A stretch of DNA of 64,000 nt from Aerococcus sp. GTDB lineage: Bacteria; Bacillota; Bacilli; Lactobacillales; Aerococcaceae. Below, in pieces: positions 1 to 64,000 of the stretch. How positions within the stretch are numbered: position 1 is the stretch's first letter; every line of letters starts with the position of its first letter. The DNA lies in the NCBI GenBank assembly GCA_030528155.1, contig JAUMZL010000003.1:21772-85771 (forward strand), in the 5' to 3' direction. The translations under genes were made by a program, and so were the position numbers. The notes below the pieces were generated by a model that saw only the letters and a program-made list of their open reading frames with translations, had not been told where the DNA came from and ran no database searches.

Positions 1-2791
1 GCAGATCGAATCCCGACCCAATTTCTCCTTTGGTAAAGAATTCATGATGATGGCAACCTAAACAAACATAGTGCGGCGCGAGGGGGTTCACTTCTGTGAT
101 ACCGAGCATGGTAGCCACAAATGACGATCCCACCGATCCTCGACTCCCGACAATATAACCATCCTCATTTGATTTTGACACCAGCTTTTGGGCAATATAG
201 TAAATCACAGAGAAGCCATTTCCAATAATACTGCTCAATTCTCGCTCTAAACGAGCACTAACAAGTTCTGGCAGCGGATCGCCATAAATGGCTTTGGCAC
301 GGCGATAGGAATCTTCTCTGATCGATTCTTCCGCGCCATCGATGTGAGGGGTGTAGAGCTTATCGTGAATAGGTTCCACATGTTCAATCCGTTCTGCAAT
401 CGCGTTCGTATTGGTTACCACTAATTCAAACGCTTTTTCCTCGCCAAGGAAACGGAAATCTTCCAACATTTCATCCGTCGTGCGGAAATGCGCTTTCGGG
501 AAGTATTTGGTATGGTCTGATTTCACCGAATTCTTGAGGATCTCTCGGTAGATTTTATCTTGTGGATGCAAATAATGCACATCGCCAGTGGCCACCACAG
601 GAATATTAAGCTCCTCCCCAATTGCCAGGATATTCTTCATGATTGTTTCCAATTCCTGGTTGTCATGAATCAAGTGGGACTGGATCAAAGGTTCATACAT
701 CTGTTTGGGTTGCAATTCCAAGAAATCGTAAGCCTTAGCTTTTTGTTTGGCCTGGTCACGCCCTTTCTGCATGGCAGCTTCAAAGACTTCATTGCTGGAA
801 CAGGCTGAACCAACCAATAGATTTTCGCGATGTTTGTTCAGTAGTGAGCGCGGAATACGAGGCACACGGTAGAAATATTCCACATTCGACGCACTCACCA
901 ATTTGAAGAGATCCTTCAATCCGGCTTGGTTTTTCGCTAGTAGCGTCACATGGAATGGCCGCCCATTCTTGTAAGCGCCGTTTTGGCCTAATTGTCGATT
1001 CAAATCATCGTGATAGTGATAATCGTGATCAGCAGCTGCCTCTTTGACAAAAATCCATGCCAATGCCCCGGTAGACTCCGCGTCGTAAATCGCACGGTGA
1101 TGCTGTTCCAGGTTCACATCGTAATGTTTGGCTAGGGTATTTAATCGGTAAGATTTGAATTCTGGATGCAAAAAGCGCGCGAATTCTAGTGTATCAATGA
1201 CCGGATTATCTGCTTCTGGCAAGCCATAACGCTGGTAGGCCGTATTTAAGAATCCCATATCGAAGGTCGCATTGTGCGCCACAAGAATCGTATCTTTTGT
1301 CCAGGCTTTGAAATCTTTCATGATTTCCTCTTCGGGGCGAGCATCTGCCACCATGGAGTCGGTGATGCTGGTCAATTCAGTCGTGAAGTGAGACAGTGGG
1401 TGACCTGGATTGATGAATTCGCTAAACTCATCAATTACATTGCCCCGCGTCATTTTTACCGCAGAAAGCTCGATAATATTATCGTAAATAGCCGACAGCC
1501 CCGTTGTTTCCACATCGAAAACGACATATGTCGCTTCTTCTAGTGACACGTGCTGTTCATTATAGGCAATAGGAATGCCATCATCGACGATATTAGCTTC
1601 TACTCCATAGATTAATTTCAAATCATTAGCTTTAGCTGCCGCACTCGCTTCAGGAAATCCCTGTACACCAGCATGGTCGGTAATCGCTAACGCGGAATGC
1701 CCCCAGGCTTTGGCTTGTTTGGCAAATTCTGAGATGGTGTTGGTCGCATCGAGCGTACTCATTTTCGTATGCAGGTGTAACTCTACACGTTTCTGCTCAG
1801 CTGTATCGTGACGTGGTTCTTTCTTGATTTCCTCAAGATCACGTCCCGAAACAACGAGATCGCGCACATAGCGGTCATCCATGCGCACATCGCCCCGCAC
1901 GCGGAGCCACATTCCCGGTTTAATGGCTTCAAAAATGGCCGCTTCTTGCTCATTATTGGAAAACATAGTGACTTGGAAGGCGCTGGTGTAGTCAGAAATT
2001 TTAACATTCAATAACCGACGTTCTGTTTTCAATTCCCGTACTTCAACATCGAAAACGACACCCTCCATTGTTGCCCGCCGCTGTTCCTCGTCATACGTCT
2101 GCATGGGCTTCACATCTGCTTGGGGGATGCTGCGACCAATTTGGATTTTATCCACGGTTATCGCTTTGGTCCCTTTGCCGCTTTCTGATGCTGTTTCCTG
2201 GCGCTCCATGGCTTTCTTGGCCATTTCTTGCTGTTGCTTTTCCAATGCTTCTTGGCGCGCATTGAAATTCTCTTGGCGATCAAAACTGGTTTCCTGATCA
2301 ATAATGACTTGTAAATGAGGCTTTGGAAAACCAAGTAATTGGTACCCCGACGCTACTAAGTCGATGTAACGTTCACTGACCAAACCTTTCGTCTGCTCAT
2401 TTTCACAGCGGATGGTCAGTCGTTCATCCTCAATACTCGGCAACTGCTGGCAGAGCAATTGTTCTGCCATCCCCTGGTGCAACCCAACTGATTCACAGAC
2501 GATAGGCCAGTAATCCAACCATTCCTGCTCAGTCGGGGGCGTTAGGTCTTTAATATTAAGGGACATGTCCACTTTGGCAATGCCATCAAAACAAGCTGTT
2601 AATTGTGCTTTGAAAGCATTCAACCCTCCGGCACTGAGACGTTTGGGAAAATTAAATACGAATTGGTAGATGCGCGATTGTGTATGTACCTTTACGGACT
2701 CTACTTCCCCAGCAGCAATGACTGCATCCGGCGCTTGCCAGTGCATTTGTTGTAAGAGAATCTGAAACAAATCTTGTTTGGACGGCTCCAT
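1..2791 (-). CDS. polC: DNA polymerase III PolC, N-terminal 930 residues (cut by window edge)
   Basis: Gram-positive replicative polymerase with built-in 3'-5' proofreading. The ATG at 2789-2791 opens a frame that runs to base 1 without a stop, so about two thirds of a roughly 1440-residue protein is present. In order I see the N-terminal domain, a PHP first half with HLHTKMSTLDA (near 1760-1780), the DEDD exonuclease motif FDVETTGL (near 1500-1530), the second PHP half, and the cysteine-rich segment CLGCHHHEFF at the edge. The catalytic palm aspartates lie outside the window. An AAAGGA-type ribosome site precedes the ATG. A strong terminator at 2848-2880 separates polC from rseP. In many Lactobacillales proS sits between them; it is absent here. 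Confidence 0.97.
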   Translation of the reverse strand, partial: MEPSKQDLFQILLQQMHWQAPDAVIAAGEVESVKVHTQSRIYQFVFNFPKRLSAGGLNAFKAQLTACFDGIAKVDMSLNIKDLTPPTEQEWLDYWPIVCESVGLHQGMAEQLLCQQLPSIEDERLTIRCENEQTKGLVSERYIDLVASGYQLLGFPKPHLQVIIDQETSFDRQENFNARQEALEKQQQEMAKKAMERQETASESGKGTKAITVDKIQIGRSIPQADVKPMQTYDEEQRRATMEGVVFDVEVRELKTERRLLNVKISDYTSAFQVTMFSNNEQEAAIFEAIKPGMWLRVRGDVRMDDRYVRDLVVSGRDLEEIKKEPRHDTAEQKRVELHLHTKMSTLDATNTISEFAKQAKAWGHSALAITDHAGVQGFPEASAAAKANDLKLIYGVEANIVDDGIPIAYNEQHVSLEEATYVVFDVETTGLSAIYDNIIELSAVKMTRGNVIDEFSEFINPGHPLSHFTTELTSITDSMVADARPEEEIMKDFKAWTKDTILVAHNATFDMGFLNTAYQRYGLPEADNPVIDTLEFARFLHPEFKSYRLNTLAKHYDVNLEQHHRAIYDAESTGALAWIFVKEAAADHDYHYHDDLNRQLGQNGAYKNGRPFHVTLLAKNQAGLKDLFKLVSASNVEYFYRVPRIPRSLLNKHRENLLVGSACSSNEVFEAAMQKGRDQAKQKAKAYDFLELQPKQMYEPLIQSHLIHDNQELETIMKNILAIGEELNIPVVATGDVHYLHPQDKIYREILKNSVKSDHTKYFPKAHFRTTDEMLEDFRFLGEEKAFELVVTNTNAIAERIEHVEPIHDKLYTPHIDGAEESIREDSYRRAKAIYGDPLPELVSARLERELSSIIGNGFSVIYYIAQKLVSKSNEDGYIVGSRGSVGSSFVATMLGITEVNPLAPHYVCLGCHHHEFFTKGEIGSGFDL

Positions 2792-2847
2792 TACTGAATC
2801 TTTCCTTTCTTTGGCTATTCCTTTTTCATTAAGGAATGCCAGGCGTT

Positions 2848-2880
2848 GAAAAAGAGGACAAATGATCTTGTCCTCTTTTC
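2848..2880 (-). terminator. Terminator downstream of rseP
   Basis: A perfect 12-bp inverted repeat (2850-2861 with 2868-2879, six-base loop) is followed on the minus strand by a run of T. It ends the uppS-cdsA-rseP transcript before polC. A second small hairpin lies just downstream, at about 2826-2846, in the polC leader. Confidence 0.85.
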
Positions 2881-2964
2881 TTCGTTCATTAGTTTACGCG
2901 TTTTCTAAACCTGGTTCAATGATGTTATCTTTTCTCTCACTGATGCCTGGTCGCTTATTATTTC

Positions 2965-4230
2965 TTAAAACAGGCGCATAATATCGTTCCAGGTGACGGC
3001 AATGAATAACAACACTAACAGCACAGCACCGATCATATTGATCATGCCCTCCGTCTTGGCACTGAGGGGTTTCTTGCGGATTCCTTCAACCAAGTTTAAT
3101 AAAACTTTTCCTCCATCCAGTGCTGGAATAGGCAGTAAGTTGACTACGCCTAGATTGACGCTGAGGTAGGCCATCAAAGAGAGGACGGCACTTGCACCGA
3201 AGGACACGACTTCACTGGTCGCTTGGTACATATAAACGGGTCCACCAAAGTTATTAATATTGAACCCTGTGCGCAGCATATGGCCAATCACGCCAAAAAT
3301 ACCGGTCACGATGCCCCATATACTGGTAAAGCCATACATAATTTTGCTGGTGAAGCGTTGGTCTTTGGAACGCATGATCCCCAAAATTAAACGCTTGTTA
3401 CCACTTTGATCTTGTTCTTCTTTTGGTGTTAATGTTAAGGTTTTCACCTCGCCATTGGTGCGTTTCACCTGGACGTCTACCTTTTTGGTTCCAGATTGTT
3501 GCAACGCAGCTTGGATGTCAGTAAAAGAAGCGATCGACGTTGCTCCAATCTGTTGAATCGTATCACCAGCCATCAAACCAGCAGAAGCAGCTGGCGAATC
3601 GGCAACAATCTCGCCTACAGTCGGTGCATCGCTATAGACGCCACCTTGCATGAAGGCGATTAATATGTACACAACCACGGCCAAAACAAAATTATTAAAT
3701 GGCCCGGCTAAGTTCGTCAGCAGACGGTCTTTCAATGACGCGTTCTGGAATTGACGATCGATCGGAGCGACTTTGACCTGTGTGCCATCCTCTTCTTCGA
3801 TGACAGCAGAACGGCTGATAGCAAAACGTTTTGCTTCATTTTCACCGTAAGGAATTGCTTCTAAGTAAAAGTCTTTTTCCATGTCTCCTGCAACCACTTC
3901 AAGAGGAAGACCTTCTTCCAGGTTGGCCTCCTCCATAAAGGAAAGGAATCGAATCGCTCCCTCATCATCAAGCACAGCACTCACCGGCCGTCCTGGTTCA
4001 AAGTAATCATTGTTCTCTTCCAAACCAGCCATGCGCACGTACCCTCCCATCGGCAACAGGCGCAAGCTGTAAGTCGTTTCTTGACCTTGATAATGGAAAA
4101 TCAACGGTCCCATCCCAATCGAGAACTCGCGCACAAAAATGCCCGCGCGTTTTGCCATAATAAAGTGTCCAAATTCATGGAAAGTGACCAGCACCCCAAA
4201 AATAAGGATAAAAATAATAATTGCTTTCAT
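2965..4230 (-). CDS. rseP: RIP metalloprotease RseP/RasP (site-2 protease)
   Basis: Membrane zinc protease that cleaves anti-sigma factors and remnant signal peptides inside the membrane. The 421-residue protein has the zinc motif HEFGH at residues 18-22 in the first membrane helix. A PDZ domain sits in the middle, and the second catalytic motif LDGG is at about 371-374 in the C-terminal membrane part. The frame is open further upstream to 4323, but that part overlaps cdsA. The ATG at 4230 has AAAGGAG eight bases before it and begins with the conserved N-terminus, so I use it. Last gene of the uppS-cdsA-rseP run. Confidence 0.95.
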   Translation of the reverse strand: MKAIIIFILIFGVLVTFHEFGHFIMAKRAGIFVREFSIGMGPLIFHYQGQETTYSLRLLPMGGYVRMAGLEENNDYFEPGRPVSAVLDDEGAIRFLSFMEEANLEEGLPLEVVAGDMEKDFYLEAIPYGENEAKRFAISRSAVIEEEDGTQVKVAPIDRQFQNASLKDRLLTNLAGPFNNFVLAVVVYILIAFMQGGVYSDAPTVGEIVADSPAASAGLMAGDTIQQIGATSIASFTDIQAALQQSGTKKVDVQVKRTNGEVKTLTLTPKEEQDQSGNKRLILGIMRSKDQRFTSKIMYGFTSIWGIVTGIFGVIGHMLRTGFNINNFGGPVYMYQATSEVVSFGASAVLSLMAYLSVNLGVVNLLPIPALDGGKVLLNLVEGIRKKPLSAKTEGMINMIGAVLLVLLFIAVTWNDIMRLF

Positions 4231-4243
4231 TGTCTCCGCTCCT

Positions 4244-5059
4244 TTAACGCCAGAACATGATAATAAAGTGAAACACAGGTAGCACCAATAGCATACTATC
4301 GAAGCGATCGAGCAACCCACCATGTCCTGGTAACAACTCTCCGCTATTTTTCACGCCACAGTAGCGTTTGATCCCTGATTCCAACAAATCCCCCAATTGA
4401 CCTGCAATGGCAAGGACGATGGTAAACAACATATTCTCGCACAACGCGACAATGAGAGGTTTATCGAGCGACAACATCAGCGTCAGAATGCTAGTCACAA
4501 TCACGGCACCGATAATCCCGCCGACCGCCCCTTCAATCGTTTTGTTGGTAGAAACCAATGGCGCTAACTTATGACGGCCAAACCGACGCCCCACTAAATA
4601 AGCAAAGCTGTCATTGGTATAGACAATCAATAAGATATAAATAATTGCTAGCGGGCCCAAAGCTCGTGTTTCAATCAAATAGCGATAACCAAAGCCAAGG
4701 TACAAGGCGCCGAACCCCAACGACAGCATCTGCGGATAGGTATAGCGCTTAGGATTCAAAATGAAAAGCACCATCAGTAATAAACTCCCAATATAATAGA
4801 GCCAAGAGGATGACGCTAAGGGCAAGATAATCGGTAGCATCACACTTGGTACTAAATGTGGCGCTAGGAGCAGCAGTAATATAACAAGTCCAATGCCACT
4901 TTCCAAGCTGAACAGGGGAATTTTAAATAGGCGTACCCACTCATAAAAGGAAATTACACTGATCAATAAAACGAACAGTGTAAATGGCAGACCACCAATA
5001 TAGAGAAACGGCAGAAAAATAGCAAGTGCCACAATCGATGTTAATGTGCGTTCTTTCAT
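4244..5059 (-). CDS. cdsA: Phosphatidate cytidylyltransferase (CDP-diacylglycerol synthase)
   Basis: Makes CDP-diacylglycerol from CTP and phosphatidic acid for phospholipid synthesis, in the cytoplasmic membrane. The 271-residue protein has about eight hydrophobic segments. The C-terminal signature is visible as SGIKRYCGVKNSGELLPGHG followed by GLLDRFDS. In that signature the usual Lys-Asp reads Lys-Asn (AAT codon), a small departure from the pattern I know. GAGAGGAG precedes the ATG. It lies between uppS and rseP, 13 bases from the latter, and shares their transcript. Confidence 0.95.
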   Translation of the reverse strand: MKERTLTSIVALAIFLPFLYIGGLPFTLFVLLISVISFYEWVRLFKIPLFSLESGIGLVILLLLLAPHLVPSVMLPIILPLASSSWLYYIGSLLLMVLFILNPKRYTYPQMLSLGFGALYLGFGYRYLIETRALGPLAIIYILLIVYTNDSFAYLVGRRFGRHKLAPLVSTNKTIEGAVGGIIGAVIVTSILTLMLSLDKPLIVALCENMLFTIVLAIAGQLGDLLESGIKRYCGVKNSGELLPGHGGLLDRFDSMLLVLPVFHFIIMFWR

Positions 5060-5113
5060 GCGTCCGCTCCTCTCAGGTTATTAAAAGCCCAAATAAATTT
5101 GTCATTATTGTTT

Positions 5114-5854
5114 TCACTGCGTCAAGCCCCCATAACGCCGCTGCCGGTGTTGGTATTGGGTGATACATTCCAAGAAAATTTCACGATTAAAGTCAGGCCA
5201 TTTTGTTGTGGAGAAATACATTTCTGCATACGCCAACTGCCAGAGTAGATAATTGCTGAGGCGTACTTCACCACTAGAGCGAATCAGGAAGTCAGGATCC
5301 GCATATTCTCCCAGCTGATGACTCAATAAGTGATCACTGATCGTCTGTTCATCAATCGCATCAACCTTGAGACTTCCTGCCTTAACCTCACTAGCAATGG
5401 CTTTCGTCGCAGCGACAATTTCTGCACGTGCCCCATAGTTAAAGGCAATATTTAAAATAAGCCCCGTGTTGTGTGCGGTTTTTTCACAAGCACGACGGAT
5501 GATTTTCAACGTTTGTTTAGGAACTTTGTCCGTGAACCCCATCATCTCTACACGAACATTATTCTCCAATAATTCAGGGAGAATTTCCTGTTCCAAAAGT
5601 TCCGGCAAACGCATCAGATAGCGGACCTCTGTGACTGGGCGTTTCCAATTTTCAGTAGAAAAAGCATAAACGGTGAGTACCTTTACCCCAATTTCAGCAG
5701 CAGCAATGGCGACTCGCCGCACAGCATTTAATCCTTCGCGGTGCCCATCCGTCCGTTTCAGCCCACGTTCCTCTGCCCAGCGTCCATTGCCGTCCATGAT
5801 CACAGCAACATGGTTAGGAATCGCTCCGTTGCTATCAAATGTTGATCGTTCCAT
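5114..5854 (-). CDS. uppS: Undecaprenyl diphosphate synthase (cis-prenyltransferase)
   Basis: Condenses isopentenyl units onto farnesyl diphosphate to make the C55 lipid carrier of peptidoglycan and wall polymers. The 246-residue length is typical. The catalytic Asp is D21 in MDGNGRWA, and the pyrophosphate-binding region RSSGEVRLSNYLLWQ is near residue 195. AAGGAG lies nine bases before the ATG. First gene of uppS-cdsA-rseP; its own promoter and a structured leader lie upstream. It works with uppP at 50.7 kb, which recycles the same carrier. Confidence 0.97.
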   Translation of the reverse strand: MERSTFDSNGAIPNHVAVIMDGNGRWAEERGLKRTDGHREGLNAVRRVAIAAAEIGVKVLTVYAFSTENWKRPVTEVRYLMRLPELLEQEILPELLENNVRVEMMGFTDKVPKQTLKIIRRACEKTAHNTGLILNIAFNYGARAEIVAATKAIASEVKAGSLKVDAIDEQTISDHLLSHQLGEYADPDFLIRSSGEVRLSNYLLWQLAYAEMYFSTTKWPDFNREIFLECITQYQHRQRRYGGLTQ

Positions 5855-5882
5855 CCTTTGATACTCCTTAATCCTGTGTTAT

Positions 5883-5926
5883 CAATAGGGACTGCTGGTC
5901 AGCCGACTAAATGTCTGTCCCCATTG
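5883..5926 (-). promoter_or_regulatory. Stable hairpin in the uppS leader
   Basis: Ten paired bases (5883-5892 with 5917-5926, one G-U pair) enclose a loop holding a smaller GTC/GAC stem. It sits in the 5' leader between the promoter at 5943-5971 and the uppS ribosome site, with no T tract, so it is not a plain terminator. Its role is unknown; mRNA stability or leader control are inferences. Confidence 0.5.
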
Positions 5927-5942
5927 TTATCAAACTTTACTC

Positions 5943-5971
5943 ATTATAGTATACATTCCGCTGAGCAACAA
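5943..5971 (-). promoter_or_regulatory. Promoter of uppS-cdsA-rseP
   Basis: Minus strand: -10 TATAAT at 5943-5948 and a weak -35 TTGTTG at 5966-5971, spacer 17. It lies directly after the frr terminator, so the uppS group can be transcribed on its own. Confidence 0.55.
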
Positions 5972-6002
5972 TGTTTGCGATGTGGACTTTAAAGGAAGAT
6001 AC

Positions 6003-6038
6003 AAAAAGACATCCGCAGGCTCATTACCGGCGGATGTG
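6003..6038 (-). terminator. Terminator after frr
   Basis: An eight-base stem (ACATCCGC at 6009-6016 with its complement at 6030-6037) is followed on the minus strand by a T run at 6003-6007. It ends the pyrH-frr transcript. Confidence 0.8.
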
Positions 6039-6058
6039 TGTAATCACCGAGCGAAAGC

Positions 6059-6619
6059 CTAGTGATTCATAATTTCGTCTTCTTTTTCGGCAGCAATTTT
6101 TTCTAAAGTCGTCACTGCTTTATCGGTAAGCTCTTGGACTTCTTTTTCGTAGGTACGTACATCATCTTCGGTGATTTCATTGTCTTTTTCAGCCTTCTTG
6201 ATGGCGTCATTAGCATCACGACGAATGTTACGTACAGCAATCTTTGCTTGTTCCAAGTCTTTCCCCACTTCTTTAGTGAGATCCGCACGACGTTCCTTCG
6301 TCAAAGCCGGAATCACGATGCGAATTTTATCCCCATCATTGGTAGGTTGCACGCCGAGATTGGCCATTTGAATGGCACGGTCGATGTTGGCCAGAGCGGT
6401 CTTATCATAAGGAGTAACCAATAACATCCGTGCTTCAGGAATCGTAATTGAAGCAATTTGGTTTAAAGGTGTTGGTGCCCCATAATATTCCACGGTAACC
6501 CCGCTCAGTAAACTGGCGTTAGCTACCCCTGCTCGGATCTGTGCTAATTCATTGCGCAAAGCCTGTTCAGACTTTTGCATCCGTTGCTTGGTATCATTCA
6601 TCATTTCTTTAATGGTCAT
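6059..6619 (-). CDS. frr: Ribosome recycling factor
   Basis: Splits post-termination ribosomes together with EF-G. The 186 residues match the family length. The sequence has the expected three-helix-bundle pattern, with the conserved core around PLNQIASITIPEARMLLVTP and the helical C-terminal half TKERRADLTKEV. It starts five bases after the pyrH stop, so the two are co-transcribed, and a terminator follows. Confidence 0.98.
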   Translation of the reverse strand: MTIKEMMNDTKQRMQKSEQALRNELAQIRAGVANASLLSGVTVEYYGAPTPLNQIASITIPEARMLLVTPYDKTALANIDRAIQMANLGVQPTNDGDKIRIVIPALTKERRADLTKEVGKDLEQAKIAVRNIRRDANDAIKKAEKDNEITEDDVRTYEKEVQELTDKAVTTLEKIAAEKEDEIMNH

Positions 6620-6624
6620 GATTT

Positions 6625-7347
6625 CTATCCTTTCACGACTGTACCGATTTCTTCACCGAGCATGACACGTTTAATATTTCCTGGCGCATTCAAATCGAAT
6701 ACCACCAATGGAATTTCATTATCCATACTCAATGAACTTGCGGTAGAGTCCATCACTTTCAAGCGTTTTTCGATAATATCAGAATGGGTGAGCTTTTCGT
6801 ATTTTTCAGCGTTTGCATCCACATTAGGATCCGCTGTATACACGCCATCGACCCCATTTTTCGCCATCAAAATGACGTCAGCTTCAATTTCAGCAGCGCG
6901 CAAAGCAGCGGTGGTATCGGTGGAGAAGTAAGGATTTCCAGTTCCTCCAGCGAAAATCACCACACGTCCTTTTTCTAGATGACGGATAGCGCGACGGCGG
7001 ATATAAGGCTCAGCGACTTCACGCATTTCAATGGCTGTTTGGACACGTGTCGGCACATCCAGATTTTCCAAAGCATCCTGCAGGCCCAAAGCGTTCATAA
7101 TCGTTGCTAACATCCCCATGTAGTCTGCTTGGGCACGTTCCATGCCAATTTCTTCACCGAGACGCCCGCGCCAGATATTGCCGCCTCCGACGACAATGGC
7201 GATTTCCACACCAAGGTCAAAAGCGCTCTTCACTTCACCAGCTAGTTTCTTCATGGTGGCTGGATCGATGCCAAAACCTTTATCGCCAGCCAAAGCTTCT
7301 CCGCTGAGCTTTACCACAACACGTTTATAAATGGGTTCGTTACTCAT
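6625..7347 (-). CDS. pyrH: UMP kinase
   Basis: Phosphorylates UMP to UDP in pyrimidine nucleotide synthesis; amino-acid-kinase family, normally a hexamer. The 240-residue protein shows the N-terminal KLSGEAL motif, the glycine-rich [10 protein letters not shown] and [21 protein letters not shown] precedes the ATG. It sits in the conserved rpsB-tsf-pyrH-frr order, with a terminator-like hairpin between tsf and pyrH. Confidence 0.98.
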
Positions 7348-7361
7348 AATATCTCCTTAAT

Positions 7362-7388
7362 AAAAAGGTTGGGAATGCCCCAACCTTT
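7362..7388 (-). terminator. Terminator or attenuator between tsf and pyrH
   Basis: A ten-base perfect stem (7364-7373 with 7379-7388) is followed on the minus strand by T-rich sequence. It lies only about 15 bases before the pyrH start, so it may lower rather than abolish read-through into pyrH. Confidence 0.75.
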
Positions 7389-7436
7389 GTTAGCTCTCAT
7401 CCCGTCAGAATTAAATCGTTAATCTATGGTGATGAT

Positions 7437-8318
7437 TTAGTTCTTGTTCATTTCTGCTTGAACTTCGGCTGCGAAGTCTTCGTTACGTTTTTCGAGGCCT
7501 TCCCCAACTTTGTAACGACGGAAGTCAATAGCTTCTGCGCCTTGTTCTTTCAAGTACTCGCCAACGGTCTTGGAGTCATCCAACAAGAAGTCTTGGTCAA
7601 CCAACACAATTTGTGAGTAGAATTTGTGCATACGGCCATCAACGATCTTGTCCACGATTTTTTCTGGTTTACCTTCATTCAAGGTTTCTTGCGTGAGGAC
7701 TTCGCGTTCGTGGTCACGAACATCGCTAGGAACAGCGTCTTCGCTCACGTATTGAGGAGCAATCCCACCTACGTGCAAGGCAATGTTACGAGCAACGTCT
7801 TCTTTGTCGGTCTTCACTTGAACTAAGGTTGCTACAGAACCACCCATGTGGATGTATTCACCGAAGCTTTCGTCAGCTGCTTTTTCGAAGATTGCGAAAC
7901 GACGCAATACCAAACGTTCACCGATCACAGCGATCTGTGCGTTGATGTAAGCTTCTAAGCTGTCACCATCAACCGTTACTTCTTTCAAAGCACTATCTAA
8001 GTCTTTAGGCATTTGTTCCAACAATGCGTGAGCAATAGTATCCAACATTGTTTGGAATTTTTCATTTTTAGCCACGAAGTCGGTTTCTGAGTTTACTTCT
8101 AAGATAACCGCTTTATCGCCGTCGATCACTACTTTAGCTAAACCTTCAGCAGCGATACGGTCAGCTTTCTTAGCTGCTTTGATTTGTCCATTTTCACGGA
8201 GAAAATCAATTGCTTTATCGATGTCACCATCAACTGCTTCCAGGGCTTTCTTTGCATCCATCATCCCTGCGCCAGTGCGGTCGCGTAATTCTTTAACCAA
8301 TTTTGCGCTAATTGCCAT
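7437..8318 (-). CDS. tsf: Elongation factor Ts
   Basis: Nucleotide exchange factor for EF-Tu. The 293-residue protein has the N-terminal UBA-like domain (LVKELRDRTGAGMMDAKKAL) and the signature TDFVAKNEKFQ near residue 80. AGGAGG lies ten bases before the ATG. It follows rpsB after a hairpin and is followed by another hairpin. Confidence 0.98.
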   Translation of the reverse strand: MAISAKLVKELRDRTGAGMMDAKKALEAVDGDIDKAIDFLRENGQIKAAKKADRIAAEGLAKVVIDGDKAVILEVNSETDFVAKNEKFQTMLDTIAHALLEQMPKDLDSALKEVTVDGDSLEAYINAQIAVIGERLVLRRFAIFEKAADESFGEYIHMGGSVATLVQVKTDKEDVARNIALHVGGIAPQYVSEDAVPSDVRDHEREVLTQETLNEGKPEKIVDKIVDGRMHKFYSQIVLVDQDFLLDDSKTVGEYLKEQGAEAIDFRRYKVGEGLEKRNEDFAAEVQAEMNKN

Positions 8319-8356
8319 TCTACGTGTTCCTCCTATTTGTTTGTCTATTCATTGCT

Positions 8357-8414
8357 TTAAAAAAGGCTATCTCTAAGTGAAAGCCGTATTCGCTTGCTCC
8401 CCTATGAGATAGCC
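8357..8414 (-). terminator. Terminator or attenuator between rpsB and tsf
   Basis: A nine-base stem (8365-8373 with 8406-8414) closes a loop of about 32 bases and is followed on the minus strand by a T run. An imperfect terminator here would give more S2 than EF-Ts mRNA. Confidence 0.65.
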
Positions 8415-8467
8415 ACCGCTTACAAATCCATCATACAACGGTTTGCAGCGCCCTGCAACTTCAACTA

Positions 8468-9259
8468 CTATTCTGCGTCTTCTGCTTGAACTTCTTCGTT
8501 TTCGTCAGCGAATTGAGCTGCTACTTTTTCGAGGTCAGCATCAGAAACTTGTTCTGCTTGAATTTCTTCTTCATCTTCGCCTTGTTTACCTTCCAAAACA
8601 GCATCAGCTAAAGTGCTCGTGATCAAACGAACAGCACGGATAGCATCATCGTTTGAAGGAATGACGTAGTCAACGTCTTCTGGATCGCAGTTGGTGTCAA
8701 CCATTGCGATAACAGGAATGTTCAATTTGTGTGCTTCGTGAATTGCAATTTGTTCTTTGCGTGGGTCAACGATGAAGATCGCATCTGGTAACCCTGGCAT
8801 ATCTGCGATACCACCGAGGTTCATTTCCAATTTTTCGCGTTCTTTCATCAAACCAACGACTTCTTTCTTAGGAAGCGCATCAAAAGTGCCGTCTTCTTCC
8901 CAAGCGTCGATTTGTTTCATGCGGTCAATACGTTTTTGGATGGTCTTCCAGTTTGTTAAGGTTCCCCCTAACCAACGATGGTTAACATAGTATTCACCTG
9001 CACGTTTTGCTTCTTCTTCAATGGCTTGTTGTGCTTGTTTTTTGGTCCCAACAAACAAGATATTTCCGCCGTTTGCTACGACTTCACGAATGAAGTTGTA
9101 AGCGTCATCCATCAATTTAACGGTTTGTTGTAAATCAATGATGTAGATGCCGTTACGTTCAGTGAAGATGTAACGCTCCATTTTAGGGTTCCAACGACGG
9201 GTTTGATGTCCAAAATGAACACCAGCTTCAAGTAATTGTTTCATACTTACGACTGCCAT
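8468..9259 (-). CDS. rpsB: Ribosomal protein S2
   Basis: Small-subunit protein uS2. The 263 residues include the conserved start [29 protein letters not shown] and [11 protein letters not shown]. The C-terminal 40 residues are strongly acidic, as in other lactic bacteria. GGAGG lies ten bases before the ATG. Behind a near-consensus promoter it starts the translation cluster rpsB-tsf-pyrH-frr. Confidence 0.98.
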
Positions 9260-9382
9260 AGTACAAATTCCTCCATTTGGTTTTTATTTTTCCGCCCTCA
9301 CTTCAAGATCCGACAACTCAATGAGCACCTAGCCGAATGATTCATGAGGTGTGAAATTGCACGTAAAATCACGTACTCATCA

Positions 9383-9411
9383 ATGATAGCAACTTCATTA
9401 TGAAATTGCAA
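9383..9411 (-). promoter_or_regulatory. Promoter of rpsB
   Basis: Minus strand: -35 TTGCAA at 9406-9411, 17-base spacer, -10 TATCAT at 9383-9388. The resulting leader is about 117 bases, long enough for S2 feedback control, though I cannot recognise a known S2 leader. The 9412-9595 stretch behind it holds no convincing gene. Confidence 0.8.
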
Positions 9412-9595
9412 CCCAAAAAATCAAACAGCCATTGAGCCGGAGTGGCCCTAAGTCAAGCCGACTAACCAACACCATATGAATAAAGGAGGCTTAGCTAAAA
9501 CATGCCCTCTAACCGTGTCCTAACCAAACATAGCCGCTATTTTGCAGCGATTATCACTGATTCACTCAAAAGATTTGAAGTAAAGCCAGCTTTAC

Positions 9596-12500
9596 CTAGA
9601 CAATCGTATCATTCATATCCAAGATGTAGCGCAGATCATCCATAGAGAGTTTTGGACTCTGCCTAATATCATCTTCGTTGAATAATTGATCGAAGAGGTG
9701 TCGTTTTTCTTCTTGAAGTTCACTGATTCGCTCTTCTATCGTGCCTTCGGTGATCATGCGATACACCTGCACATCATTCTTCTGACCGATTCGGTGCGCA
9801 CGCCCAATTGCCTGTTCTTCCACGGATGGATTCCACCACAAGTCATAAAGAAAGACGGTGTCTGCGCCAGTAAGGTTAATCCCCACTCCACCGGCGCGCA
9901 AGGAAATCAAGAAGATCTGCCGTTCCCCGCCATTAAAACGGTCCACTCGGTCTTGGCGCACCGCCTTTTTAGTTTCGCCGGTGATTGTGAAGTAAGGAAT
10001 ATCCTCGCTCTTGAGATAATTCCCGATGATACTCAACATAGAGGTAAATTGAGAAAAGATCAAGATGCGTTTGTTCGTACTCAAGGCTTGTTCTAATAAC
10101 GTCTTGAAATACTCAAATTTACCAGACGTCCCAGCAAACTCAGGATTAATCAAGCGCGGATGACAGCAAATCTGTCGCAACCGCGTGATGGCCGCTAACA
10201 TATCCATATGCAAACGCCCATTTTGTTGTTCACTGTCCGCTTTCAGATGATTTTGGATATCTGTTAGGTAAGCCAGATAAATGTTCTTCTGTTCCGCATC
10301 CAGTGTCGCGTAACGGTTGTAAACCAACTTGTCTGGCAATTCCAATGCCACATCCTGTTTCGTTCGCCGCAAGACAAATGGGCTCACGAGACGGCGAATA
10401 GCATCGATAGAAAGCTGGTTGTAGGTGCGTTTATCCGGCAATAAACCAGGCAGTACCATCTGCATTAGCGCCCAGAATTCTTGCAAATTGTTTTCCAATG
10501 GTGTCCCAGATAGCCCGAGACGCACAGTAGCTTGCTGCTGAATGACGGATTGATAAAGCGCCGTATTTTCATTTTTAAGCGCTTGTGCCTCATCCAAGAC
10601 TAAGATATCCATCGCCAATGCGTGGTAGGCGTCTTGGTCGTTGCGATAACTATTATAGGAAGAAATCCAGATGGCATTAGGATTTTCCTGTCGCAATCGA
10701 TCGCGCTCCTCAAAAGCCCCGTCGATCACAGCTACATCTAAATCAGGAGCAAAGCGTTGAATTTCATGATACCAGTTGTACAACACAGAAGCTGGTGCCA
10801 AGATCAAGACGTGCGATTTCGGATAGCGATCGAAGTAGTCCAATAAGAAAGCGATCGTTTGCACGGTCTTGCCTAGTCCCATCTCATCAGACAGCATCCC
10901 TCCTAAGTCATATTTTGCAAGCATATCCAACCATTGCACCGCATATTGTTGGTAATCTGCCAGTGTTGTCTTCAATCTGACATTGGTTTGGTAATCGGGG
11001 CGCGTGAAATGCGTCAAGTCATTGTAGAATTCTTGAAAATCCACTTGATCTCCCAATGCGTCGCCGTAGCGCAAACTTTGATAGACGGGAATGGCTTCTC
11101 CATTCTTCCAACCTTGACGGGAGTGGCGCAATTGCTGCAACATCCGATTTTGCTCTGGCGTGACTACGTGATTGACATTGATCACTTTGCCATCTTTGAG
11201 CTGAACATAATCTTCTTGGCGCTCGATCGCTTCAAGTAGGCGTTCAATCTCTTCTTCCTTCACATCATCAACGGCAAAATTAATCGTCAAGTAGCGATTT
11301 TCGTGTGTCTTTTCACTAGAAATGGCGGCAGTAGGTCCTCCCTCCTGCCAATTTTCAAGGGACTTGGCATAGGTCAGTTCCCATTCTTCTGGCAAGAAAT
11401 CGACCAACTCTTCCAAACGCTTCATTGCTTGATTGAAGGTGTGTTCATTCAGGCGATAGACATTATCGTGCAAATGAAAACCTAATTTTAACAGCAACTG
11501 TTCCGCTGCTAATTCCTGCGTCATTTCTCGCAACAAAATAGCATCCTCAGGCAGTCGATTCAGCAGGGGATCTTCGCTGACTACCCATTGGCCGTAATGA
11601 GCACTCAGTTGTACCTGCAACACTGCCCCTTTCACGTCAATGTGCGCGTGCATGGTGAGTGGTTCAATTGGTTCAGCAAAAGGCAAAGCTACCACATTTT
11701 TGATCAGCGCATGAGACATCATCAAGAAACCGAAGAGCGACATAAATTCAATCATATTTTCCTCATCAAAACTCAAGGTTTGCTCCTGAATCGCAAATTT
11801 ATCGCGCAGGAAGAGAAAGTCATCGAAATACTCATCCTCGGCATCAATGGGATAAAGCGCCCCATCCACAATTAAACAATGATAGTAACGATACCATTGT
11901 CCTGCTTCCGTCATGGCAATCAACCAATCGCCGTCTGCATTTCTTCCCACTTCAAATAGCGTTGGGCGCATCGCTTTACTTTTAACCGTGAGCGGTTGTA
12001 CTTGGTCATTGATGATGAATTGTAATAATGCCCCATCTTGATGTTGATAACGATCCACCAACGTCCAAAACATGCTCTCTGAGATGTAATAACGTTGCTG
12101 ATCCTGTTTCGTCTGTGGCAATTGCAAAGTAGAGGACAGAAATTGATTTCGGCGCAAATAGTGGTGTGCCAAATGTAACAGCAAGTCGTAATCTTCTGTG
12201 CTGAAAGCTTCCTTGACTAACCAATAGGTGTCGTGTTTTTGGTTATTGATCACATAAGCGCCCTGTTTCAATAAGGTCATAAAAAACTCACTGAGATCAG
12301 TGACATAATATAATTGATCCGCTCCGAGATGAATGCGTACGTAGAAGAGATGACGATCCGATAATTTGTATGGTTCCACTGCCTCATCGTGAATATCTAC
12401 CTGTACCTTGAGCGGGATCAATTGTGCGTGAGTGGTTTTCGCCGCTGCTATTTGTTTACGCTTCAAATAATCACGGTAAATAAAATCTACCCCCAGCGCC

Positions 12501-12814
12501 TCATCCGTCACATTTTCGGGATAACGAAAGAGCGGTTTTCTCGAAAATGCCATTGCACGCACGACATCATGTTCTCTTAAAAACAGCTCAACAGCAACGG
12601 TATGCTTACAGTATTGCTTACGCTGCCACATTTCACAATGACACACGTCTTCTTCTTTACCGGTACCATCTAGCATGACATGATATGTTTCGCCATCAGC
12701 GACCTCACAACGCCACACCTTATCCTCTTCATCGGGCACCACTTTCAGCACGCCATTGTTATTAACAAGTTGTCTGCCTTCTTCAATTAATTTGGTGGGA
12801 ATACTCCACTTCAT
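9596..12814 (-). CDS. SNF2-family helicase with SWIM zinc finger
   Basis: ATP-dependent DNA translocase of the Swi2/Snf2 class, 1072 residues. A SWIM zinc finger, CxCx8CxH, uses C58, C60, C69 and H71. A long bacterial SNF2-associated region follows, then the helicase core with Walker A DEMGLGKT, Walker B DEAQ, and the late motif QAIGRAHRIGQ near the C-terminus. The family is common in Firmicutes, but its exact role (repair or transcription recycling) is not settled by sequence. It has its own promoter at 12877-12906. A weak hairpin overlaps the stop codon. Confidence 0.93.
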   Translation of the reverse strand: MKWSIPTKLIEEGRQLVNNNGVLKVVPDEEDKVWRCEVADGETYHVMLDGTGKEEDVCHCEMWQRKQYCKHTVAVELFLREHDVVRAMAFSRKPLFRYPENVTDEALGVDFIYRDYLKRKQIAAAKTTHAQLIPLKVQVDIHDEAVEPYKLSDRHLFYVRIHLGADQLYYVTDLSEFFMTLLKQGAYVINNQKHDTYWLVKEAFSTEDYDLLLHLAHHYLRRNQFLSSTLQLPQTKQDQQRYYISESMFWTLVDRYQHQDGALLQFIINDQVQPLTVKSKAMRPTLFEVGRNADGDWLIAMTEAGQWYRYYHCLIVDGALYPIDAEDEYFDDFLFLRDKFAIQEQTLSFDEENMIEFMSLFGFLMMSHALIKNVVALPFAEPIEPLTMHAHIDVKGAVLQVQLSAHYGQWVVSEDPLLNRLPEDAILLREMTQELAAEQLLLKLGFHLHDNVYRLNEHTFNQAMKRLEELVDFLPEEWELTYAKSLENWQEGGPTAAISSEKTHENRYLTINFAVDDVKEEEIERLLEAIERQEDYVQLKDGKVINVNHVVTPEQNRMLQQLRHSRQGWKNGEAIPVYQSLRYGDALGDQVDFQEFYNDLTHFTRPDYQTNVRLKTTLADYQQYAVQWLDMLAKYDLGGMLSDEMGLGKTVQTIAFLLDYFDRYPKSHVLILAPASVLYNWYHEIQRFAPDLDVAVIDGAFEERDRLRQENPNAIWISSYNSYRNDQDAYHALAMDILVLDEAQALKNENTALYQSVIQQQATVRLGLSGTPLENNLQEFWALMQMVLPGLLPDKRTYNQLSIDAIRRLVSPFVLRRTKQDVALELPDKLVYNRYATLDAEQKNIYLAYLTDIQNHLKADSEQQNGRLHMDMLAAITRLRQICCHPRLINPEFAGTSGKFEYFKTLLEQALSTNKRILIFSQFTSMLSIIGNYLKSEDIPYFTITGETKKAVRQDRVDRFNGGERQIFLISLRAGGVGINLTGADTVFLYDLWWNPSVEEQAIGRAHRIGQKNDVQVYRMITEGTIEERISELQEEKRHLFDQLFNEDDIRQSPKLSMDDLRYILDMNDTIV

Positions 12815-12876
12815 GCCCTCACCTCGCCTTTGCTCGTAAATTGATTGGTCATTTGTGCTTAATTCGTCAATAACTA

Positions 12877-12906
12877 ATTATAGCACGATTTCACATTCTC
12901 TGATAA
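12877..12906 (-). promoter_or_regulatory. Promoter of the SNF2 helicase gene
   Basis: Minus strand: perfect -10 TATAAT at 12877-12882 and -35 TTATCA (4 of 6) at 12901-12906, spacer 18. Confidence 0.5.
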
Positions 12907-12980
12907 CCTTCGCTTCTACTTAAAAGGACTCTTGATAGCCGTTTCTACTGTCATTTTTTTAATAAGACACCTTTTCAAAC

Positions 12981-13006
12981 AAAAAACACGCTCAATGAAG
13001 AGCGTG
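12981..13006 (-). terminator. Terminator after plsC
   Basis: Seven-base stem CACGCTC (12987-12993) with its complement at 13000-13006, six-base loop, then six T on the minus strand. Confidence 0.85.
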
Positions 13007-13050
13007 CAAACTTATCGATTAGTTACCGATTTTACAGGGACTAGTGCATT

Positions 13051-13725
13051 TTATCGCTTCTGTTTCTTGGCGTCACGTTTGGCGCGCGCCGCTTCAACGT
13101 CATAGTGATAAGTCGGATCAATCTGATGATCCAATTGCTCAAAAGCGTTGGCAATCTGTTGGTCGATCATTTTGATATCCTCATCATTCAATCGCTTCTT
13201 ATCCGGCAAATGAATAGGTTTGCCAATACCCACCTTGATACGGTGTGAAGGGCGGCGTGAAAAAATCCCCCTAAAAGTCAAAGGGCCTTGATACGCCACT
13301 GGTAAAAGATCTACATTACCTAATTTCGCGACAGTCGCTGCTCCCGATTTAATTTCAGTGGAGTAGCGTGAACCTGTGGGAAAAATTCCAATATGACATT
13401 GGCCTTTGCGCAATTCATTGGTCATTGTTTTCATTGGCTTGCGTCCAGGGTTGTCACGGTCAACTGGAATAGCCCCCGCAGCATTTTCCAACAGATAGCC
13501 GATTAATCGATTATTGAACAATTCCTGCTTAGCAAGGAAGCGAATACCAGGATAGCGGAAGTGAACTGAAATCATCATCGGATCCATCCATGATCGATGC
13601 GGTGCGATGATCACGTATTGTTTATTCGGATCAAATTCAGGATCGATAATCACCTGCTGCTTACCATTAAATACAGGAAAAATAAAATACTTTAATAGCC
13701 AAGTTACCAAACGATAACCCCACAT
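13051..13725 (-). CDS. plsC: 1-acyl-sn-glycerol-3-phosphate acyltransferase (PlsC family)
   Basis: Adds the second acyl chain to lysophosphatidic acid at the membrane, supplying phosphatidic acid for CdsA. The 224-residue protein has the catalytic HX4D box HRSWMD and the acceptor-binding FPTGSR, where many relatives have FPEGTR. The frame is open upstream to 14055, but that part is antisense-like junk over the ABC gene. The ATG at 13725 has AAAGGAG seven bases before it and the typical MWGYRL-like start. The tail is very basic (KRDAKKQKR). It has its own promoter and terminator. Confidence 0.92.
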   Translation of the reverse strand: MWGYRLVTWLLKYFIFPVFNGKQQVIIDPEFDPNKQYVIIAPHRSWMDPMMISVHFRYPGIRFLAKQELFNNRLIGYLLENAAGAIPVDRDNPGRKPMKTMTNELRKGQCHIGIFPTGSRYSTEIKSGAATVAKLGNVDLLPVAYQGPLTFRGIFSRRPSHRIKVGIGKPIHLPDKKRLNDEDIKMIDQQIANAFEQLDHQIDPTYHYDVEAARAKRDAKKQKR

Positions 13726-13788
13726 AAGCAAACTCCTTTGTTTCGTGAATTCTCTGCGCTCTAAAAAGTATCTGCGAGCACAATTGCC

Positions 13789-13817
13789 ATTATACCTTAT
13801 TTTTATTGACCTGAAGA
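13789..13817 (-). promoter_or_regulatory. Promoter of plsC
   Basis: Minus strand: perfect -10 TATAAT at 13789-13794; the -35 TCTTCA at 13812-13817 is poor, spacer 17. Confidence 0.5.
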
Positions 13818-13851
13818 GGGCTTTTTTAGCACCTATCCTCTCGAAATCAAC

Positions 13852-13884
13852 AAAAACCGCCAACACTCCAATAGCATTAGCGGT
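13852..13884 (-). terminator. Terminator after the YheH-type ABC gene
   Basis: Stem ACCGCCAA (13856-13863) with 13877-13884, including one G-U pair, then T5 on the minus strand. Confidence 0.75.
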
Positions 13885-13927
13885 CAGTCGATCATCAGTC
13901 TTTAGTTTCCTGTTGATAAGATTGTAA

Positions 13928-15685
13928 TTAATACATGTCGTAATAATAGCCCTTTTGATCAATGAGCTCATCGTGCGTGCCCGATTCAATAATATGCCCC
14001 TGGCGCAACACATAAATACGATCGGCGTCCTTAATCGTTGAGAGACGGTGCGCAATGATGATCGTCGTCCGTCCGCGCCGCATATTTTTTAATCCGGATT
14101 GAATCAACTGTTCCGTTTCCGTATCAATGTTAGCCGTTGCTTCGTCGAGAATCAAGATCTTGGGCTCCCTAAGAATGGTGCGTGCAAAACTAAGCAGCTG
14201 TTTTTCTCCTGTTGAGAAAGCTTTGCCCCCTTCAATCACTTCGGCCTCATATTTGCCATCGAGATCTTCAATAAACTGATTAGCATGGACGAAATGTGCA
14301 GCTTCGGCGACTTCTTCCGGTTGATATGATCCATGTAAGCGAATATTACTCATCACATCACCATAAAACATAAAGCTATCTTGTAAGACAAGACCGATTT
14401 GTTGCCTTAAATTACTCATCTCGATATCACGCAGATCTTGATCATCGATGGTGATAGCCCCACTGTGATACTCATAAAAGCGCATCAATACATTGATGAT
14501 AGAGCTTTTTCCAGAACCGGTTTGTCCGACAAAAGCAATCGTTTCACCAGGATTCGCGACAACATTAATGTTATGCAAAACATCCTCTTTGCCATCGTAG
14601 GAAAAGTTCAAGTTCTTGATTTCGACTTTTCCTTGGGTGATCCTCCCTTCTGCATCAGGATGGGATGTTGGGGCAAGGGAGGCTGTTTGCTTAAGTAGCT
14701 CCCCAACGCGAGATCCGGAAACGAGCCCGTCTTGATAGACGCTCAAACTGTCCATCATATCGCCGATGGGAGAGAAAAAGGAACGTGAATAAGAAACAAA
14801 GGCGTAGAGAATCCCAACGTCGAAGACTTGCCCATCCAGCACACGCACCCCAAACAACCCCAGCACAATCACTAAGGCGATTGTCTCCAATAAGTTTACA
14901 GCTGGCATTAACAATAGTGCGTTCATCGCAAACATGCGCTTGCGCCATTTCACATAGGCTTGATTGACCTCATCAAATTCCTGTTGCATGCGATGTTGCT
15001 GATGGAATTGCTGAATGATAGCCATCCCACTGATCCCCTCGCTCAATTTTACATTTAAACGGCTCAGTGCTTGTCGCATGTTGCCATACACCACGGTACT
15101 GTAGCGCTGATAGACATACACTAGCAGAATCAAGATAGGGACAAATCCCATGAAGGCCCAAGCAAGTGGTCGATACAGGGCAAACATCGCTACGGCAATG
15201 GCCCCAACCATCGTGACATTTTCTACGGCAATTTGAAACACCCGCCAGAATTCCTTGATGGTTTCCGTATCATTGGTCACCCGAGAAACCACCGTTCCAT
15301 TGGGCACCTGATCGAAAAAGCGCAATCCAAACCGTGTAGTCTGGGTGTAGAGCCGATCGCGCATCGTTTTTACCGACTTCTCACTCGCCAATGAAAAGGC
15401 ATAGGTTCGATAATAGAAAACAATAACATCAACGAATGTCAGCCCTAAATAGAGAGCAGCGGTTATGGGTGTCGCCTGAAATTGAAATTGTCCGCTAGTC
15501 AGTTGCCGATCAATATACTGCTGAACAACCACTGGGCGCAATGCAATAACAGCTGAGTCAATAATCGTGCCCATAAACGCCAGTAGAAACAGCCGCCAAT
15601 ACGGTTTTGCGAAGGAGAAGAGTAATTTTAGAATGGTGAGTTGTTCACGAAAAGAAAAGTGAACTTGCTTATTGGGTTGACTCAT
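13928..15685 (-). CDS. yheH: Heterodimeric ABC multidrug exporter, catalytic half (YheH/BmrD type)
   Basis: Membrane exporter half of 585 residues: six membrane helices, then an ATPase domain. Walker A is GQTGSGKSS and the Walker B end is LILDEATANID, with the catalytic Glu intact. The ABC signature is the unusual STGEKQ rather than LSGGQ. In heterodimeric exporters such a half supplies the good Walker B and the partner supplies the good signature, which fits the upstream gene. The ATG at 15685 follows the partner's TAA by one base, with GGGAG before it; the longer open frame overlaps the partner. Confidence 0.93.
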   Translation of the reverse strand: MSQPNKQVHFSFREQLTILKLLFSFAKPYWRLFLLAFMGTIIDSAVIALRPVVVQQYIDRQLTSGQFQFQATPITAALYLGLTFVDVIVFYYRTYAFSLASEKSVKTMRDRLYTQTTRFGLRFFDQVPNGTVVSRVTNDTETIKEFWRVFQIAVENVTMVGAIAVAMFALYRPLAWAFMGFVPILILLVYVYQRYSTVVYGNMRQALSRLNVKLSEGISGMAIIQQFHQQHRMQQEFDEVNQAYVKWRKRMFAMNALLLMPAVNLLETIALVIVLGLFGVRVLDGQVFDVGILYAFVSYSRSFFSPIGDMMDSLSVYQDGLVSGSRVGELLKQTASLAPTSHPDAEGRITQGKVEIKNLNFSYDGKEDVLHNINVVANPGETIAFVGQTGSGKSSIINVLMRFYEYHSGAITIDDQDLRDIEMSNLRQQIGLVLQDSFMFYGDVMSNIRLHGSYQPEEVAEAAHFVHANQFIEDLDGKYEAEVIEGGKAFSTGEKQLLSFARTILREPKILILDEATANIDTETEQLIQSGLKNMRRGRTTIIIAHRLSTIKDADRIYVLRQGHIIESGTHDELIDQKGYYYDMY

Positions 15686-15686
15686 C

Positions 15687-17441
15687 TTATTCACTCCCTT
15701 CTGCCATATGGGCTTCCAATTGTTGTTCTTCATACATCCAGCGATACCAGCCGTCTTTCGCCAACAATTCATCGTGCTGACCACGCTCAATGATTCGCCC
15801 ATCATCGAGTACCAAAATCTTATCAGCATGCATAATGGCACTCAATCGATGCGCAGCAATCAACGTCGTACGTCCTTCGCGAATTTTTGCGAGGTTCTTC
15901 AAGATAATGGCTTCGGTTTTGGCATCTACCGCCGAGAGTGAGTCATCGAGAATCAGGATTTCCGGATCGAGTGCCAAAGCACGTGCAATCGCAATCCGTT
16001 GCTTTTGCCCTCCAGATAAGGAGACCCCCCGTTCTCCTACTGCCGTATCATACCCAGCCTCAAAATTCATAATGTCTTCATGAACTGCGGCTAGGCGAGC
16101 ATAGTAGTCAACTTCTTCATCCGTCAAGTTGGGTTTCCCAAAGCGAATGTTATCTCGGATCGATGCTGAAAATAAGAAATTATCCTGTGGCACATAGCCT
16201 ATATTTTCAGCGAGCGTTTCTGGGGCATAGGTACCGATCAAGTGTCCATCGTAAGCAATGGTTCCCTCATAATGATCGTATTCACGCATCAAGAGCTTGA
16301 AGATGGTACTCTTGCTGGCACCGGTACGCCCGGCAATCCCGATGAGTTGTCCACTAGCAACATGGAAGTGTACATCGGTCAATTCCTCCTCATCCCCATC
16401 TGGATAAGTAAAGTGGTCGACGTTGAAGTCAATATTACCGGACAGTGGTGTCGTGAGCGGTTGAAGTGGCCATTCAATATGACTCTCCTCATTTAAGATT
16501 TTCTCCACCCGGTCGTAAGCCGCGTCGCCTCGTTCCAGCGTATTGATCAGCCGCCCGGTCGCAATTAATGGCCAAGTCATCATCCCGAGATAGCTAAAGA
16601 AGGACACCAATTGTCCGATAGTCATCTCACCCGAACGAATAAATAGCGTTCCGAAAATAATCGTCAATACATAAGTCACCCCAGTAATTGTATCGATCAT
16701 CGGCACATAACCAGCGTCTGCCCGATAAACGCGTTCATTGGTTTTCACCACGTGCTCTGTGGCAGCATAGAAATCTTCCGCTGTTTCTTGTTCTTCACCA
16801 AAAGCTTTAATCACTTTGATGCCTGCCACACTCTCCTGCACTTGATTATTCATCTTGGAGAAGGCATCGAGCGCCAGGCTATAGCGCTCATTGACTAATT
16901 TCCCGAGATATTGCGCACCGATCACCAATAGCGGTAAGGGAATGATGGTCAGCAGAGTAAGCTTCCAATTCACTAGCACTAACATGCTAAAGAGCGTCAT
17001 CCCACCTTGCGAAATCGCGTCGGTCAAGGATAGAATCCCTCCACCAGCCACAAAGCGCAAGGCTGCCAAGTCATTAGTGGCATGCGCCATCAAGTCCCCC
17101 GTACGATATTGGTGGTAGAATTCAGCGTCCATTTTGGTGAAATGATCGTACAGGCGATTGCGCATGATCGATTCCAATAACGTTGAATTCCCAAAAATCA
17201 TCGTGCGCCAGCCATAACGCAACGCATACATGATGAGCGCCATCAGGAGAATGGCCCCCACCTGGCGAATAAGGTAGTCTTGTGTGAGATCGCCAGCAAC
17301 GATTTTATCCGTCATCTGCCCCACAATCAGTGGAATAATCGCATTGAACACGGCTGTCAGTAATAATGCCACGACCCCCACCAGATAAGTCTTCCAACGC
17401 AATTTGAAAAACCATCCTAATTTTCTGAAGATAGAAAACAT
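15687..17441 (-). CDS. yheI: Heterodimeric ABC multidrug exporter, degenerate half (YheI/BmrC type)
   Basis: Partner of the downstream gene, 584 residues, with six membrane helices plus an ATPase domain. Signature LSGGQKQ is canonical, but Walker B ends in DD (LILDDSLSAVD), so the catalytic Glu is missing. Walker A reads GRTGASKST, with Ser in place of the Gly before Lys. The missing Glu is normal for this half of the family; the Ser is less usual. The start MFSIFRKLGWFF matches Bacillus BmrC as I remember it, so I choose the ATG at 17441, which has AAAGGGG six bases before it. An in-frame ATG at 17462 is the alternative. Substrates are unknown. Confidence 0.92.
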   Translation of the reverse strand: MFSIFRKLGWFFKLRWKTYLVGVVALLLTAVFNAIIPLIVGQMTDKIVAGDLTQDYLIRQVGAILLMALIMYALRYGWRTMIFGNSTLLESIMRNRLYDHFTKMDAEFYHQYRTGDLMAHATNDLAALRFVAGGGILSLTDAISQGGMTLFSMLVLVNWKLTLLTIIPLPLLVIGAQYLGKLVNERYSLALDAFSKMNNQVQESVAGIKVIKAFGEEQETAEDFYAATEHVVKTNERVYRADAGYVPMIDTITGVTYVLTIIFGTLFIRSGEMTIGQLVSFFSYLGMMTWPLIATGRLINTLERGDAAYDRVEKILNEESHIEWPLQPLTTPLSGNIDFNVDHFTYPDGDEEELTDVHFHVASGQLIGIAGRTGASKSTIFKLLMREYDHYEGTIAYDGHLIGTYAPETLAENIGYVPQDNFLFSASIRDNIRFGKPNLTDEEVDYYARLAAVHEDIMNFEAGYDTAVGERGVSLSGGQKQRIAIARALALDPEILILDDSLSAVDAKTEAIILKNLAKIREGRTTLIAAHRLSAIMHADKILVLDDGRIIERGQHDELLAKDGWYRWMYEEQQLEAHMAEGSE

Positions 17442-17476
17442 AGTCGTCCCCTTTCCTTTCATTCGTTTTCCCCGAT

Positions 17477-17501
17477 AAAAAAAGCCGGTTAACTAACCAG
17501 C
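17477..17501 (-). terminator. Terminator between yneF and yheI
   Basis: Seven-base stem (17484-17490 with 17495-17501) followed on the minus strand by seven T. It ends the yneF transcript or attenuates the ABC operon. Upstream, at 17543-17569, is a separate perfect seven-base inverted repeat (AGCACTC) without a T run. Confidence 0.75.
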
Positions 17502-17625
17502 CTTTCCTTTTGTATCCATTTTATAACCTCTCCAGTCAACGCTAGCACTCCATGTGATTGAGCGAGTGCTTAGACCATTGGCGCGCGTTATGATGACTCT
17601 TGAGGCAGTGTATGAGTATTCCCTG

Positions 17626-17847
17626 TTATTTCTTGTTAACCGCCTTCATGGAATGAACGATCTGTTGGATGCGTTTTTCCGAAGGTTTTTGCCCCATTTG
17701 TTGGAACATCACCCGAATCATATCCTCAGAGATAGGTGGGTTTTGTTGGAAATAATTCATCATGTATTTGCGTGCGATAAAGAAGCCTAAAACCATACCA
17801 ACGAGTAAGGCTAAAATAGCAATAATAATCCATGCTCCTGTTGACAT
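17626..17847 (-). CDS. yneF: YneF family (UPF0154) small membrane protein
   Basis: 73 residues: one N-terminal membrane helix (IIIAILALLVGMVLGFFIA) and the family-typical cytoplasmic tail RKYMMNYFQQNPPISEDMI, with FQQMGQKPSEKR. Widely conserved in Firmicutes; function unknown. AAAGGAG precedes the ATG. It has its own near-consensus promoter and a terminator. Confidence 0.9.
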   Translation of the reverse strand: MSTGAWIIIAILALLVGMVLGFFIARKYMMNYFQQNPPISEDMIRVMFQQMGQKPSEKRIQQIVHSMKAVNKK

Positions 17848-17886
17848 CAGACACGCTCCTTTCTAACTTATAGATTCACGTGTTTA

Positions 17887-17919
17887 ATTTTACTAAAAAT
17901 TAAAGGTTTTGCCAACCTT
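17887..17919 (-). promoter_or_regulatory. Promoter of yneF, overlapping a weak terminator
   Basis: Minus strand: -35 TTGGCA at 17910-17915, spacer 17, -10 TAAAAT at 17887-17892. The same bases hold a six-base stem (17903-17908 with 17914-17919) followed by T5, a plausible weak terminator for the RluD-family gene. The two functions share sequence. Confidence 0.6.
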
Positions 17920-17929
17920 ACCCAAAGAC

Positions 17930-18856
17930 TTATTCCAGATTTTCTAAAATTCTTTGGAAGTGGTTAGGGAGTGGCACCGAAAAATGCAAGTCTTCCCCAC
18001 TTATAGGATGCTCAAGGCGAAGGGTTTGGGCATGCAACAACTGGCCGGTTTTACTGAAGAAACGGCCCTTGTAGTTAGGCGCATACAAAGGATCATCGGC
18101 AATGGGATGGTTAACGAAGGCCGTGTGCACGCGGATTTGATGGGTACGCCCCGTCTCTAATTCAAAATCAACCAGGGTATAGCCGTCATACCAAGCGACG
18201 CGTTTAAAATGCGTGACTGCCCGCTGCCCATCAGCTAAAACCATAAACCGCGTGCGATGATTAGGATCACGTCCGATCGGCGCATCGATTACCCCTTCAT
18301 CGTCCTCCCATTCACCATAACATAATCCGCGATAACCTCTATGAATCGCGTGAGATTGGAACTGATGAACTAATGCTTGGTAAGCGCGCGCCGTTTTAGC
18401 GACAACCATTAAGCCACTCGTGTCCTTATCTAAACGATGCACAATGCCTGGGCGATACCACGCCGATCCCTCTGGCAAGGTAAAGCTGTTTTGGTGCGCA
18501 TAAGCCACCAAGCGATTCACCAAAGTTCCATTTTGATGGCCTTCAGCAGGATGCACGACGAGTCCCTGAGGTTTATTGATCACCATAATGTCTTCATCTT
18601 CATAAACGACAGCAAGTGGCTTAGCCTCTGGGATCACCTGTTTTTCTTCTTCAGTTGTAACAGGCGAATCGATGTCAACCACATCGCCCATAGCAAGCGG
18701 ATAACTCGGCTTGACGAGCTGTTCATTCACTGTGATCCATCCCTCTTTGATGCCCTTTTTGAGTTGTGAGCGAGAGTAGCCTGTAGTTTGCTCCACTAGC
18801 CACTGATCCAAGCGCTGATTGCCTATCGATTCTGTCACTCTCAATGTCTCTCTCAT
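17930..18856 (-). CDS. RluD-family 23S rRNA pseudouridine synthase
   Basis: Converts uridine to pseudouridine in rRNA. The 308-residue protein has an N-terminal S4 RNA-binding domain (about 14-70), the catalytic motif HRLDKDTSGLMVVAKT with the Asp near residue 141, and GRTHQIRVH near 245. It looks like YlyB of Bacillus, which also sits beside lspA. The start overlaps the lspA stop by four bases (ATGA), so translation is coupled. The exact rRNA target cannot be read from sequence. Confidence 0.93.
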   Translation of the reverse strand: MRETLRVTESIGNQRLDQWLVEQTTGYSRSQLKKGIKEGWITVNEQLVKPSYPLAMGDVVDIDSPVTTEEEKQVIPEAKPLAVVYEDEDIMVINKPQGLVVHPAEGHQNGTLVNRLVAYAHQNSFTLPEGSAWYRPGIVHRLDKDTSGLMVVAKTARAYQALVHQFQSHAIHRGYRGLCYGEWEDDEGVIDAPIGRDPNHRTRFMVLADGQRAVTHFKRVAWYDGYTLVDFELETGRTHQIRVHTAFVNHPIADDPLYAPNYKGRFFSKTGQLLHAQTLRLEHPISGEDLHFSVPLPNHFQRILENLE

Positions 18857-19308
18857 GCGTGCTTACCCTCCTCAAAGAAAAAGAGATAGATGATCATTAA
18901 AATAACGCCTATCGTGATCGCCGTATCTGCGACATTAAAAATCGGGAAATTAATAAATTCCAACTTAAACATATCCACCACATAATGCAAGCGCACACGG
19001 TCAATAAAATTCCCAATCGCCCCCGCAATAATCAAGCTTAAACTCAGCCCATATAAAACCGATTGTCGGCCTTGTTTATGCAGTGTATAAAGGAGTACCA
19101 TCACTACAGCCACGGTGATAATTAAAAAGAGCGTCTGTTGATCAGCCAACATCCCCCACGCTGCTCCCGTATTTCTAAGGTGAAATAATGACACCACATT
19201 GGGAATCAAGGGAACTTCTGACCCCAATGGCATTTGCGCTACTGTCCAGGCTTTTACGCCTTGATCGATCACGGTGATCGTTAAAATGACAAGATAATAA
19301 ATCCACAT
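18853..19308 (-). CDS. lspA: Lipoprotein signal peptidase II
   Basis: Membrane aspartyl protease that removes the signal peptide of lipoproteins. The 151-residue protein has four membrane helices and the motifs NTGAAWGM, GAIGNFIDRV, VVDMF (D112) and FNVADTAI (D128); D112 and D128 are the catalytic pair. It lies between the RNase HI gene and the RluD-family gene in one run. Confidence 0.97.
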   Translation of the reverse strand: MWIYYLVILTITVIDQGVKAWTVAQMPLGSEVPLIPNVVSLFHLRNTGAAWGMLADQQTLFLIITVAVVMVLLYTLHKQGRQSVLYGLSLSLIIAGAIGNFIDRVRLHYVVDMFKLEFINFPIFNVADTAITIGVILMIIYLFFFEEGKHA

Positions 19309-19339
19309 ATTTGTTTCCTCTTTTGCTTAATGCTACGAA

Positions 19340-19966
19340 CTAGGCTTGCTGATAGACACCTTTTTTTGCTAGTTGATCGGCCTGTTCATTGTAGTAGACA
19401 CCGGTATGGGCTGGTACCTTGACGTAAACAATCCGAATGCCCTGTGCCATTTTCTGCATATAGTCATGGTACTGCTGTGTGTACGGATTCTTGCGCTGCC
19501 AACTACCGGTTGCCCACGCCTCAATGCCCATATAATCGTAATAGAGCGTGATCTCAGCTATCTGCTTTTGGTAGGCGCGTTGCACTGCTCGCATAGCGGC
19601 ACTCATCTCCCCCGCAACGTTGCGGATTTTCGCCAGTTCTGGCTGGCTATCACCACCGTAAAAGGTCTCCTGATGGTCGGAATAGATCAATATACCCCCG
19701 TAGCCATAACGGTTCAGTTTAACGTCATAACTCCCATCAATAAAGGCCCAGCACCGGTTAGGCTGGGGTCGATCACCGCGGTTGGGGATTTTTGTCTCCA
19801 CAGCTGAGGGCTTACCAGAAACATAGGCATCTGCTGCCGCTTTAGTAGGAAAGCTCTTATATTCGGATCCGGAAACCCCCGTCACGTGCTTACTGGCTTC
19901 CTTCCAGGTAGAAAATACACCGGTCTTACGCCCTTTCCGGATCGCATACCATTTTTCTTGTTTCAT
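19340..19966 (-). CDS. rnhA: Ribonuclease HI with N-terminal hybrid-binding domain
   Basis: Cuts RNA in RNA-DNA hybrids. Residues 1-50 form the viroplasmin-like RHBD hybrid-binding domain (WYAIRKGRKTGVFSTW). A linker leads to the RNase H domain, where D77, E120, D144 and D197 form the metal site and PAHTG carries the helper His. The 208-residue length is usual for this two-domain form. It starts just downstream of the tRNA-Gly terminator, with AGGAG and GGGCAAG before the ATG, and runs into lspA. Confidence 0.92.
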   Translation of the reverse strand: MKQEKWYAIRKGRKTGVFSTWKEASKHVTGVSGSEYKSFPTKAAADAYVSGKPSAVETKIPNRGDRPQPNRCWAFIDGSYDVKLNRYGYGGILIYSDHQETFYGGDSQPELAKIRNVAGEMSAAMRAVQRAYQKQIAEITLYYDYMGIEAWATGSWQRKNPYTQQYHDYMQKMAQGIRIVYVKVPAHTGVYYNEQADQLAKKGVYQQA

Positions 19967-19991
19967 CTTGCCCTATTCACTCCTATTATAC

Positions 19992-20025
19992 AAAAAAGGC
20001 TTGGGGCAGTACTGCCTCAAGCCTT
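19992..20025 (-). terminator. Terminator of tRNA-Gly
   Basis: A stem of about 13 bases (19997-20009 with 20012-20025, one mismatch) and T6 on the minus strand, ten bases after the tRNA. Confidence 0.85.
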
Positions 20026-20035
20026 GAATAAACAA

Positions 20036-20106
20036 AGCGGGTAACGAGAATCGAACTCGCGACGACAGCTTGGGAAGCTGTAGTTTTACCACTAAACTAT
20101 ACCCGC
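20036..20106 (-). tRNA. tRNA-Gly (anticodon CCC)
   Basis: 71 bases without encoded CCA. Acceptor GCGGGTA pairs with TACCCGC. Anticodon stem ACAGC/GCTGT encloses loop TTCCCAA, giving CCC, and the T loop TTCGATT is present. This isoacceptor reads GGG. It has its own promoter and terminator. Confidence 0.95.
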
Positions 20107-20123
20107 CTTTCAGCGACAAAAGT

Positions 20124-20152
20124 ATTCTATCACCGTTTAATGAACAACGCAA
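20124..20152 (-). promoter_or_regulatory. Promoter of tRNA-Gly
   Basis: Minus strand: -10 TAGAAT at 20124-20129, spacer 17, -35 TTGCGT at 20147-20152. It sits between the addA terminator and the tRNA. Confidence 0.65.
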
Positions 20153-20194
20153 CCCTTTTTACGTATTTTTTCATTTCCAGTGAAGGATTCGCCT

Positions 20195-20236
20195 ATAAAA
20201 AAGGCATCAAGCACCTAATTTTAGGCGCTTGATGCT
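20195..20236 (-). terminator. Terminator downstream of addA
   Basis: A long stem (20204-20217 with 20222-20235, one mismatch) followed by T6 on the minus strand. It lies about 220 bases beyond the addA stop. The 20237-20456 stretch between them shows no convincing gene. Confidence 0.8.
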
Positions 20237-20456
20237 CAATACAACTTGCTGAAATCAATAAGTACACGGCCACAATGAGTTTCTTATCGATTCATTGATC
20301 GCCAGTCTCCTTATGAATTGAGATGGCGACACAAGTGCAACAAGGCTCTCTCCACTTTGTATACAATACCACCACCGTTTGAAGATTTGATACAGGAACA
20401 GCGCGATATTTTAAACTTAGGAGGCAGCGCCAACACAGGCCACCAATCCCTTTCTC

Positions 20457-23400
20457 TCAATCATCCAAACGCAATTCATCGGGATTAAATTCAAAACTCT
20501 CTAACGTGTCCAATGAAATAATCAAGGTATGTGCGATTTCTTTTTTTACGACTTGCTCTAAAGCTTCACGGTATAACGCTAATTGCACCTGGTATCGTGA
20601 GAGGAGTAAGTCGCGCTGACGCGAGAATGTCAAGCCATCCAAGCGATCCGTTTTGTAGTCAAACAACCACCATGCTCCCTGCTCATCATAAAAGAAACCA
20701 TCAATAACCCCGTGAATCAAGATCGGGTCATTCGTGTGACTCGGCGTAATGCGATCGGAAATCGCGCTGGTCGGTTTCTGATAGGTAAATGGGCGCTCAC
20801 GCTGCAGGCGACTCGCATTTGAAAGTAGGCGCTGCCCCATGTCTAGCTTGCGTTTAATCGCTAATGTCGGATCAAAGAAATCGGCCAGATGTTGGCAGAG
20901 CGCTGGCGTGATCAAGCCTTTTGCTAGCCGACCATCAGCCTCTAATTGTGCTGCCAATGTTTGAAAGGCCGCTTGAGTGGGGCGATTCAGCAATGAAATT
21001 TGCTGCATCAACAAATGTAACGCACTCCCCTGCTCCATCGCACTCTTACGCGTCGTTTCAGCTGCATTCAGAAAAGCCGGTTTAGGAAAATCAGCAGCTT
21101 GATAGGTGCGCTGCCGCGTCCGCGTTTGAAAATCGGGCTCTGGACGCCACGGAGCAATTCGCTGATCTTCCGCAGCATACAATTGGCGCTTCCACTCACT
21201 TACCGACTGATTACTCTCCGTAATAGTAGCCGCTTGATTGGGATAGGTAAATGTCAACGGCGAAGTGATGATGTGTGTCGCTTGTTTTCTAGGCAATTGG
21301 AAAATACTTTTGGTTGAAGAGTGAGTCGCATAACGCTCCATGCCATGAGTAGGATGGAAGACGACCTGAATCGTCAAATGCCCTGTAGTTTGCGCATCCT
21401 TTCCAAAAGCGAGCGTGGCTTTCTGCTTCACCAATTCATCATTATCCTGTTGATTCGTCCACGTCAAGTGATGTGACCGGTATGGACGAAGCGCTTTTAT
21501 GATCCAGTCCAATGGGGTCACCGTGATTTTTAATCGTTCTGAATCGTTTAAAATCGTCGTTGCACTCTCAGTAAGATCATCGTCCCCTGACATGTCACGC
21601 TCGACAAATTGCGCTCTATCCGCCACAATGATCAGTTTCTGCTCGGATCGGGTTAAGGCCACGTAGAGTTTTCGCATTTCCTCTGCCAACATGGCCTCTC
21701 GCTCATCTTGAATAGCGAGCGCCATCAAAGGCGTGCTATAGGCGTAGAGGTCCTGATAATTCGTGCGTTTCACGCCTAAGCCAAAATGATCACTCACCAA
21801 CCAGCGCGCATTGGTATCTTGGATATTGAATTTTTTCTGGGCATTGAAGTAGAAAACGACTGGGAATTCCAATCCCTTGCTTCCATGGACAGAGATCAAT
21901 TGTACCGCATCACTGTTGGGATCTAGTGTCTGTGGTGTGGCCAAATCCTTTTGGTGGTCCTCAATCGCTTCAATATAGCGCACAAATTCAAATAGCCCTT
22001 GTGCCATCTGTTTTTCAAAAGCTTCGGCTTGATGAATCAAAGCAAAGAGATTCGTCTGTCTTTGTGTGCCATTCTGCTGACCTGCCACATAATCCAAATA
22101 GCCAGTATCTTGGTAAATTTGCCAAATCAATTGTGACAAGGTGGCTGTTTTGCTCTTCTGGCGCCATTGGGTGAGCCACGTCATTAGTCGGTTTAATTTC
22201 TGCTTGATCTGCTCATTTTTTCCAGAAACGGCATAATCCTTCACCGCCACTTCATAGCGATCTTTGGGATGAGCCGCACGAATTTCCGCTAGCTCTGGCT
22301 CGCTCATCGCAATCAACGGTGAGCGCAGAACGGCAGCCAGTGGAATATCTTGTTTGGGATTATCTACCAATTTAAGAATGGCTACCATGGTCATAATCTC
22401 GGTTCGGTTGAAGAAATTCTCGCGTCGATCTTGCTCGATTGGAATTCCTACCTGATTAAAGACCTTTTCCAATTCAAGATAATGGCCACGCGTATTGCCT
22501 AAAATGGCAATATCACGGTAAGTCAAGGGGCGCGTCGTTTTCAATGCGCGATCATAAATTGGAAAGGCATCATCGATTAAGGTCTGAATACGTTTGGCAA
22601 CCACCCAAGCTTCACGCGTGGCCGCACTTTCATCTGCTAAAGAAGCCTCGTCTGCTCCAACGGCATCCGTTATCAATAGTTCCGGTTGATAGATGTCCTG
22701 AGGCGTATATTCTTGGTTGCCGTGAATCAGCTGTGCTTCCTTTCGGTAGTCAACCCCACCAACCGCTCGATCCATAATGCGATTAAAAATCACATTAACA
22801 AAGTTCAATACTTCCGGACGACTGCGGAAATTTTCTTTCAAGGTCACGCGAACATCGCTTCCAGCTGGTGTATCTGGTTTAAGGACTGGATACGCCTCGT
22901 ATTTTGATTGGAACAAGGATGGATCCGAGAAACGAAAGCGATAAATACTCTGCTTCAAATCTCCCACCATGAAGCGATTATCTGCCTGATCACTGACTTC
23001 CTCACAACTGATTGCTTGCATAATCGCTTCCTGCAAACCATTCACATCCTGGTACTCATCGATCAGAATCTCTGCCATGGTCTGCTGATAGTACATTTTA
23101 GCTTCGTAAATACCATCTGCATTCGCGGTTGTCAAAATTTCCAACGCTGCTAATTCCATCGCCGCAAAATCCATGACTTGCTCTTTTGCCATAGACTCTG
23201 CTAGCGCTTCTAAAAATTTTTGAGCGAGATGCACAATGGCTTGGGCAACAGCGCGGGCATCCGCTAAGAGTTCGGTTTGCGTAGCATCACTGAATCCGAG
23301 ATATTGATCCATTTCGCGCGTCTTAGCATCATATTTTTGGTGGAAAGCCTTATTCAATGGCCCGATCACTTCACTGAGTTCCTGGCGCAACGCCGCTTCT

Positions 23401-24371
23401 TCGGTTTTAGGATCTTTCACAGCGCGAATAGATGGAAATTTCATTAGGTGATTCGCATGATCGAACAGAGTGTCATAAGGCACGGTGGGCGTTTTTAATT
23501 CTTCCAAAAAGCGTTCATAATCCGCTAAAGTCAAGCGGATTTTCTCTATATTTTTAAGTAACGTGCCTCCTAAGCGCTCCGCTTCCACTTGATAATCACT
23601 TACTAACTGACGATAGGGTTTTACATCCGCTTCAAGTGCTGTCGCGAGTTTAGGGCGAACGACCTCCAAAAAGAGTGCACTGGTGCCATACGTTTCATCA
23701 GGCTTAGGATACCAATCCAGTAAGGAATCCAGCCAATTTTTAGGATGAGCATGCGCGCGTGCCTTATCAATCAATGCCATAATGATCGTCTGCACGCGAT
23801 CAGCGCTGGCGGGCGAGCCATCGCTGAAATTCAGCATGGCACATTCATAATCCTGATAATAATCAGCATGTAACGCCCCATCTTCAGGCAGGATGGCGCT
23901 TACCATGTCTTCAAATACGCGCTCTTGAAATAACATCAAGGCAGTATCATCAGTCAGCATGGTGAAGTTAGGATCCAAGTCAATGATATAGTAATAACGC
24001 TGAACAATTTGACGACAAAAAGCATCGATCGTTTGGATATTGGCACTCGATAACTTAGCAAGCTGAGAGTGAATAAAGCGCCGGCGCTTAGCATCCGTCT
24101 CCGCGTTAAAAGCTTTTTTTAGCTCTCGTTCAATCCGCTCTTTCATCTCTCGCGCTGCCAGTTCTGTAAACGTGACAATCACCAGCTGATCGAGGGCGAT
24201 AGGCTCTTCATCCCTGAGTAATTGATGAATCACCCGTTCCACCAATACTCGGGTTTTCCCTGAACCGGCCGAAGCCGACACCAAAAGATTACCAATAGTG
24301 GAATGATCCGTGTAGATCGCTTGCTGTTGTTCTGGTGTTGCTTGGGTATTCTTAGGCGTCAGTTGACTCAT
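20457..24371 (-). CDS. addA: ATP-dependent helicase/nuclease subunit A (AddA/RexA)
   Basis: Helicase-nuclease subunit that processes double-strand breaks for recombination and degrades linear foreign DNA. 1304 residues: UvrD-like helicase with Walker A ASAGSGKT at 33-40 and Walker B IDEYQDVN, helicase motifs to about 950, and a C-terminal RecB-type nuclease with motif FDYKTDR. The ATG at 24371 has AAGGAGG seven bases before it. The open frame extends a further 12 codons upstream inside addB, but without a ribosome site. It overlaps the end of addB by 20 bases. Confidence 0.96.
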   Translation of the reverse strand: MSQLTPKNTQATPEQQQAIYTDHSTIGNLLVSASAGSGKTRVLVERVIHQLLRDEEPIALDQLVIVTFTELAAREMKERIERELKKAFNAETDAKRRRFIHSQLAKLSSANIQTIDAFCRQIVQRYYYIIDLDPNFTMLTDDTALMLFQERVFEDMVSAILPEDGALHADYYQDYECAMLNFSDGSPASADRVQTIIMALIDKARAHAHPKNWLDSLLDWYPKPDETYGTSALFLEVVRPKLATALEADVKPYRQLVSDYQVEAERLGGTLLKNIEKIRLTLADYERFLEELKTPTVPYDTLFDHANHLMKFPSIRAVKDPKTEEAALRQELSEVIGPLNKAFHQKYDAKTREMDQYLGFSDATQTELLADARAVAQAIVHLAQKFLEALAESMAKEQVMDFAAMELAALEILTTANADGIYEAKMYYQQTMAEILIDEYQDVNGLQEAIMQAISCEEVSDQADNRFMVGDLKQSIYRFRFSDPSLFQSKYEAYPVLKPDTPAGSDVRVTLKENFRSRPEVLNFVNVIFNRIMDRAVGGVDYRKEAQLIHGNQEYTPQDIYQPELLITDAVGADEASLADESAATREAWVVAKRIQTLIDDAFPIYDRALKTTRPLTYRDIAILGNTRGHYLELEKVFNQVGIPIEQDRRENFFNRTEIMTMVAILKLVDNPKQDIPLAAVLRSPLIAMSEPELAEIRAAHPKDRYEVAVKDYAVSGKNEQIKQKLNRLMTWLTQWRQKSKTATLSQLIWQIYQDTGYLDYVAGQQNGTQRQTNLFALIHQAEAFEKQMAQGLFEFVRYIEAIEDHQKDLATPQTLDPNSDAVQLISVHGSKGLEFPVVFYFNAQKKFNIQDTNARWLVSDHFGLGVKRTNYQDLYAYSTPLMALAIQDEREAMLAEEMRKLYVALTRSEQKLIIVADRAQFVERDMSGDDDLTESATTILNDSERLKITVTPLDWIIKALRPYRSHHLTWTNQQDNDELVKQKATLAFGKDAQTTGHLTIQVVFHPTHGMERYATHSSTKSIFQLPRKQATHIITSPLTFTYPNQAATITESNQSVSEWKRQLYAAEDQRIAPWRPEPDFQTRTRQRTYQAADFPKPAFLNAAETTRKSAMEQGSALHLLMQQISLLNRPTQAAFQTLAAQLEADGRLAKGLITPALCQHLADFFDPTLAIKRKLDMGQRLLSNASRLQRERPFTYQKPTSAISDRITPSHTNDPILIHGVIDGFFYDEQGAWWLFDYKTDRLDGLTFSRQRDLLLSRYQVQLALYREALEQVVKKEIAHTLIISLDTLESFEFNPDELRLDD

Positions 24372-27300
24372 CACTTGCCTCCTTGTCTTCCTTATTTGTT
24401 GTTTCATCCGCTCGATCTTGCGCTAATTGTTCAAAGAAATCTGCGATCGGTTGACTCGCATCGAAGCGAGTCGGTTGCCAGCGTGGTAAGTCGCTATCGG
24501 TAGCATCGTAGCGCGCCACGCTCTTAAACGTGGTGAGCGATGGCAGATAAGGATCATCCTTGACTGGGTAGAGCGGAATTTGTCCTGACTGAATCGCTTG
24601 AACAGTTGTTGCAATTTTTTTCAAAACAAAATCAACCACTGTGCTGAATTGCTCTGCCGTAAAGCGGTTCTTATACCCAACAGCATTTGAAAAAGCTCCC
24701 TGTTTCGTCAATTGGAATGGATACACTTGATCTGAAGACAAAGCTTCGGCTTCAACGGTTTGACTAACGGCTGTGAGGGCCTGCTTCGATTCGAGCAGAT
24801 ACCCATTCAATCGCCCGAGATTTACCATTTCTGGCCGTTTTTCACGCTCGAAACTACATAGCTTTTGCCAGTCCTTTTCGTTACTAATGACTAAGTGTGG
24901 ATCGGTAGCCAGGCTACTCAGTTCTTCATAGAAAATGCCAATCGGTAGCGTCTGGTAATGCGCCTTCGCCGTGTGTGGTTGTTTTCGCCAGAGCTCGCCA
25001 GATTGAAAGGCCTGCCAAATCACGGCAAGATACGTGTACAGCTGCAGGCTGGTTCCATCATAGAGATTACCCAAGTTTTTCAATTCTGACGCGCGATTTC
25101 TGAGCGATGATTTATAATCAATCACTTCAAAATAGAGCGTCTCTTCCTTGGTCTGTTCATCTTGCATCCATACCGCGTCTACCCGATCAATAATACCAGT
25201 CAAATTCACATCGTTGATCGGTAGGGCTAATTCTAACTCACCACGTCCAAATGTCAGTTCGTTGTACCAGTTTTCAAGTTTTACCGCTTCAAAATGCTCA
25301 GCTTCACGTAAGATCAGCTGACGCACCGTCCGATTGAGCGCCTCCTGCTGCAACGATTCCTGTGTTTGCCGCTGGAAGACCGCATAGGCTGGCACTTTGG
25401 CTAATGATTGCTCGATGTGATGCAGACGTTCTTCTGTTGTTTCATTAGGATGCGTGGCTAAACGATCGTAGTAACGCTGTAAAAATTCGTGACTGTAGCT
25501 CCCCGTCAAGCGCTGATCGATGGCAAATAACGCTCGTTCCTTCAGTCGCAACCCATACTGCAGGAAATAGCTGAAGGGATCTTTGTTATACAGCTCTAGA
25601 TTGGATACCGATGCCACCAGTGTTTTTCCGTACAGTTTCTTAGCTAGCGCTGGAGAGAGTGCATGCACCCGATTTTGGTAAGTTAAACTGGATAAAACAG
25701 CTGGAATCAATGGCTTTGCCTCACTCACACTAAAGTGACGCAGTTTTTCTTCCAGTTCGCTCCATGCCTGATCCAATAAGCGATTCTTCTCTTTAGCTTG
25801 ACGCTCTTTGATCACAAGATGATGCAATTGGGAACGCCAATTGCCTAACACAATCTCAGGGCGTTCCATCACCGCTTCGGTTTCCTCCCAATCGCCCTCT
25901 TCGGCCTTGATAGTCGCTGGCAGATGAAACTGCGTTTTGAGGTGAGTGAAATAACTCGATGGCCGCGTTTGTTTTTCTCCCATGATGTTGTAGGGATAAC
26001 TCACGTAGAGATGATCAGTCGCCGCCAAAAATAAATGATAGGCTATCATTTTCTCATGATTGAATTGTTCTGCCGGCGAGGGATCCAAGAATTGTTCCGC
26101 TGACATGCCTCGATTCAAGAGCAAGCGATCATCGTCCGTCAGCAGTGAGGTCTGTTGTTTCTGTTTTGGGAGCGTTTGGTCAGTTAGGCCAATTATAAAG
26201 GCAACTTTCGTTGGCGTCACAGGATGCGTCTCATAAGAAGTAATCGTAACACTGTCAATTGTCGGCGGCACAATGCGATACGTGGTTTGTTCAAAGGTGC
26301 TCTTAAGAATCATCGCAAATTCTCGCTGATCAAACGGATCTTGGCCGAATAGCCGCACGTATTCATCCAAAACCTCCACAAACTTCTGCCATACCTGCAG
26401 CTGATGTTCTGCCTCCTCTAATTCCCCTGCAGCATTGAGCTCACTTGCCCATTGTTGGATCTGCTTGGGCACAGCTTGCTGTTCCATGAATTGATAGAGT
26501 GCACGCACCGCTGCTTCACCATTCTCTGCTTGATGCCACATTGAAAATAGTTGCTGACAGGCCTGATAAGTGCGATTCTTCAATAGATGGACATAGGTGG
26601 CCATCTGCCGATCAGCAGCATTTGTTTTTTGTTTTGCTCCACGCGCATCCAATCGAGTGTTCCACGTCACGGCATCATTCCAAAACTGCCGTCCCTCATA
26701 ACCATGCGCTAAAACAATATTTTCCAAATAATCGAGGGTTTCCTGATAACTCAATGCCTCATTGTCCGTCTCCCAATTCAATGCTAATAACCCAGTGCGC
26801 AACACATTAAACACGTCCTGATAGCGCCAATTACGTTGATCCATGCGAATCAAACTCGCCATAAAGCGTGCTAAGGGGTGCTTCGCCATGGTCTGCGGAT
26901 AGTCCACGAAATAAGGAATATGATTCTGTTGCAGCGCTGGCAATAGTAGGGATTGATAGCGCTCAAAGTCGCGAATAAAAATATGAAAATCGCAATAGCG
27001 ATAACTTTGGTTAGGATTACTTACTAAATGATAGATTTGATTAGCCACCTGATCCGCTTCTACTTGTGGTGATTCACTCTTCCACAATGTCACTGCTTCA
27101 GCGACAGTTTGATTGGCTTCTTGGCTTAGTGGAAGCGATTGATCAGCTATCAGCCACTCTTCAATGGCTGAAAATCCCCTTTGATATGCAGGAGCGGTAG
27201 CAAACGTCGTCTCAGGAACAAGCTGGTAACGTCCGCCATTCAATAAAGTTAACTGCTCGCGCAATCGTTTCGTTTGGTAGAATGTGTCGCCCATTTCGAT

Positions 27301-28056
27301 CGCATTTCCATCGGGATCATTAGGCAAAATGAGCGATGCTACCACTTCACAATCCGACTGAAGTAACGCTTCAACTACCCGATACTCATAAGCATTGAGG
27401 CGCTCAAACCCATCTAAAATCACCAATGTATTCGTAAAATCTTCCTGTTTGATGTAGTGGATCAAGCGATCATAAACCGTGAAATCACGCAAAGGATGGG
27501 CCGTAAGATAATCCTCATATTCTCGATAGATATTGGCAAGTTCCTGCATTTTCTTCCACTCATTGACAACATGACCAACCTCACTAGATTTGGGACGTTC
27601 CTGATCGATTAAGGCTTGAAAGTCATCAGCATGGATATTCCCACGCTCTAATTCATTGAAGAGTTGGACCAAACGTTCCTGAAAACTCAAATAGCGACTT
27701 TCCCGTCCAAACAGTGCCAATTCCTGTTGATGCTCATGCGTCAACTTGCGCAAAAGCATGGCTAATCCAATTTCAGATACCGTATCCTTCGTCACATTCA
27801 ACCCTAAAAACCACGCCAAACGCTTAATGCTAAACACCTGCAGTCGCATCATCGCATTGGCCTCATAGCCTTCGTGGCCCTCGTAGCGATTTAACTGTTT
27901 CAATACCTCAAACTCACTCGCTAACTGACGGTCTTCAGGCACCAAGTAGAAAACGCGCCGCTCAAAACCACCACCAGCTAAAAAGGACTGAATACGTGCG
28001 ATCAATGGCCCCCGATCGCGCTGAATATCGGTCATTAAATGTAATTGTAATGGCAA
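24352..28056 (-). CDS. addB: ATP-dependent nuclease subunit B (RexB type)
   Basis: Partner of AddA, 1234 residues, carrying the second nuclease (VIDYKSS in the C-terminal third). The N-terminus reads MTDIQRDRGPLIARIQ where Bacillus AddB has a Walker A loop, and I see no C-terminal cysteine cluster for an iron-sulfur site. This is the RexB form of lactic bacteria. The start is TTG, with AAGGAGG eight bases before it; the nearby ATG is in another frame and too close to that site. It follows a small coiled-coil gene after 33 bases. Confidence 0.93.
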   Translation of the reverse strand: MPLQLHLMTDIQRDRGPLIARIQSFLAGGGFERRVFYLVPEDRQLASEFEVLKQLNRYEGHEGYEANAMMRLQVFSIKRLAWFLGLNVTKDTVSEIGLAMLLRKLTHEHQQELALFGRESRYLSFQERLVQLFNELERGNIHADDFQALIDQERPKSSEVGHVVNEWKKMQELANIYREYEDYLTAHPLRDFTVYDRLIHYIKQEDFTNTLVILDGFERLNAYEYRVVEALLQSDCEVVASLILPNDPDGNAIEMGDTFYQTKRLREQLTLLNGGRYQLVPETTFATAPAYQRGFSAIEEWLIADQSLPLSQEANQTVAEAVTLWKSESPQVEADQVANQIYHLVSNPNQSYRYCDFHIFIRDFERYQSLLLPALQQNHIPYFVDYPQTMAKHPLARFMASLIRMDQRNWRYQDVFNVLRTGLLALNWETDNEALSYQETLDYLENIVLAHGYEGRQFWNDAVTWNTRLDARGAKQKTNAADRQMATYVHLLKNRTYQACQQLFSMWHQAENGEAAVRALYQFMEQQAVPKQIQQWASELNAAGELEEAEHQLQVWQKFVEVLDEYVRLFGQDPFDQREFAMILKSTFEQTTYRIVPPTIDSVTITSYETHPVTPTKVAFIIGLTDQTLPKQKQQTSLLTDDDRLLLNRGMSAEQFLDPSPAEQFNHEKMIAYHLFLAATDHLYVSYPYNIMGEKQTRPSSYFTHLKTQFHLPATIKAEEGDWEETEAVMERPEIVLGNWRSQLHHLVIKERQAKEKNRLLDQAWSELEEKLRHFSVSEAKPLIPAVLSSLTYQNRVHALSPALAKKLYGKTLVASVSNLELYNKDPFSYFLQYGLRLKERALFAIDQRLTGSYSHEFLQRYYDRLATHPNETTEERLHHIEQSLAKVPAYAVFQRQTQESLQQEALNRTVRQLILREAEHFEAVKLENWYNELTFGRGELELALPINDVNLTGIIDRVDAVWMQDEQTKEETLYFEVIDYKSSLRNRASELKNLGNLYDGTSLQLYTYLAVIWQAFQSGELWRKQPHTAKAHYQTLPIGIFYEELSSLATDPHLVISNEKDWQKLCSFEREKRPEMVNLGRLNGYLLESKQALTAVSQTVEAEALSSDQVYPFQLTKQGAFSNAVGYKNRFTAEQFSTVVDFVLKKIATTVQAIQSGQIPLYPVKDDPYLPSLTTFKSVARYDATDSDLPRWQPTRFDASQPIADFFEQLAQDRADETTNKEDKEASDESTDA

Positions 28057-28089
28057 CCCGCATCCCTCCTTATTGATTATTAGCGCACG

Positions 28090-28497
28090 CTAGGCATTCT
28101 TTGCTACATCAGCGCGTGCTTTTTTCAATTGCTTCTGCAAGTCTTTCACAGCTTTCAATGATTTCTTTACTTTGCGTTGGGAGTACCAATCCGAAATCAT
28201 ATTATCGAGCCACATATCCCACAACCAACTGACCTGAATGGGTTTCATAGCTTTAGAGAGCGCGCGATCGCCTAATGCGACTTGTAAATCGTCCAACTCT
28301 TCCTTTATCACGCGCATTTTCTCATTCGCCTGATTCAACCGCCGCCGTTTGAGAAAACTGAAAAACAATCCGTGATCTTTACCATCAAACAAATCAAAGA
28401 ATCCAAAACGACGCGCTGAATTCAGTAATTTCTGCGTACGATGTAAATCGGCAAGTGTTTGGTCAATCTGGCGTAATACTTCTTTATTTCTTGTCAT
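28090..28497 (-). CDS. Small basic coiled-coil protein of unknown function, upstream of addBA
   Basis: 135 residues; I do not recognise a family. It is very rich in Lys, Arg and Leu, with a heptad-like N-terminal helix (EVLRQIDQTLADLHRTQKLL) and a basic C-terminal helix (SLKAVKDLQKQLKKARADV). The middle contains FGFFDLFDG and a Trp-rich patch WLWDMWLDNMISDWY that could touch a membrane or a partner. The ATG at 28497 has AGAGG six bases before it; the frame opens 13 codons earlier. It is the first gene before addB-addA with only a 33-base gap, so it is probably co-transcribed. Confidence 0.75.
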   Translation of the reverse strand: MTRNKEVLRQIDQTLADLHRTQKLLNSARRFGFFDLFDGKDHGLFFSFLKRRRLNQANEKMRVIKEELDDLQVALGDRALSKAMKPIQVSWLWDMWLDNMISDWYSQRKVKKSLKAVKDLQKQLKKARADVAKNA

Positions 28498-28536
28498 TGT
28501 CATCCTCTTTCTATCGGCATTGCCGAAGCTGTCCAA

Positions 28537-28823
28537 CTTCCTTGTCTCTCTATTTTAGCGAACTCACTCAGCGAATAAAAGCACCCCACTCCTAAGCGAA
28601 TATTCATAATCACAAGGACAATCATACGGACTAATTCTGTTGGTGCTCAGTCATCAGTGGAGATCACTTCTTAAAAAAGCTCTCAAAAAGAGCCCCCAAT
28701 CGCTCTTCCTATCTACTTCGCTTAATGGGATATCTTCTCATTCTCTCATATAACGAGTAAATAAGCCTCCTACCTGCAGAAGAAATAGCTCCGCTTAAGG
28801 CCTATTCCAATCACTGACCATAC
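28537..28823. other. Gene-free stretch with one terminator-like hairpin
   Basis: No coding potential that I can support. On the minus strand a five-base GC-rich stem (28679-28683 with 28689-28693) is followed by six T, looking like a weak terminator, with two similar TTAAGCG-containing segments upstream of it. A small transcript is possible, but I found no clear promoter. Confidence 0.4.
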
Positions 28824-28858
28824 AAAAAATACCGGGAAAGGTTACCCTCTCCCGATAT
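28824..28858 (-). terminator. Terminator after pepT
   Basis: A nine-base stem (28829-28837 with 28850-28858, one mismatch) followed by T6 on the minus strand. Confidence 0.85.
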
Positions 28859-28893
28859 TTAGTGGCATCAATCAGCCTTAATTCGTCTTAAAC

Positions 28894-30168
28894 TTATTCC
28901 TCAACGGTCTTCTTGAAACTCGCATAGTCTTTGGAGTTTTCTACCAGTTTAACCAAGATTTCTACCATTTTTTCCATAGTTTGTAAGGAAACATATTCAA
29001 AGCGGGCATGCATGTTTTCCCCACCAGCGAACAAGTTAGGTGTTGGTAAGCCACGGAAGGTCATAATAGAGCCATCCGTACCGCCACGTACCGCTTCGAT
29101 TTTTGGCTCAACGCCACAATCTACATAGCTCTTCTTCGCCAATTCTACTGGACGCATGTCATCTTTCAAGATCTGGCCCATGTTGTAGTATTGGTCATCA
29201 ACCGCAATTTCAACCACTTCTTTGCCATATTGTTGGTTCATATCTGCCGCAATCTTCTTCATTTGGTCTTTGCGGTAGTTGAACATGGTGTCGTCGTGGT
29301 CACGCAGAATGTAGATGGCTTTAGCGCTATCCACTTCCCCATTGATTTTGAGGAGATGGTAGAACCCTTCGCGTCCTTCTGTTTTTTCCGGACGATCATG
29401 GTCAGCTAAGGCGTTGTGGTAGTCAACAGCTAATTGTAGTGCATTGATCATGGTGTCTTTCGCCGTGCCTGGGTGCACGTTTTTGCCATTGAAGGTCAAT
29501 GTCGTTTGGGCAGCGCTAAAGGTTTCCCATTCTAATTCACCCAGCGGACCACCATCGATCGTGTAAGCAAAATCGGCGTTGAAACGTTCAACATCGAAAC
29601 GTGTGGCTCCCATCCCGATTTCTTCGTCAGGACCGAAGCCAATCTTGATGTCGCCGTGTTTGATTTCTGGATGTTCAATTAAGTAGTGCATTGCCGTCAT
29701 AATTTCAGCAATCCCGGATTTATCATCTGCTCCTAACAAGGTGCGTCCATCCGTAGTAATCAAAGTTTGACCTTTGTATTTATTTAACGAAGGAAATTCT
29801 GCTGGGTCTAAGGAGTAACCCGAATCAGAAAGTGGAATCACGCCACCGTCGTAATCTTCGATGATTTGTGGAGCAATCCCTTCTGCATTGAAGTCCGCAG
29901 TATCACGGTGAGCAAATAAACCGAATACTGGGTAATCATGGTCAGGATCATTGCTTGGCAAGGTCGCTGTCACATAGCTGTCTTCTGGATTGTAGTAAAT
30001 ATCCGTCATGCCAATTTCTTCGAGTTCTGCCTCGAGTTTGTGGGCAAAGTCCACCTGACTTGGGGTAGAAGGCACTTGATCGCTGCGCGCTTCATCGGAC
30101 CGTGTATTCAACTTCACATAACGAAGAAAACGCTCTAACAATTCTTTGGAATCAACTTCCATACTCAT
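28894..30168 (-). CDS. pepT: Peptidase T (tripeptide aminopeptidase)
   Basis: Cytoplasmic dizinc M20B peptidase that removes the N-terminal residue of tripeptides. The 424-residue protein has the metal motifs [23 protein letters not shown], a conserved [13 protein letters not shown] and the late [18 protein letters not shown] lies eight bases before the ATG; a second ATG two codons in is possible. It stands alone with a strong terminator. A perfect palindrome at 30200-30212 lies 32 bases upstream. Confidence 0.97.
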
Positions 30169-30199
30169 AGGATCATCTCACCTTTCTAAATTTAAGGCG

Positions 30200-30212
30200 C
30201 ACGTTGAACGTG
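30200..30212. promoter_or_regulatory. Palindrome upstream of pepT
   Basis: A perfect 13-base palindrome (CACGTT-G-AACGTG), 32 bases before the pepT start. It could be an operator or a small RNA hairpin. I see no clear -10/-35 beside it. Confidence 0.3.
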
Positions 30213-30278
30213 TCTGCTTACTCCATGACGAGTAGTGATAGAGCGTGCATGTCCTTCAGCGTGTGGCCTGAATTTCCT

Positions 30279-31097
30279 CTACAAAAACGTAAATGGATCT
30301 GTATTCATTATACTAGATCGAACCGTGACTTGCCAATGGTCTTTTTGGGCCCACGATTGAATCAATGCGGTGAGGTGGTCTTTACAAATGCTCTCCATGT
30401 GGTGCCCCGGATCAATCACTGTCAGTCCCGCTGCCAACATGTCATGCGCGGTGTGATAATACGCATCCCCGGTAATATACACCTCTGCTCCTTGTGCCAG
30501 CGCCTCGTGGTAAAAACTTCCGCCGTCACCGCCGAGGACCGCCACACGTTGCACCATTTGATCCAAATCCGCACTCACCACGCGTACTCCTTCTAAGTGG
30601 TGATAAGCCTTCACTCGTTCGACTAACGCGCGCACACGCATGGGTTCAACTAATCGCCCGATACGTCCCATACCGACCCGTTTGCCATCCTCAGTAAAAG
30701 TAGCCGGTTCATTGGGCACAAGCACCTCAGTATCGATGATCCCATAAGCTTCGGCCAACCAATCGTTCATTCCACCCGGTGCTGCGTCCAGATTAGTATG
30801 CGCACAATACACGCCAATGTGGTGGCGAATCAACTTCGCATACATCGCCTGCTGCGGATCGTCTTCCGTTAAATCATTAGGGCGATGAAAAATCACCGGA
30901 TGATGCGCCACAATGAAATCACACCCTAATTCAATGGCTTCATCCACCACTTCCGGACGAACGTCCAGTGTGGTTAAAATATGATGAATTTCTTGGTCAC
31001 GCTTCCCAAAATGTAACCCGACTGGATCCTCATGGTAGCGCCATGTTTCCGGACAAAAACGTTCAAAACGATCCATGAACTGTTGAATGGTTGTCAT
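30279..31097 (-). CDS. Nif3-like dinuclear metal centre protein
   Basis: NIF3/YqfO (DUF34) family, sometimes called GTP cyclohydrolase I type 2 in databases. The 272 residues correspond to the short form without the inserted PII-like domain. Metal motifs: AHHPVIF near 70, AHTNLDAAPGG near 100 and the late PGHHMES. The true cellular role is unsettled. The ATG follows the trmK stop with no gap, as in many Firmicutes where the two genes form a pair. Confidence 0.93.
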   Translation of the reverse strand: MTTIQQFMDRFERFCPETWRYHEDPVGLHFGKRDQEIHHILTTLDVRPEVVDEAIELGCDFIVAHHPVIFHRPNDLTEDDPQQAMYAKLIRHHIGVYCAHTNLDAAPGGMNDWLAEAYGIIDTEVLVPNEPATFTEDGKRVGMGRIGRLVEPMRVRALVERVKAYHHLEGVRVVSADLDQMVQRVAVLGGDGGSFYHEALAQGAEVYITGDAYYHTAHDMLAAGLTVIDPGHHMESICKDHLTALIQSWAQKDHWQVTVRSSIMNTDPFTFL

Positions 31098-31805
31098 TTA
31101 CTTCTCCTCCAATCGCGCCCGAATCATCGCCACGCGCGCCGTGAACTGTTCTTTAGCCTGTGTGTCTGTGCTATTTTCCAGATTCATTAACACGCGCTGG
31201 GCTTTGGCTAACTCATGTTGCCACATGGCTTGGAAAACAATAGGATTTGCTTGTTCAACGAAACGGCCAAATTGAATTTCTTCAGCCGTTAAATTTGCCT
31301 GTTCAGGAGCATACTGCGCCATCATCATTTCATAGCGCTTTTTATTTTCTTCAACGAGTCCCTCCTTGATGAGGGCATACCCATTCATATTCAACCATTG
31401 CCGCACCCGTTGCGCTTCCCAATTTGGTTGCAAGAGTAGCGCTGGATGATTGCTCAATTTCCCATCTTGTTTACCTTGAGACAAAATGTCCACAATCAAT
31501 TGTCCGCCCATACCAGCAATCGTGATGACATCAATGGCATCTTCTGGTGTAATTACAGCCAGCCCATCACCAAAGCGCGCGCTGATCTTTTCCTGCCAGC
31601 CCGCTGCTTTGATGGCAGCTTGACTGTGTGCTAATGGACCTTTTGCGACTTCCCCCGCCACTGCAAAAGTGATTCTTTCTTGGTTTGCTAAATAAATGGG
31701 TAAATACGCATGGTCTGAACCAATATCAGCGACCCGACTGCCTGCTGGTACCCAGTTTGCTAATTGTTGTAGACGATCTGACAAATGATTGCCATCCATT
31801 CTCAT
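31098..31805 (-). CDS. trmK: tRNA (adenine22-N1)-methyltransferase
   Basis: Methylates A22 in the D loop of tRNAs. The 235-residue protein has the SAM-binding motif VADIGSDHAYLPIYL near residue 25 and ITIAGMGGQLI, plus the helical C-terminal part. GGGGAG precedes the ATG. It is joined to the Nif3-like gene. The usual neighbours dnaG and rpoD are not upstream here. Confidence 0.95.
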   Translation of the reverse strand: MRMDGNHLSDRLQQLANWVPAGSRVADIGSDHAYLPIYLANQERITFAVAGEVAKGPLAHSQAAIKAAGWQEKISARFGDGLAVITPEDAIDVITIAGMGGQLIVDILSQGKQDGKLSNHPALLLQPNWEAQRVRQWLNMNGYALIKEGLVEENKKRYEMMMAQYAPEQANLTAEEIQFGRFVEQANPIVFQAMWQHELAKAQRVLMNLENSTDTQAKEQFTARVAMIRARLEEK

Positions 31806-31995
31806 TTCTCTCCCCTCAGCCGTTAATACTCACTCTGTTTTCTCCGCCAAACGATGACAAGTCATAGTGACCATGCCCTGCTCGCTTAAAAGAGAAAAGC
31901 TTTGTCACTCTATTGTTCATCAGAATTCTTTTCCTAGACGTTTTTTGTCGCTAGCGAAGTGTAGGCGTATTTCATCAACGGTTGTCTTCTCTTCT

Positions 31996-32023
31996 ATTGT
32001 ACAATAGCCACCCCTCCTGTCTA
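31996..32023 (-). promoter_or_regulatory. Promoter of trmK
   Basis: Minus strand: -10 TACAAT at 31996-32001, spacer 16, -35 TAGACA (5 of 6) at 32018-32023. It gives a leader of about 185 bases in which I see no gene. Confidence 0.6.
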
Positions 32024-32081
32024 GCGCTTTATGGTTAAAACCAACCTCCCCTTCCTTTGCAAACGGGTCATACCATTCGCT

Positions 32082-32267
32082 CTACTCCTGTGAGGACTTC
32101 ACTTGAGTTTTTTCTATCGTGGCCATTTTGTATCTTTCATACCACACCAGCGCGACCTGCACGCTATCTCCTTTTCGCGCGCATAATACTTTTTTTGCCC
32201 GTACATTCACCTCTCTACTCATTGCGCATTTAGTGGTACACTCTAAGCAATAGATTGATCGTGTCAT
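32082..32267 (-). CDS. Possible small Cys-containing protein, unknown
   Basis: 61 residues, not recognised. The case for a real gene is the AGGAG five bases before the ATG at 32267, the isolated position and a basic, folded-looking sequence with CLECTTKC near the N-terminus and VRAKKVLCARKGDSVQVALV in the middle. The spaced cysteines could bind a metal, but this is inference. It could equally be a chance open frame in a 280-base gap. Confidence 0.4.
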   Translation of the reverse strand: MTRSIYCLECTTKCAMSREVNVRAKKVLCARKGDSVQVALVWYERYKMATIEKTQVKSSQE

Positions 32268-32306
32268 ACTATCTCCTACTTCCACTAGAAAGAGCAGGCT
32301 ACTATC

Positions 32307-32405
32307 ATGATTTCTCCCCGTAAACGCACCTTATTCGCCATCTTACTCGGCTTCTGGTTGATGACCAAACGCTTCATACATACGGTGAAGGCTCATCACC
32401 GTTAA
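32307..32405 (+). CDS. Possible 32-residue membrane peptide
   Basis: A short frame with one hydrophobic segment (FAILLGFWLM) flanked by basic residues at both ends (SPRKR and KRFIHTVKAHHR), the shape of small membrane proteins and type I toxins. The ribosome site is weak (AGCAGG), I find no clear promoter, and a stem with T-rich tails follows at 32413-32475. Speculative. Confidence 0.22.
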   Translation: MISPRKRTLFAILLGFWLMTKRFIHTVKAHHR

Positions 32406-32412
32406 AAAGTAA

Positions 32413-32475
32413 CAAAAAACCACGTCACCCTCTCCCACTTGCCCTAATTAGTCGCGTGGAGTGCATTGACGTGGT
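32413..32475 (-). terminator. Terminator after the 105-residue gene
   Basis: A nine-base perfect stem ACCACGTCA (32419-32427 with 32467-32475) with a 39-base loop; T6 follows on the minus strand and a T-rich tail on the plus strand. Confidence 0.65.
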
Positions 32476-32482
32476 ATTCTTT

Positions 32483-32800
32483 CTATTTTTCCAAGGCCGC
32501 CTTTAACGCTTCATAAGACGGGAAATCAGTAAATTGAGCCAAATAGCGATCAAAGCGTGCTCGTTCCTCTTCACTCCAGTCATCAAAAGAGCGAAGATCC
32601 GTCGGTGATTTGAGCACAAATTCCGCATAGGTTTGGAATGACGTATGTTCCTTAATGAAGGCATCGGATAGATCTAGTCCTGCCAACGCTTCTCCCTCAT
32701 CGCGCTTTTGTTCTTCATCGAGTTTAGCTGCCGGCTGAATAAACCGTTCAAAAATATCATCAACCGTTTGTTGATCATTGTGATTAAAACGAAATCCCAT
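32483..32800 (-). CDS. Small acidic hypothetical protein
   Basis: 105 residues, family not recognised. It is acidic and helical, with RFNHNDQQTVDDIFERFI at the start and FDDWSEEERARFDRYLAQF plus FPSYEALKAALEK at the end; no signal peptide or membrane helix. The frame is open upstream to 32887, but that part overlaps the tRNA terminator. The ATG at 32800 has GGGAG eight bases before it. It lies just downstream of the tRNA-Thr/tRNA-Glu pair and has its own terminator. Confidence 0.65.
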   Translation of the reverse strand: MGFRFNHNDQQTVDDIFERFIQPAAKLDEEQKRDEGEALAGLDLSDAFIKEHTSFQTYAEFVLKSPTDLRSFDDWSEEERARFDRYLAQFTDFPSYEALKAALEK

Positions 32801-32854
32801 CACACACTCTCCCTTTTCTATTCTCGGTAATGATCCATCATTTTCATTTAAAAC

Positions 32855-32886
32855 AAAAAGAGGCTTCCCGTCAACACAGAAAGCCA
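32855..32886 (-). terminator. Terminator of the tRNA-Thr/tRNA-Glu transcript
   Basis: A stem of about seven bases (32862-32869 with 32879-32885, one G-U pair) followed by TCTTTTTG on the minus strand. Confidence 0.75.
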
Positions 32887-32897
32887 CCTACCGCTGA

Positions 32898-32969
32898 TCA
32901 CCCGTACCGGATTCGAACCGGCGTTTCCGCGATGAGAACGCGGCGTCTTAACCCCTTGACCAACGGGCA
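32898..32969 (-). tRNA. tRNA-Glu (anticodon CTC)
   Basis: 72 bases. Anticodon stem CCGCG/CGCGG around loop TTCTCAT gives CTC, reading GAG. The D arm GGTCAAGGGGTTAAGAC and the T loop TTCGAAT are typical of tRNA-Glu. Odd points: the first acceptor pair is T1-G72 instead of G-C, pair 2-71 is G-T, and the bases after the discriminator are TCA, not CCA. It is the second tRNA of a two-gene transcript. Confidence 0.85.
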
Positions 32970-32991
32970 CAAATACTAATATTAAAAAACA

Positions 32992-33064
32992 TGCCGGCTA
33001 TAGGACTTGAACCTACGACCTCCGCGTTACGAATGCGATGCTCTACCAACTGAGCTAAGCCGGC
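32992..33064 (-). tRNA. tRNA-Thr (anticodon CGT)
   Basis: 73 bases without CCA. Acceptor GCCGGCT/AGCCGGC; D arm GCTCAGTTGGTAGAGC; anticodon loop TTCGTAA gives CGT, reading ACG; T loop TTCAAGT. The anticodon stem TCGCA/CGCGG has an A-C mismatch next to the loop and a T-G pair at its base. Confidence 0.92.
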
Positions 33065-33093
33065 ATTTGATGTTGTCTCAAACAACAAAAATT

Positions 33094-33122
33094 ATTATAC
33101 CTAGGTTTTGATCATTTGTAAA
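33094..33122 (-). promoter_or_regulatory. Promoter of tRNA-Thr/tRNA-Glu
   Basis: Minus strand: -35 TTTACA at 33117-33122, spacer 17, perfect -10 TATAAT at 33094-33099. One of the best promoters in the window. The 33123-33321 stretch behind it shows nothing I can name. Confidence 0.85.
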
Positions 33123-33321
33123 CCCCTAGTCACAAAAAAATGATATTAAAAGCGATCTAAATTGTCCTTCTTATACAACTGACCTAAATCCCTTATGAGT
33201 ACAACAATCTTTTTCTTTTTGATCAAGGCTATCCCCCAGCTACGATACCTGGCTTCCGTTTCCAATTCTTTATCTTCACAGCGCTATTTCATAGAAATAC
33301 GCGTAATCATCAAGTCACGTA

Positions 33322-33702
33322 CTACTTCCTCCGGCCTTCATTAGTAAAATGCCGATGCAACGCTATTTCAGTCGGAATAATGGTTAAAACCATCACAGCT
33401 AATTGGAAAAAGACCAAGTCCAGCGAAATCGTTTCAAAATGCGGATGATCTTTTACTAAAAGTAAAATCACTACCGACAGCACGGACAGAATGAATCCTA
33501 AAATAAAATTCATCCGTCCCCAATACTTGTGAGCGTAGCGCCAGGTCTCATCATTTAGTCTAGACATCGTTGTACGATACCCCGAAACGCCATATCGATT
33601 CTTAGGCGGGTGATTCTGCCAACGATAACCCAAGACGAGCATAGACAATGGAATTAATAGCGAACAAATCAATAAAAACGCAAACATACCGATCACCACC
33701 AT
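33322..33702 (-). CDS. SdpI/YhfL-family membrane protein
   Basis: 126 residues with three membrane helices (about 4-25, 64-84 and 92-112). Between the first two lies the family motif NRYGVSGYRTTMSRLNDETW followed by RYAHKYWGR, which marks the SdpI family (immunity to the Bacillus SDP toxin, and relatives of unknown role). No toxin gene is seen nearby. The start is GTG or ATG near 33702; I keep the longest frame. Confidence 0.8.
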   Translation of the reverse strand: MVVIGMFAFLLICSLLIPLSMLVLGYRWQNHPPKNRYGVSGYRTTMSRLNDETWRYAHKYWGRMNFILGFILSVLSVVILLLVKDHPHFETISLDLVFFQLAVMVLTIIPTEIALHRHFTNEGRRK

Positions 33703-33788
33703 CTAATCTGTTGTTTCCGCCACTGCAGTAGCATTTTTCTCCATTGGTTTCCACTGATCACAACCATTATTTGCTGATATCAGCGTAG

Positions 33789-34379
33789 CTAAAATAAACG
33801 AGTCTGACGGTCAGGAACTGCGCTCATCAATAACTCTGGGCCATGGTTAATTTTCAGATATTCTGCTGCAAAAGCGGTATCCTGTAGCCACACGCGCAAT
33901 TTATTTGCTTCAATGATGACGGGCATACGATGATGCACCTGGCTGACCGTCTGATCAGCCGTTCTGGTTAAGAGGATTGCCTGTGGTTTTAAGCCGTACG
34001 GTGTTTCTTTGAGCTGATAACACCCAGCAACGAAGAGCGGGTCATTGGCACCAAACAAATATTTCTGCTTGTCTTTGGTCCATTCATAGAATTGTGTCAT
34101 AGGGAAAACACAGCGTTGCGTTTTAAACGCCGTACTGAAGGTTGGCTTCGTCAGGATCGTTTCACTGCGCGCATTAATCAACAATTGATTAGGCTCGTAA
34201 CCGTCAAATCCCCAGCGCATCCCTGTCGCTTTGACCTGCCCATGTGCATTCTGTCCTAAGACCAATACCTCCTTACCAGGAAAAACCGTACCAGTCTGAA
34301 CCGACGTTGTCTTGGGTAAACGATGGTAAAAATGGGCCAATAGACTGTTCTCTTTGTCAAATTCGTATCGTCCGCACAT
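33789..34379 (-). CDS. SRAP/YedK-family abasic-site protein (HMCES)
   Basis: Forms a covalent link with abasic sites in single-stranded DNA during replication. 196 residues: Cys2 directly after Met is the crosslinking residue (MCGRYEF), with NARSETI, the FYEWTK motif and the late HHRMPVI. GGAGCG precedes the ATG. It starts about 30 bases after the tRNA-Arg terminator and no separate promoter is clear, so read-through from the tRNA promoter is possible. Confidence 0.93.
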   Translation of the reverse strand: MCGRYEFDKENSLLAHFYHRLPKTTSVQTGTVFPGKEVLVLGQNAHGQVKATGMRWGFDGYEPNQLLINARSETILTKPTFSTAFKTQRCVFPMTQFYEWTKDKQKYLFGANDPLFVAGCYQLKETPYGLKPQAILLTRTADQTVSQVHHRMPVIIEANKLRVWLQDTAFAAEYLKINHGPELLMSAVPDRQTRLF

Positions 34380-34409
34380 TATTCAACGCTCCTTTCCCTT
34401 TGTGATAAC

Positions 34410-34441
34410 AAAAAGAGGCCAATCATTAACGATCAGCCTCT
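34410..34441 (-). terminator. Terminator of tRNA-Arg
   Basis: A stem around GAGGC/GCCTC (34415-34419 with 34436-34440, extended by weaker pairs) followed by T5 on the minus strand. Confidence 0.75.
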
Positions 34442-34450
34442 CTTCCACTA

Positions 34451-34522
34451 TGCGCTCGTGGGGAATCGAACCCCAATTATAGGAACCGGAATCCTATGTG
34501 ATATCCATTACACTACGAGCGC
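34451..34522 (-). tRNA. tRNA-Arg (anticodon CCG)
   Basis: 72 bases without CCA. Acceptor GCGCTCG/CGAGCGC; anticodon stem TAGGA/TCCTA around loop TTCCGGT gives CCG, reading CGG; T loop TTCGATT. It has its own promoter and terminator. Confidence 0.95.
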
Positions 34523-34548
34523 AACAGTCATTGATTAACAACGTGACT

Positions 34549-34577
34549 ATTATAACCCAGTTTTTTCAGGGTTTCAA
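34549..34577 (-). promoter_or_regulatory. Promoter of tRNA-Arg
   Basis: Minus strand: -35 TTGAAA at 34572-34577, spacer 17, -10 TATAAT at 34549-34554. Confidence 0.85.
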
Positions 34578-34594
34578 GTCACCTTTTCAATCAA

Positions 34595-34625
34595 TTAAAA
34601 CAGGCGGAGCTCCTTGCCCCGCCCG
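34595..34625 (-). terminator. Terminator after epuA
   Basis: GC-rich stem GGCGG/CCGCC (34603-34607 with 34619-34623), then TGTTTT on the minus strand. Confidence 0.65.
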
Positions 34626-34630
34626 ACGTC

Positions 34631-34819
34631 TTATATTGGCAGAAAACTAAATAGATGTTGCCATTTTTCAGGAGAGAAAATTGCCCAGAAAGGATCGCCA
34701 CCACTTACGCCGTAGCCAACCATCAAGCCGATCGCAAATAATATGACGAGTATAAGGACAACAAGCACTAACCGTCCGATCAAATGGAGGAAGCGCCGTC
34801 CTAATGACTGCGTAGCCAT
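34631..34819 (-). CDS. epuA: EpuA-family small membrane protein
   Basis: 62 residues with one membrane helix (LVLVVLILVILFAIGLMVGY) after a basic N-terminus, then a GGDPFWAIFSPEKWQHLFSF tail. This is the EpuA family (often mislabelled DNA-directed RNA polymerase beta subunit in databases), found directly after murA in streptococci and relatives. The ATG follows the murA stop by one base, so translation is coupled. Function unknown. Confidence 0.85.
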   Translation of the reverse strand: MATQSLGRRFLHLIGRLVLVVLILVILFAIGLMVGYGVSGGDPFWAIFSPEKWQHLFSFLPI

Positions 34820-34820
34820 A

Positions 34821-36131
34821 TTAAGCCTCCCGATTGACGGCTTCGGCGTGGAAAGGTTGATCGCTTTCTTCCACGTTCACGCGGCCAATTTTTGCTCCCA
34901 AATGGCGCAACTTGTTTTCAATTTTGTAGTAACCACGGTCAAGATATTGCAAGTTGGTGACTTTAGTGGTGCCTTCTGCAATTAAGCCAGCAATGATCAG
35001 GGCGGCTGCTGCGCGCAGATCCGTTGCGGCTACGATCGTTCCCTGTAATTTCGCTGGGCCTTCAATGGTAGCTAAATCACCTGAAATCGTAAATTCAGTA
35101 TTCATTCGACGCAGTTCTTCCAGGTGCATGAAGCGGTTCTCAAAAATTGTTTCTTCCATCGTTGATGTCCCTTGACCAGCCACCTGTAGAATCGTAAACG
35201 GTGCTTGTAGGTCGGTTGGAAAACCTGGATATGGCAAGGTTTTCGCACTAACAGCCTTCAATGTTTTGGCTCCTTGCACACGGATACCATCTTTCTTATC
35301 GGTAACCGTAACACCAGCCTCGCGTAATTTAGAGATCAATGGTAAGTTGTGCTCCGCAATCGCATCTTCAATGAAGACGTCACCACCCGTCACAGCCGCG
35401 GCAATCATAAACGTCCCAGCTTCGATACGGTCTGGAATAACGGAATGTTCCGTGCCATGTAATGCCTCAACACCCTCGATACGAATCACATCGGTACCCG
35501 CCCCGGAAATATCTGCTCCCATCTGATTGAGGAAGTTAGCGAGGTCGACAATTTCCGGCTCACGCGCAACATTCTCTAGGATAGTTGTGCCTTCTGCGAG
35601 CGTGGCTGCCATCATAATGTTTTCAGTCGCTCCAACACTTGGGAAATCCAAATAGATGTTAGCGCCTACCAGACGATCGGCTTTGGCTTCCACATAACCA
35701 AATTCAGTCGTCACTTCCGCACCAAGCGCTTCGAATCCCTTGGTGTGTAAATCAATCGGACGTGTTCCAATCGCACATCCACCAGGCATTGCCACGCGCA
35801 CATGCCCGAAACGTGCCAACAGTGGCCCCATCACAACGACAGACGCCCGCATTTTGCTGACAAATTCAAATGGCGCATCGGTTGACAAGTCGCCACTGGC
35901 ATCGACTTCAATGGTCTGTGTTTCTTCATTGAAGATAACGTCAGCTCCCAAATGTGTCAGCACATTGTTCATCAAATAAACATCTGATAACAAGGGTGCA
36001 TTGGTGATTACATTTTTACCTGAACTGGCTAGCAAAGTCGCCGCTTGAATGGGCAATACGGCATTCTTTGCACCATCGACACGGACACGCCCATTTAATG
36101 CGCGACCGCCCTCAACAATCATCTGTTCCAT
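34821..36131 (-). CDS. murA: UDP-N-acetylglucosamine 1-carboxyvinyltransferase
   Basis: First committed step of peptidoglycan synthesis: transfers enolpyruvate to UDP-GlcNAc. The 436-residue protein has the active-site Cys119 in [15 protein letters not shown], the fosfomycin target, and the N-terminal KNAVLPI motif. It follows upp by 41 bases and leads into epuA, forming upp-murA-epuA. Confidence 0.98.
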
Positions 36132-36172
36132 TTATCCAACAACCATCCTTTGTACTTTCTCGTTATATGTGA

Positions 36173-36808
36173 TTAGAGGGTGCCAAACAAACGGTCCCCA
36201 GCATCGCCCAAGCCTGGTAAGATGTACCAATCTTCATTCAAGCGTTCATCGAGAGCGGCTGTGTAAATATCAATTTCTGGATATTTGTCATGAATCGTTT
36301 TGACCCCTTCAGGAGCAGATACTAAGCAGAGGAATTTCATATTTTCTGGTTTGACATGGCGTTTCACCAAGGCGTCGATCGCTAATAACGCACTTCCCCC
36401 AGTAGCCAACATTGGATCGACAATGAAGACTTGACGTTCATCGATGTCTCCTGGCATTTTGAAGAAGTATTCTTGAGGTTCAGCTGTTTCTTCATCGCGG
36501 TACATGCCGATGTGACCAACCTTAGCAGCTGGTACCAGCGTCAACATGCCATCTACCATTCCTAAACCAGCACGGAGAATAGGCGCAATGGCCATTTTCT
36601 TCCCAGCAATCATGTGCTGTGTCGTTTTCGTCATCGGTGTTTCCACTTCAACCTCTTCCAGTGGCAGGTCACGTGTTGCTTCATAGCCAATAAACAAGGT
36701 AATTTCATTAACTAATTCGCGGAACCCTTTTGCCCCTAATGTCTTGTCACGTAATAACGCAATTTTATGTTGAACTAATGGATGATCGATAACATGTAAT
36801 TCTCCCAT
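36173..36808 (-). CDS. upp: Uracil phosphoribosyltransferase
   Basis: Salvages uracil to UMP with PRPP. The 211-residue protein has the PRPP-binding segment [15 protein letters not shown] and the uracil-binding loop with [13 protein letters not shown] at the C-terminus. GGAGCG precedes the ATG, behind a near-perfect promoter. In many relatives upp follows glyA; here a long gap and its own promoter separate it from ywlC. Confidence 0.98.
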
Positions 36809-36832
36809 GGTAGTCGCTCCTTTTATAAATTT

Positions 36833-36861
36833 ATCATAGGCATTTGAACAACTACTGTCAA
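36833..36861 (-). promoter_or_regulatory. Promoter of upp-murA-epuA
   Basis: Minus strand: perfect -35 TTGACA at 36856-36861, spacer 17, -10 TATGAT at 36833-36838. The start of transcription is close to the ribosome site, so there is no room for a long leader. Confidence 0.88.
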
Positions 36862-37119
36862 CTTTTACTTACCAAAAGGAAGTAGGTCTATTCATCCGCC
36901 ATTTTACTTACACTAACCTTCAGTTTACCAAATTCTCTATACGCCGTCAGCTGAATTCACTTAAAATCTCGGGATTTCCTCAGTTTTTTCATCGGTTAGA
37001 TCGCACTTGATCCCTTCGTTCTTATTTACAACACATCCTGCGTCTTTTTATGTATTAATAAATACAAAATTTGTCTTTTTTATTTTATTTTGGCAATCAG
37101 ATTCTTCCTTTGCTGAATA
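36862..37119. other. AT-rich gene-free stretch
   Basis: Nothing recognisable. The part at about 37050-37115 is unusually AT-rich (runs of T and TTATTTTATTTT). It lies where glyA is found in many related genomes, but I see no remnant of that gene. Confidence 0.5.
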
Positions 37120-37155
37120 GAAAACGCCCACCGTCAAAGTAGAGACGATAGGCGC
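37120..37155 (-). terminator. Terminator of the tdk-prfA-prmC-ywlC operon
   Basis: A 12-base stem (37124-37135 with 37144-37155), several of its pairs G-U, then T4 on the minus strand. Confidence 0.75.
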
Positions 37156-37220
37156 CAATTCGAAAAGGTTATCTTTAGTAGACACTTTAGAGAGACTAGC
37201 TAGGTGAGGGTTGACACTCC

Positions 37221-38237
37221 CTACTCGATCACTGCACTGGCCGCTTTCATCAGACGATTACGATAGGCCTGATTCCCTTCTTCATCAGGCAATAACTCTA
37301 CCACTAGCGTTTGCTCTGAAGGATCGTCATCATATTGACGCAACGCTGCAAATAAACGCTGGGTGGCACTCAGCATCGTATCGCCGAGCGAATAGGTGGT
37401 GACTGCTTCTGAAAGTTGTCTTAATACGGAATCTGTCGCCACCGCCACCGTTGTTTTAGGATCTTGCTGTTGGAACGTATCGAGAAAATGCCGGCCACTC
37501 ACGGCGATCACCTTAAGATCTGGACTATAGTGCCGATACTTCATGCCGGGAGCTTTAGGGTGCAGCACCTCACCGCTTGGCATCGGCTTTTGTGTTTGAA
37601 TCACCAATTCAGGGATTTTGGCCATCAATTTTTTGGCGGTGTAATACCCCGGACGCAGAATGTAAATGCCACTTGGATCAGTAAGGTCTAAGACCGTTGA
37701 TTCTACGCCAATTCGTGTGGGCGCGCTATCCAAAACGCCCGCAATCTTGCCGTCAAAATCATGTAACACATGCGCCACGGTCGTTGGGCTCGGCTTCCCC
37801 GAACGATTAGCAGAAGGTCCGACAATAGGAAACCCTGTCGCCTGAATTAATTTAAGGGTCAGCGGATGATCCGGCATACGCAATCCCACAGTGTCTAACC
37901 CACCCGTCACCGTGGGACCAAACGTGTGCGGTTTTACTGGTAGAATGAGGGTCAGAGGTCCTGGCCAAAACTGATTCACCAATTGTTCTGCCAAGCGCGC
38001 CCGTTCTTCGGAAAGGGGGGCTGTCCATTTTTTCCAATCCGACATCTGAGCCACATGGACAATGAGCGGATTATCGCTCGGCCGTCCTTTTACCTCATAG
38101 ACAGATTTTACTGCTGTCTCATTGTTGGCAATCGCGCCTAAGCCGAATACCGTTTCAGTCGGAAACGCGACCAATTCGCCCGCTCTCAGCGCTGCTGCCG
38201 CTGCTTCAATATCATCTGCTGTATAAACCTGTGTCAT
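37221..38237 (-). CDS. ywlC: Threonylcarbamoyl-AMP synthase (Sua5/YwlC)
   Basis: Makes threonylcarbamoyl-AMP for the t6A base at position 37 of tRNAs that read ANN codons. 338 residues: N-terminal YrdC domain with AFPTETVFGLG, KGRPSDNPLIVHV and GPSANRSGKPSPT, then a linker and a C-terminal Sua5 domain (from about 210). The ATG at 38237 has GAAGGGA before it; the frame also opens with a GTG right after the prmC stop. Last gene of its operon. Confidence 0.95.
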   Translation of the reverse strand: MTQVYTADDIEAAAAALRAGELVAFPTETVFGLGAIANNETAVKSVYEVKGRPSDNPLIVHVAQMSDWKKWTAPLSEERARLAEQLVNQFWPGPLTLILPVKPHTFGPTVTGGLDTVGLRMPDHPLTLKLIQATGFPIVGPSANRSGKPSPTTVAHVLHDFDGKIAGVLDSAPTRIGVESTVLDLTDPSGIYILRPGYYTAKKLMAKIPELVIQTQKPMPSGEVLHPKAPGMKYRHYSPDLKVIAVSGRHFLDTFQQQDPKTTVAVATDSVLRQLSEAVTTYSLGDTMLSATQRLFAALRQYDDDPSEQTLVVELLPDEEGNQAYRNRLMKAASAVIE

Positions 38238-38252
38238 AAAATCCCTTCTCAC

Positions 38253-39170
38253 TTATTCTTCTACTTCATCTGTCTGTGATTCAGCGCTCATCACGACTAT
38301 CCGTTCAATTCCAGCGTAATCCTTGATCAACTCTACCGACCGTTTGGGAAAAGATTGTTGGAAACGCGATTGAATGGTCTTTCCTTGACGAAATCCACAT
38401 TCGGCGAACGACCAACCGGTGGGCTTGAGGTGCTCACTCATTTCCTGCAATAACCGCCAATAGATAGCATAGCCTTCCTCATCCGCAAAGAGCGCCTGCT
38501 TCGGTTCGTGTTTTAGGACATCCACTCCCATGTACTCCCGCTCATCTAAAGCGATATAAGGCGGATTCGTGACGATAACATCAAACACGTCTTTTGAAAC
38601 AGGAGCAAATAAATCGCCACACCGAAAATCGATAGCGCCATCCACCAGTCGCTCCGCATTCTGTTTAGCAACGTCTAGTGCTTTTGAGGAAATGTCGGTT
38701 GCAACGACAGAGAGCGTTGGGCATTCTTTCTTCAAGGTAATCGCAATGGCGCCACTCCCTGTGCCGATATCCAGTACCCGCGCTGTCTTAGGGATTGTTC
38801 CCGTATCAATCTGCTCAAGCACTGCCCTAACGAGTTCCTCCGTTTCTGAGCGTGGGATTAGGGTGGCTTCATTCACCTGGAATGAATAGCGATAAAACCA
38901 CGCCCGCCCTGTCACATACTGATAGGGGAGCATCTCATCAACAATGCGCGCGATCATCGTTTCGTAATGCTCACGCTCTATCGGTGGCATCACCTGGCGT
39001 TGGTGTGTGATCCATTCCGTCAAGTTCCAGTGCTGTTGATCTAACAAAAGATATTCAGCGATTTCTTCATCGCGCCCTGCTGCCGCTAAAAAAGCAGAAG
39101 CCTGATGCACCACGGCTTGGTAAGTGCATGGCTCAGACTTCCGCTGTTCTTCATTAGATTTGTGTTTCAT
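38253..39170 (-). CDS. prmC: Release factor glutamine methyltransferase
   Basis: Methylates the Gln of the GGQ motif in RF1 and RF2. 305 residues: N-terminal helical domain, SAM motif [14 protein letters not shown] and the catalytic NPPY in [11 protein letters not shown]. It overlaps the end of prfA by 17 bases, so enzyme and substrate are translated together, the usual Firmicutes arrangement. Confidence 0.96.
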
Positions 39171-40242
39171 TCAAAGCCTCGAGTTTCGATGTTTGATCAG
39201 CTAAAATTAAGGCATCAATGATCTCATCCAATTCCCCAGCCATAATACGGTCGAGTTTCTGAATGGTCAAACCGATACGGTGATCAGTCACCCGGTTTTG
39301 CGGATAGTTATACGTCCGAATGCGTTCCGAACGGTCTCCTGTTCCCACCAAGTTCTTACGTTCACTATCGTATTCTTCTTGATTTTGTGATTCATAGTAA
39401 TCGTAAACACGAGCACGTAAAATCATCATCGCTTTTTCACGGTTTTGTTGCTGTGAGCGTTGATCCTGCATCGATACGACAATCCCAGTCGGTTCATGGG
39501 TTAGTCGCACTGCTGAACTGGTTTTATTGATGTGCTGTCCACCCGCCCCACTGGAACGGAAAATGTCGGTACGGATGTCATTTTCATCTAATTCGAAATC
39601 GATAGCTTCAAATTCCGGCATCACAGCTACCGTTGCGGTCGAAGTGTGCACTCGTCCCTGCGATTCCGTCTTAGGCACGCGCTGAACACGATGCGCGCCA
39701 CTCTCGTATTTCAACTTAGAGAAGACCTTATCACCGGTAATTTGGACAATAATTTCCTTATATCCGCCGATGTCATTAGGACTCGCCGAAACCACTTCGA
39801 TCTTCCATCCTTGATGTTCTGCATAGCGACTATACATTTCGAATAAATCCCCAGCAAAAATTTGCGCTTCGTCCCCTCCGGCAGCACCACGAATTTCCAT
39901 AATGATATTCTTATCGTCATTCGGATCGGTTGGGATCATCAACAGCTTGATGTCTTCTTCTAATTGCGTTTCTTCATCTTCTAATTCGGATAGCTCCATT
40001 TTCGCCAGATCAAGCATATCGGCATCAGACGTTTCAGCAATAATTTCCTTTGTACCGGCAATTTGTTCTTTCACGTCGCGATAGTGATTAAAGGCCTCTA
40101 CTTTTGGGCGTAGGTCGGCTTCTTCGCGGGATAATTGGCGGAAGCGTTTGGTATCGCTGATAACGTCCGGGTCACTCAATAATTCTGCAAGTTCGCGGTA
40201 ACGAGCGATAAAGGTATCGATTTGTTGGTCCATATCTAGCAT
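39154..40242 (-). CDS. prfA: Peptide chain release factor 1
   Basis: Reads UAA and UAG stop codons and triggers peptide release. The 362-residue protein has the codon-reading tripeptide PKT at 190-192 (PxT class, RF1) and GGQ at 234-236. The ATG at 40242 has AGGAG eight bases before it and overlaps the tdk stop by seven bases. An ATG three codons in is too far from that site. Confidence 0.97.
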
Positions 40243-40859
40243 ACGCTGGACTCCTCCGTTTCATTCGATTGTTCGTTGAGCTGTTCTAGTGGGGGATGAT
40301 GGTAGTGTTTGCGACAGACGGGATAGTAGGACTCGTTGCCCCCAATTTGAATCTGTTCACCTTCATAAACGGGTTTACCGTCATTAACACGTAGGTTCAT
40401 GATAGCTTTTTTGCCACAGAACCAGCAAATAGTTTTGACTTCTTCGATCTTCTCGGCGAGAGTCAGTAGGGCTTTAGACCCTTCGAAGAGTTCATTTTGA
40501 AAATCGTTTTTCAATCCAAAGGCCATCACCGGAATATCTAATTCATCAACAATCCGCGCGCACGCTTCAATTTGATGTTTAGGCAAAAATTGCGCTTCAT
40601 CGATCAAAACGCAGTAGACCTTTTCTTCTTCATTAGCTTGTTCAACGACAGCAAACAAATCTGTATCCGCCTTGATGGAAAAAGCAGTACGTGTCTCTCC
40701 CACTCGGCTCTCAACAGTTCCCTGCCCGCTGCGCGTATCCATAGCACTTGTCATCACCAATACGCGTTTGTGCTGTTCCTCGTAATTATGCGCTACTTTG
40801 ATAATTTCAAACGATTTGCCACTATTCATCGCCCCGTAGCGAAAGAATAATTGTGCCAT
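40236..40859 (-). CDS. tdk: Thymidine kinase
   Basis: Salvage kinase, type II family, 207 residues. P-loop GAMNSGKS at 9-16, LIDEAQFL, and a zinc site from CWFCGKKA and the late CRKHYH. The frame opens earlier, but [16 protein letters not shown] at 40859 matches the family start and has GGAGAGG at good distance. First gene of tdk-prfA-prmC-ywlC. Confidence 0.96.
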
Positions 40860-40901
40860 CCCCATCATCCTCTCCAATTCCCATGTTTTCCACAATTATT
40901 A

Positions 40902-40930
40902 ATCTTAGTCGTCCCTAACTAGCTTGTCAA
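40902..40930 (-). promoter_or_regulatory. Promoter of tdk-prfA-prmC-ywlC
   Basis: Minus strand: perfect -35 TTGACA at 40925-40930, spacer 17, -10 TAAGAT at 40902-40907. It diverges from the murT promoter about 60 bases away. Confidence 0.85.
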
Positions 40931-40984
40931 TTAGCATTACCGTAAATTCCGCCACGGGTCAAATCCCCCTAAGAGCATTGCGGG

Positions 40985-41013
40985 CTGGCAGTTGACAAGA
41001 AGTGTGCTAAAAT
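40985..41013 (+). promoter_or_regulatory. Promoter of murT-gatD
   Basis: Plus strand: extended -10 TGC-TAAAAT with TAAAAT at 41008-41013, spacer 17, -35 CTGGCA (4 of 6) at 40985-40990. The leader is about 120 bases. Confidence 0.6.
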
Positions 41014-41035
41014 GACCGATAGCAATTTGATTTTC

Positions 41036-41052
41036 ACTCGCACAGTGCGAGT
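41036..41052 (+). promoter_or_regulatory. Palindrome in the murT leader
   Basis: ACTCGCAC-A-GTGCGAGT, a perfect 17-base palindrome about 16 bases after the expected transcription start. It could be a repressor site or a 5' mRNA hairpin that stabilises the transcript. No T run follows. Confidence 0.45.
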
Positions 41053-41141
41053 CAGACCAAATAAACCACCTGAACGCAACAGCACGCGTTAACAGGCCAG
41101 CAGAGGAAAAATCCTTTGTCTAAATTGGAAGGAGTCTATGA

Positions 41142-42497
41142 ATGAGCATTAGAGGGACCGTTGTTAAGGGAATTGCCAAAACCTCGCAAACCCTATTGAA
41201 AAAAATGACCAGCGGAGGATCCAGCTTTCCAGGAAAATTAGCGAAGAAATTGGATCCAACGATTCTCGGTGAACTCGCAAAAGATTACGATGTTATCATC
41301 ATTACCGGTACTAATGGGAAAACAATGACCACTTCCCTCGCCGTTAATATTCTAAAACAGCACTATGACCACGTGCTCACCAACGATACCGGGTCTAACT
41401 TGGAGCAAGGGATCCTCTCGACATTTATCGGTGACAAAAAACCTAAACATGGGCGCGCTTTAGCTGTTCTTGAAGTCGACGAGGCATCCGTACGACACGT
41501 AACGACCTACATCAAACCAAAATTGATCGTTGCGACCAATATTTTCCGTGATCAAATGGATCGCTACGGTGAAATCTATACTATTTATGATTTTATCCGC
41601 GAAGGGGCTGAAAAATCTCCAGAGACCCCGCTCTTATTGAACGGAGATGCACCCATTTTTTCTTCAGAGGAAACGCCAAATCCACGTTTATACTTTGGCT
41701 TTGCCAATCAAGATAAAACGACCGATAAATTGGCGCACTATAATACGGATAATGTGCTCTGTCCCATTTGTGACCATCTTCTTCACTACCATATGATCAC
41801 CTACAGCAACTTAGGTGATTACTTCTGTACGAACTGTGGCTTCCACCGTCCCGATTTAGCTTATGCGGTAACGAGCATCGATCAGCTCACGCCGGACAGT
41901 GCTGATTTTATGCTCGATGGTGAAAATTTCCATATTCCCGTCGCTGGGGTATACAATATCTACAATGCGCTCGCGGCTTATGCAATTGCCCGCTTCTTCG
42001 ATGTGCCCATCCCGCTGATCAGGAAAGGGTTCGAAACCTCTGCTCGCGTCTTCGGTCGTCAGGAAGTTTTAGATATTGCCGGCAAACAAGTGCGCATTAA
42101 TCTTATTAAAAATCCAGTGGGCTTCAATCAGATTGTGGACATTGTTTCCTTACAAAAGTCCCCTTTTTCCCTAGTGGTTTTATTAAATGACCGCCCTGCC
42201 GATGGACAAGATGTCAGTTGGATTTGGGATGGGGAGTTTGAACGCCTCGCCGCCCTATCAAATAACCACGCGCAAATTATCGGTGGATTGCGCGTAAAAG
42301 AGCTGCGTCAGCGCATGTTAGTCGCTGGATTTGATGATGCTCAATTGCAGACAGCAACGGATATTCCCGACGTCATCGACCATATCAAGGCCGCCAAAAC
42401 ACCAACTGTCAATATTCTCACCACCTACACCGCCATGCTTGATTTGCGCAAAGCACTTCAAGATCAAGGCATAGTAAAGGAGCGAATGCACGCATGA
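41142..42497 (+). CDS. murT: Lipid II isoglutaminyl synthase, MurT subunit
   Basis: Mur-ligase-like subunit that activates D-Glu of the lipid II stem for amidation. The 451-residue protein has the ATP loop GTNGKT at 56-61, a Cys4 zinc ribbon inserted at C207, C210, C229 and C232, and a DUF1727 C-terminal part. GGAAGGAG precedes the ATG. It overlaps gatD by four bases, and the two proteins form one enzyme. Confidence 0.96.
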   Translation: MSIRGTVVKGIAKTSQTLLKKMTSGGSSFPGKLAKKLDPTILGELAKDYDVIIITGTNGKTMTTSLAVNILKQHYDHVLTNDTGSNLEQGILSTFIGDKKPKHGRALAVLEVDEASVRHVTTYIKPKLIVATNIFRDQMDRYGEIYTIYDFIREGAEKSPETPLLLNGDAPIFSSEETPNPRLYFGFANQDKTTDKLAHYNTDNVLCPICDHLLHYHMITYSNLGDYFCTNCGFHRPDLAYAVTSIDQLTPDSADFMLDGENFHIPVAGVYNIYNALAAYAIARFFDVPIPLIRKGFETSARVFGRQEVLDIAGKQVRINLIKNPVGFNQIVDIVSLQKSPFSLVVLLNDRPADGQDVSWIWDGEFERLAALSNNHAQIIGGLRVKELRQRMLVAGFDDAQLQTATDIPDVIDHIKAAKTPTVNILTTYTAMLDLRKALQDQGIVKERMHA

Positions 42498-43141
42498 CAT
42501 TGAAAATTTGCCACCTCTATGGCAATTTAATGAACACATATGGCGATAATGGCAACCTGCTGATGTTACAATACCTCGCCAAGGAAAAAGGTAACACCAT
42601 CACCACTGATCTCGTATCGCTAGAAGAAGATTTTGATCCGTCCGCTTATGATCTCGTTTTCTTCGGAGGCGGACAGGACTATGAACAAAAAATTGTAGCT
42701 AGTGATCTGAAGAAAAAAGCGACCGCCTTGCGCGAATACATTGAAAATGACGGCGTTATGGTCGCTATCTGTGGTGGGTACCAATTACTCGGCGATCACT
42801 ACACCACCACAAAAGGTGAAACGTTTGACGGCATCAAAGCCATTGATTACTACACCGACAGCCAGTCACAACGTCTGGTGGGCGATTTAGAAACCTACAA
42901 TGAACGTTTTGATTTAACATTGGCAGGCTATGAAAACCACGCTGGCCGTACTTACCTCGGTAAAGACGTTGAACCTCTAGGACGTGTCATCAGCGGGTAT
43001 GGCAACAATGGCACGGATCAAAGCGAAGGTGCCATGTATAAGAACACCTTCTGCTCTTACTTCCACGGGCCACTGCTCGTCCGCAATCCAAAACTCGGCG
43101 AACAGATTATTCAATTAGCGATGGCTAATAGCCAGCGTTAA
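42494..43141 (+). CDS. gatD: Lipid II isoglutaminyl synthase, GatD glutaminase subunit
   Basis: Class I glutamine amidotransferase that supplies ammonia to MurT. The 215-residue protein has nucleophile Cys93 in AICGGYQLLG and catalytic His near 191 in FHGPLL. The start ATGA overlaps the murT stop, so translation is coupled. A strong terminator follows. Confidence 0.96.
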   Translation: MTLKICHLYGNLMNTYGDNGNLLMLQYLAKEKGNTITTDLVSLEEDFDPSAYDLVFFGGGQDYEQKIVASDLKKKATALREYIENDGVMVAICGGYQLLGDHYTTTKGETFDGIKAIDYYTDSQSQRLVGDLETYNERFDLTLAGYENHAGRTYLGKDVEPLGRVISGYGNNGTDQSEGAMYKNTFCSYFHGPLLVRNPKLGEQIIQLAMANSQR

Positions 43142-43156
43142 ATGCTTATCGAATAT

Positions 43157-43195
43157 AAAAGCGGGGACCGCATTTTGCGAGTCTCCGCTTTTTTT
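43157..43195 (+). terminator. Terminator of murT-gatD
   Basis: A stem of about 12 bases (43157-43168 with 43181-43192, one mismatch), then a T run to 43195. Confidence 0.9.
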
Positions 43196-43227
43196 GTGGC
43201 TTTCGCCGGGAAGGAACGCTAAATAGT

Positions 43228-43256
43228 AAAAAAGCGAGAGGATCGCTCCTCTCGCT
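43228..43256 (-). terminator. Terminator of the second ABC operon
   Basis: A perfect ten-base stem (43233-43242 with 43247-43256) with T6 on the minus strand. Confidence 0.9.
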
Positions 43257-43278
43257 GTCATATCCTCGATTCCAATGA

Positions 43279-45111
43279 TTAATGAGCAAACTGTGCATTG
43301 TAGAGTTTATAGTAAGCACCTTGCTTAGCCATCAACTCATCATGATTACCAATCTCGACCACATCGCCGTGATTCAAAACCAAAATCTTATCAGCGTCGC
43401 GAATGGTACTCAAGCGGTGCGCAATCACGAAGGACGTCCGTCCGCCTTTTAATTCATCCATTGCTTGCTGAATTAAGGTTTCCGTACGCGTATCGATACT
43501 GGAGGTTGCCTCATCCAAAATCAAGATTTCCGGATCTGCCATCAAGGCGCGCGCAATCGTAATCAGCTGACGCTGCCCTTGCGACACGTTTGAAGCATCT
43601 TCATTGGCAATGGTATCGTACCCTTCCGGTAATTTCGAAACGAATTGATCGACATTAGCAATCTTCGCCACTTCGCGGACGTGTTCATCCGACACTTCTT
43701 CGCCAACTTTGGCACCGTAGCGAATATTATCAGCAATGGAGCCGTTGAATAGCCAAGTGTCCTGGAGCACCATCCCGAAATGGTCACGGACTTCACTTCT
43801 TGAGTAGTCGCGAATATCCTTACCATTGATCTTGATGCTACCCCCACTGACTTCATAGAAACGTTCCAACAGGTTGATCAACGTCGTCTTGCCGGCACCG
43901 GTTGGCCCGACAATGGCCACGGTTTCCCCGCGTTTAACCTCTAAATTGAAATCAGTCATCAATAAGTTATCTTCACCAGGCTCATAACCGAATTGAACAT
44001 GATCAAATGTGACCAAATCATCCACATCAGCAACTGGTAAATCGGTCTTCGTCTCTTCCATTTCTTCAATATCGAGAAACTCAAAAACACGTTCTGCAGA
44101 AGCAATGGTAGATTGCAACATATTGACCATATTGGCGGTTTGTTTTAATGGCTCAGATACCATGTTTGCGTACTGCAACATCGCCTGCGTATTCCCAATT
44201 GTGATCCGGCCTTGTGAGACTTGGTAAATCCCAAACAGCGACACTAGCACATAAACGATATTCTTCCCTAAGTTCATCATTGGCATCAAAATCCCCGAGA
44301 GGAATTGTGCCCGCCAAGCGGCTTGATAATACTGATCACTCTTGCCACTGAACGCTTCAATCTTGTTCTCTTCTTGATTAAAGGTTTTGTTTTCAATCTG
44401 ACCAGCGAAGTTTTCTTCGATCAGACTGTTCAATTCCCCTTGTGAGCGTTGTTGATCACCAAAGAGGCGTTGCGAACGAGGCGCAATAAAAGCGACCATC
44501 ACTAAACTAATCGGAATAACAAGGAAAGCCACCAAACTCAATTGCCAGTTAATCGACAGCATGATGGTGACTACCCCAACAAATTCGATCACAGACATCA
44601 TAATCTGAACGATCATTTGTTGTAAGGTGCGCCCAATATTTTCAATATCGTTGACGGCACGACTCATGATTTCCCCGTGAGGCGTTGCATCGACGAAACT
44701 GATTGGCACTTTATTCAATTTATCTCGCATATCCTGGCGCAAGCGGAAGACAACTCGCTGTGCGGCATTACTCATGGTATATTGCTGCAGGTAACGGAAG
44801 ACCGCACTCAAGCCACTCAATACCAAGAAGAGAATCGCTACTTGACGAAGAGCCGAAAAATCAATGACATACCCATTACCCTTGAGGCCTTGCCGTACGC
44901 CATCCGTGATAATAGTCGTTCCACGCCCGAGCACTTGTGGGCCTACAATCTGTAAGATACTCGCAATGATCGCAAAGGCAAAGACAAGCAGGAAACTCCA
45001 TTTGTAATAGCCCATGTAGCGAATCAAGCGCTTGACGGTTGGCCACGCTTGTTTTGGCTTGCGGCGATAAGAAGCGGTCTCTAACGCTTGTTTTTTATTA
45101 TTTTCACTCAT
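43279..45111 (-). CDS. Heterodimeric ABC multidrug exporter, catalytic half (EfrB/LmrD-like)
   Basis: 610 residues: six membrane helices, then an ATPase with Walker A GPTGAGKTT and Walker B LILDEATSSID (Glu intact). The signature is NVSQGQRQ in place of LSGGQ. This is the half that carries the working Walker B but a weak signature. A hydrophilic, basic stretch of about 35 residues precedes the first helix. GGAATGAG lies before the ATG, and it overlaps the upstream half by eight bases. Confidence 0.93.
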   Translation of the reverse strand: MSENNKKQALETASYRRKPKQAWPTVKRLIRYMGYYKWSFLLVFAFAIIASILQIVGPQVLGRGTTIITDGVRQGLKGNGYVIDFSALRQVAILFLVLSGLSAVFRYLQQYTMSNAAQRVVFRLRQDMRDKLNKVPISFVDATPHGEIMSRAVNDIENIGRTLQQMIVQIMMSVIEFVGVVTIMLSINWQLSLVAFLVIPISLVMVAFIAPRSQRLFGDQQRSQGELNSLIEENFAGQIENKTFNQEENKIEAFSGKSDQYYQAAWRAQFLSGILMPMMNLGKNIVYVLVSLFGIYQVSQGRITIGNTQAMLQYANMVSEPLKQTANMVNMLQSTIASAERVFEFLDIEEMEETKTDLPVADVDDLVTFDHVQFGYEPGEDNLLMTDFNLEVKRGETVAIVGPTGAGKTTLINLLERFYEVSGGSIKINGKDIRDYSRSEVRDHFGMVLQDTWLFNGSIADNIRYGAKVGEEVSDEHVREVAKIANVDQFVSKLPEGYDTIANEDASNVSQGQRQLITIARALMADPEILILDEATSSIDTRTETLIQQAMDELKGGRTSFVIAHRLSTIRDADKILVLNHGDVVEIGNHDELMAKQGAYYKLYNAQFAH

Positions 45112-46831
45112 TATCGCTCATTCCTTTCAATTGGGATTGAACAATTTCACGATAAACATGGCTATCCTTCATTAATTCATCGTGATTGCCATAGCCAGCG
45201 ACCCGGCCGTTATCGAGTACGAGAATCTTATCGGAGTGCATCACGGCACTTGCTCGCTGACTAATGTAGATCCGCGCGTGATGTCCCATTTCTTGAGCTA
45301 AGGCTTGCCGCAATTTTGCATCGGTATTGGCATCCAACGCGGAGAAGGAATCATCAAACATGTAGAGTGTTGTTGGTTTCACCAATGCCCGCGCAATACT
45401 CAACCGCTGTCTCTGACCGCCAGAGAAGTTGCTCCCACCTTGTTCCACATGAGCATCCAAACCATCTGGCAGTTCTTTCACGAATTCCGTGGCTTGCGCA
45501 ATGTCCAATGCCTTCCACATTTCTTCATCAGTAGCTTTGGCATTCCCATACTGCAAGTTAGAGCGAATCGTTCCGCTAAACAGGTTAGCTTTTTGTGGTA
45601 CATATCCGATCAAATCTCGTAAGTTTTTGAGCTCATAATTCTTCAAATCTTGGTCGTTGATTGTAATGGTTCCTTCCGTCCGATCATAGAAGCGTAAAAT
45701 TAAATTCGCAATGGTCGTCTTCCCTGAACCAGTCCCTCCGATAATCCCCAGCGTCTCACCTGGATTCACTGTGAAGGAAATATCTGAAACTACAGGCGCA
45801 TCTGCTCCTGGATATTGGTAGGACACATGGTCAAATGTTAGTGTGGTCGCTTCATCCATCGCTTTGGTGACGGGATGTTCCACGTTATGAATCGTATTTT
45901 CGGTATCGAGCACTTCCCAAATACGCTGAGAAGATACTGAGGCCCGTGGTACCAAAATAAACATCTGCGCGAGCGCCATGAAAGAGAACATAATAATAGC
46001 TGTAAAGGTCGTAAAGGCAACAATCGTTCCTACCTCTAATTGGTTCACACTGACTAAGCTCCCCCCTCGCCAAACAATTAACATGTTGGTCAGTGACAGA
46101 ATGGTCACCAAAGTTGGGAACAGAAGAGCCACCCGAATTTGGGCAGAAATTGCGGTGTTCATAAAGTCCGTGTTGGCATCTCTGAAGCGATCGGCTTCAA
46201 ATTCATCACGATTGAACGCGCGCACCACACGCACCCCTGTCAGTCCCTCGCGGAAAATCAAGTTGATTTGATCCAATTTTCCTTGCATTGAGCGGAACAA
46301 TGGGCTCGCTGAACGCATCACTAAGAGGATGGCGATAGCCAAAACAGGAATGGTAAAGAGATAAACCATGCTCAATTGTGGACTCGTGCGATAAGCCATC
46401 ACAACAGCCGAGACCAGCATCGCTGGCGCTAACAACATGAAGCGCAGAACAGCCACCATTGTCATTTCTATCTGCTGAACATCACTGGATGCACGGGTTA
46501 TCAGCGATGCCGAGCCAAATTCTTCAAAACTATCTTTAGAGAAATGTAGGACGTGGCTATACAGATCGTTTCTGATCTGGCGCCCTAAATTCTGCGAAGC
46601 GCGAGCGGCAATAAAGACATTCAAAATAGCGCTCAAAACTATGAGTACGGTCACAACCATCATGTATCCGCCCGTATGCAAAGCCGAGTTAAAATCCCCT
46701 TGTTTGACTCCAACATTGATAATTCGTGCCGTTAATGTCGGCAAATATAACTCAAATGCGCCTTGCGTAAACGCAAAAATCACACAGAGTAAAATACTAA
46801 TGGGTGGAATACGTTTAATCATTCGTATCAT
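45104..46831 (-). CDS. Heterodimeric ABC multidrug exporter, degenerate half (EfrA/LmrC-like)
   Basis: 575 residues: six membrane helices and an ATPase with Walker A GGTGSGKTT and the good signature FSGGQRQ. Walker B ends in DD (LYMFDDSFSALD), so the catalytic Glu is absent. Together with the downstream gene it makes one canonical and one degenerate ATP site. The ATG at 46831 has AGGAGG eight bases before it; the frame opens eight codons earlier. A promoter overlapped by an inverted repeat lies upstream. Confidence 0.93.
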   Translation of the reverse strand: MIRMIKRIPPISILLCVIFAFTQGAFELYLPTLTARIINVGVKQGDFNSALHTGGYMMVVTVLIVLSAILNVFIAARASQNLGRQIRNDLYSHVLHFSKDSFEEFGSASLITRASSDVQQIEMTMVAVLRFMLLAPAMLVSAVVMAYRTSPQLSMVYLFTIPVLAIAILLVMRSASPLFRSMQGKLDQINLIFREGLTGVRVVRAFNRDEFEADRFRDANTDFMNTAISAQIRVALLFPTLVTILSLTNMLIVWRGGSLVSVNQLEVGTIVAFTTFTAIIMFSFMALAQMFILVPRASVSSQRIWEVLDTENTIHNVEHPVTKAMDEATTLTFDHVSYQYPGADAPVVSDISFTVNPGETLGIIGGTGSGKTTIANLILRFYDRTEGTITINDQDLKNYELKNLRDLIGYVPQKANLFSGTIRSNLQYGNAKATDEEMWKALDIAQATEFVKELPDGLDAHVEQGGSNFSGGQRQRLSIARALVKPTTLYMFDDSFSALDANTDAKLRQALAQEMGHHARIYISQRASAVMHSDKILVLDNGRVAGYGNHDELMKDSHVYREIVQSQLKGMSDNE

Positions 46832-46936
46832 TGAACGCTCCTCCTTTCTTTTCAATAAAAATCATTGCTCCGTAGGCAATAAAAATATAAAAATAAAGCT
46901 GTTGAATGCTTTAGTGATTCAACAGAAACAAGTCCA

Positions 46937-46982
46937 TTATAGACCTATTAAAAAAGATGAAAAGTAAATTCACTTACTTTTT
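46937..46982 (-). promoter_or_regulatory. Promoter and probable operator of the second ABC operon
   Basis: Minus strand: -10 TATAAT at 46937-46942, spacer 16, -35 TTTTCA at 46959-46964. A perfect inverted repeat AAAAGTAA-N6-TTACTTTT at 46961-46982 covers the -35. The 8-6-8 geometry fits a dimeric MarR- or TetR-like repressor, but no regulator gene is in the window. Confidence 0.55.
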
Positions 46983-47043
46983 CATACACTTTTTCTTTTC
47001 TTAAGTCCCTCACCGTTCTTCTCTAAAGCTGACACCCTAATAC

Positions 47044-47076
47044 AAAAAAGAGCGAATTGATCAAATTTGAATCGCT
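47044..47076 (-). terminator. Second terminator-like hairpin after the AI-2E family gene
   Basis: A short AGCGA/TCGCT stem around the palindrome TCAAATTTGA, followed by T6 on the minus strand. It stands in tandem with the stronger terminator at 47087-47122. Confidence 0.5.
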
Positions 47077-47086
47077 TTATTCGCAT

Positions 47087-47122
47087 AGAAAAAGCCAGCC
47101 TGCACGAGGTACAGCCTGGCTC
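47087..47122 (-). terminator. Terminator after the AI-2E family gene
   Basis: Stem AGCCAGCCTG (47093-47102) with 47112-47121, one internal mismatch, followed by T5 on the minus strand. Confidence 0.8.
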
Positions 47123-47147
47123 ACTCATTAAAATACACTTTTGTTTT

Positions 47148-48401
47148 TCATTCTTGAGTATCTTTGGTTGTGTCGTCGGTATTATTGTCCATCATATCCA
47201 AAGACTCACTGATTGCTTCTTCCTCATAAAGGCCGGATACACTGCGATACCAATCAAAGACGTAAAAGAAGACCACTTTGAGGACAGCGTAGATGGGGAT
47301 CACAAAGACAATACCAGCAACGCCCCACATGTCCCCCGCCGCAATCAACAATAACATAATGGTGACCGGGTGAATATTCAAATTAGACCCTAATACCAGT
47401 GGCGAAATCAAGCGACTCTCCAATGTCTGTTCCACCGCAAACACCATCAAAACTTGCACAAACTGCCACGGGCTATGCACAATCCCTACGATCAACGCAG
47501 GAATCATCGCCAAGAACGATCCCACGTATGGAATCACATTCAGTATTCCCGCTGAAAACCCAATGATCAGTCCATATTCTAAACCAATGATTTGATAACC
47601 AATAATGAACATAATGGCTACCGCAAAGGCAACGAGAATCTGCCCGCGCACATAAGCTGCGATCTGTGCATTCATATCGCCAAGCATGCGCAGGGTTTTC
47701 TCACGAATAGCACTGGGAATAAAGATGGCAAGGTTTTGTTGGAATTTCTGCCCATCTTTCAGCATATAGAAGAGTAAGATCGGTGCTGTCACTAAAGAAA
47801 TCATGACGCGGGCCACAACACCCAAGATGGACGTTAGGCTGCTGACTGTTGAATTGAAGAACTGCCCCCAATTCCAATTAATGCTCTCTAAATAATTAAG
47901 GAAATGCTCGAGATTAAATTGAAGATTGGTAATCCACTGTGACGGAATCAGATAAGCAATTTGATCCTGATATTGGTACCAAATGGTGTCCCAATTTGAG
48001 AAAAAGCGCTTGGCTTCCTGGACAATACTCGGTACCCACGCTGAGAAGAGGATGATGACAATGACCAGCAATAAGAGCACTAGCCAGGCCCCCCATTTTC
48101 GTGAAATATGGTGTTTCTCCAACCGATTGACAATGGGAACCGTCAAATAATACAACACCCCGGCTAAAATCACCGGCAAAGTCACTGTCTGCAAGAATTG
48201 CCAAACCGGCGTTAACAGTGATCCCAATTGCCGCAGCAAGAGAATCAAAATGCAAACAAGAATCATGCCCAAGATGACTAAAATGTAGCGATTATTGACA
48301 AAGGCTTTAAACTTTTCTAATAGAGGCGCCGTTTCTTCTAAACGCTGCTTGCTATCTGATTTTAAGGGACGTTTATGGTTCAATTTATTTTTCAATGGCA
48401 C
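47148..48401 (-). CDS. AI-2E family membrane transporter (YtvI/PerM type)
   Basis: A protein of about 417 residues with about eight membrane helices of the AI-2 exporter-like superfamily; substrates of most members are unknown. The conserved late part reads GFSAGILNVIPYVGSFLAMIPA. The tail is acidic and ends with DMMDNNTDDTTKDTQE. I choose the GTG at 48401 because AGAGAGG lies eight bases before it; the ATG at 48449 has no ribosome site. Confidence 0.87.
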   Translation of the reverse strand: MPLKNKLNHKRPLKSDSKQRLEETAPLLEKFKAFVNNRYILVILGMILVCILILLLRQLGSLLTPVWQFLQTVTLPVILAGVLYYLTVPIVNRLEKHHISRKWGAWLVLLLLVIVIILFSAWVPSIVQEAKRFFSNWDTIWYQYQDQIAYLIPSQWITNLQFNLEHFLNYLESINWNWGQFFNSTVSSLTSILGVVARVMISLVTAPILLFYMLKDGQKFQQNLAIFIPSAIREKTLRMLGDMNAQIAAYVRGQILVAFAVAIMFIIGYQIIGLEYGLIIGFSAGILNVIPYVGSFLAMIPALIVGIVHSPWQFVQVLMVFAVEQTLESRLISPLVLGSNLNIHPVTIMLLLIAAGDMWGVAGIVFVIPIYAVLKVVFFYVFDWYRSVSGLYEEEAISESLDMMDNNTDDTTKDTQE

Positions 48402-48564
48402 AGTCCTCACCTCTCTTTGCCCCTTATTGTCAATCACTTTGCCGGGCATTGCAAGCGCTACTTTCAGATTTATTTTTTATTTATCATCCGATTGATGGCG
48501 CCTGATTCAGCCCATCAAGGACGAACAACAGGAAAGAATACTGCCCGTTTTCATGGAAATTTGC

Positions 48565-48570
48565 TACAAT
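48565..48570 (+). promoter_or_regulatory. Extended -10 upstream of the lactonase gene
   Basis: Plus strand TGC-TACAAT. No good -35 at the right distance, as often with extended -10 sites. Confidence 0.45.
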
Positions 48571-48629
48571 AGTGATAACGATTTCGCCACGTTAGCTGAC
48601 GGACGGAACCATTGAAAGGAGTCGATTTT

Positions 48630-49646
48630 TTGGAAACGATTTATCTAGGTGGCTATACCCGCCAAACGAACAAAGGCCTGCATACCCTAACGCTGGACGA
48701 CAACGGGCAAGTTGTGAAAACCGAACAAATTATTGAAGAAACTAATCCTACCTATTTTGTTGTGTCTAAGGATGAACAGCATCTCTATACACTGAGTGAA
48801 AAAGAAGGCAAAGCAGGGGTCGCCCACTATGCCTATCAAAACGGCCATTTCGTTGAAGTCGGTCGGGTGAGCTTCCTCACCAATAATGGCTGCTTTATCT
48901 CTCTTGATGAAGACAAACAAGTCCTCTACACGGCTAACTACCACGAGGGCAAACTGGCTGTTATCAAGATTGAAGCAAACGGCGAATTAACATTGATGAA
49001 TATCACTTCCCATGTCGGGCATGGTCCCCACGAAAATCAAGACGGCCCCCATTGCCACTACCTGGCCCCAACACCGGATCACCGTTACCTCTTAGCCTGT
49101 GACTTGGGAACAGATGCCGTCACCACCTATGAACTAACAGCGGACTATAACCTCAGCGAAGTCGCAAATTACCACACTGAATTGGGGAGTGGTGCGAGAC
49201 ATCTCGCCTTCCACCCCACCCTACCGATCGTCTACCTCATCAGTGAATTGACGTACACCATCGATGTGTTGAGTTACCAAGATGGCCAACTCGAACGTCT
49301 CAATCGTGTGGATACATTAGAACACGTTGAAGGATTTAACAGTTCTTCTGCTATCCGCGTCTCCAGTGATGGCAACTTTGTTTATGTGTCCAACCGTGGA
49401 GACAACAGCCTCTCTGTCCTAAAGATTACTCAGCAAGGCACCGAATTGACCCTCATTCAAACCATCGCTTCTGGTGGTGATTTCCCACGGGATTTCAACT
49501 TCAATCATGATGAATCCTTGTTGATTGTTGGCCATCAAAAGAGCGAAGTGGTCACCTTCTTCCAACGTGATGCCAAAACGGGCACCTTAACCGCTCTCCC
49601 ACAAACGGCGCCGGTATCGGAAATCGTTTGCGTCCAAACCATTTAA
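48630..49646 (+). CDS. pgl: Lactonase family protein (YkgB-type 6-phosphogluconolactonase)
   Basis: A seven-bladed beta-propeller lactonase, 338 residues, that hydrolyses 6-phosphogluconolactone in the pentose phosphate route; the enzyme assignment rests on family knowledge. Repeated blade motifs are visible, for example HGPHENQDGPHCHYLAPTPD, GARHLAFHPTLP and GGDFPRDFNF. The start is TTG at 48630 with AAAGGAG eight bases before it; the earlier TTG at 48612 has none. It ends at a two-way terminator. Confidence 0.88.
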   Translation: METIYLGGYTRQTNKGLHTLTLDDNGQVVKTEQIIEETNPTYFVVSKDEQHLYTLSEKEGKAGVAHYAYQNGHFVEVGRVSFLTNNGCFISLDEDKQVLYTANYHEGKLAVIKIEANGELTLMNITSHVGHGPHENQDGPHCHYLAPTPDHRYLLACDLGTDAVTTYELTADYNLSEVANYHTELGSGARHLAFHPTLPIVYLISELTYTIDVLSYQDGQLERLNRVDTLEHVEGFNSSSAIRVSSDGNFVYVSNRGDNSLSVLKITQQGTELTLIQTIASGGDFPRDFNFNHDESLLIVGHQKSEVVTFFQRDAKTGTLTALPQTAPVSEIVCVQTI

Positions 49647-49686
49647 TTTTATTCATGTCATTCATTACCCGTCATTGAGGCAGATG

Positions 49687-49724
49687 AAAAGGGACAGACC
49701 AAATACAGATCTGCCCCTTTTTTT
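49687..49724. terminator. Two-way terminator between pgl (+) and the PTS IIA gene (-)
   Basis: A stem of about 12 bases with A runs on one side and T runs on the other, so it can end both converging transcripts. Confidence 0.85.
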
Positions 49725-49733
49725 ATTCATTCA

Positions 49734-50255
49734 TTATTCTTCGTCATCACTGAGCATTTCAACATCGACATGCCCCACCACTTCGCTGGCGGTGACACGT
49801 ACAGGGTCGATGACACTCAACGCTTCTACGCGATCCATTGAGGTGACACAAACAATAACCACAGGATCTTTTTCAGCCGTTTGGATCATTTCATAATCCA
49901 TTTCTGCTAGCAACGTGCCATGCTGGACTTCTTGATTCTCTTGCACATGAATGGTGAACGGCTGGCCGTCTAATTCAACGGTGTGCAAGCCCATATGCAC
50001 CATAACTTCCAAGCCAAAACTCGTCTTCAGCATGATCGCATGTTGTTTAGGAAATACACATAACACTGTGCCGCTGATAGGACTGTATACTTTCTGATCA
50101 GTTGGATTCACCGCAAAACCATCACCAATCATTTTGTGACTGAAGGCTTCATCATTCACAGCAGTTATGGGAATTAATTGACCATCCACTGGTGCGTACA
50201 ATTCCACTGGCATCACTTCTTTGGATTCTTCGTGACGTTTGAGAAAATCTAACAT
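49734..50255 (-). CDS. PTS glucose-type IIA component (stand-alone)
   Basis: A 173-residue IIA(Glc)-fold phosphocarrier that passes phosphate from HPr to a sugar permease. H72 (FPKQHAI) and H87 (VMVHMGLHTVEL) have the 15-residue spacing of the active-site pair; H87 should be the phosphorylated one. The biotin-like core SPISGTV is present. There is no IIB or IIC domain and no sugar gene next to it, so it may serve several permeases. The ATG at 50255 has AAGGAG six bases before it. Confidence 0.92.
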   Translation of the reverse strand: MLDFLKRHEESKEVMPVELYAPVDGQLIPITAVNDEAFSHKMIGDGFAVNPTDQKVYSPISGTVLCVFPKQHAIMLKTSFGLEVMVHMGLHTVELDGQPFTIHVQENQEVQHGTLLAEMDYEMIQTAEKDPVVIVCVTSMDRVEALSVIDPVRVTASEVVGHVDVEMLSDDEE

Positions 50256-50408
50256 ACAAAACTCCTTCTTGCTTGCTCTCAATACATTACCCCTTCATCG
50301 CTAATCAGCGCCACTCCCTGCCTTAAGCCCAACTTGCTGGTGTTTTTGTGGCTTTTTATAACGACGAAAAGTTAGCTAAATTCACTAATTGTCCTTTTGA
50401 CTTTGCCA

Positions 50409-50437
50409 ATGATACTCTTTTTCCTTGAGCGATTCAA
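50409..50437 (-). promoter_or_regulatory. Promoter of the PTS IIA gene
   Basis: Minus strand: -35 TTGAAT at 50432-50437, spacer 17, -10 TATCAT at 50409-50414. The leader is about 145 bases. Confidence 0.65.
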
Positions 50438-50737
50438 CCACCACTCTATTTCTCGTCAATAATAAAGGCTATTAGTTTTGTATACTGTATGTTTCATAAG
50501 ATCGACAGCGCTGGTTTTAGCCCTCCTCACCGTTCGAAATGCGACGGATTGAGTTGGCGCCTCTTCCTCGTTGATGAGGACTCTCTCTTTTTATGGATTG
50601 AGCGTTTGTATAAGATGAGTAGGGCTCCTCCTCGTTAAAAAGGTTTAGCGAATGCTAAAAATCACCGATAGTAGCTGTTATTTTCACAAAAATCCAGTAT
50701 ACTCGTTCATGAATGTAAATAGAGAAAGGATTTTTCT
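50438..50737. repeat. Gene-free stretch with imperfect repeats upstream of uppP
   Basis: No open frame I can support. GGATTGAG occurs at 50546 and 50595, each followed at some distance by CTCxTCCTCGTT (CCTCGTT at 50566 and 50630), with a weaker third copy of the pyrimidine block near 50519-50534. TTTAGC-GAAT-GCTAAA forms a hairpin at 50645-50660. A -10 TATACT for uppP is at 50698-50703; its -35 is poor. Confidence 0.45.
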
Positions 50738-51658
50738 ATGCTTGAAATTATAAAAATTATCATTTATGGCATTATTGAAGGGATCACTGAGTGGCTACCT
50801 ATTAGTAGTACGGGACATTTAATTCTGATTGAAGAATTTATGAATCTCTCTGTGCGCGCAGAATTTCTCGAAATTTTCCGCGTGGTCATTCAGCTCGGCG
50901 CTATTCTCGCCGTTGTTTTGATTTATTTTGAACGCTTGAACCCCTTTAGCTCACACAAATCTGCTGATCAGAAGCAACAAACTTGGAGCACTTGGGTAAA
51001 AGTCATCATTGGCTGTATTCCAGCTGGGCTATTGGGTGTCTTGCTGGATGATTGGATGGACGCCCATTTGATGAATTGGTTCGTTGTTTCTCTCGCTTTG
51101 ATTGTTTACGGGATAGCATTCATCTGGATTGAAAACCGTAATGCCCACCACGCTCCCGTTGTCAGTGAGATGTCTCAACTTTCCTTGAAAAAAGCGATTC
51201 AAATTGGACTCTTCCAAGCCCTCTCACTAGTGCCGGGGACTTCGCGCTCTGGTTCATCCATTCTCGGTGGGATTCTGATGGGTGCTTCACGTCCGGTTGC
51301 TACCGACTTCAGCTTCTTCATGAGTATTCCGATCATGTTCGGTGCTAGCGGGTATAAATTACTCAAAGGACTGAAAAATGGGTTTCGATTTACCGGTCAT
51401 GAGACCTTCCTATTAATCTTAGGCATGTTGGTGGCCTTCTTGGTTTCTCTCGTGGTGATTAAATTCTTACTGCGCTATGTAGAAACCAACGACTTCAAAC
51501 CATTTGGCTGGTACCGTATTATCCTCGGGGTACTGGTCATTCTTTGGTTCACCCGCGCTTGGTTGTGGAAAGTCATTCTTACCCTTATCGTTGTTGCAGC
51601 TATTGCTTTTGGTGGCTTCTACCTTTATGCTCGCAACCAAAAAACAAAACATGAATAA
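50738..51658 (+). CDS. uppP: Undecaprenyl-diphosphatase
   Basis: Membrane phosphatase (BacA family) that recycles the C55 carrier pyrophosphate; raised levels give bacitracin resistance in other species. The 306-residue protein has the two catalytic motifs EGITEWLPISSTGH near residue 14 and PGTSRSGSSI near 168. AAAGGA lies before the ATG. The last hydrophobic segment after about residue 275 extends past the usual end, with a short basic tail NQKTKHE. Confidence 0.96.
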   Translation: MLEIIKIIIYGIIEGITEWLPISSTGHLILIEEFMNLSVRAEFLEIFRVVIQLGAILAVVLIYFERLNPFSSHKSADQKQQTWSTWVKVIIGCIPAGLLGVLLDDWMDAHLMNWFVVSLALIVYGIAFIWIENRNAHHAPVVSEMSQLSLKKAIQIGLFQALSLVPGTSRSGSSILGGILMGASRPVATDFSFFMSIPIMFGASGYKLLKGLKNGFRFTGHETFLLILGMLVAFLVSLVVIKFLLRYVETNDFKPFGWYRIILGVLVILWFTRAWLWKVILTLIVVAAIAFGGFYLYARNQKTKHE

Positions 51659-51666
51659 CTCATAAC

Positions 51667-51714
51667 AAAAGTCCATGAAATAGCAAATAACGCTTATTTC
51701 ATGGACTTTTTTTA
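51667..51714. terminator. Two-way terminator between uppP (+) and lplA (-)
   Basis: A perfect 16-base stem (51667-51682 with 51695-51710) with T7 on the plus strand and a shorter T run on the minus strand. Confidence 0.9.
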
Positions 51715-51723
51715 TACATTACT

Positions 51724-52761
51724 TTACGCTTTTTCTCTTAAGACTAGGTCAACCAGTTGTTCGACTTCGAGGTTACCGATGTTAGCTTTATAATTCCCCT
51801 TTTCAAATCCCGCTTGAATACCTGCTTGATCAAAAGATTGACCAAGCATCGCTTCATCGATCACACTCGGATTACCGAAGCTCATATCACCGTACGTTTT
51901 GAAAGCAGAGATCTTGCCATCAGACACGCTGAAGTTAAACGCTACTGTTCCCACACCGACGAAGTAGTCCCGTTGATAGTGATCAAACCCAGGATTTTTA
52001 CCAAAATTCCATTCATCTGTCCCATAGAAGTTGTCCACACGTTCTTTAATGATCGCCCAATCTTCATCGGTAAGGACATACGTTTCAATGTCTTTAATAT
52101 CATCTACCTTGAAGATACGTTTCAATAATTCTTGGCGGAATTCTTCTGAGGTCATTTGATTGAAGGGTTCTGGCAGTAATGGCTTCAGGTTAGTGACACG
52201 TTTAGCCACAGATTGTACCCCTTTTGTGGCCAATTTAGCTTTATTTGGTGTCAACACTTTCCCCGCTTGGCTCGTATCAAGGTCGAACATTAACGTTCCC
52301 CCTGAAATCACATTATTGCCAATGCGTGCGGTCGCCATCCCAGAGCATTTCAATCCATTCACGGTGATGTCGTTACGCCCTTGCATTTCCACATTTTCCA
52401 ATCCCATGGCGCGCAGTGCGGTAATGATAGGTTCAGCGTAGTAAGCAAAATCGGTCGCGTGACTAGGGTCACCTACATGAATATTTTCAAAAATCAAATT
52501 ACCGTAGTCATGGTAGACGGCACCCCCACCACTCGAGCGGCGCACTAAGGTAATCTCATTGTCCTGCAAATAGTTTAAATCCACTTCATCATAAGCATTT
52601 TGGTTACGACCGATAATGACGCTCGGTGCGTTGATATAGAGAATAAAGCCCCGACCCTCAAGCGCTAAATCGTTCATCAAATAGTTATCCAAAGACTGAT
52701 TCACAATCGGATCATAAGCACTAAAGCCAGGACGATTGGTGTGGATATCGATTAAAAACAT
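51724..52761 (-). CDS. lplA: Lipoate-protein ligase A
   Basis: Attaches scavenged lipoate to dehydrogenase E2 or GcvH proteins. 345 residues: catalytic domain with RRSSGGGAVYHDYGN near residue 75, the lipoyl-AMP lysine region, and the C-terminal accessory domain after about 250. GAGAGGAG precedes the ATG. No lipoylated enzyme gene is adjacent. It stands alone with its own promoter and terminator. Confidence 0.95.
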   Translation of the reverse strand: MFLIDIHTNRPGFSAYDPIVNQSLDNYLMNDLALEGRGFILYINAPSVIIGRNQNAYDEVDLNYLQDNEITLVRRSSGGGAVYHDYGNLIFENIHVGDPSHATDFAYYAEPIITALRAMGLENVEMQGRNDITVNGLKCSGMATARIGNNVISGGTLMFDLDTSQAGKVLTPNKAKLATKGVQSVAKRVTNLKPLLPEPFNQMTSEEFRQELLKRIFKVDDIKDIETYVLTDEDWAIIKERVDNFYGTDEWNFGKNPGFDHYQRDYFVGVGTVAFNFSVSDGKISAFKTYGDMSFGNPSVIDEAMLGQSFDQAGIQAGFEKGNYKANIGNLEVEQLVDLVLREKA

Positions 52762-52806
52762 AAAAATCTCCTCTCACAGAAATAAACCGTTATCATTCAC
52801 AATCAT

Positions 52807-52835
52807 ATTGTAAGTCGATTTTGTGAGAAAAACAA
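52807..52835 (-). promoter_or_regulatory. Promoter of lplA
   Basis: Minus strand: -10 TACAAT at 52807-52812, spacer 17, -35 TTGTTT at 52830-52835. Confidence 0.5.
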
Positions 52836-52883
52836 CGCTCAGTCGCGTGATTTCCCCGTCAAAAAATGGACTTTGTGATAGTT

Positions 52884-52959
52884 AAAAAGCCAGCGCTCTG
52901 CCGTCCCTCTCTACTATGTATAGGGCATCATCACTCATAAAGGCATACGCTGGCTTTTA
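52884..52959 (-). terminator. Terminator after folT
   Basis: An 11-base perfect stem AAAAGCCAGCG (52885-52895) with 52948-52958 encloses a loop of about 50 bases; T runs on both strands. Confidence 0.7.
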
Positions 52960-52977
52960 TTAATTATTGTTAGTAAC

Positions 52978-53517
52978 TTAGAACATCCGATATTTCTTAT
53001 AACGCGTCTGCAGCTGTGGCAATCCAATCACTAAATAGGAAATCACAAAACGAATCGGTGCCATGATCAGATTCTGTGGTACCCGGGTGACCAATAAGGC
53101 CGGGATTGGTGTCTGATACATGATATTGATCCAAAGCGTCCCTAAGATGATATTCGAAATGATAGTATTAAATGCGATAGCTAAAGCAATGTGGTACCAC
53201 TTCACTACTGGCCGATGCATAAACAGCCCGTAAATGAAACCACCTAGGAATGCGGTAAAGGTATAACCAATGAAGAAACCACCGTAATTCCCAAACATCA
53301 GACTCTTCAATAAGTCCGTCCCAATGGCTGCAATCCCGGCAATCCACGGCCCAAAGAAGAAACCTAGAAAGACATTAGAGAGGAAAGCAAACGAAATGCG
53401 ATTGGTTGGTCCTAATTGCACAGAGAAGCGCGACAGAATGATATTCAATGCCATAAACAGGGCAATCATAGTCATCTGCTGGACATTCAGCTTAAATTTC
53501 TGTTGACGATTGTTCAT
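52978..53517 (-). CDS. folT: Folate ECF transporter S component
   Basis: Substrate-binding membrane subunit that works with the shared EcfAA'T module to import folate. 179 residues with six membrane helices; conserved MTMIALFMALNIILSRFSV, RISFAFLSN and the central FLGFFFGPWIAGI. The ATG at 53517 has AAGGAG eight bases before it. The upstream THF riboswitch independently supports folate as substrate. The EcfAA'T genes are not in the window. Confidence 0.94.
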   Translation of the reverse strand: MNNRQQKFKLNVQQMTMIALFMALNIILSRFSVQLGPTNRISFAFLSNVFLGFFFGPWIAGIAAIGTDLLKSLMFGNYGGFFIGYTFTAFLGGFIYGLFMHRPVVKWYHIALAIAFNTIISNIILGTLWINIMYQTPIPALLVTRVPQNLIMAPIRFVISYLVIGLPQLQTRYKKYRMF

Positions 53518-53570
53518 TTGAGGAACTCCTTTCACTAGCTAGAGTTCCACTTAACGGTTTTTCGTTCCAG

Positions 53571-53666
53571 TTAAGCGGATGCAACAGATTACCGCAAGAC
53601 ACTCGGTCTTTTCGTCTGAGGACAACATCCCATCCCTCAGCACTTAACGCAATCTGCTTACTCTTA
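53571..53666 (-). promoter_or_regulatory. Tetrahydrofolate (THF) riboswitch, folT type
   Basis: On the minus strand the conserved blocks are GAGTA, GCGTTAAGTG, GGGATGTTGTC, GCGGT and TTGCATCCGCT in the right order; the closing helix is TAAG (53663-53666) with CTTA. The switch is readable: CCGCTTAAC can pair either in the aptamer or with GTTAAGTGG just downstream. The latter overlaps GGAACTC, which pairs perfectly with GAGTTCC over the folT Shine-Dalgarno. Ligand binding should therefore hide the ribosome site and turn folT off. Confidence 0.93.
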
Positions 53667-53684
53667 TCTTGCAACAACACCCTC

Positions 53685-53713
53685 ATTTTATGACCTCACC
53701 TGAGAAAAAGCAA
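53685..53713 (-). promoter_or_regulatory. Promoter of the riboswitch-folT transcript
   Basis: Minus strand: -10 TAAAAT at 53685-53690, spacer 17, -35 TTGCTT at 53708-53713. Transcription would start about 12 bases before the aptamer. Confidence 0.6.
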
Positions 53714-53824
53714 GACCTGTTAAACCTAAAAGTTAATAGGTTGACCGCCCATTTTCCATCTTCTCAGCATGAAACGCTGAATTGACAGTCGCTCTATCGA
53801 TGGCTCGTCAGCGCCCTCATCCAT

Positions 53825-53859
53825 AAAAATAGTGTCCCTCTCCTAACGAAAAAGGACAC
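53825..53859 (-). terminator. Terminator of the glg operon
   Basis: Stem GTGTCC/GGACAC (53832-53837 with 53854-53859), then T5 on the minus strand. No glgP follows glgA. Confidence 0.75.
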
Positions 53860-53918
53860 CATTTCATTCCTATTATTTTTCCACCAAATCATGCGGCAGA
53901 AATTTTTAACTCACCTGA

Positions 53919-55364
53919 TTACGAACGAAGTAGTTCCTCGTACATCGTGATGTAATCGTCGGAAGGATGATCCCAACTGAAATCCGTAGTCATTGCCTGG
54001 CGGATGAGTTGGTCCCAGTCATCCTGGCGTTCATGATACAGCCACAGGGCGTAGCGTAATACATTGGCGAAATCATAAGCCGTGAATTGGGCGAAGCTGA
54101 ATCCATTGCCCGTTCCATCAAATTGATTATAAGGCCAAACGGTATCCTTCAATCCCCCAATTTCATGCACCAATGGCAACGTTCCATAGCGCATGGCCAT
54201 CATCTGTGACAGTCCACACGGCTCAAAAGCACTCGGCATGAGGAAAATATCGCTACCGGAATAGATCAACTGAGCGAGATCCGTGTCAAAAGCGATATAA
54301 GCACAGAAGCGACCGGGATAGCGGTTTTCAAAATAGCGGAAGGTATTTTCAAATACGGCATCACCCGTACCTAAAACGACAAATTGCGCATCCGTCGTTT
54401 CAAGAATTTCTTCGGCTTTTTCGCTGATCAACTGCATTCCTTTTTGATCGGTGAGACGCGAAACCACTCCAAGCAGTGGCGCAAATGGGTTCACTTCCAA
54501 TCCTACCTTCTCCTGCAAGGCCGCTTTATTCTTGGCTTTTCCTAATTTAAAGGTCTTCGTATTGAAATTGGCAACTAAGCGCGGGTCGCTTGTTGGATCA
54601 TTCTTGATATAGTCGATGCCATTGATAATGCCACGAATCTTGAAATGATTGGCCCGCAATACGCCATCGAGCCCCTCGCCGAATGCTGGTGTTTGGATCT
54701 CATCCGCATAGCTGGGACTTACTGTGGTGACAATATCGCTGAAATTAATCCCGCCCTTGAGGAAGTTCACCATGTTCTTGTGCATAACCCCATTCATATG
54801 GTAGGTATTGAAGCCCGTTCCAAAGACTTCCGGTAAGATAGAAGGCTTTGCCCACCCTTGGAAGCGAATATTATGGATAGTGAGGACTTTGCGGATATTG
54901 CGGTAGGCCTCAATCCAGTGATAGCGATCCACCAATAACACCGGAATCATCGCCGTCTGCCAGTCATTCACATGAATAATGTTTGGGATAAAATCGATAT
55001 ATTGCATCATTTCGATCACCGCTAAATCGAAGAAGCCGAAGCGTTCACCGTCGTCCTCGTAGCCATATAGCCCCCCTTGGCGATCAAAATAATCATGATT
55101 ATCGATAAAATAATAAGTCACTTCATCTAACACCAGTGTCTTCACACCCACATAGGCCTCGCGCTGTCCCATTTTCAGATAAAAATGCGTCACGTCTTCG
55201 ATTTGCTCACTATAGATTTGGGGCATGCTGGTATAGTAAGGCATGACGACCCGAATATCGACGCCTTTTTGCTTGAGGGCTTTTGGTAATGCACTGGCGA
55301 CATCCCCCAGTCCCCCTGTTTTGTAGAAAGGGGCACATTCTGATGTTGCGAATAGAATTTTCAT
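53919..55364 (-). CDS. glgA: Glycogen synthase
   Basis: ADP-glucose-dependent GT5 glucosyltransferase, about 481 residues. N-terminal KTGGLGDVASALPKAL (the KxGGL ADP-glucose loop) and the C-terminal nucleotide site PSAFEPCGLSQM are present. I use the ATG at 55364, the conserved family start. A GTG four codons earlier has a better-placed AAGGA and is a real alternative. It is the last gene of glgBCDA, separated from glgD by a hairpin. Confidence 0.96.
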   Translation of the reverse strand: MKILFATSECAPFYKTGGLGDVASALPKALKQKGVDIRVVMPYYTSMPQIYSEQIEDVTHFYLKMGQREAYVGVKTLVLDEVTYYFIDNHDYFDRQGGLYGYEDDGERFGFFDLAVIEMMQYIDFIPNIIHVNDWQTAMIPVLLVDRYHWIEAYRNIRKVLTIHNIRFQGWAKPSILPEVFGTGFNTYHMNGVMHKNMVNFLKGGINFSDIVTTVSPSYADEIQTPAFGEGLDGVLRANHFKIRGIINGIDYIKNDPTSDPRLVANFNTKTFKLGKAKNKAALQEKVGLEVNPFAPLLGVVSRLTDQKGMQLISEKAEEILETTDAQFVVLGTGDAVFENTFRYFENRYPGRFCAYIAFDTDLAQLIYSGSDIFLMPSAFEPCGLSQMMAMRYGTLPLVHEIGGLKDTVWPYNQFDGTGNGFSFAQFTAYDFANVLRYALWLYHERQDDWDQLIRQAMTTDFSWDHPSDDYITMYEELLRS

Positions 55365-55390
55365 AACCTGACTCACTTTCTTTTTTCCTT

Positions 55391-55421
55391 AAAAAGGGGA
55401 GTTGACCCACTCCCCCTTTTC
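55391..55421 (-). terminator. Hairpin between glgD and glgA
   Basis: AAAAGGGGAGT (55392-55402) pairs with 55409-55420 through a small loop and is followed on the minus strand by T5. It has the form of an intrinsic terminator inside the operon and may lower glgA expression. Confidence 0.65.
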
Positions 55422-55425
55422 ACAA

Positions 55426-56571
55426 TTACGCTTTTACTGTTTCACCCTTACCGACGATGATCGGGTTATCTGGCACGCCGATCAATGTAGCTCCGGGTTC
55501 AATGGTCACATTTTTGTCGAGAATGGCATAGCGCACGGTTGCCCCTTCGCCAATATGGCAATTCTGCCAAACAATCGAATGATCCACCACGGCTCCGCTG
55601 TCAACACGGACTTTACGGCTCAATTGAGAATGCACCACTTGTCCGAAGATTTCACACCCCGTCGCAATGTGAGCCGCACGCACTTCGGATCCTCGCGCAT
55701 AGTAAACAGGAACCCCATTTTGGCCTTTGGTGAGAACAGGAATCGAACCGTGTAATAATTCGCCGAAGCTTTCCCCATCTAACATCGCCATGCTGGCATT
55801 GAAGTAAGAGCGAATGCTGTCGATATTAGCGACATATCCTTTATGTTCAAAGCCTTTGACTTCGTAGTTTTCGAGGTAGTAATCAACAACGACATCCAAT
55901 GAGTCATTGATATCTTCTTCCTCCGCGCGATCCAACATGTCGAGCAGCAAATTGCTCTCTAAAACCGTCATATTTAAATCGTATAGCACATCATTGCCTC
56001 GGATAGGTGTCACGCCTTCGAGTAATAAATCGGTCACGTTCCCCTCATCATCGAGCACCACCATGCGTTCATCGGGATGGTATTCGATGAAGGAGCGTGG
56101 CACGCGACTGTAGATTCTAGCAGCTTTTGCCTCACAGTCGCTGAGCATATCAATCACTTCATTGATCGATACCATGGCAATAACCTTAGAACCCGCTACG
56201 AATACGTATTTTGCGTTTGCATTCTTAATGAAGGCACGATGATCATCGTAAAAGGCACCCATGCGGCTTCCTGCTTCATATAAGGCGCGCTTATGGTTCA
56301 CCTGGGAAAAAGTGAAAATCCCACCGCTGTAAGTATCGAGATTCCACGGCTTTCCGCTCCGAATATGATCATACACACTCCGTCCTGAACGACTGATAAA
56401 CAATGCGGCCGAACGCGCTCCCGCATAGGCAATATTGGAAAGATTAAAATCTAATAAACGGTAGCGACTCGCGAATGGCATCATGGCTAGTGGCCGTTCT
56501 TTGGTCAATGGTTGGAGTTGTTCATCTGGCTCGGTTAAATTTAAAATCGCACATACTTTTGATTTTTTCAT
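55426..56571 (-). CDS. glgD: Glucose-1-phosphate adenylyltransferase-like subunit GlgD
   Basis: Partner of GlgC in the two-subunit ADP-glucose pyrophosphorylase of Firmicutes. 381 residues: nucleotidyltransferase domain without the full GGxGTRL loop (it reads ILNLTEPDEQLQPLTKERPL), followed by a left-handed beta-helix (hexapeptide repeats, about 280-370). It is thought to be regulatory or weakly active. It follows glgC with a two-base gap. Confidence 0.96.
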   Translation of the reverse strand: MKKSKVCAILNLTEPDEQLQPLTKERPLAMMPFASRYRLLDFNLSNIAYAGARSAALFISRSGRSVYDHIRSGKPWNLDTYSGGIFTFSQVNHKRALYEAGSRMGAFYDDHRAFIKNANAKYVFVAGSKVIAMVSINEVIDMLSDCEAKAARIYSRVPRSFIEYHPDERMVVLDDEGNVTDLLLEGVTPIRGNDVLYDLNMTVLESNLLLDMLDRAEEEDINDSLDVVVDYYLENYEVKGFEHKGYVANIDSIRSYFNASMAMLDGESFGELLHGSIPVLTKGQNGVPVYYARGSEVRAAHIATGCEIFGQVVHSQLSRKVRVDSGAVVDHSIVWQNCHIGEGATVRYAILDKNVTIEPGATLIGVPDNPIIVGKGETVKA

Positions 56572-56573
56572 GA

Positions 56574-57698
56574 TTATTCGCCCCCGATAACTTCGTCGTA
56601 ACCTACTACTTTGATATCATCCGGCGTTCCGATGATTTCAGCATTGTCCCCTAGTTCGGCATTCTCACCGATAATCGCATACTCGACCCGTACATTGTGC
56701 CCGAGCTTGGCCCCAGACATCAATACACTAGAGGTGACGCGGGTATTCTTGCCAATCAACACATCTTCACTGAGGACAGAGTGTGTCACAATGCCACGAA
56801 TGATGGCGCCATCACTCACCAAAGTGTCCTGTACAAACCCTTCTGGCGCAATGAATTGTGGTGGGGTCGCTGTATTTTTAGTCACAACGGGCCAGCTGGC
56901 ATCACGAATGGCTAAGGGATGGTCGTGATCGAGAAATTCCATGTTGGCTTCCCACAGACTTTGAATGGTCCCCACATCTTTCCAATAGCCTTCAAAAGCA
57001 TAGGCATAGAGGCGTTCCTTGTTATTGAGGTAAGCAGGAATCACATCTTTACCGAAATCTACCATGCCATCTGGGTCTTTGGTCAGATAGTCCCGCAATT
57101 TGTCCCAAGTGAAGATGTAGATCCCCATGGACGCTAAATTGCTCTTTGGTTCGGCAGGTTTTTCCTCAAATTCGGTGATTTGCTGTTGATCGTTAGTGTT
57201 CATAATGCCAAACCGTGAAGCTTCCGCCATATCCACCGGTTTTACCGCCACAGTGCAATCCGCATTATTTTCTTTGTGGAAGGTCAACATCTTGTCATAA
57301 TTCATCTTGTAGATGTGGTCACCAGAGAGGATTAAGACATATTTAGGGTTAACGGAATCAATAAAATCAATGTTTTGATAAATAGCATTCGCTGTTCCGT
57401 TGAACCATTTTTCTCCTTCATTGCTGGAATACGGTTGTAAGATAAACGCACCGCCATTATCCACATCCAAATCCCACGGCGCTCCTGTTCCAATGTGGGT
57501 GTTAAGGATCATTGGTTCATACTGGGTCATCACTCCTACCGTAGTGACACCAGAATTCGAACAGTTGCTGAGGGCAAAGTCAATAATCCGATACTTGCCT
57601 CCAAATGGGACGGCCGGTTTCGCATTGGCCTGTGTCAATTTTCCTAGTCGTGTCCCTTTGCCTCCAGCCAGGACCATGCCGATCATTTCATTTTTCAT
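56574..57698 (-). CDS. glgC: Glucose-1-phosphate adenylyltransferase
   Basis: Makes ADP-glucose, the committed step of glycogen synthesis. 374 residues: catalytic loop [14 protein letters not shown], substrate region [15 protein letters not shown], and a C-terminal beta-helix. I place the start at the ATG 57698 (MKNEMIGM), the family-typical position. Its only good Shine-Dalgarno (AGGGGG) lies 24 bases upstream, separated from the ATG by a small hairpin (CGAGA-GTTAT-TCTCG). A TTG at 57737 is the alternative. Confidence 0.95.
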
Positions 57699-57779
57699 CG
57701 TAGACGAGAATAACTCTCGCTTCCCCCTTTCACTCAAACCAAGTGACAGACAACTGGTAATGTCCTTCGTAGCGCCTCC

Positions 57780-59783
57780 CTATTTCTTTTTGTGATGCTG
57801 GCGTTTCTTTTTGTGATGCGGTGATTTAACGACAGCGCGTGCGCTGGTCGTTGGGAGTGATTTTAATTTAACGGTCGTATCGACATCTTTCGGTTCTAGG
57901 ATAAATGCACTTTCACCCGGTAGCGTCACGACAATGCTGTAAGGTTGTTTTTGATGTGGCGTAGCTTCGGTATGGAAAACCTCCACTTGCGTCTGCCATT
58001 TGCCACCGAATTCCTGCATTTCACTATTTAACAGGACACAATATGTTCCTGGATAAGGAACACCCACCCGGTAATTCTGGCGTTCCACCGGTGTAAAATT
58101 AAACAGGCACACTGCTTTATCTGTTTTTCCCTTGCCATTACGGATGTATGCGATAATGGTTTGATCGGCATCATCAGCCTCTAGGAACGTGATTCCTTCC
58201 TGATGATTATCTTCATAGTAAAAAGCTGATTTTTCTTGATAGAGATGATTAATGGTTTCAATATAATGTTGGTATTCGCTGTTGTAGTCGCGTGCTAAGC
58301 TATCCCACTCCAATCCTTCGTAGTAGCGCCATTCCAGATAAACACCAATTTCATTTCCCATGAAGGTGAGTTTTTTGCCTGGATAGGTCATTTTGTATCC
58401 ACTCATGGCACGTAAATTCGCAAATTGTGCATAACGTGAATCTCCCGGCATGCGTCCGAGCAATGAATGTTTGCCGTGTACCACCTCATCGTGTGAGAAT
58501 GGCAAGACATAGCGTTCGCTAAACATATACATAAAGGTGAAGGTAATGCGTCGATAGTTGTAGGAGCGGTAAATCGGATCGAGGGAGAAGAAATCTAAGG
58601 TGTCATTCATCCACCCCATGTTCCATTTATAATCGAACCCTAATCCCCCATTTTCTACAGGTTGGGTGACCCCTTCCCAAGCCGAACTTTCTTCGGCAAT
58701 CATTAATAGCGATTTATCGTGTTTTTTCACTTCTTGGTTGAGGCGCCGTAAGAAATCAATGCCCTCTAGATTGGCATTATTGCCATAACGGTTCGGCGTC
58801 CATGGTCCCTCATCGTAATCGAGGTAAAGCATGTTGGAAACGGCATCGATGCGCATGCCATCAAAATGGAAATATTTCAACCAATATAAGGCATTAGAAA
58901 TGAGAAAACTCTGTACTTGTGGCTTGCCGAGATCAAAATTAATCGTCCCCCAGCGGATATTGCGCGCGCGATTCGGATCCATATATTCATAGGTTGGCGT
59001 GCCATCATAAAGCGCCAGTGAATCTGCGTTCACGACGAAATGGCTCGGTACCCAATCGACCAATACGCCAATTCCTTCCTGATGTGCTCGTTCAACAAAG
59101 CGCATCAGTGGCTCAAAATCATGATTGTATCGTCCAGCAATGGAGAAATACCCACTGGTCTGATAACCCCAGGAAGCATCGAGGGGATGATCCATCAGCG
59201 GCATAAATTCAATGTGGGTGTAGCCCATTTTTTTGACGTACGGAATCAGTTCGTCCGCCAATTCATCAAAAGAATAGGCACTCCCATCCTCATGAGTGCG
59301 CCAGGAGGACTGATGCACTTCATAAATCGATAACGGCGCATGCTCGTAGCGCTCCAATGCTTGGCGCTGTTTTACCCAATCGCCATCTTGCCATTGATAA
59401 TCATAGGGAAAATCCTGGATGACAGAAGCTGTCAATGGCGGCACTTCATAGGCAAACGCAAAAGGATCTTGTTTCCATTGCACCTGGCCCGATTGATCCT
59501 CAATGGTAAATTTATAGAGATCCCACTGCTTGGCTTGGGGAATAAATGCGCTCCATGCCCCTGTTTCACCAACAGCTATCATCGCTTGGGGCTGCCAATG
59601 ATTGAAATCACCAGCGACACCGACAGATTTCGCATGAGGCGCCCACACGGTAAAACGATACCCCGCTTCGCCATTCAGTGTGGCAGGTTTTGCCCCCATG
59701 AATTTTTCCGCTTCGAAATTCGTGCTATGATTGAAAAAATACATATTGTGCTCAATATTTTCATATGTGAGTGTATCCCCCAT
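57780..59783 (-). CDS. glgB: 1,4-alpha-glucan branching enzyme
   Basis: Introduces alpha-1,6 branches into glycogen. 667 residues: N-terminal CBM48, GH13 barrel with DWVPSHF, GMRIDAVSNMLY (nucleophile Asp), MIAEESSAW (acid/base Glu) and LPFSHDEVVHGK, then a C-terminal beta domain. An unusual Lys/His tail, SPHHKKKRQHHKKK, is encoded by an imperfect repeat of about 21 bases at the 3' end. The ATG at 59783 has GGAGGGG seven bases before it. First gene of glgBCDA. Confidence 0.96.
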   Translation of the reverse strand: MGDTLTYENIEHNMYFFNHSTNFEAEKFMGAKPATLNGEAGYRFTVWAPHAKSVGVAGDFNHWQPQAMIAVGETGAWSAFIPQAKQWDLYKFTIEDQSGQVQWKQDPFAFAYEVPPLTASVIQDFPYDYQWQDGDWVKQRQALERYEHAPLSIYEVHQSSWRTHEDGSAYSFDELADELIPYVKKMGYTHIEFMPLMDHPLDASWGYQTSGYFSIAGRYNHDFEPLMRFVERAHQEGIGVLVDWVPSHFVVNADSLALYDGTPTYEYMDPNRARNIRWGTINFDLGKPQVQSFLISNALYWLKYFHFDGMRIDAVSNMLYLDYDEGPWTPNRYGNNANLEGIDFLRRLNQEVKKHDKSLLMIAEESSAWEGVTQPVENGGLGFDYKWNMGWMNDTLDFFSLDPIYRSYNYRRITFTFMYMFSERYVLPFSHDEVVHGKHSLLGRMPGDSRYAQFANLRAMSGYKMTYPGKKLTFMGNEIGVYLEWRYYEGLEWDSLARDYNSEYQHYIETINHLYQEKSAFYYEDNHQEGITFLEADDADQTIIAYIRNGKGKTDKAVCLFNFTPVERQNYRVGVPYPGTYCVLLNSEMQEFGGKWQTQVEVFHTEATPHQKQPYSIVVTLPGESAFILEPKDVDTTVKLKSLPTTSARAVVKSPHHKKKRQHHKKK

Positions 59784-59827
59784 TTGAGCCCCTCCCATTC
59801 ACCTCATCGCGTAACATTCAACAACTA

Positions 59828-59856
59828 AATTATACCCATTTTGTAAATAATTATCT
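59828..59856 (-). promoter_or_regulatory. Promoter of the glg operon
   Basis: Minus strand: perfect -10 TATAAT at 59828-59833, spacer 17, -35 TAGATA (4 of 6) at 59851-59856. Confidence 0.65.
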
Positions 59857-59990
59857 AGGTGTATTCGTTTAACAATTCCGCCAAAACTGATCATTTTTTG
59901 TGTCAAAGCAGTGACTATTGCGCTAAAGTATAAGGTTTCTCGCGTTTTATTATTAATTGGTCTTGTCAAATAATTTTCTCATCCATGTAT

Positions 59991-60004
59991 TTAAAGCGCT
60001 TACA
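59991..60004. promoter_or_regulatory. Catabolite-responsive element (cre)-like site
   Basis: TTAAAGCGCTTACA (plus) matches the 14-base CcpA consensus WGWAANCGNTNWCA at all but one position. It lies about 135 bases upstream of the glgB promoter and just past the terminator of the upstream RNA. It suggests carbon-source control of the glycogen genes. Confidence 0.6.
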
Positions 60005-60014
60005 ATTGTTATTT

Positions 60015-60191
60015 AAAAAAAGCGAGGCGTCTCTGCCTCGCTTTCCCAGACAAGGATCGCTACTGTTCACATCAATAGCGATCAAGCGCTTCAGGGTCGC
60101 CCCGCTACTTCCTGTAGTCACATCTTGTGTGTCGCGCTCTCTGTGACCTCACATAGACTTACTGTTATGCTATGCTATGTCGCCTCATCGC
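60015..60191 (-). ncRNA. Candidate structured RNA of about 177 nt, upstream of glgB
   Basis: Starts about seven bases after a good promoter and ends at a strong terminator (60019-60028 with 60035-60044, T7). Stems in order: 60175-60180/60151-60156, 60142-60147/60117-60122, a short CTAC/GTAG stem, a GGG-GCGA-CCC GNRA-loop hairpin at 60094-60103, and a perfect eight-base stem 60076-60083/60055-60062. There is no open frame with a ribosome site. I do not recognise a known class (not T-box, SRP, tmRNA or RNase P). It may be a free RNA or a regulated leader of the glg operon. Confidence 0.6.
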
Positions 60192-60197
60192 AAAGCT

Positions 60198-60227
60198 ATT
60201 ATAACACTATTTGTAAGTGACTTTCAA
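60198..60227 (-). promoter_or_regulatory. Promoter of the candidate RNA
   Basis: Minus strand: perfect -10 TATAAT at 60198-60203, spacer 18, -35 TTGAAA (5 of 6) at 60222-60227. Confidence 0.75.
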
Positions 60228-60348
60228 CGGCCAATTCAATAACATTCTGCCTTTTTCGCACTATTCTATTTTTAACCCATCACCTACCCGTTTACTTGAT
60301 CAAAGGTTTGAAGTGATTCTCCCCCTGACCCTCGCTTAAATAAACGAA

Positions 60349-60387
60349 AGAGCTTCCGGGCCGTCTCATGGACGAGCCGGAAGCTCT
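60349..60387. terminator. Strong inverted repeat, possible terminator
   Basis: A perfect 11-base stem AGAGCTTCCGG (60349-60359 with 60377-60387) with an inner CGTC/GACG stem. The T tracts are modest on both sides, so it may be a terminator or an mRNA end structure for the region between the RNA gene and the Cof gene. Confidence 0.55.
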
Positions 60388-60444
60388 ATCTTTTGTGAAA
60401 TAACCAATTTTTCCCACGATAGTCCTAATATATACGCCGCGTCA

Positions 60445-60480
60445 CAAAAAAGAATATAAACAGCGAATCATTATATTCTT
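60445..60480 (-). terminator. AT-rich terminator downstream of the Cof gene
   Basis: A ten-base stem (60450-60459 with 60471-60480) with T6 on the minus strand. Between it and the gene (60482-60623) are further alternative hairpins around AGCAAAAGCAA, but no gene. Confidence 0.6.
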
Positions 60481-60623
60481 CATCACTGTTCATAAAAAGA
60501 ACAAAACAAAACAGTGACTAAGCAAAAGCAACCCATCACACTCATTGTTTTTGCCTGCCCTTAGCAGACTCTGCCTTTTGCTGAGAGGCAATCGTTATCT
60601 TTTACTCCACTGGACCGGATGGG

Positions 60624-61451
60624 TTAAATCAAATGAAAATGTTCGAATGCTTTTTTCAAGCCGTCATCTGCCACATCTGCCGTGATGTAATCCGCCATTT
60701 GCTTGATTTCTTTACCCCCATTGCCCATAGCCACTCCGATATTGGCAAACTCGAGCATAGGAATATCCACCTTAGCATCGCCAAAAGCAATGGTGTCCTT
60801 CTGATCCCCACCGACAGCAGCAAGCAGAGTTTTGATGCCGGTCTCTTTATTGACATTTGGCAAGGCGATATCGCCAAAGAGCGCCGTTTCACCAGCGCCA
60901 CCCCACGTGCTAACCGTGAATGCTGAAAAGGTCCTAACCGCCCGTTCATAATCCGCATAATCATTTAAAATAAAGCTAATTTTATTCACATCATCGCGAT
61001 ACAACCTCTCCCCAAAGCGCATGGCTGGAAAGGCTTTTCGCACCGCTTGATTTCCCAGATTGGTTCCTTTTTGTTTAGCATAGGCCTGCATGGTGCGTTG
61101 GCCTCGCTCCTCGAAGTGTTCGCTCCCGTACAGTCCACTGTTGGCTTCCAAGAAAAACTCCAACTGGTGGGCATGCAACCACTCTACCATCCATCGTTCA
61201 TCCGCAACACTGATCGTCTCATGGCGCACCACTTGATCATGGACCTCTACGTAGTTCCCGTTCGCGCCGATATATCCGTCAAACCCAATCCCCTGAATTT
61301 CGGGATACATTTCCGCCTTGCTGCGTCCTGTCACGGTCGCAACAAAGTGACCATTAGCTTGGGCTTGTTTAATAGCCACAACGGCAGACGGTGGCAGCGT
61401 ATTATCATAGTCCACTAAGGTGCCATCAACATCTAAAAAGATATAAGTCAT
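60624..61451 (-). CDS. Cof-type HAD phosphatase
   Basis: HAD superfamily hydrolase of the Cof/YidA (IIB) kind, 275 residues, probably acting on sugar phosphates or other small phosphoesters. Motif I DVDGT carries D7 and D9, motif II is VTGRSK, and motif IV is GDAKVDIPML near 220. The cap region lies between about 85 and 190. GGAGG lies ten bases before the ATG at 61451. Substrate unknown. It has its own promoter with an extended -10. Confidence 0.92.
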   Translation of the reverse strand: MTYIFLDVDGTLVDYDNTLPPSAVVAIKQAQANGHFVATVTGRSKAEMYPEIQGIGFDGYIGANGNYVEVHDQVVRHETISVADERWMVEWLHAHQLEFFLEANSGLYGSEHFEERGQRTMQAYAKQKGTNLGNQAVRKAFPAMRFGERLYRDDVNKISFILNDYADYERAVRTFSAFTVSTWGGAGETALFGDIALPNVNKETGIKTLLAAVGGDQKDTIAFGDAKVDIPMLEFANIGVAMGNGGKEIKQMADYITADVADDGLKKAFEHFHLI

Positions 61452-61545
61452 CGTTGTATTTCCTCCCAATTACGGCATTTTTCGTTCCGCCATACGCGTT
61501 TGCTTAGTTTAGGCAGGTGTCGCTTTTTGAATTCGGTTACAGGTA

Positions 61546-61574
61546 ACTATAACAATACTCCCCTAATTTGACCA
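61546..61574 (-). promoter_or_regulatory. Promoter of the Cof gene
   Basis: Minus strand: extended -10 TGT-TATAGT (61546-61551), spacer 17, -35 TGGTCA at 61569-61574. The 61575-61797 stretch behind it holds nothing I recognise. Confidence 0.55.
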
Positions 61575-61797
61575 CCTCAAACGGATAGCTAGGTATTATC
61601 AATGGCGAGGGCTGCTTATGTTGACATTGTATTATTGTCCATGAAGTTTCGAAACAAACCTTCCCACATTCTCTTATTATTCTTTAACAAGGGCGCGACA
61701 CTTTATTTCATGATCAGAATAAATAGTCACCCACAAAGGATATTCACCGCCATTTTTTAAATTTTATTCACGATTTCAGGCGGGCGTACATTATCGA

Positions 61798-61826
61798 TTG
61801 ACCCTTTTTGTATTTACGGTTATTAT
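61798..61826 (+). promoter_or_regulatory. Promoter of glmS
   Basis: Plus strand: -35 TTGACC at 61798-61803, spacer 17, -10 TATTAT at 61821-61826. Transcription would begin about 47 bases before the ribozyme cleavage site. Confidence 0.75.
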
Positions 61827-61877
61827 TCTAACTGCTACTACTTTTAGTAAAATCTCTTATTCCAAATGAAACGAGAG

Positions 61878-62008
61878 ATAGCGCCAGGCTGATTCAACTG
61901 GAATCAGTGACGAGGACTGAATGTATCGAAAAATTCGGCGGGTCATTCAGGGGCAGTACAGTCCACAGGGATGTTAATAAACAGCACCAGCTGGTAAAAC
62001 CATCCCAC
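61878..62008 (+). ncRNA. glmS ribozyme-riboswitch
   Basis: Self-cleaving RNA activated by glucosamine-6-phosphate. The cleavage site is expected between A61880 and G61881, directly before GCGCCAGG. Other core blocks are in order: stem CTGATTC/GAATCAG, TGACGAGGA, stem CTGAATG/CATTCAG around TATCGAA and TTCGGCGG, and GGGATG/CATCCC near the 3' end. Cleavage exposes the glmS mRNA to decay, lowering synthesis when the product is abundant. Confidence 0.95.
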
Positions 62009-62016
62009 GTACGTAG

Positions 62017-62043
62017 TAGCTCATTTTTAGAATGGGCTTTTTC
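62017..62043 (+). terminator. Terminator-like hairpin between the glmS ribozyme and glmS
   Basis: AGCTCATT (62017-62024) pairs with AATGGGCT (62030-62037), then T5. Because it lies before the gene it would act as an attenuator, or simply as a structured end. Confidence 0.5.
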
Positions 62044-62092
62044 TCTAGCCATTAGAGGATAGAGTCCCCATATTTTTGGGAGGAATTATATT

Positions 62093-63904
62093 ATGTGTGG
62101 AATTGTCGGTTATATTGGTCATCAGTCAGCCCAGAAGATTTTATTGCAGGGGTTGGAACGCCTGGAATACCGTGGCTATGACTCAGCAGGTATCTTCGTT
62201 GTGGATACCAACCAACATCAAGGCCACCTTTTTCGCGAAGAGGGACGGATCGAACGTCTCAAGAACAAAGTGGATATGACTATTGACGCGCACGTTGGAA
62301 TTGGTCATACGCGCTGGGCAACGCACGGAGAACCGAGTGTGCGCAATGCCCACCCTCATCAATCAGCCAGTGGGCGCTTGACGCTTGTTCATAATGGTGT
62401 GATTGACAACTATCGTCAGCTCAAAGAGACCTACTTGAGTGAGGTAGCGTTCCACTCTGAGACGGATACCGAAGTCATCGTGAACTTAGTGGAGCATTTC
62501 ATGATCACAGAGGGCAAAGATACCGAAGCGGCTTTCTTAAAAGCCTTGAACTTACTGGAAGGTTCTTATGCGATTGCCATGATGGATGAAAATCAACCGG
62601 ATGTGGTTTTTGCTGCTAAGAAAAAATCTCCACTCTTGATCGGTGTTGGAGAGGGTTTCCATACGGTCGTTTCCGATGCGATGGCTTCCATCAATCTGAC
62701 AAGTCATTATTTGGAAATTCACGATGAAGAAATCGTTATTCTCAAAACCGATACCGCTACCATCAAAACATTGACTGGCGAGGTCGTAGAACGTGCGCCA
62801 TTTATCGCTCAGATCGATGCTAATGAATTAGACAAAGGGACCTATCCCTTCTACATGCTCAAGGAAATCGATGAACAACCGGCAGCTATGCGCCGCATCA
62901 TCCAGGCTTATGAAGATGAACAAGGCAAGCTAACCATCGATGAAGACATCCTCGAAGCAATGACAGAAAGTGACCGCATCTATATTATTGGAGCCGGAAC
63001 GTCTATGCATGCAGGGTTAGTCGGGAAACAGCTGATCGAACAGCTCGCCCACATCCCAGTGGAAGTGCATCTTTCTTCTGAATTTGCCTATAACCAACCC
63101 CTGCTCAGTGAAAAACCGTTCTTCATCTATCTGTCACAATCAGGTGAAACGGCAGACTCCCGTCAAGTCTTGGTACATACCAATGCTTCCAACTATCCGG
63201 CCTTGACTATTACCAATGTCCAAGGCTCTACCCTCTCTAGAGAAGCAGACTACACACTGCTGCTTCATGTCGGGCCAGAAATTGCGGTAGCGTCTACCAA
63301 AGCCTACACAGGACAAATTGCGGTGTTAGCAATCCTTGCAGATGCCTTGCGCGAAACGCTCCATTTACCGGCAAGCTTTGATATGAAACACGAACTTTCC
63401 CTGGTGGCTAATGCCATGCAGAGTCTGATCGATGAAAAAGAGACCATCCACCAATTGGCGACAGACTACTTCGCCAATCAACGTTCCGCCTTCTACATCG
63501 GCCGGGGGATTGACTACGCCTTGAGTCGTGAAGCTGCCCTCAAGCTGAAAGAAATTTCCTACATTCAAGCGGAAGGTTTTGCGGCAGGTGAATTGAAACA
63601 CGGCACGATCTCCTTGATTGAAGACCAAACGCCAGTGATCGGGATCATCACCCAATCTAATACAGCTGGTCATACCCGCAGTAACTTGGAAGAAACGCGC
63701 TCTCGCGGTGCACATGTAATGACGATGGCAATGAATGGATTAGAACATGCCGATGATACCCTTATCTTGCCAAAAGTCGCCGAATTATTGAGCGCGCTCG
63801 TGGCGATCATTCCGGTGCAATTATTGGCCTATTATGCCTCCCTCGATCGCGAATTGGATGTGGACAAACCCCGTAACCTCGCGAAATCTGTGACGGTTGA
63901 ATAA
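62093..63904 (+). CDS. glmS: Glutamine-fructose-6-phosphate aminotransferase (isomerizing)
   Basis: Makes glucosamine-6-phosphate for the cell wall. 603 residues: N-terminal glutaminase with Cys2 (MCGIVGYIG), HTRWATHG and HNGVIDN, then two SIS sugar-isomerase domains (GAGTSMHAG, SQSGETADS, STKAYTGQ) and the C-terminal KSVTVE. GGAGG precedes the ATG. It is controlled by the ribozyme in its leader. Confidence 0.98.
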   Translation: MCGIVGYIGHQSAQKILLQGLERLEYRGYDSAGIFVVDTNQHQGHLFREEGRIERLKNKVDMTIDAHVGIGHTRWATHGEPSVRNAHPHQSASGRLTLVHNGVIDNYRQLKETYLSEVAFHSETDTEVIVNLVEHFMITEGKDTEAAFLKALNLLEGSYAIAMMDENQPDVVFAAKKKSPLLIGVGEGFHTVVSDAMASINLTSHYLEIHDEEIVILKTDTATIKTLTGEVVERAPFIAQIDANELDKGTYPFYMLKEIDEQPAAMRRIIQAYEDEQGKLTIDEDILEAMTESDRIYIIGAGTSMHAGLVGKQLIEQLAHIPVEVHLSSEFAYNQPLLSEKPFFIYLSQSGETADSRQVLVHTNASNYPALTITNVQGSTLSREADYTLLLHVGPEIAVASTKAYTGQIAVLAILADALRETLHLPASFDMKHELSLVANAMQSLIDEKETIHQLATDYFANQRSAFYIGRGIDYALSREAALKLKEISYIQAEGFAAGELKHGTISLIEDQTPVIGIITQSNTAGHTRSNLEETRSRGAHVMTMAMNGLEHADDTLILPKVAELLSALVAIIPVQLLAYYASLDRELDVDKPRNLAKSVTVE

Positions 63905-63955
63905 TTATCTGCTATCAATAATTACTTGTATAAAAAGCAGCGTCTCTGATATGCT

Positions 63956-63999
63956 CCCCTTTAAGTAGACAGGGCAATTCCTAAAACTACTTAAAGGGG
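63956..63999 (+). terminator. Inverted repeat after glmS (probable terminator at the window edge)
   Basis: A perfect 13-base stem CCCCTTTAAGTAG (63956-63968) with 63987-63999. The T run, if present, lies beyond the end of the window. Confidence 0.6.
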
Positions 64000-64000
64000 A

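Follow-up and report, generated by a model that had tools for sequence, protein, structure and literature searches.

A structured small RNA of Aerococcus as a probable branch of a Lactobacillales-wide RNA superfamily including asd/MarS, Ref68/Lacto-3, and COG3610-DE

The window analyzed here, a stretch of 64,000 nucleotides of Aerococcus sp. DNA, contains a small RNA gene whose product is likely to be an independently transcribed, trans-acting sRNA representing the Aerococcus branch of an RNA superfamily and most likely pairing with mRNAs at least via the loop of hairpin P5. This superfamily probably extends across the order Lactobacillales and also includes asd/MarS, Ref68/Lacto-3, and COG3610-DE, so that, with the Aerococcus RNA, four seemingly separate RNAs would be a single RNA that many lactic acid bacteria carry in one copy per genome. 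The assignment of the window RNA to a new branch of one superfamily relies on three observations: the models match at coinciding places, the families are mutually exclusive, and the base pairs covary. What the analysis shows directly are the promoter-like sequence and the terminator, the homology and covariation, the number and distribution of copies, and the identity of the loop.

The sRNA Gene and Its Transcription Signals

The gene is delimited by the following elements:

60227-60198, minus strand: sigma-A type promoter, with -35 box TTGAAA (60227-60222), extended TG, -10 box TATAAT (60203-60198), and a spacing of 18
60193-60015, minus strand: sRNA gene of ~178 nt, with a predicted start at about 60193-60191
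60044-60015, minus strand: intrinsic terminator, a 10-bp stem (60044-60035 with 60028-60019) followed by U7

The first-pass annotation of this DNA had described a structured RNA of ~177 nt with its own promoter and a ten-base terminator followed by T7, and both elements were borne out. The folding energy computed for the 178 nt from 60191 to 60014 is -66.8 kcal/mol, far below that of shuffles (-48.5 +/- 3.6 kcal/mol; z -5.1; 0/200). The terminator, with its 10-bp stem and seven U residues, forms 11 pairs in the computed fold (z -5.8), and a U tract is found near the 3' end of 47/50 homologues; a simple terminator scan of the window did not list this terminator. The sRNA promoter is credible because it is conserved among homologues and not on account of the number of such sites in the region, where six promoter-like sites were observed against 5.2 +/- 2.4 expected by chance, i.e., no excess. 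A -10 box, taken as the best hexamer in a short stretch, lies upstream of 48 of the 50 aligned homologues (0.41 in shuffled stretches), while the extended TG is found in 37/50 and a -35 box with at least four of six matches in just 23/50. At the level of sequence, the Aerococcus RNA is confirmed as a real, structured small regulatory RNA with its own predicted promoter and terminator. We infer transcription in this species, where the locus would be transcribed independently as a free, trans-acting sRNA.

Secondary Structure, Conserved Elements, and Covariation

The RNA is predicted to fold into helix P1, followed by helix P2 enclosing hairpins P3 and P4, then hairpin P5, and finally the terminator:

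60193-60180, minus strand: 5' signature UUGCGAUGAGGCGA, with the family consensus AUGCGAYGAG-YGA
60175-60169 with 60158-60151, minus strand: helix P1, with covariation
60143-60140 (CAGA) with 60050-60047 (UCUG), minus strand: possible outer helix P0, in which 1/4 pairs covaries among 10 sequences
60139-60134 with 60089-60084, minus strand: helix P2, enclosing P3 and P4, with 6/6 pairs covarying in a sequence-only alignment of 33
60131-60119, minus strand: hairpin P3, which many streptococcal members lack, by eye
60117-60105, minus strand: hairpin P4, with the conserved purine loop AGGAA
60104-60092, minus strand: GNRA-like hairpin, within an insertion of the window and locus L002 only (2/10 aligned Aerococcus sequences)
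60083-60055, minus strand: hairpin P5, with the loop UGUGAAC (60071-60065), the proposed mRNA-pairing seed

Covarying pairs in relatives, which had been suggested as a check, were found in three alignments of increasing size. In A1, a MAFFT alignment of 10 Aerococcus sequences with 47 pairs, 95.3% of cells are paired and 23/47 pairs changed on both sides; the covariation score is 0.377 against 0.201 in shuffled alignments and at most 0.103 when the structure is slid, and the count of pair types does not exceed that of shuffles (155/500 reach the same count). A6 covers 33 members drawn from many genera and was aligned by sequence only; in it, RNAalifold recovered P2 alone, with all six pairs covarying. 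When P4 and P5, written by hand from one row, were added to this structure, 21/21 pairs had changed on both sides, with a score of 0.585 against 0.224 shuffled and at most 0.127 slid. Finally, A3, a model-fitted alignment of 50 homologues that leans towards its own model, has double changes in 45/47 pairs and a score of 0.727 against 0.190 shuffled.

The most constant parts of the RNA are unpaired. The 5' GCGA-GA---GA and the P5-loop UGUGAA are present in 33/33 rows of A6, where the GGA of the P4 loop is also nearly constant; this constancy is partly selection because a pattern scan demanding the 5' motif, GGA, and TGTGAAC supplied 13 rows, the other 20 rows not being so chosen. A6 was obtained from A4 (39 rows) by removing six rows by length, three of which (L231, L236, and L246) have UGUGGA. 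Over the 50 homologues of A3, GCGAYGA is found at the 5' start of 49, and the P5 loop reads UGUGAA in 45 and UGUGGA in 5.

The perfect eight-base stem pointed out in the first-pass annotation (60083-60076 with 60062-60055) holds and belongs to the conserved helix P5. The GNRA hairpin of that annotation is also present, at 60104-60092, although it sits in an insertion common to just one of the nine other aligned Aerococcus sequences, L002, whose version is without GCGA. As for the outer helix P0, none of 50 sequences across genera was significant when tested by single-sequence shuffles, and it is incompatible with the closing pairs GAC/GUC that RNAalifold gave in its first fold; both are poorly supported.

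Relationship to Known RNA Families

At Rfam gathering thresholds, the window RNA matches no family, 6S RNA included, and by the threshold rule it falls outside RF01732, RF02840, and RF03066 as now defined. Both the full covariance-model comparison and 6S RNA, as a family that could overturn the description, had been named beforehand, and the statement that no known class could be matched was fair at these thresholds; profile searches nevertheless tie the RNA to asd/MarS, Ref68, and COG3610-DE. 6S RNA resembles the window RNA in being free, structured, and of similar size, but it has the shape of a long bubble hairpin, whereas the window fold is branched.

Under relaxed limits, the window RNA scores 16.1 bits with Ref68 (E 0.56; threshold 44), aligned from the first Ref68 base, and is not listed for asd/MarS RF01732 (threshold 84 bits), with no asd match in its own genome at E <= 0.001, or for COG3610-DE RF03066 (threshold 73.5 bits). 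Six other Aerococcus copies score 27.3-36.5 bits with Ref68, Aerococcus copies reach up to 43.7 bits with COG3610-DE, both below threshold, and relatives in other genera reach up to 58.3 bits with asd, now named MarS sRNA.

Two covariance models were used. R1 was built from 10 Aerococcus sequences only, and R2 from 33 training rows, among them an asd row from a streptococcus, a Floricoccus row, and two rows of COG3610-DE; in the window they match 60193-60009 (E 4.5e-39) and 60193-60049 (E 2.9e-23), respectively, E-values that are not independent, as the window sequence is part of both training sets. Loci found by R1 include two above the Ref68 threshold (L058, 65 bits; L085, 88.9 bits), one above that of COG3610-DE (L084, 94.2 bits), and a Floricoccus locus above that of asd (L110, 87.8 bits). 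Conversely, among loci brought in by the Rfam models, R1 matched at the right place in 18/30 Ref68 loci (E up to 0.02) and 6/30 asd loci (E up to 0.12). Because R1 misses 24/30 asd loci, the streptococcal link depends on intermediates and R2.

The three Rfam models and R2 were run by the same request on 246 genomes of the order, giving 32 genomes above threshold for asd, 56 for Ref68, and 9 for COG3610-DE, and none of these 97 genomes carries two of the three families above threshold. Among the matches listed, R2 matched at the same place as asd in 31/31 genomes, Ref68 in 41/41, and COG3610-DE in 9/9, a comparison made with 150 R2 rows and a model trained partly on Rfam-named loci. Below threshold the models coincide too, except in genome G076, where Ref68 lies at 2094-2167 of contig C34 and R2 at 1854-1965; this may be a rearranged or doubled copy. 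Coincidence of R1 or R2 with threshold members and one copy per genome, taken here as the marks of the proposed superfamily, were both found.

The features that each family has in common with the window RNA follow the same lines. In asd/MarS (streptococci, Lactococcus lactis, whose control genome lies over the asd cut-off, and Floricoccus), the 5' signature AUGCGAUGAG-CGA starts directly after a sigma-A type promoter as in the window, P1, P2, P4 (inside P2), P5, and the terminator come in the same order in alignments that lean to the models, the P5 loop is UGUGAAC, there is one copy per genome, and the same models find both. The window RNA differs in having P3 and the extra hairpin, other neighbor genes, and a sub-threshold score. 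Ref68/Lacto-3 RF02840 has the 5' signature, P2/P4, and the position of P5 in common with the window RNA, but its P1 region is longer and some members have the loop UGUGGA; the loci above its threshold in this analysis are of Ligilactobacillus, Pediococcus, Apilactobacillus, Tetragenococcus, and Trichococcus type, while its Rfam name points to Enterococcus. COG3610-DE RF03066, present in the sample in a single genus (g29), which belongs to the same family as Ligilactobacillus, has the same helix order, two hairpins inside P2, and a GAUGUGAA loop, while its P1 takes in part of the 5' signature.

It is highly improbable that the window RNA is unrelated to these Rfam families and that the common 5' motif and loops are due to chance or convergence. 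Its scores lie under every gathering threshold and some training rows were selected by the motifs themselves, as such a reading would have it; yet the places coincide in every comparable genome among the matches listed, the families exclude one another, the helix order is common, the sequence-only alignment covaries, and the Aerococcus-only R1 reaches threshold members of all three families. No Rfam clan is listed for asd, Ref68, or COG3610-DE, and no statement of a link between them was found in the literature searched, although a published one may exist. That literature also yielded nothing on Ref68 in Enterococcus, the Lacto-3 motif, or COG3610-DE, and nothing relevant on Aerococcus sRNAs. 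Lacto-3 and COG3610-DE probably stem from Weinberg et al. 2017.

Distribution

Homologues were found in all 15 Aerococcus genomes by DNA search and R1 (in G009 by DNA search and by R1 on its locus). A DNA search of 76 genomes of the family gave matches in 14, of which 10, all of the same genus as the window, correspond to the RNA; the remaining four (G043, G055, G057, and G062) are pieces of 22-35 bases at other places. R1 matched 61 of 395 genomes of the order at E <= 0.01, some matches being weak or short, and R2 matched 162 of 246 Lactobacillales genomes in 50 of 64 genera, with two matches in just three genomes. In a class-wide search of 398 genomes, 33 of 36 matches fell inside the order; the three outside it are short (52-100 bases; E about 4e-4) and were taken as chance. 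A pattern scan of named genomes returned 92 stretches, of which 80 were given to R1 (L185-L196 being left out) and 66 matched at E <= 0.05.

No plasmid copies were found. A single pattern match in a phage (L064), where R1 has no match, was taken as chance. The same holds for the other place in the window that R2 matched, 27754-27857 (15 bits; E 0.003), which lies inside an ORF of 1234 aa.

Three loci titled Sedimentibacter sp. SX930 (L124), Carnobacterium maltaromaticum 757_CMAL (L162), and Streptococcus sp. 263_SSPC (L163) carry RNA copies of Trichococcus or Granulicatella type, and their titles may be wrong. In another family (f8), three loci (L087, L088, and L078) encode shorter RNAs with the promoter, AUGCGAUGAGGCGACA, and a UGUGGAA element in common; by eye, these RNAs appear to be without most of P2-P5 and could represent a trimmed branch.

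Genomic Neighborhood and the Glycogen Operon

Downstream of the RNA, the window contains the following elements:

60004-59992, minus strand: site TGTAAGCGCTTTA, which we take to be cre-like, just past the terminator and outside the RNA, conserved in L098
59857-59829, minus strand: predicted separate glgB promoter, TAGATA-17-TATAAT, conserved in L098 and not part of the RNA
57780-59798, minus strand: glgB, branching enzyme, the next downstream gene

The first-pass annotation had offered two readings, a free small RNA and a regulated leader controlling read-through into glgBCDA. The former is supported by the predicted promoter and terminator, covariation, a single copy in almost all genomes that carry the RNA, and changing neighbors. 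The latter, in which an alternative fold of a cis-acting leader or attenuator would control terminator read-through into the glycogen operon, is improbable, and it was rejected as the main role in view of varying or convergent neighbors, the predicted glgB promoter, and antiterminator pairing not above chance. Linkage to glg genes is not constant. In 13 Aerococcus loci, drawn from the 15 genomes, the first ORF downstream is glgB-like in five and the second in three, which favors a leader, but neither is in the other five, the identities of downstream genes being judged by eye except in the window. Among 16 further loci (15 of other genera and one Aerococcus), 15 have a downstream ORF, of varied kinds by eye, and this ORF lies on the opposite strand in four, two of them Bombilactobacillus. 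Moreover, the promoter-like site before glgB is kept in both the window and L098.

The complementarity between the 5' end and the terminator arm (GAGGCG/CGCCTC), on which the leader reading drew, is present in the window with six Watson-Crick pairs (0.04 of shuffles), but in the other nine of the 10 homologues it reaches three or four Watson-Crick pairs, which is the shuffle level. With G-U pairs allowed, 8/10 homologues reach seven or eight pairs, as do 0.14-0.64 of shuffles.

In four loci (L099, L100, L102, and L103), no more than a few tens of bases separate the terminator from the start of the gene that follows, so that a promoter would hardly fit between them and read-through into this gene may be possible. 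In L099, L102, and L103 the abutting gene is glgB, which speaks for a leader; the four loci also favor a dual element, i.e., a free sRNA everywhere that in some Aerococcus is also a source of read-through into the abutting gene. This second arrangement is quite unlikely, as the gene next to the terminator is not always the same (by eye, glgB or one resembling an esterase) and a same-strand upstream gene could provide the transcript. By eye, palindromes similar to the cre-like site also follow the terminator in L093, L102, and L104, and these sites suggest CcpA control of the downstream gene.

MarS and Other Streptococcal Members

The best-described members of the proposed superfamily are streptococcal. 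MarS is reported to be a stable, independent transcript; in gel shifts it binds the 5' UTR of mga, and changing 88-CC-89 abolishes this binding (PMC5613026). SSRC21, whose ends were mapped by Tesorero et al. (PMC3675131), overlaps the earlier SR914400 by their listing, and its deletion altered 142 transcripts, among them those of M protein and of the operon for the V-type ATPase. In the same account, computation gave no significant interaction with mga, in conflict with the MarS paper (PMC5613026).

When part of an SSRC21 primer was compared with 140 streptococcal genomes, two matches were obtained. One locus, L276, carries both published SSRC21 deletion primers, and its flanking genes, with PLD and ATP-cone domains, fit the cardiolipin synthetase and anaerobic ribonucleotide reductase listed in PMC3675131. 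L276 is the marS locus of a streptococcus, almost certainly S. pyogenes, and from this primer and neighbor matching SSRC21 would be the same RNA as MarS. The locus scores 113.8 bits with asd and 27.6 bits with Ref68 at the same place, and R2 matches it with E 8.4e-12.

Counted from the A of AUGCGA, a numbering whose base 1 may differ from that of PMC5613026, L276 has CC at 88-89 in its P5 loop, UGUGAACC; its 175 bases contain five further CC steps. The loop CC is also at 88 in six of 30 other asd loci, lengths differing in the rest. By this count, the bases of MarS reported as needed for mga binding map to the UGUGAAC loop of P5, and the P5 loop of the window RNA would be the counterpart of the loop in which the published two-base change abolished binding. 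The window loop ends in UGUGAACA: UGUGAAC is kept with respect to MarS, with the last C of UGUGAACC replaced by A.

Pneumococcal srf-17 is annotated as an asd RNA motif (PMC6212727) and corresponds to TIGR4 F38, with fitness 0 in the nasopharynx and a reading frame of six codons by ribosome profiling (PMC9426450), while Srn046 of group B streptococci has the asd motif and declines in late stationary phase (PMC4448216).

Function and Significance

Trans-acting mRNA pairing via the P5 loop is most likely the function, being the best supported, by analogy with MarS-mga, for which it is demonstrated in vitro (PMC5613026). In Aerococcus, we infer the pairing mechanism, in which UGUGAAC, exposed in the P5 loop, would pair with target mRNAs, as well as the targets themselves and any partner protein. 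The window genome, 95.5% complete, has no Mga domain (PF05043) at E <= 0.01, which speaks against activation of mga there. The complement of the P5 loop occurs at six sites in this genome, against one for the reversed control and about six expected at equal base use. One of these sites is the antisense of the RNA itself; of the remaining five, one is in sense orientation near the start of a gene resembling an ABC transporter by eye; none of the six is a convincing target.

A serious rival is that the main partner is a protein: the nearly constant unpaired 5' end, together with the loops of P4 and P5, which are rich in purines, would bind it, as in 6S RNA, with mRNA pairing as a secondary activity. 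This reading is rather unlikely. Three unpaired elements are indeed nearly constant while the helices drift, and enterococci have neither Hfq nor ProQ, whereas sRNAs of E. faecalis are bound by KhpB (PMC10117718). On the other hand, the direct in vitro binding of mga RNA by MarS is lost when two bases of the P5 loop are changed (PMC5613026), and the RNA is not named by any pull-down in the literature searched. Pairing through the P5 loop supplies a concrete seed hypothesis because MarS needs for target binding the very loop that hardly varies across the order.

More broadly, it is possible, and proposed here with a confidence just short of even, that MarS is not primarily a virulence RNA but the form taken in streptococci by a core RNA that Lactobacillales carry in single copy. 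Its nearly constant 5' end and loops would serve one ancestral, order-wide function (a conserved target or a protein partner), onto which lineage-specific targets such as mga were grafted later. To our knowledge, these bacteria are mostly without Hfq. If this proposal is true, this core RNA is now split over three Rfam families and several uncurated branches such as that of Aerococcus. The link to the known families makes an orphan structure a testable member of a regulatory RNA family. The most useful outcome would be that three curated RNA families could be merged into one clan. Furthermore, an RNA known from work on virulence regulation in S. pyogenes has a relative, usually in single copy, in 162 of the 246 sampled Lactobacillales genomes. 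The Lactobacillales with a relative of the RNA include genera known from food, and because relatives occur in these genera, the ancestral function can be studied outside pathogens.

Other Structured Elements in the Window

Between the gene of a HAD-family protein and the sRNA promoter, a very stable hairpin of 11 + 5 pairs is found at 60340-60387 on the minus strand (z -5.1 for 60330-60410), which is probably the terminator of the HAD-family gene. The window also contains a glmS ribozyme (61869-62016, before glmS) and a THF riboswitch (53571-53667), both over the Rfam threshold.
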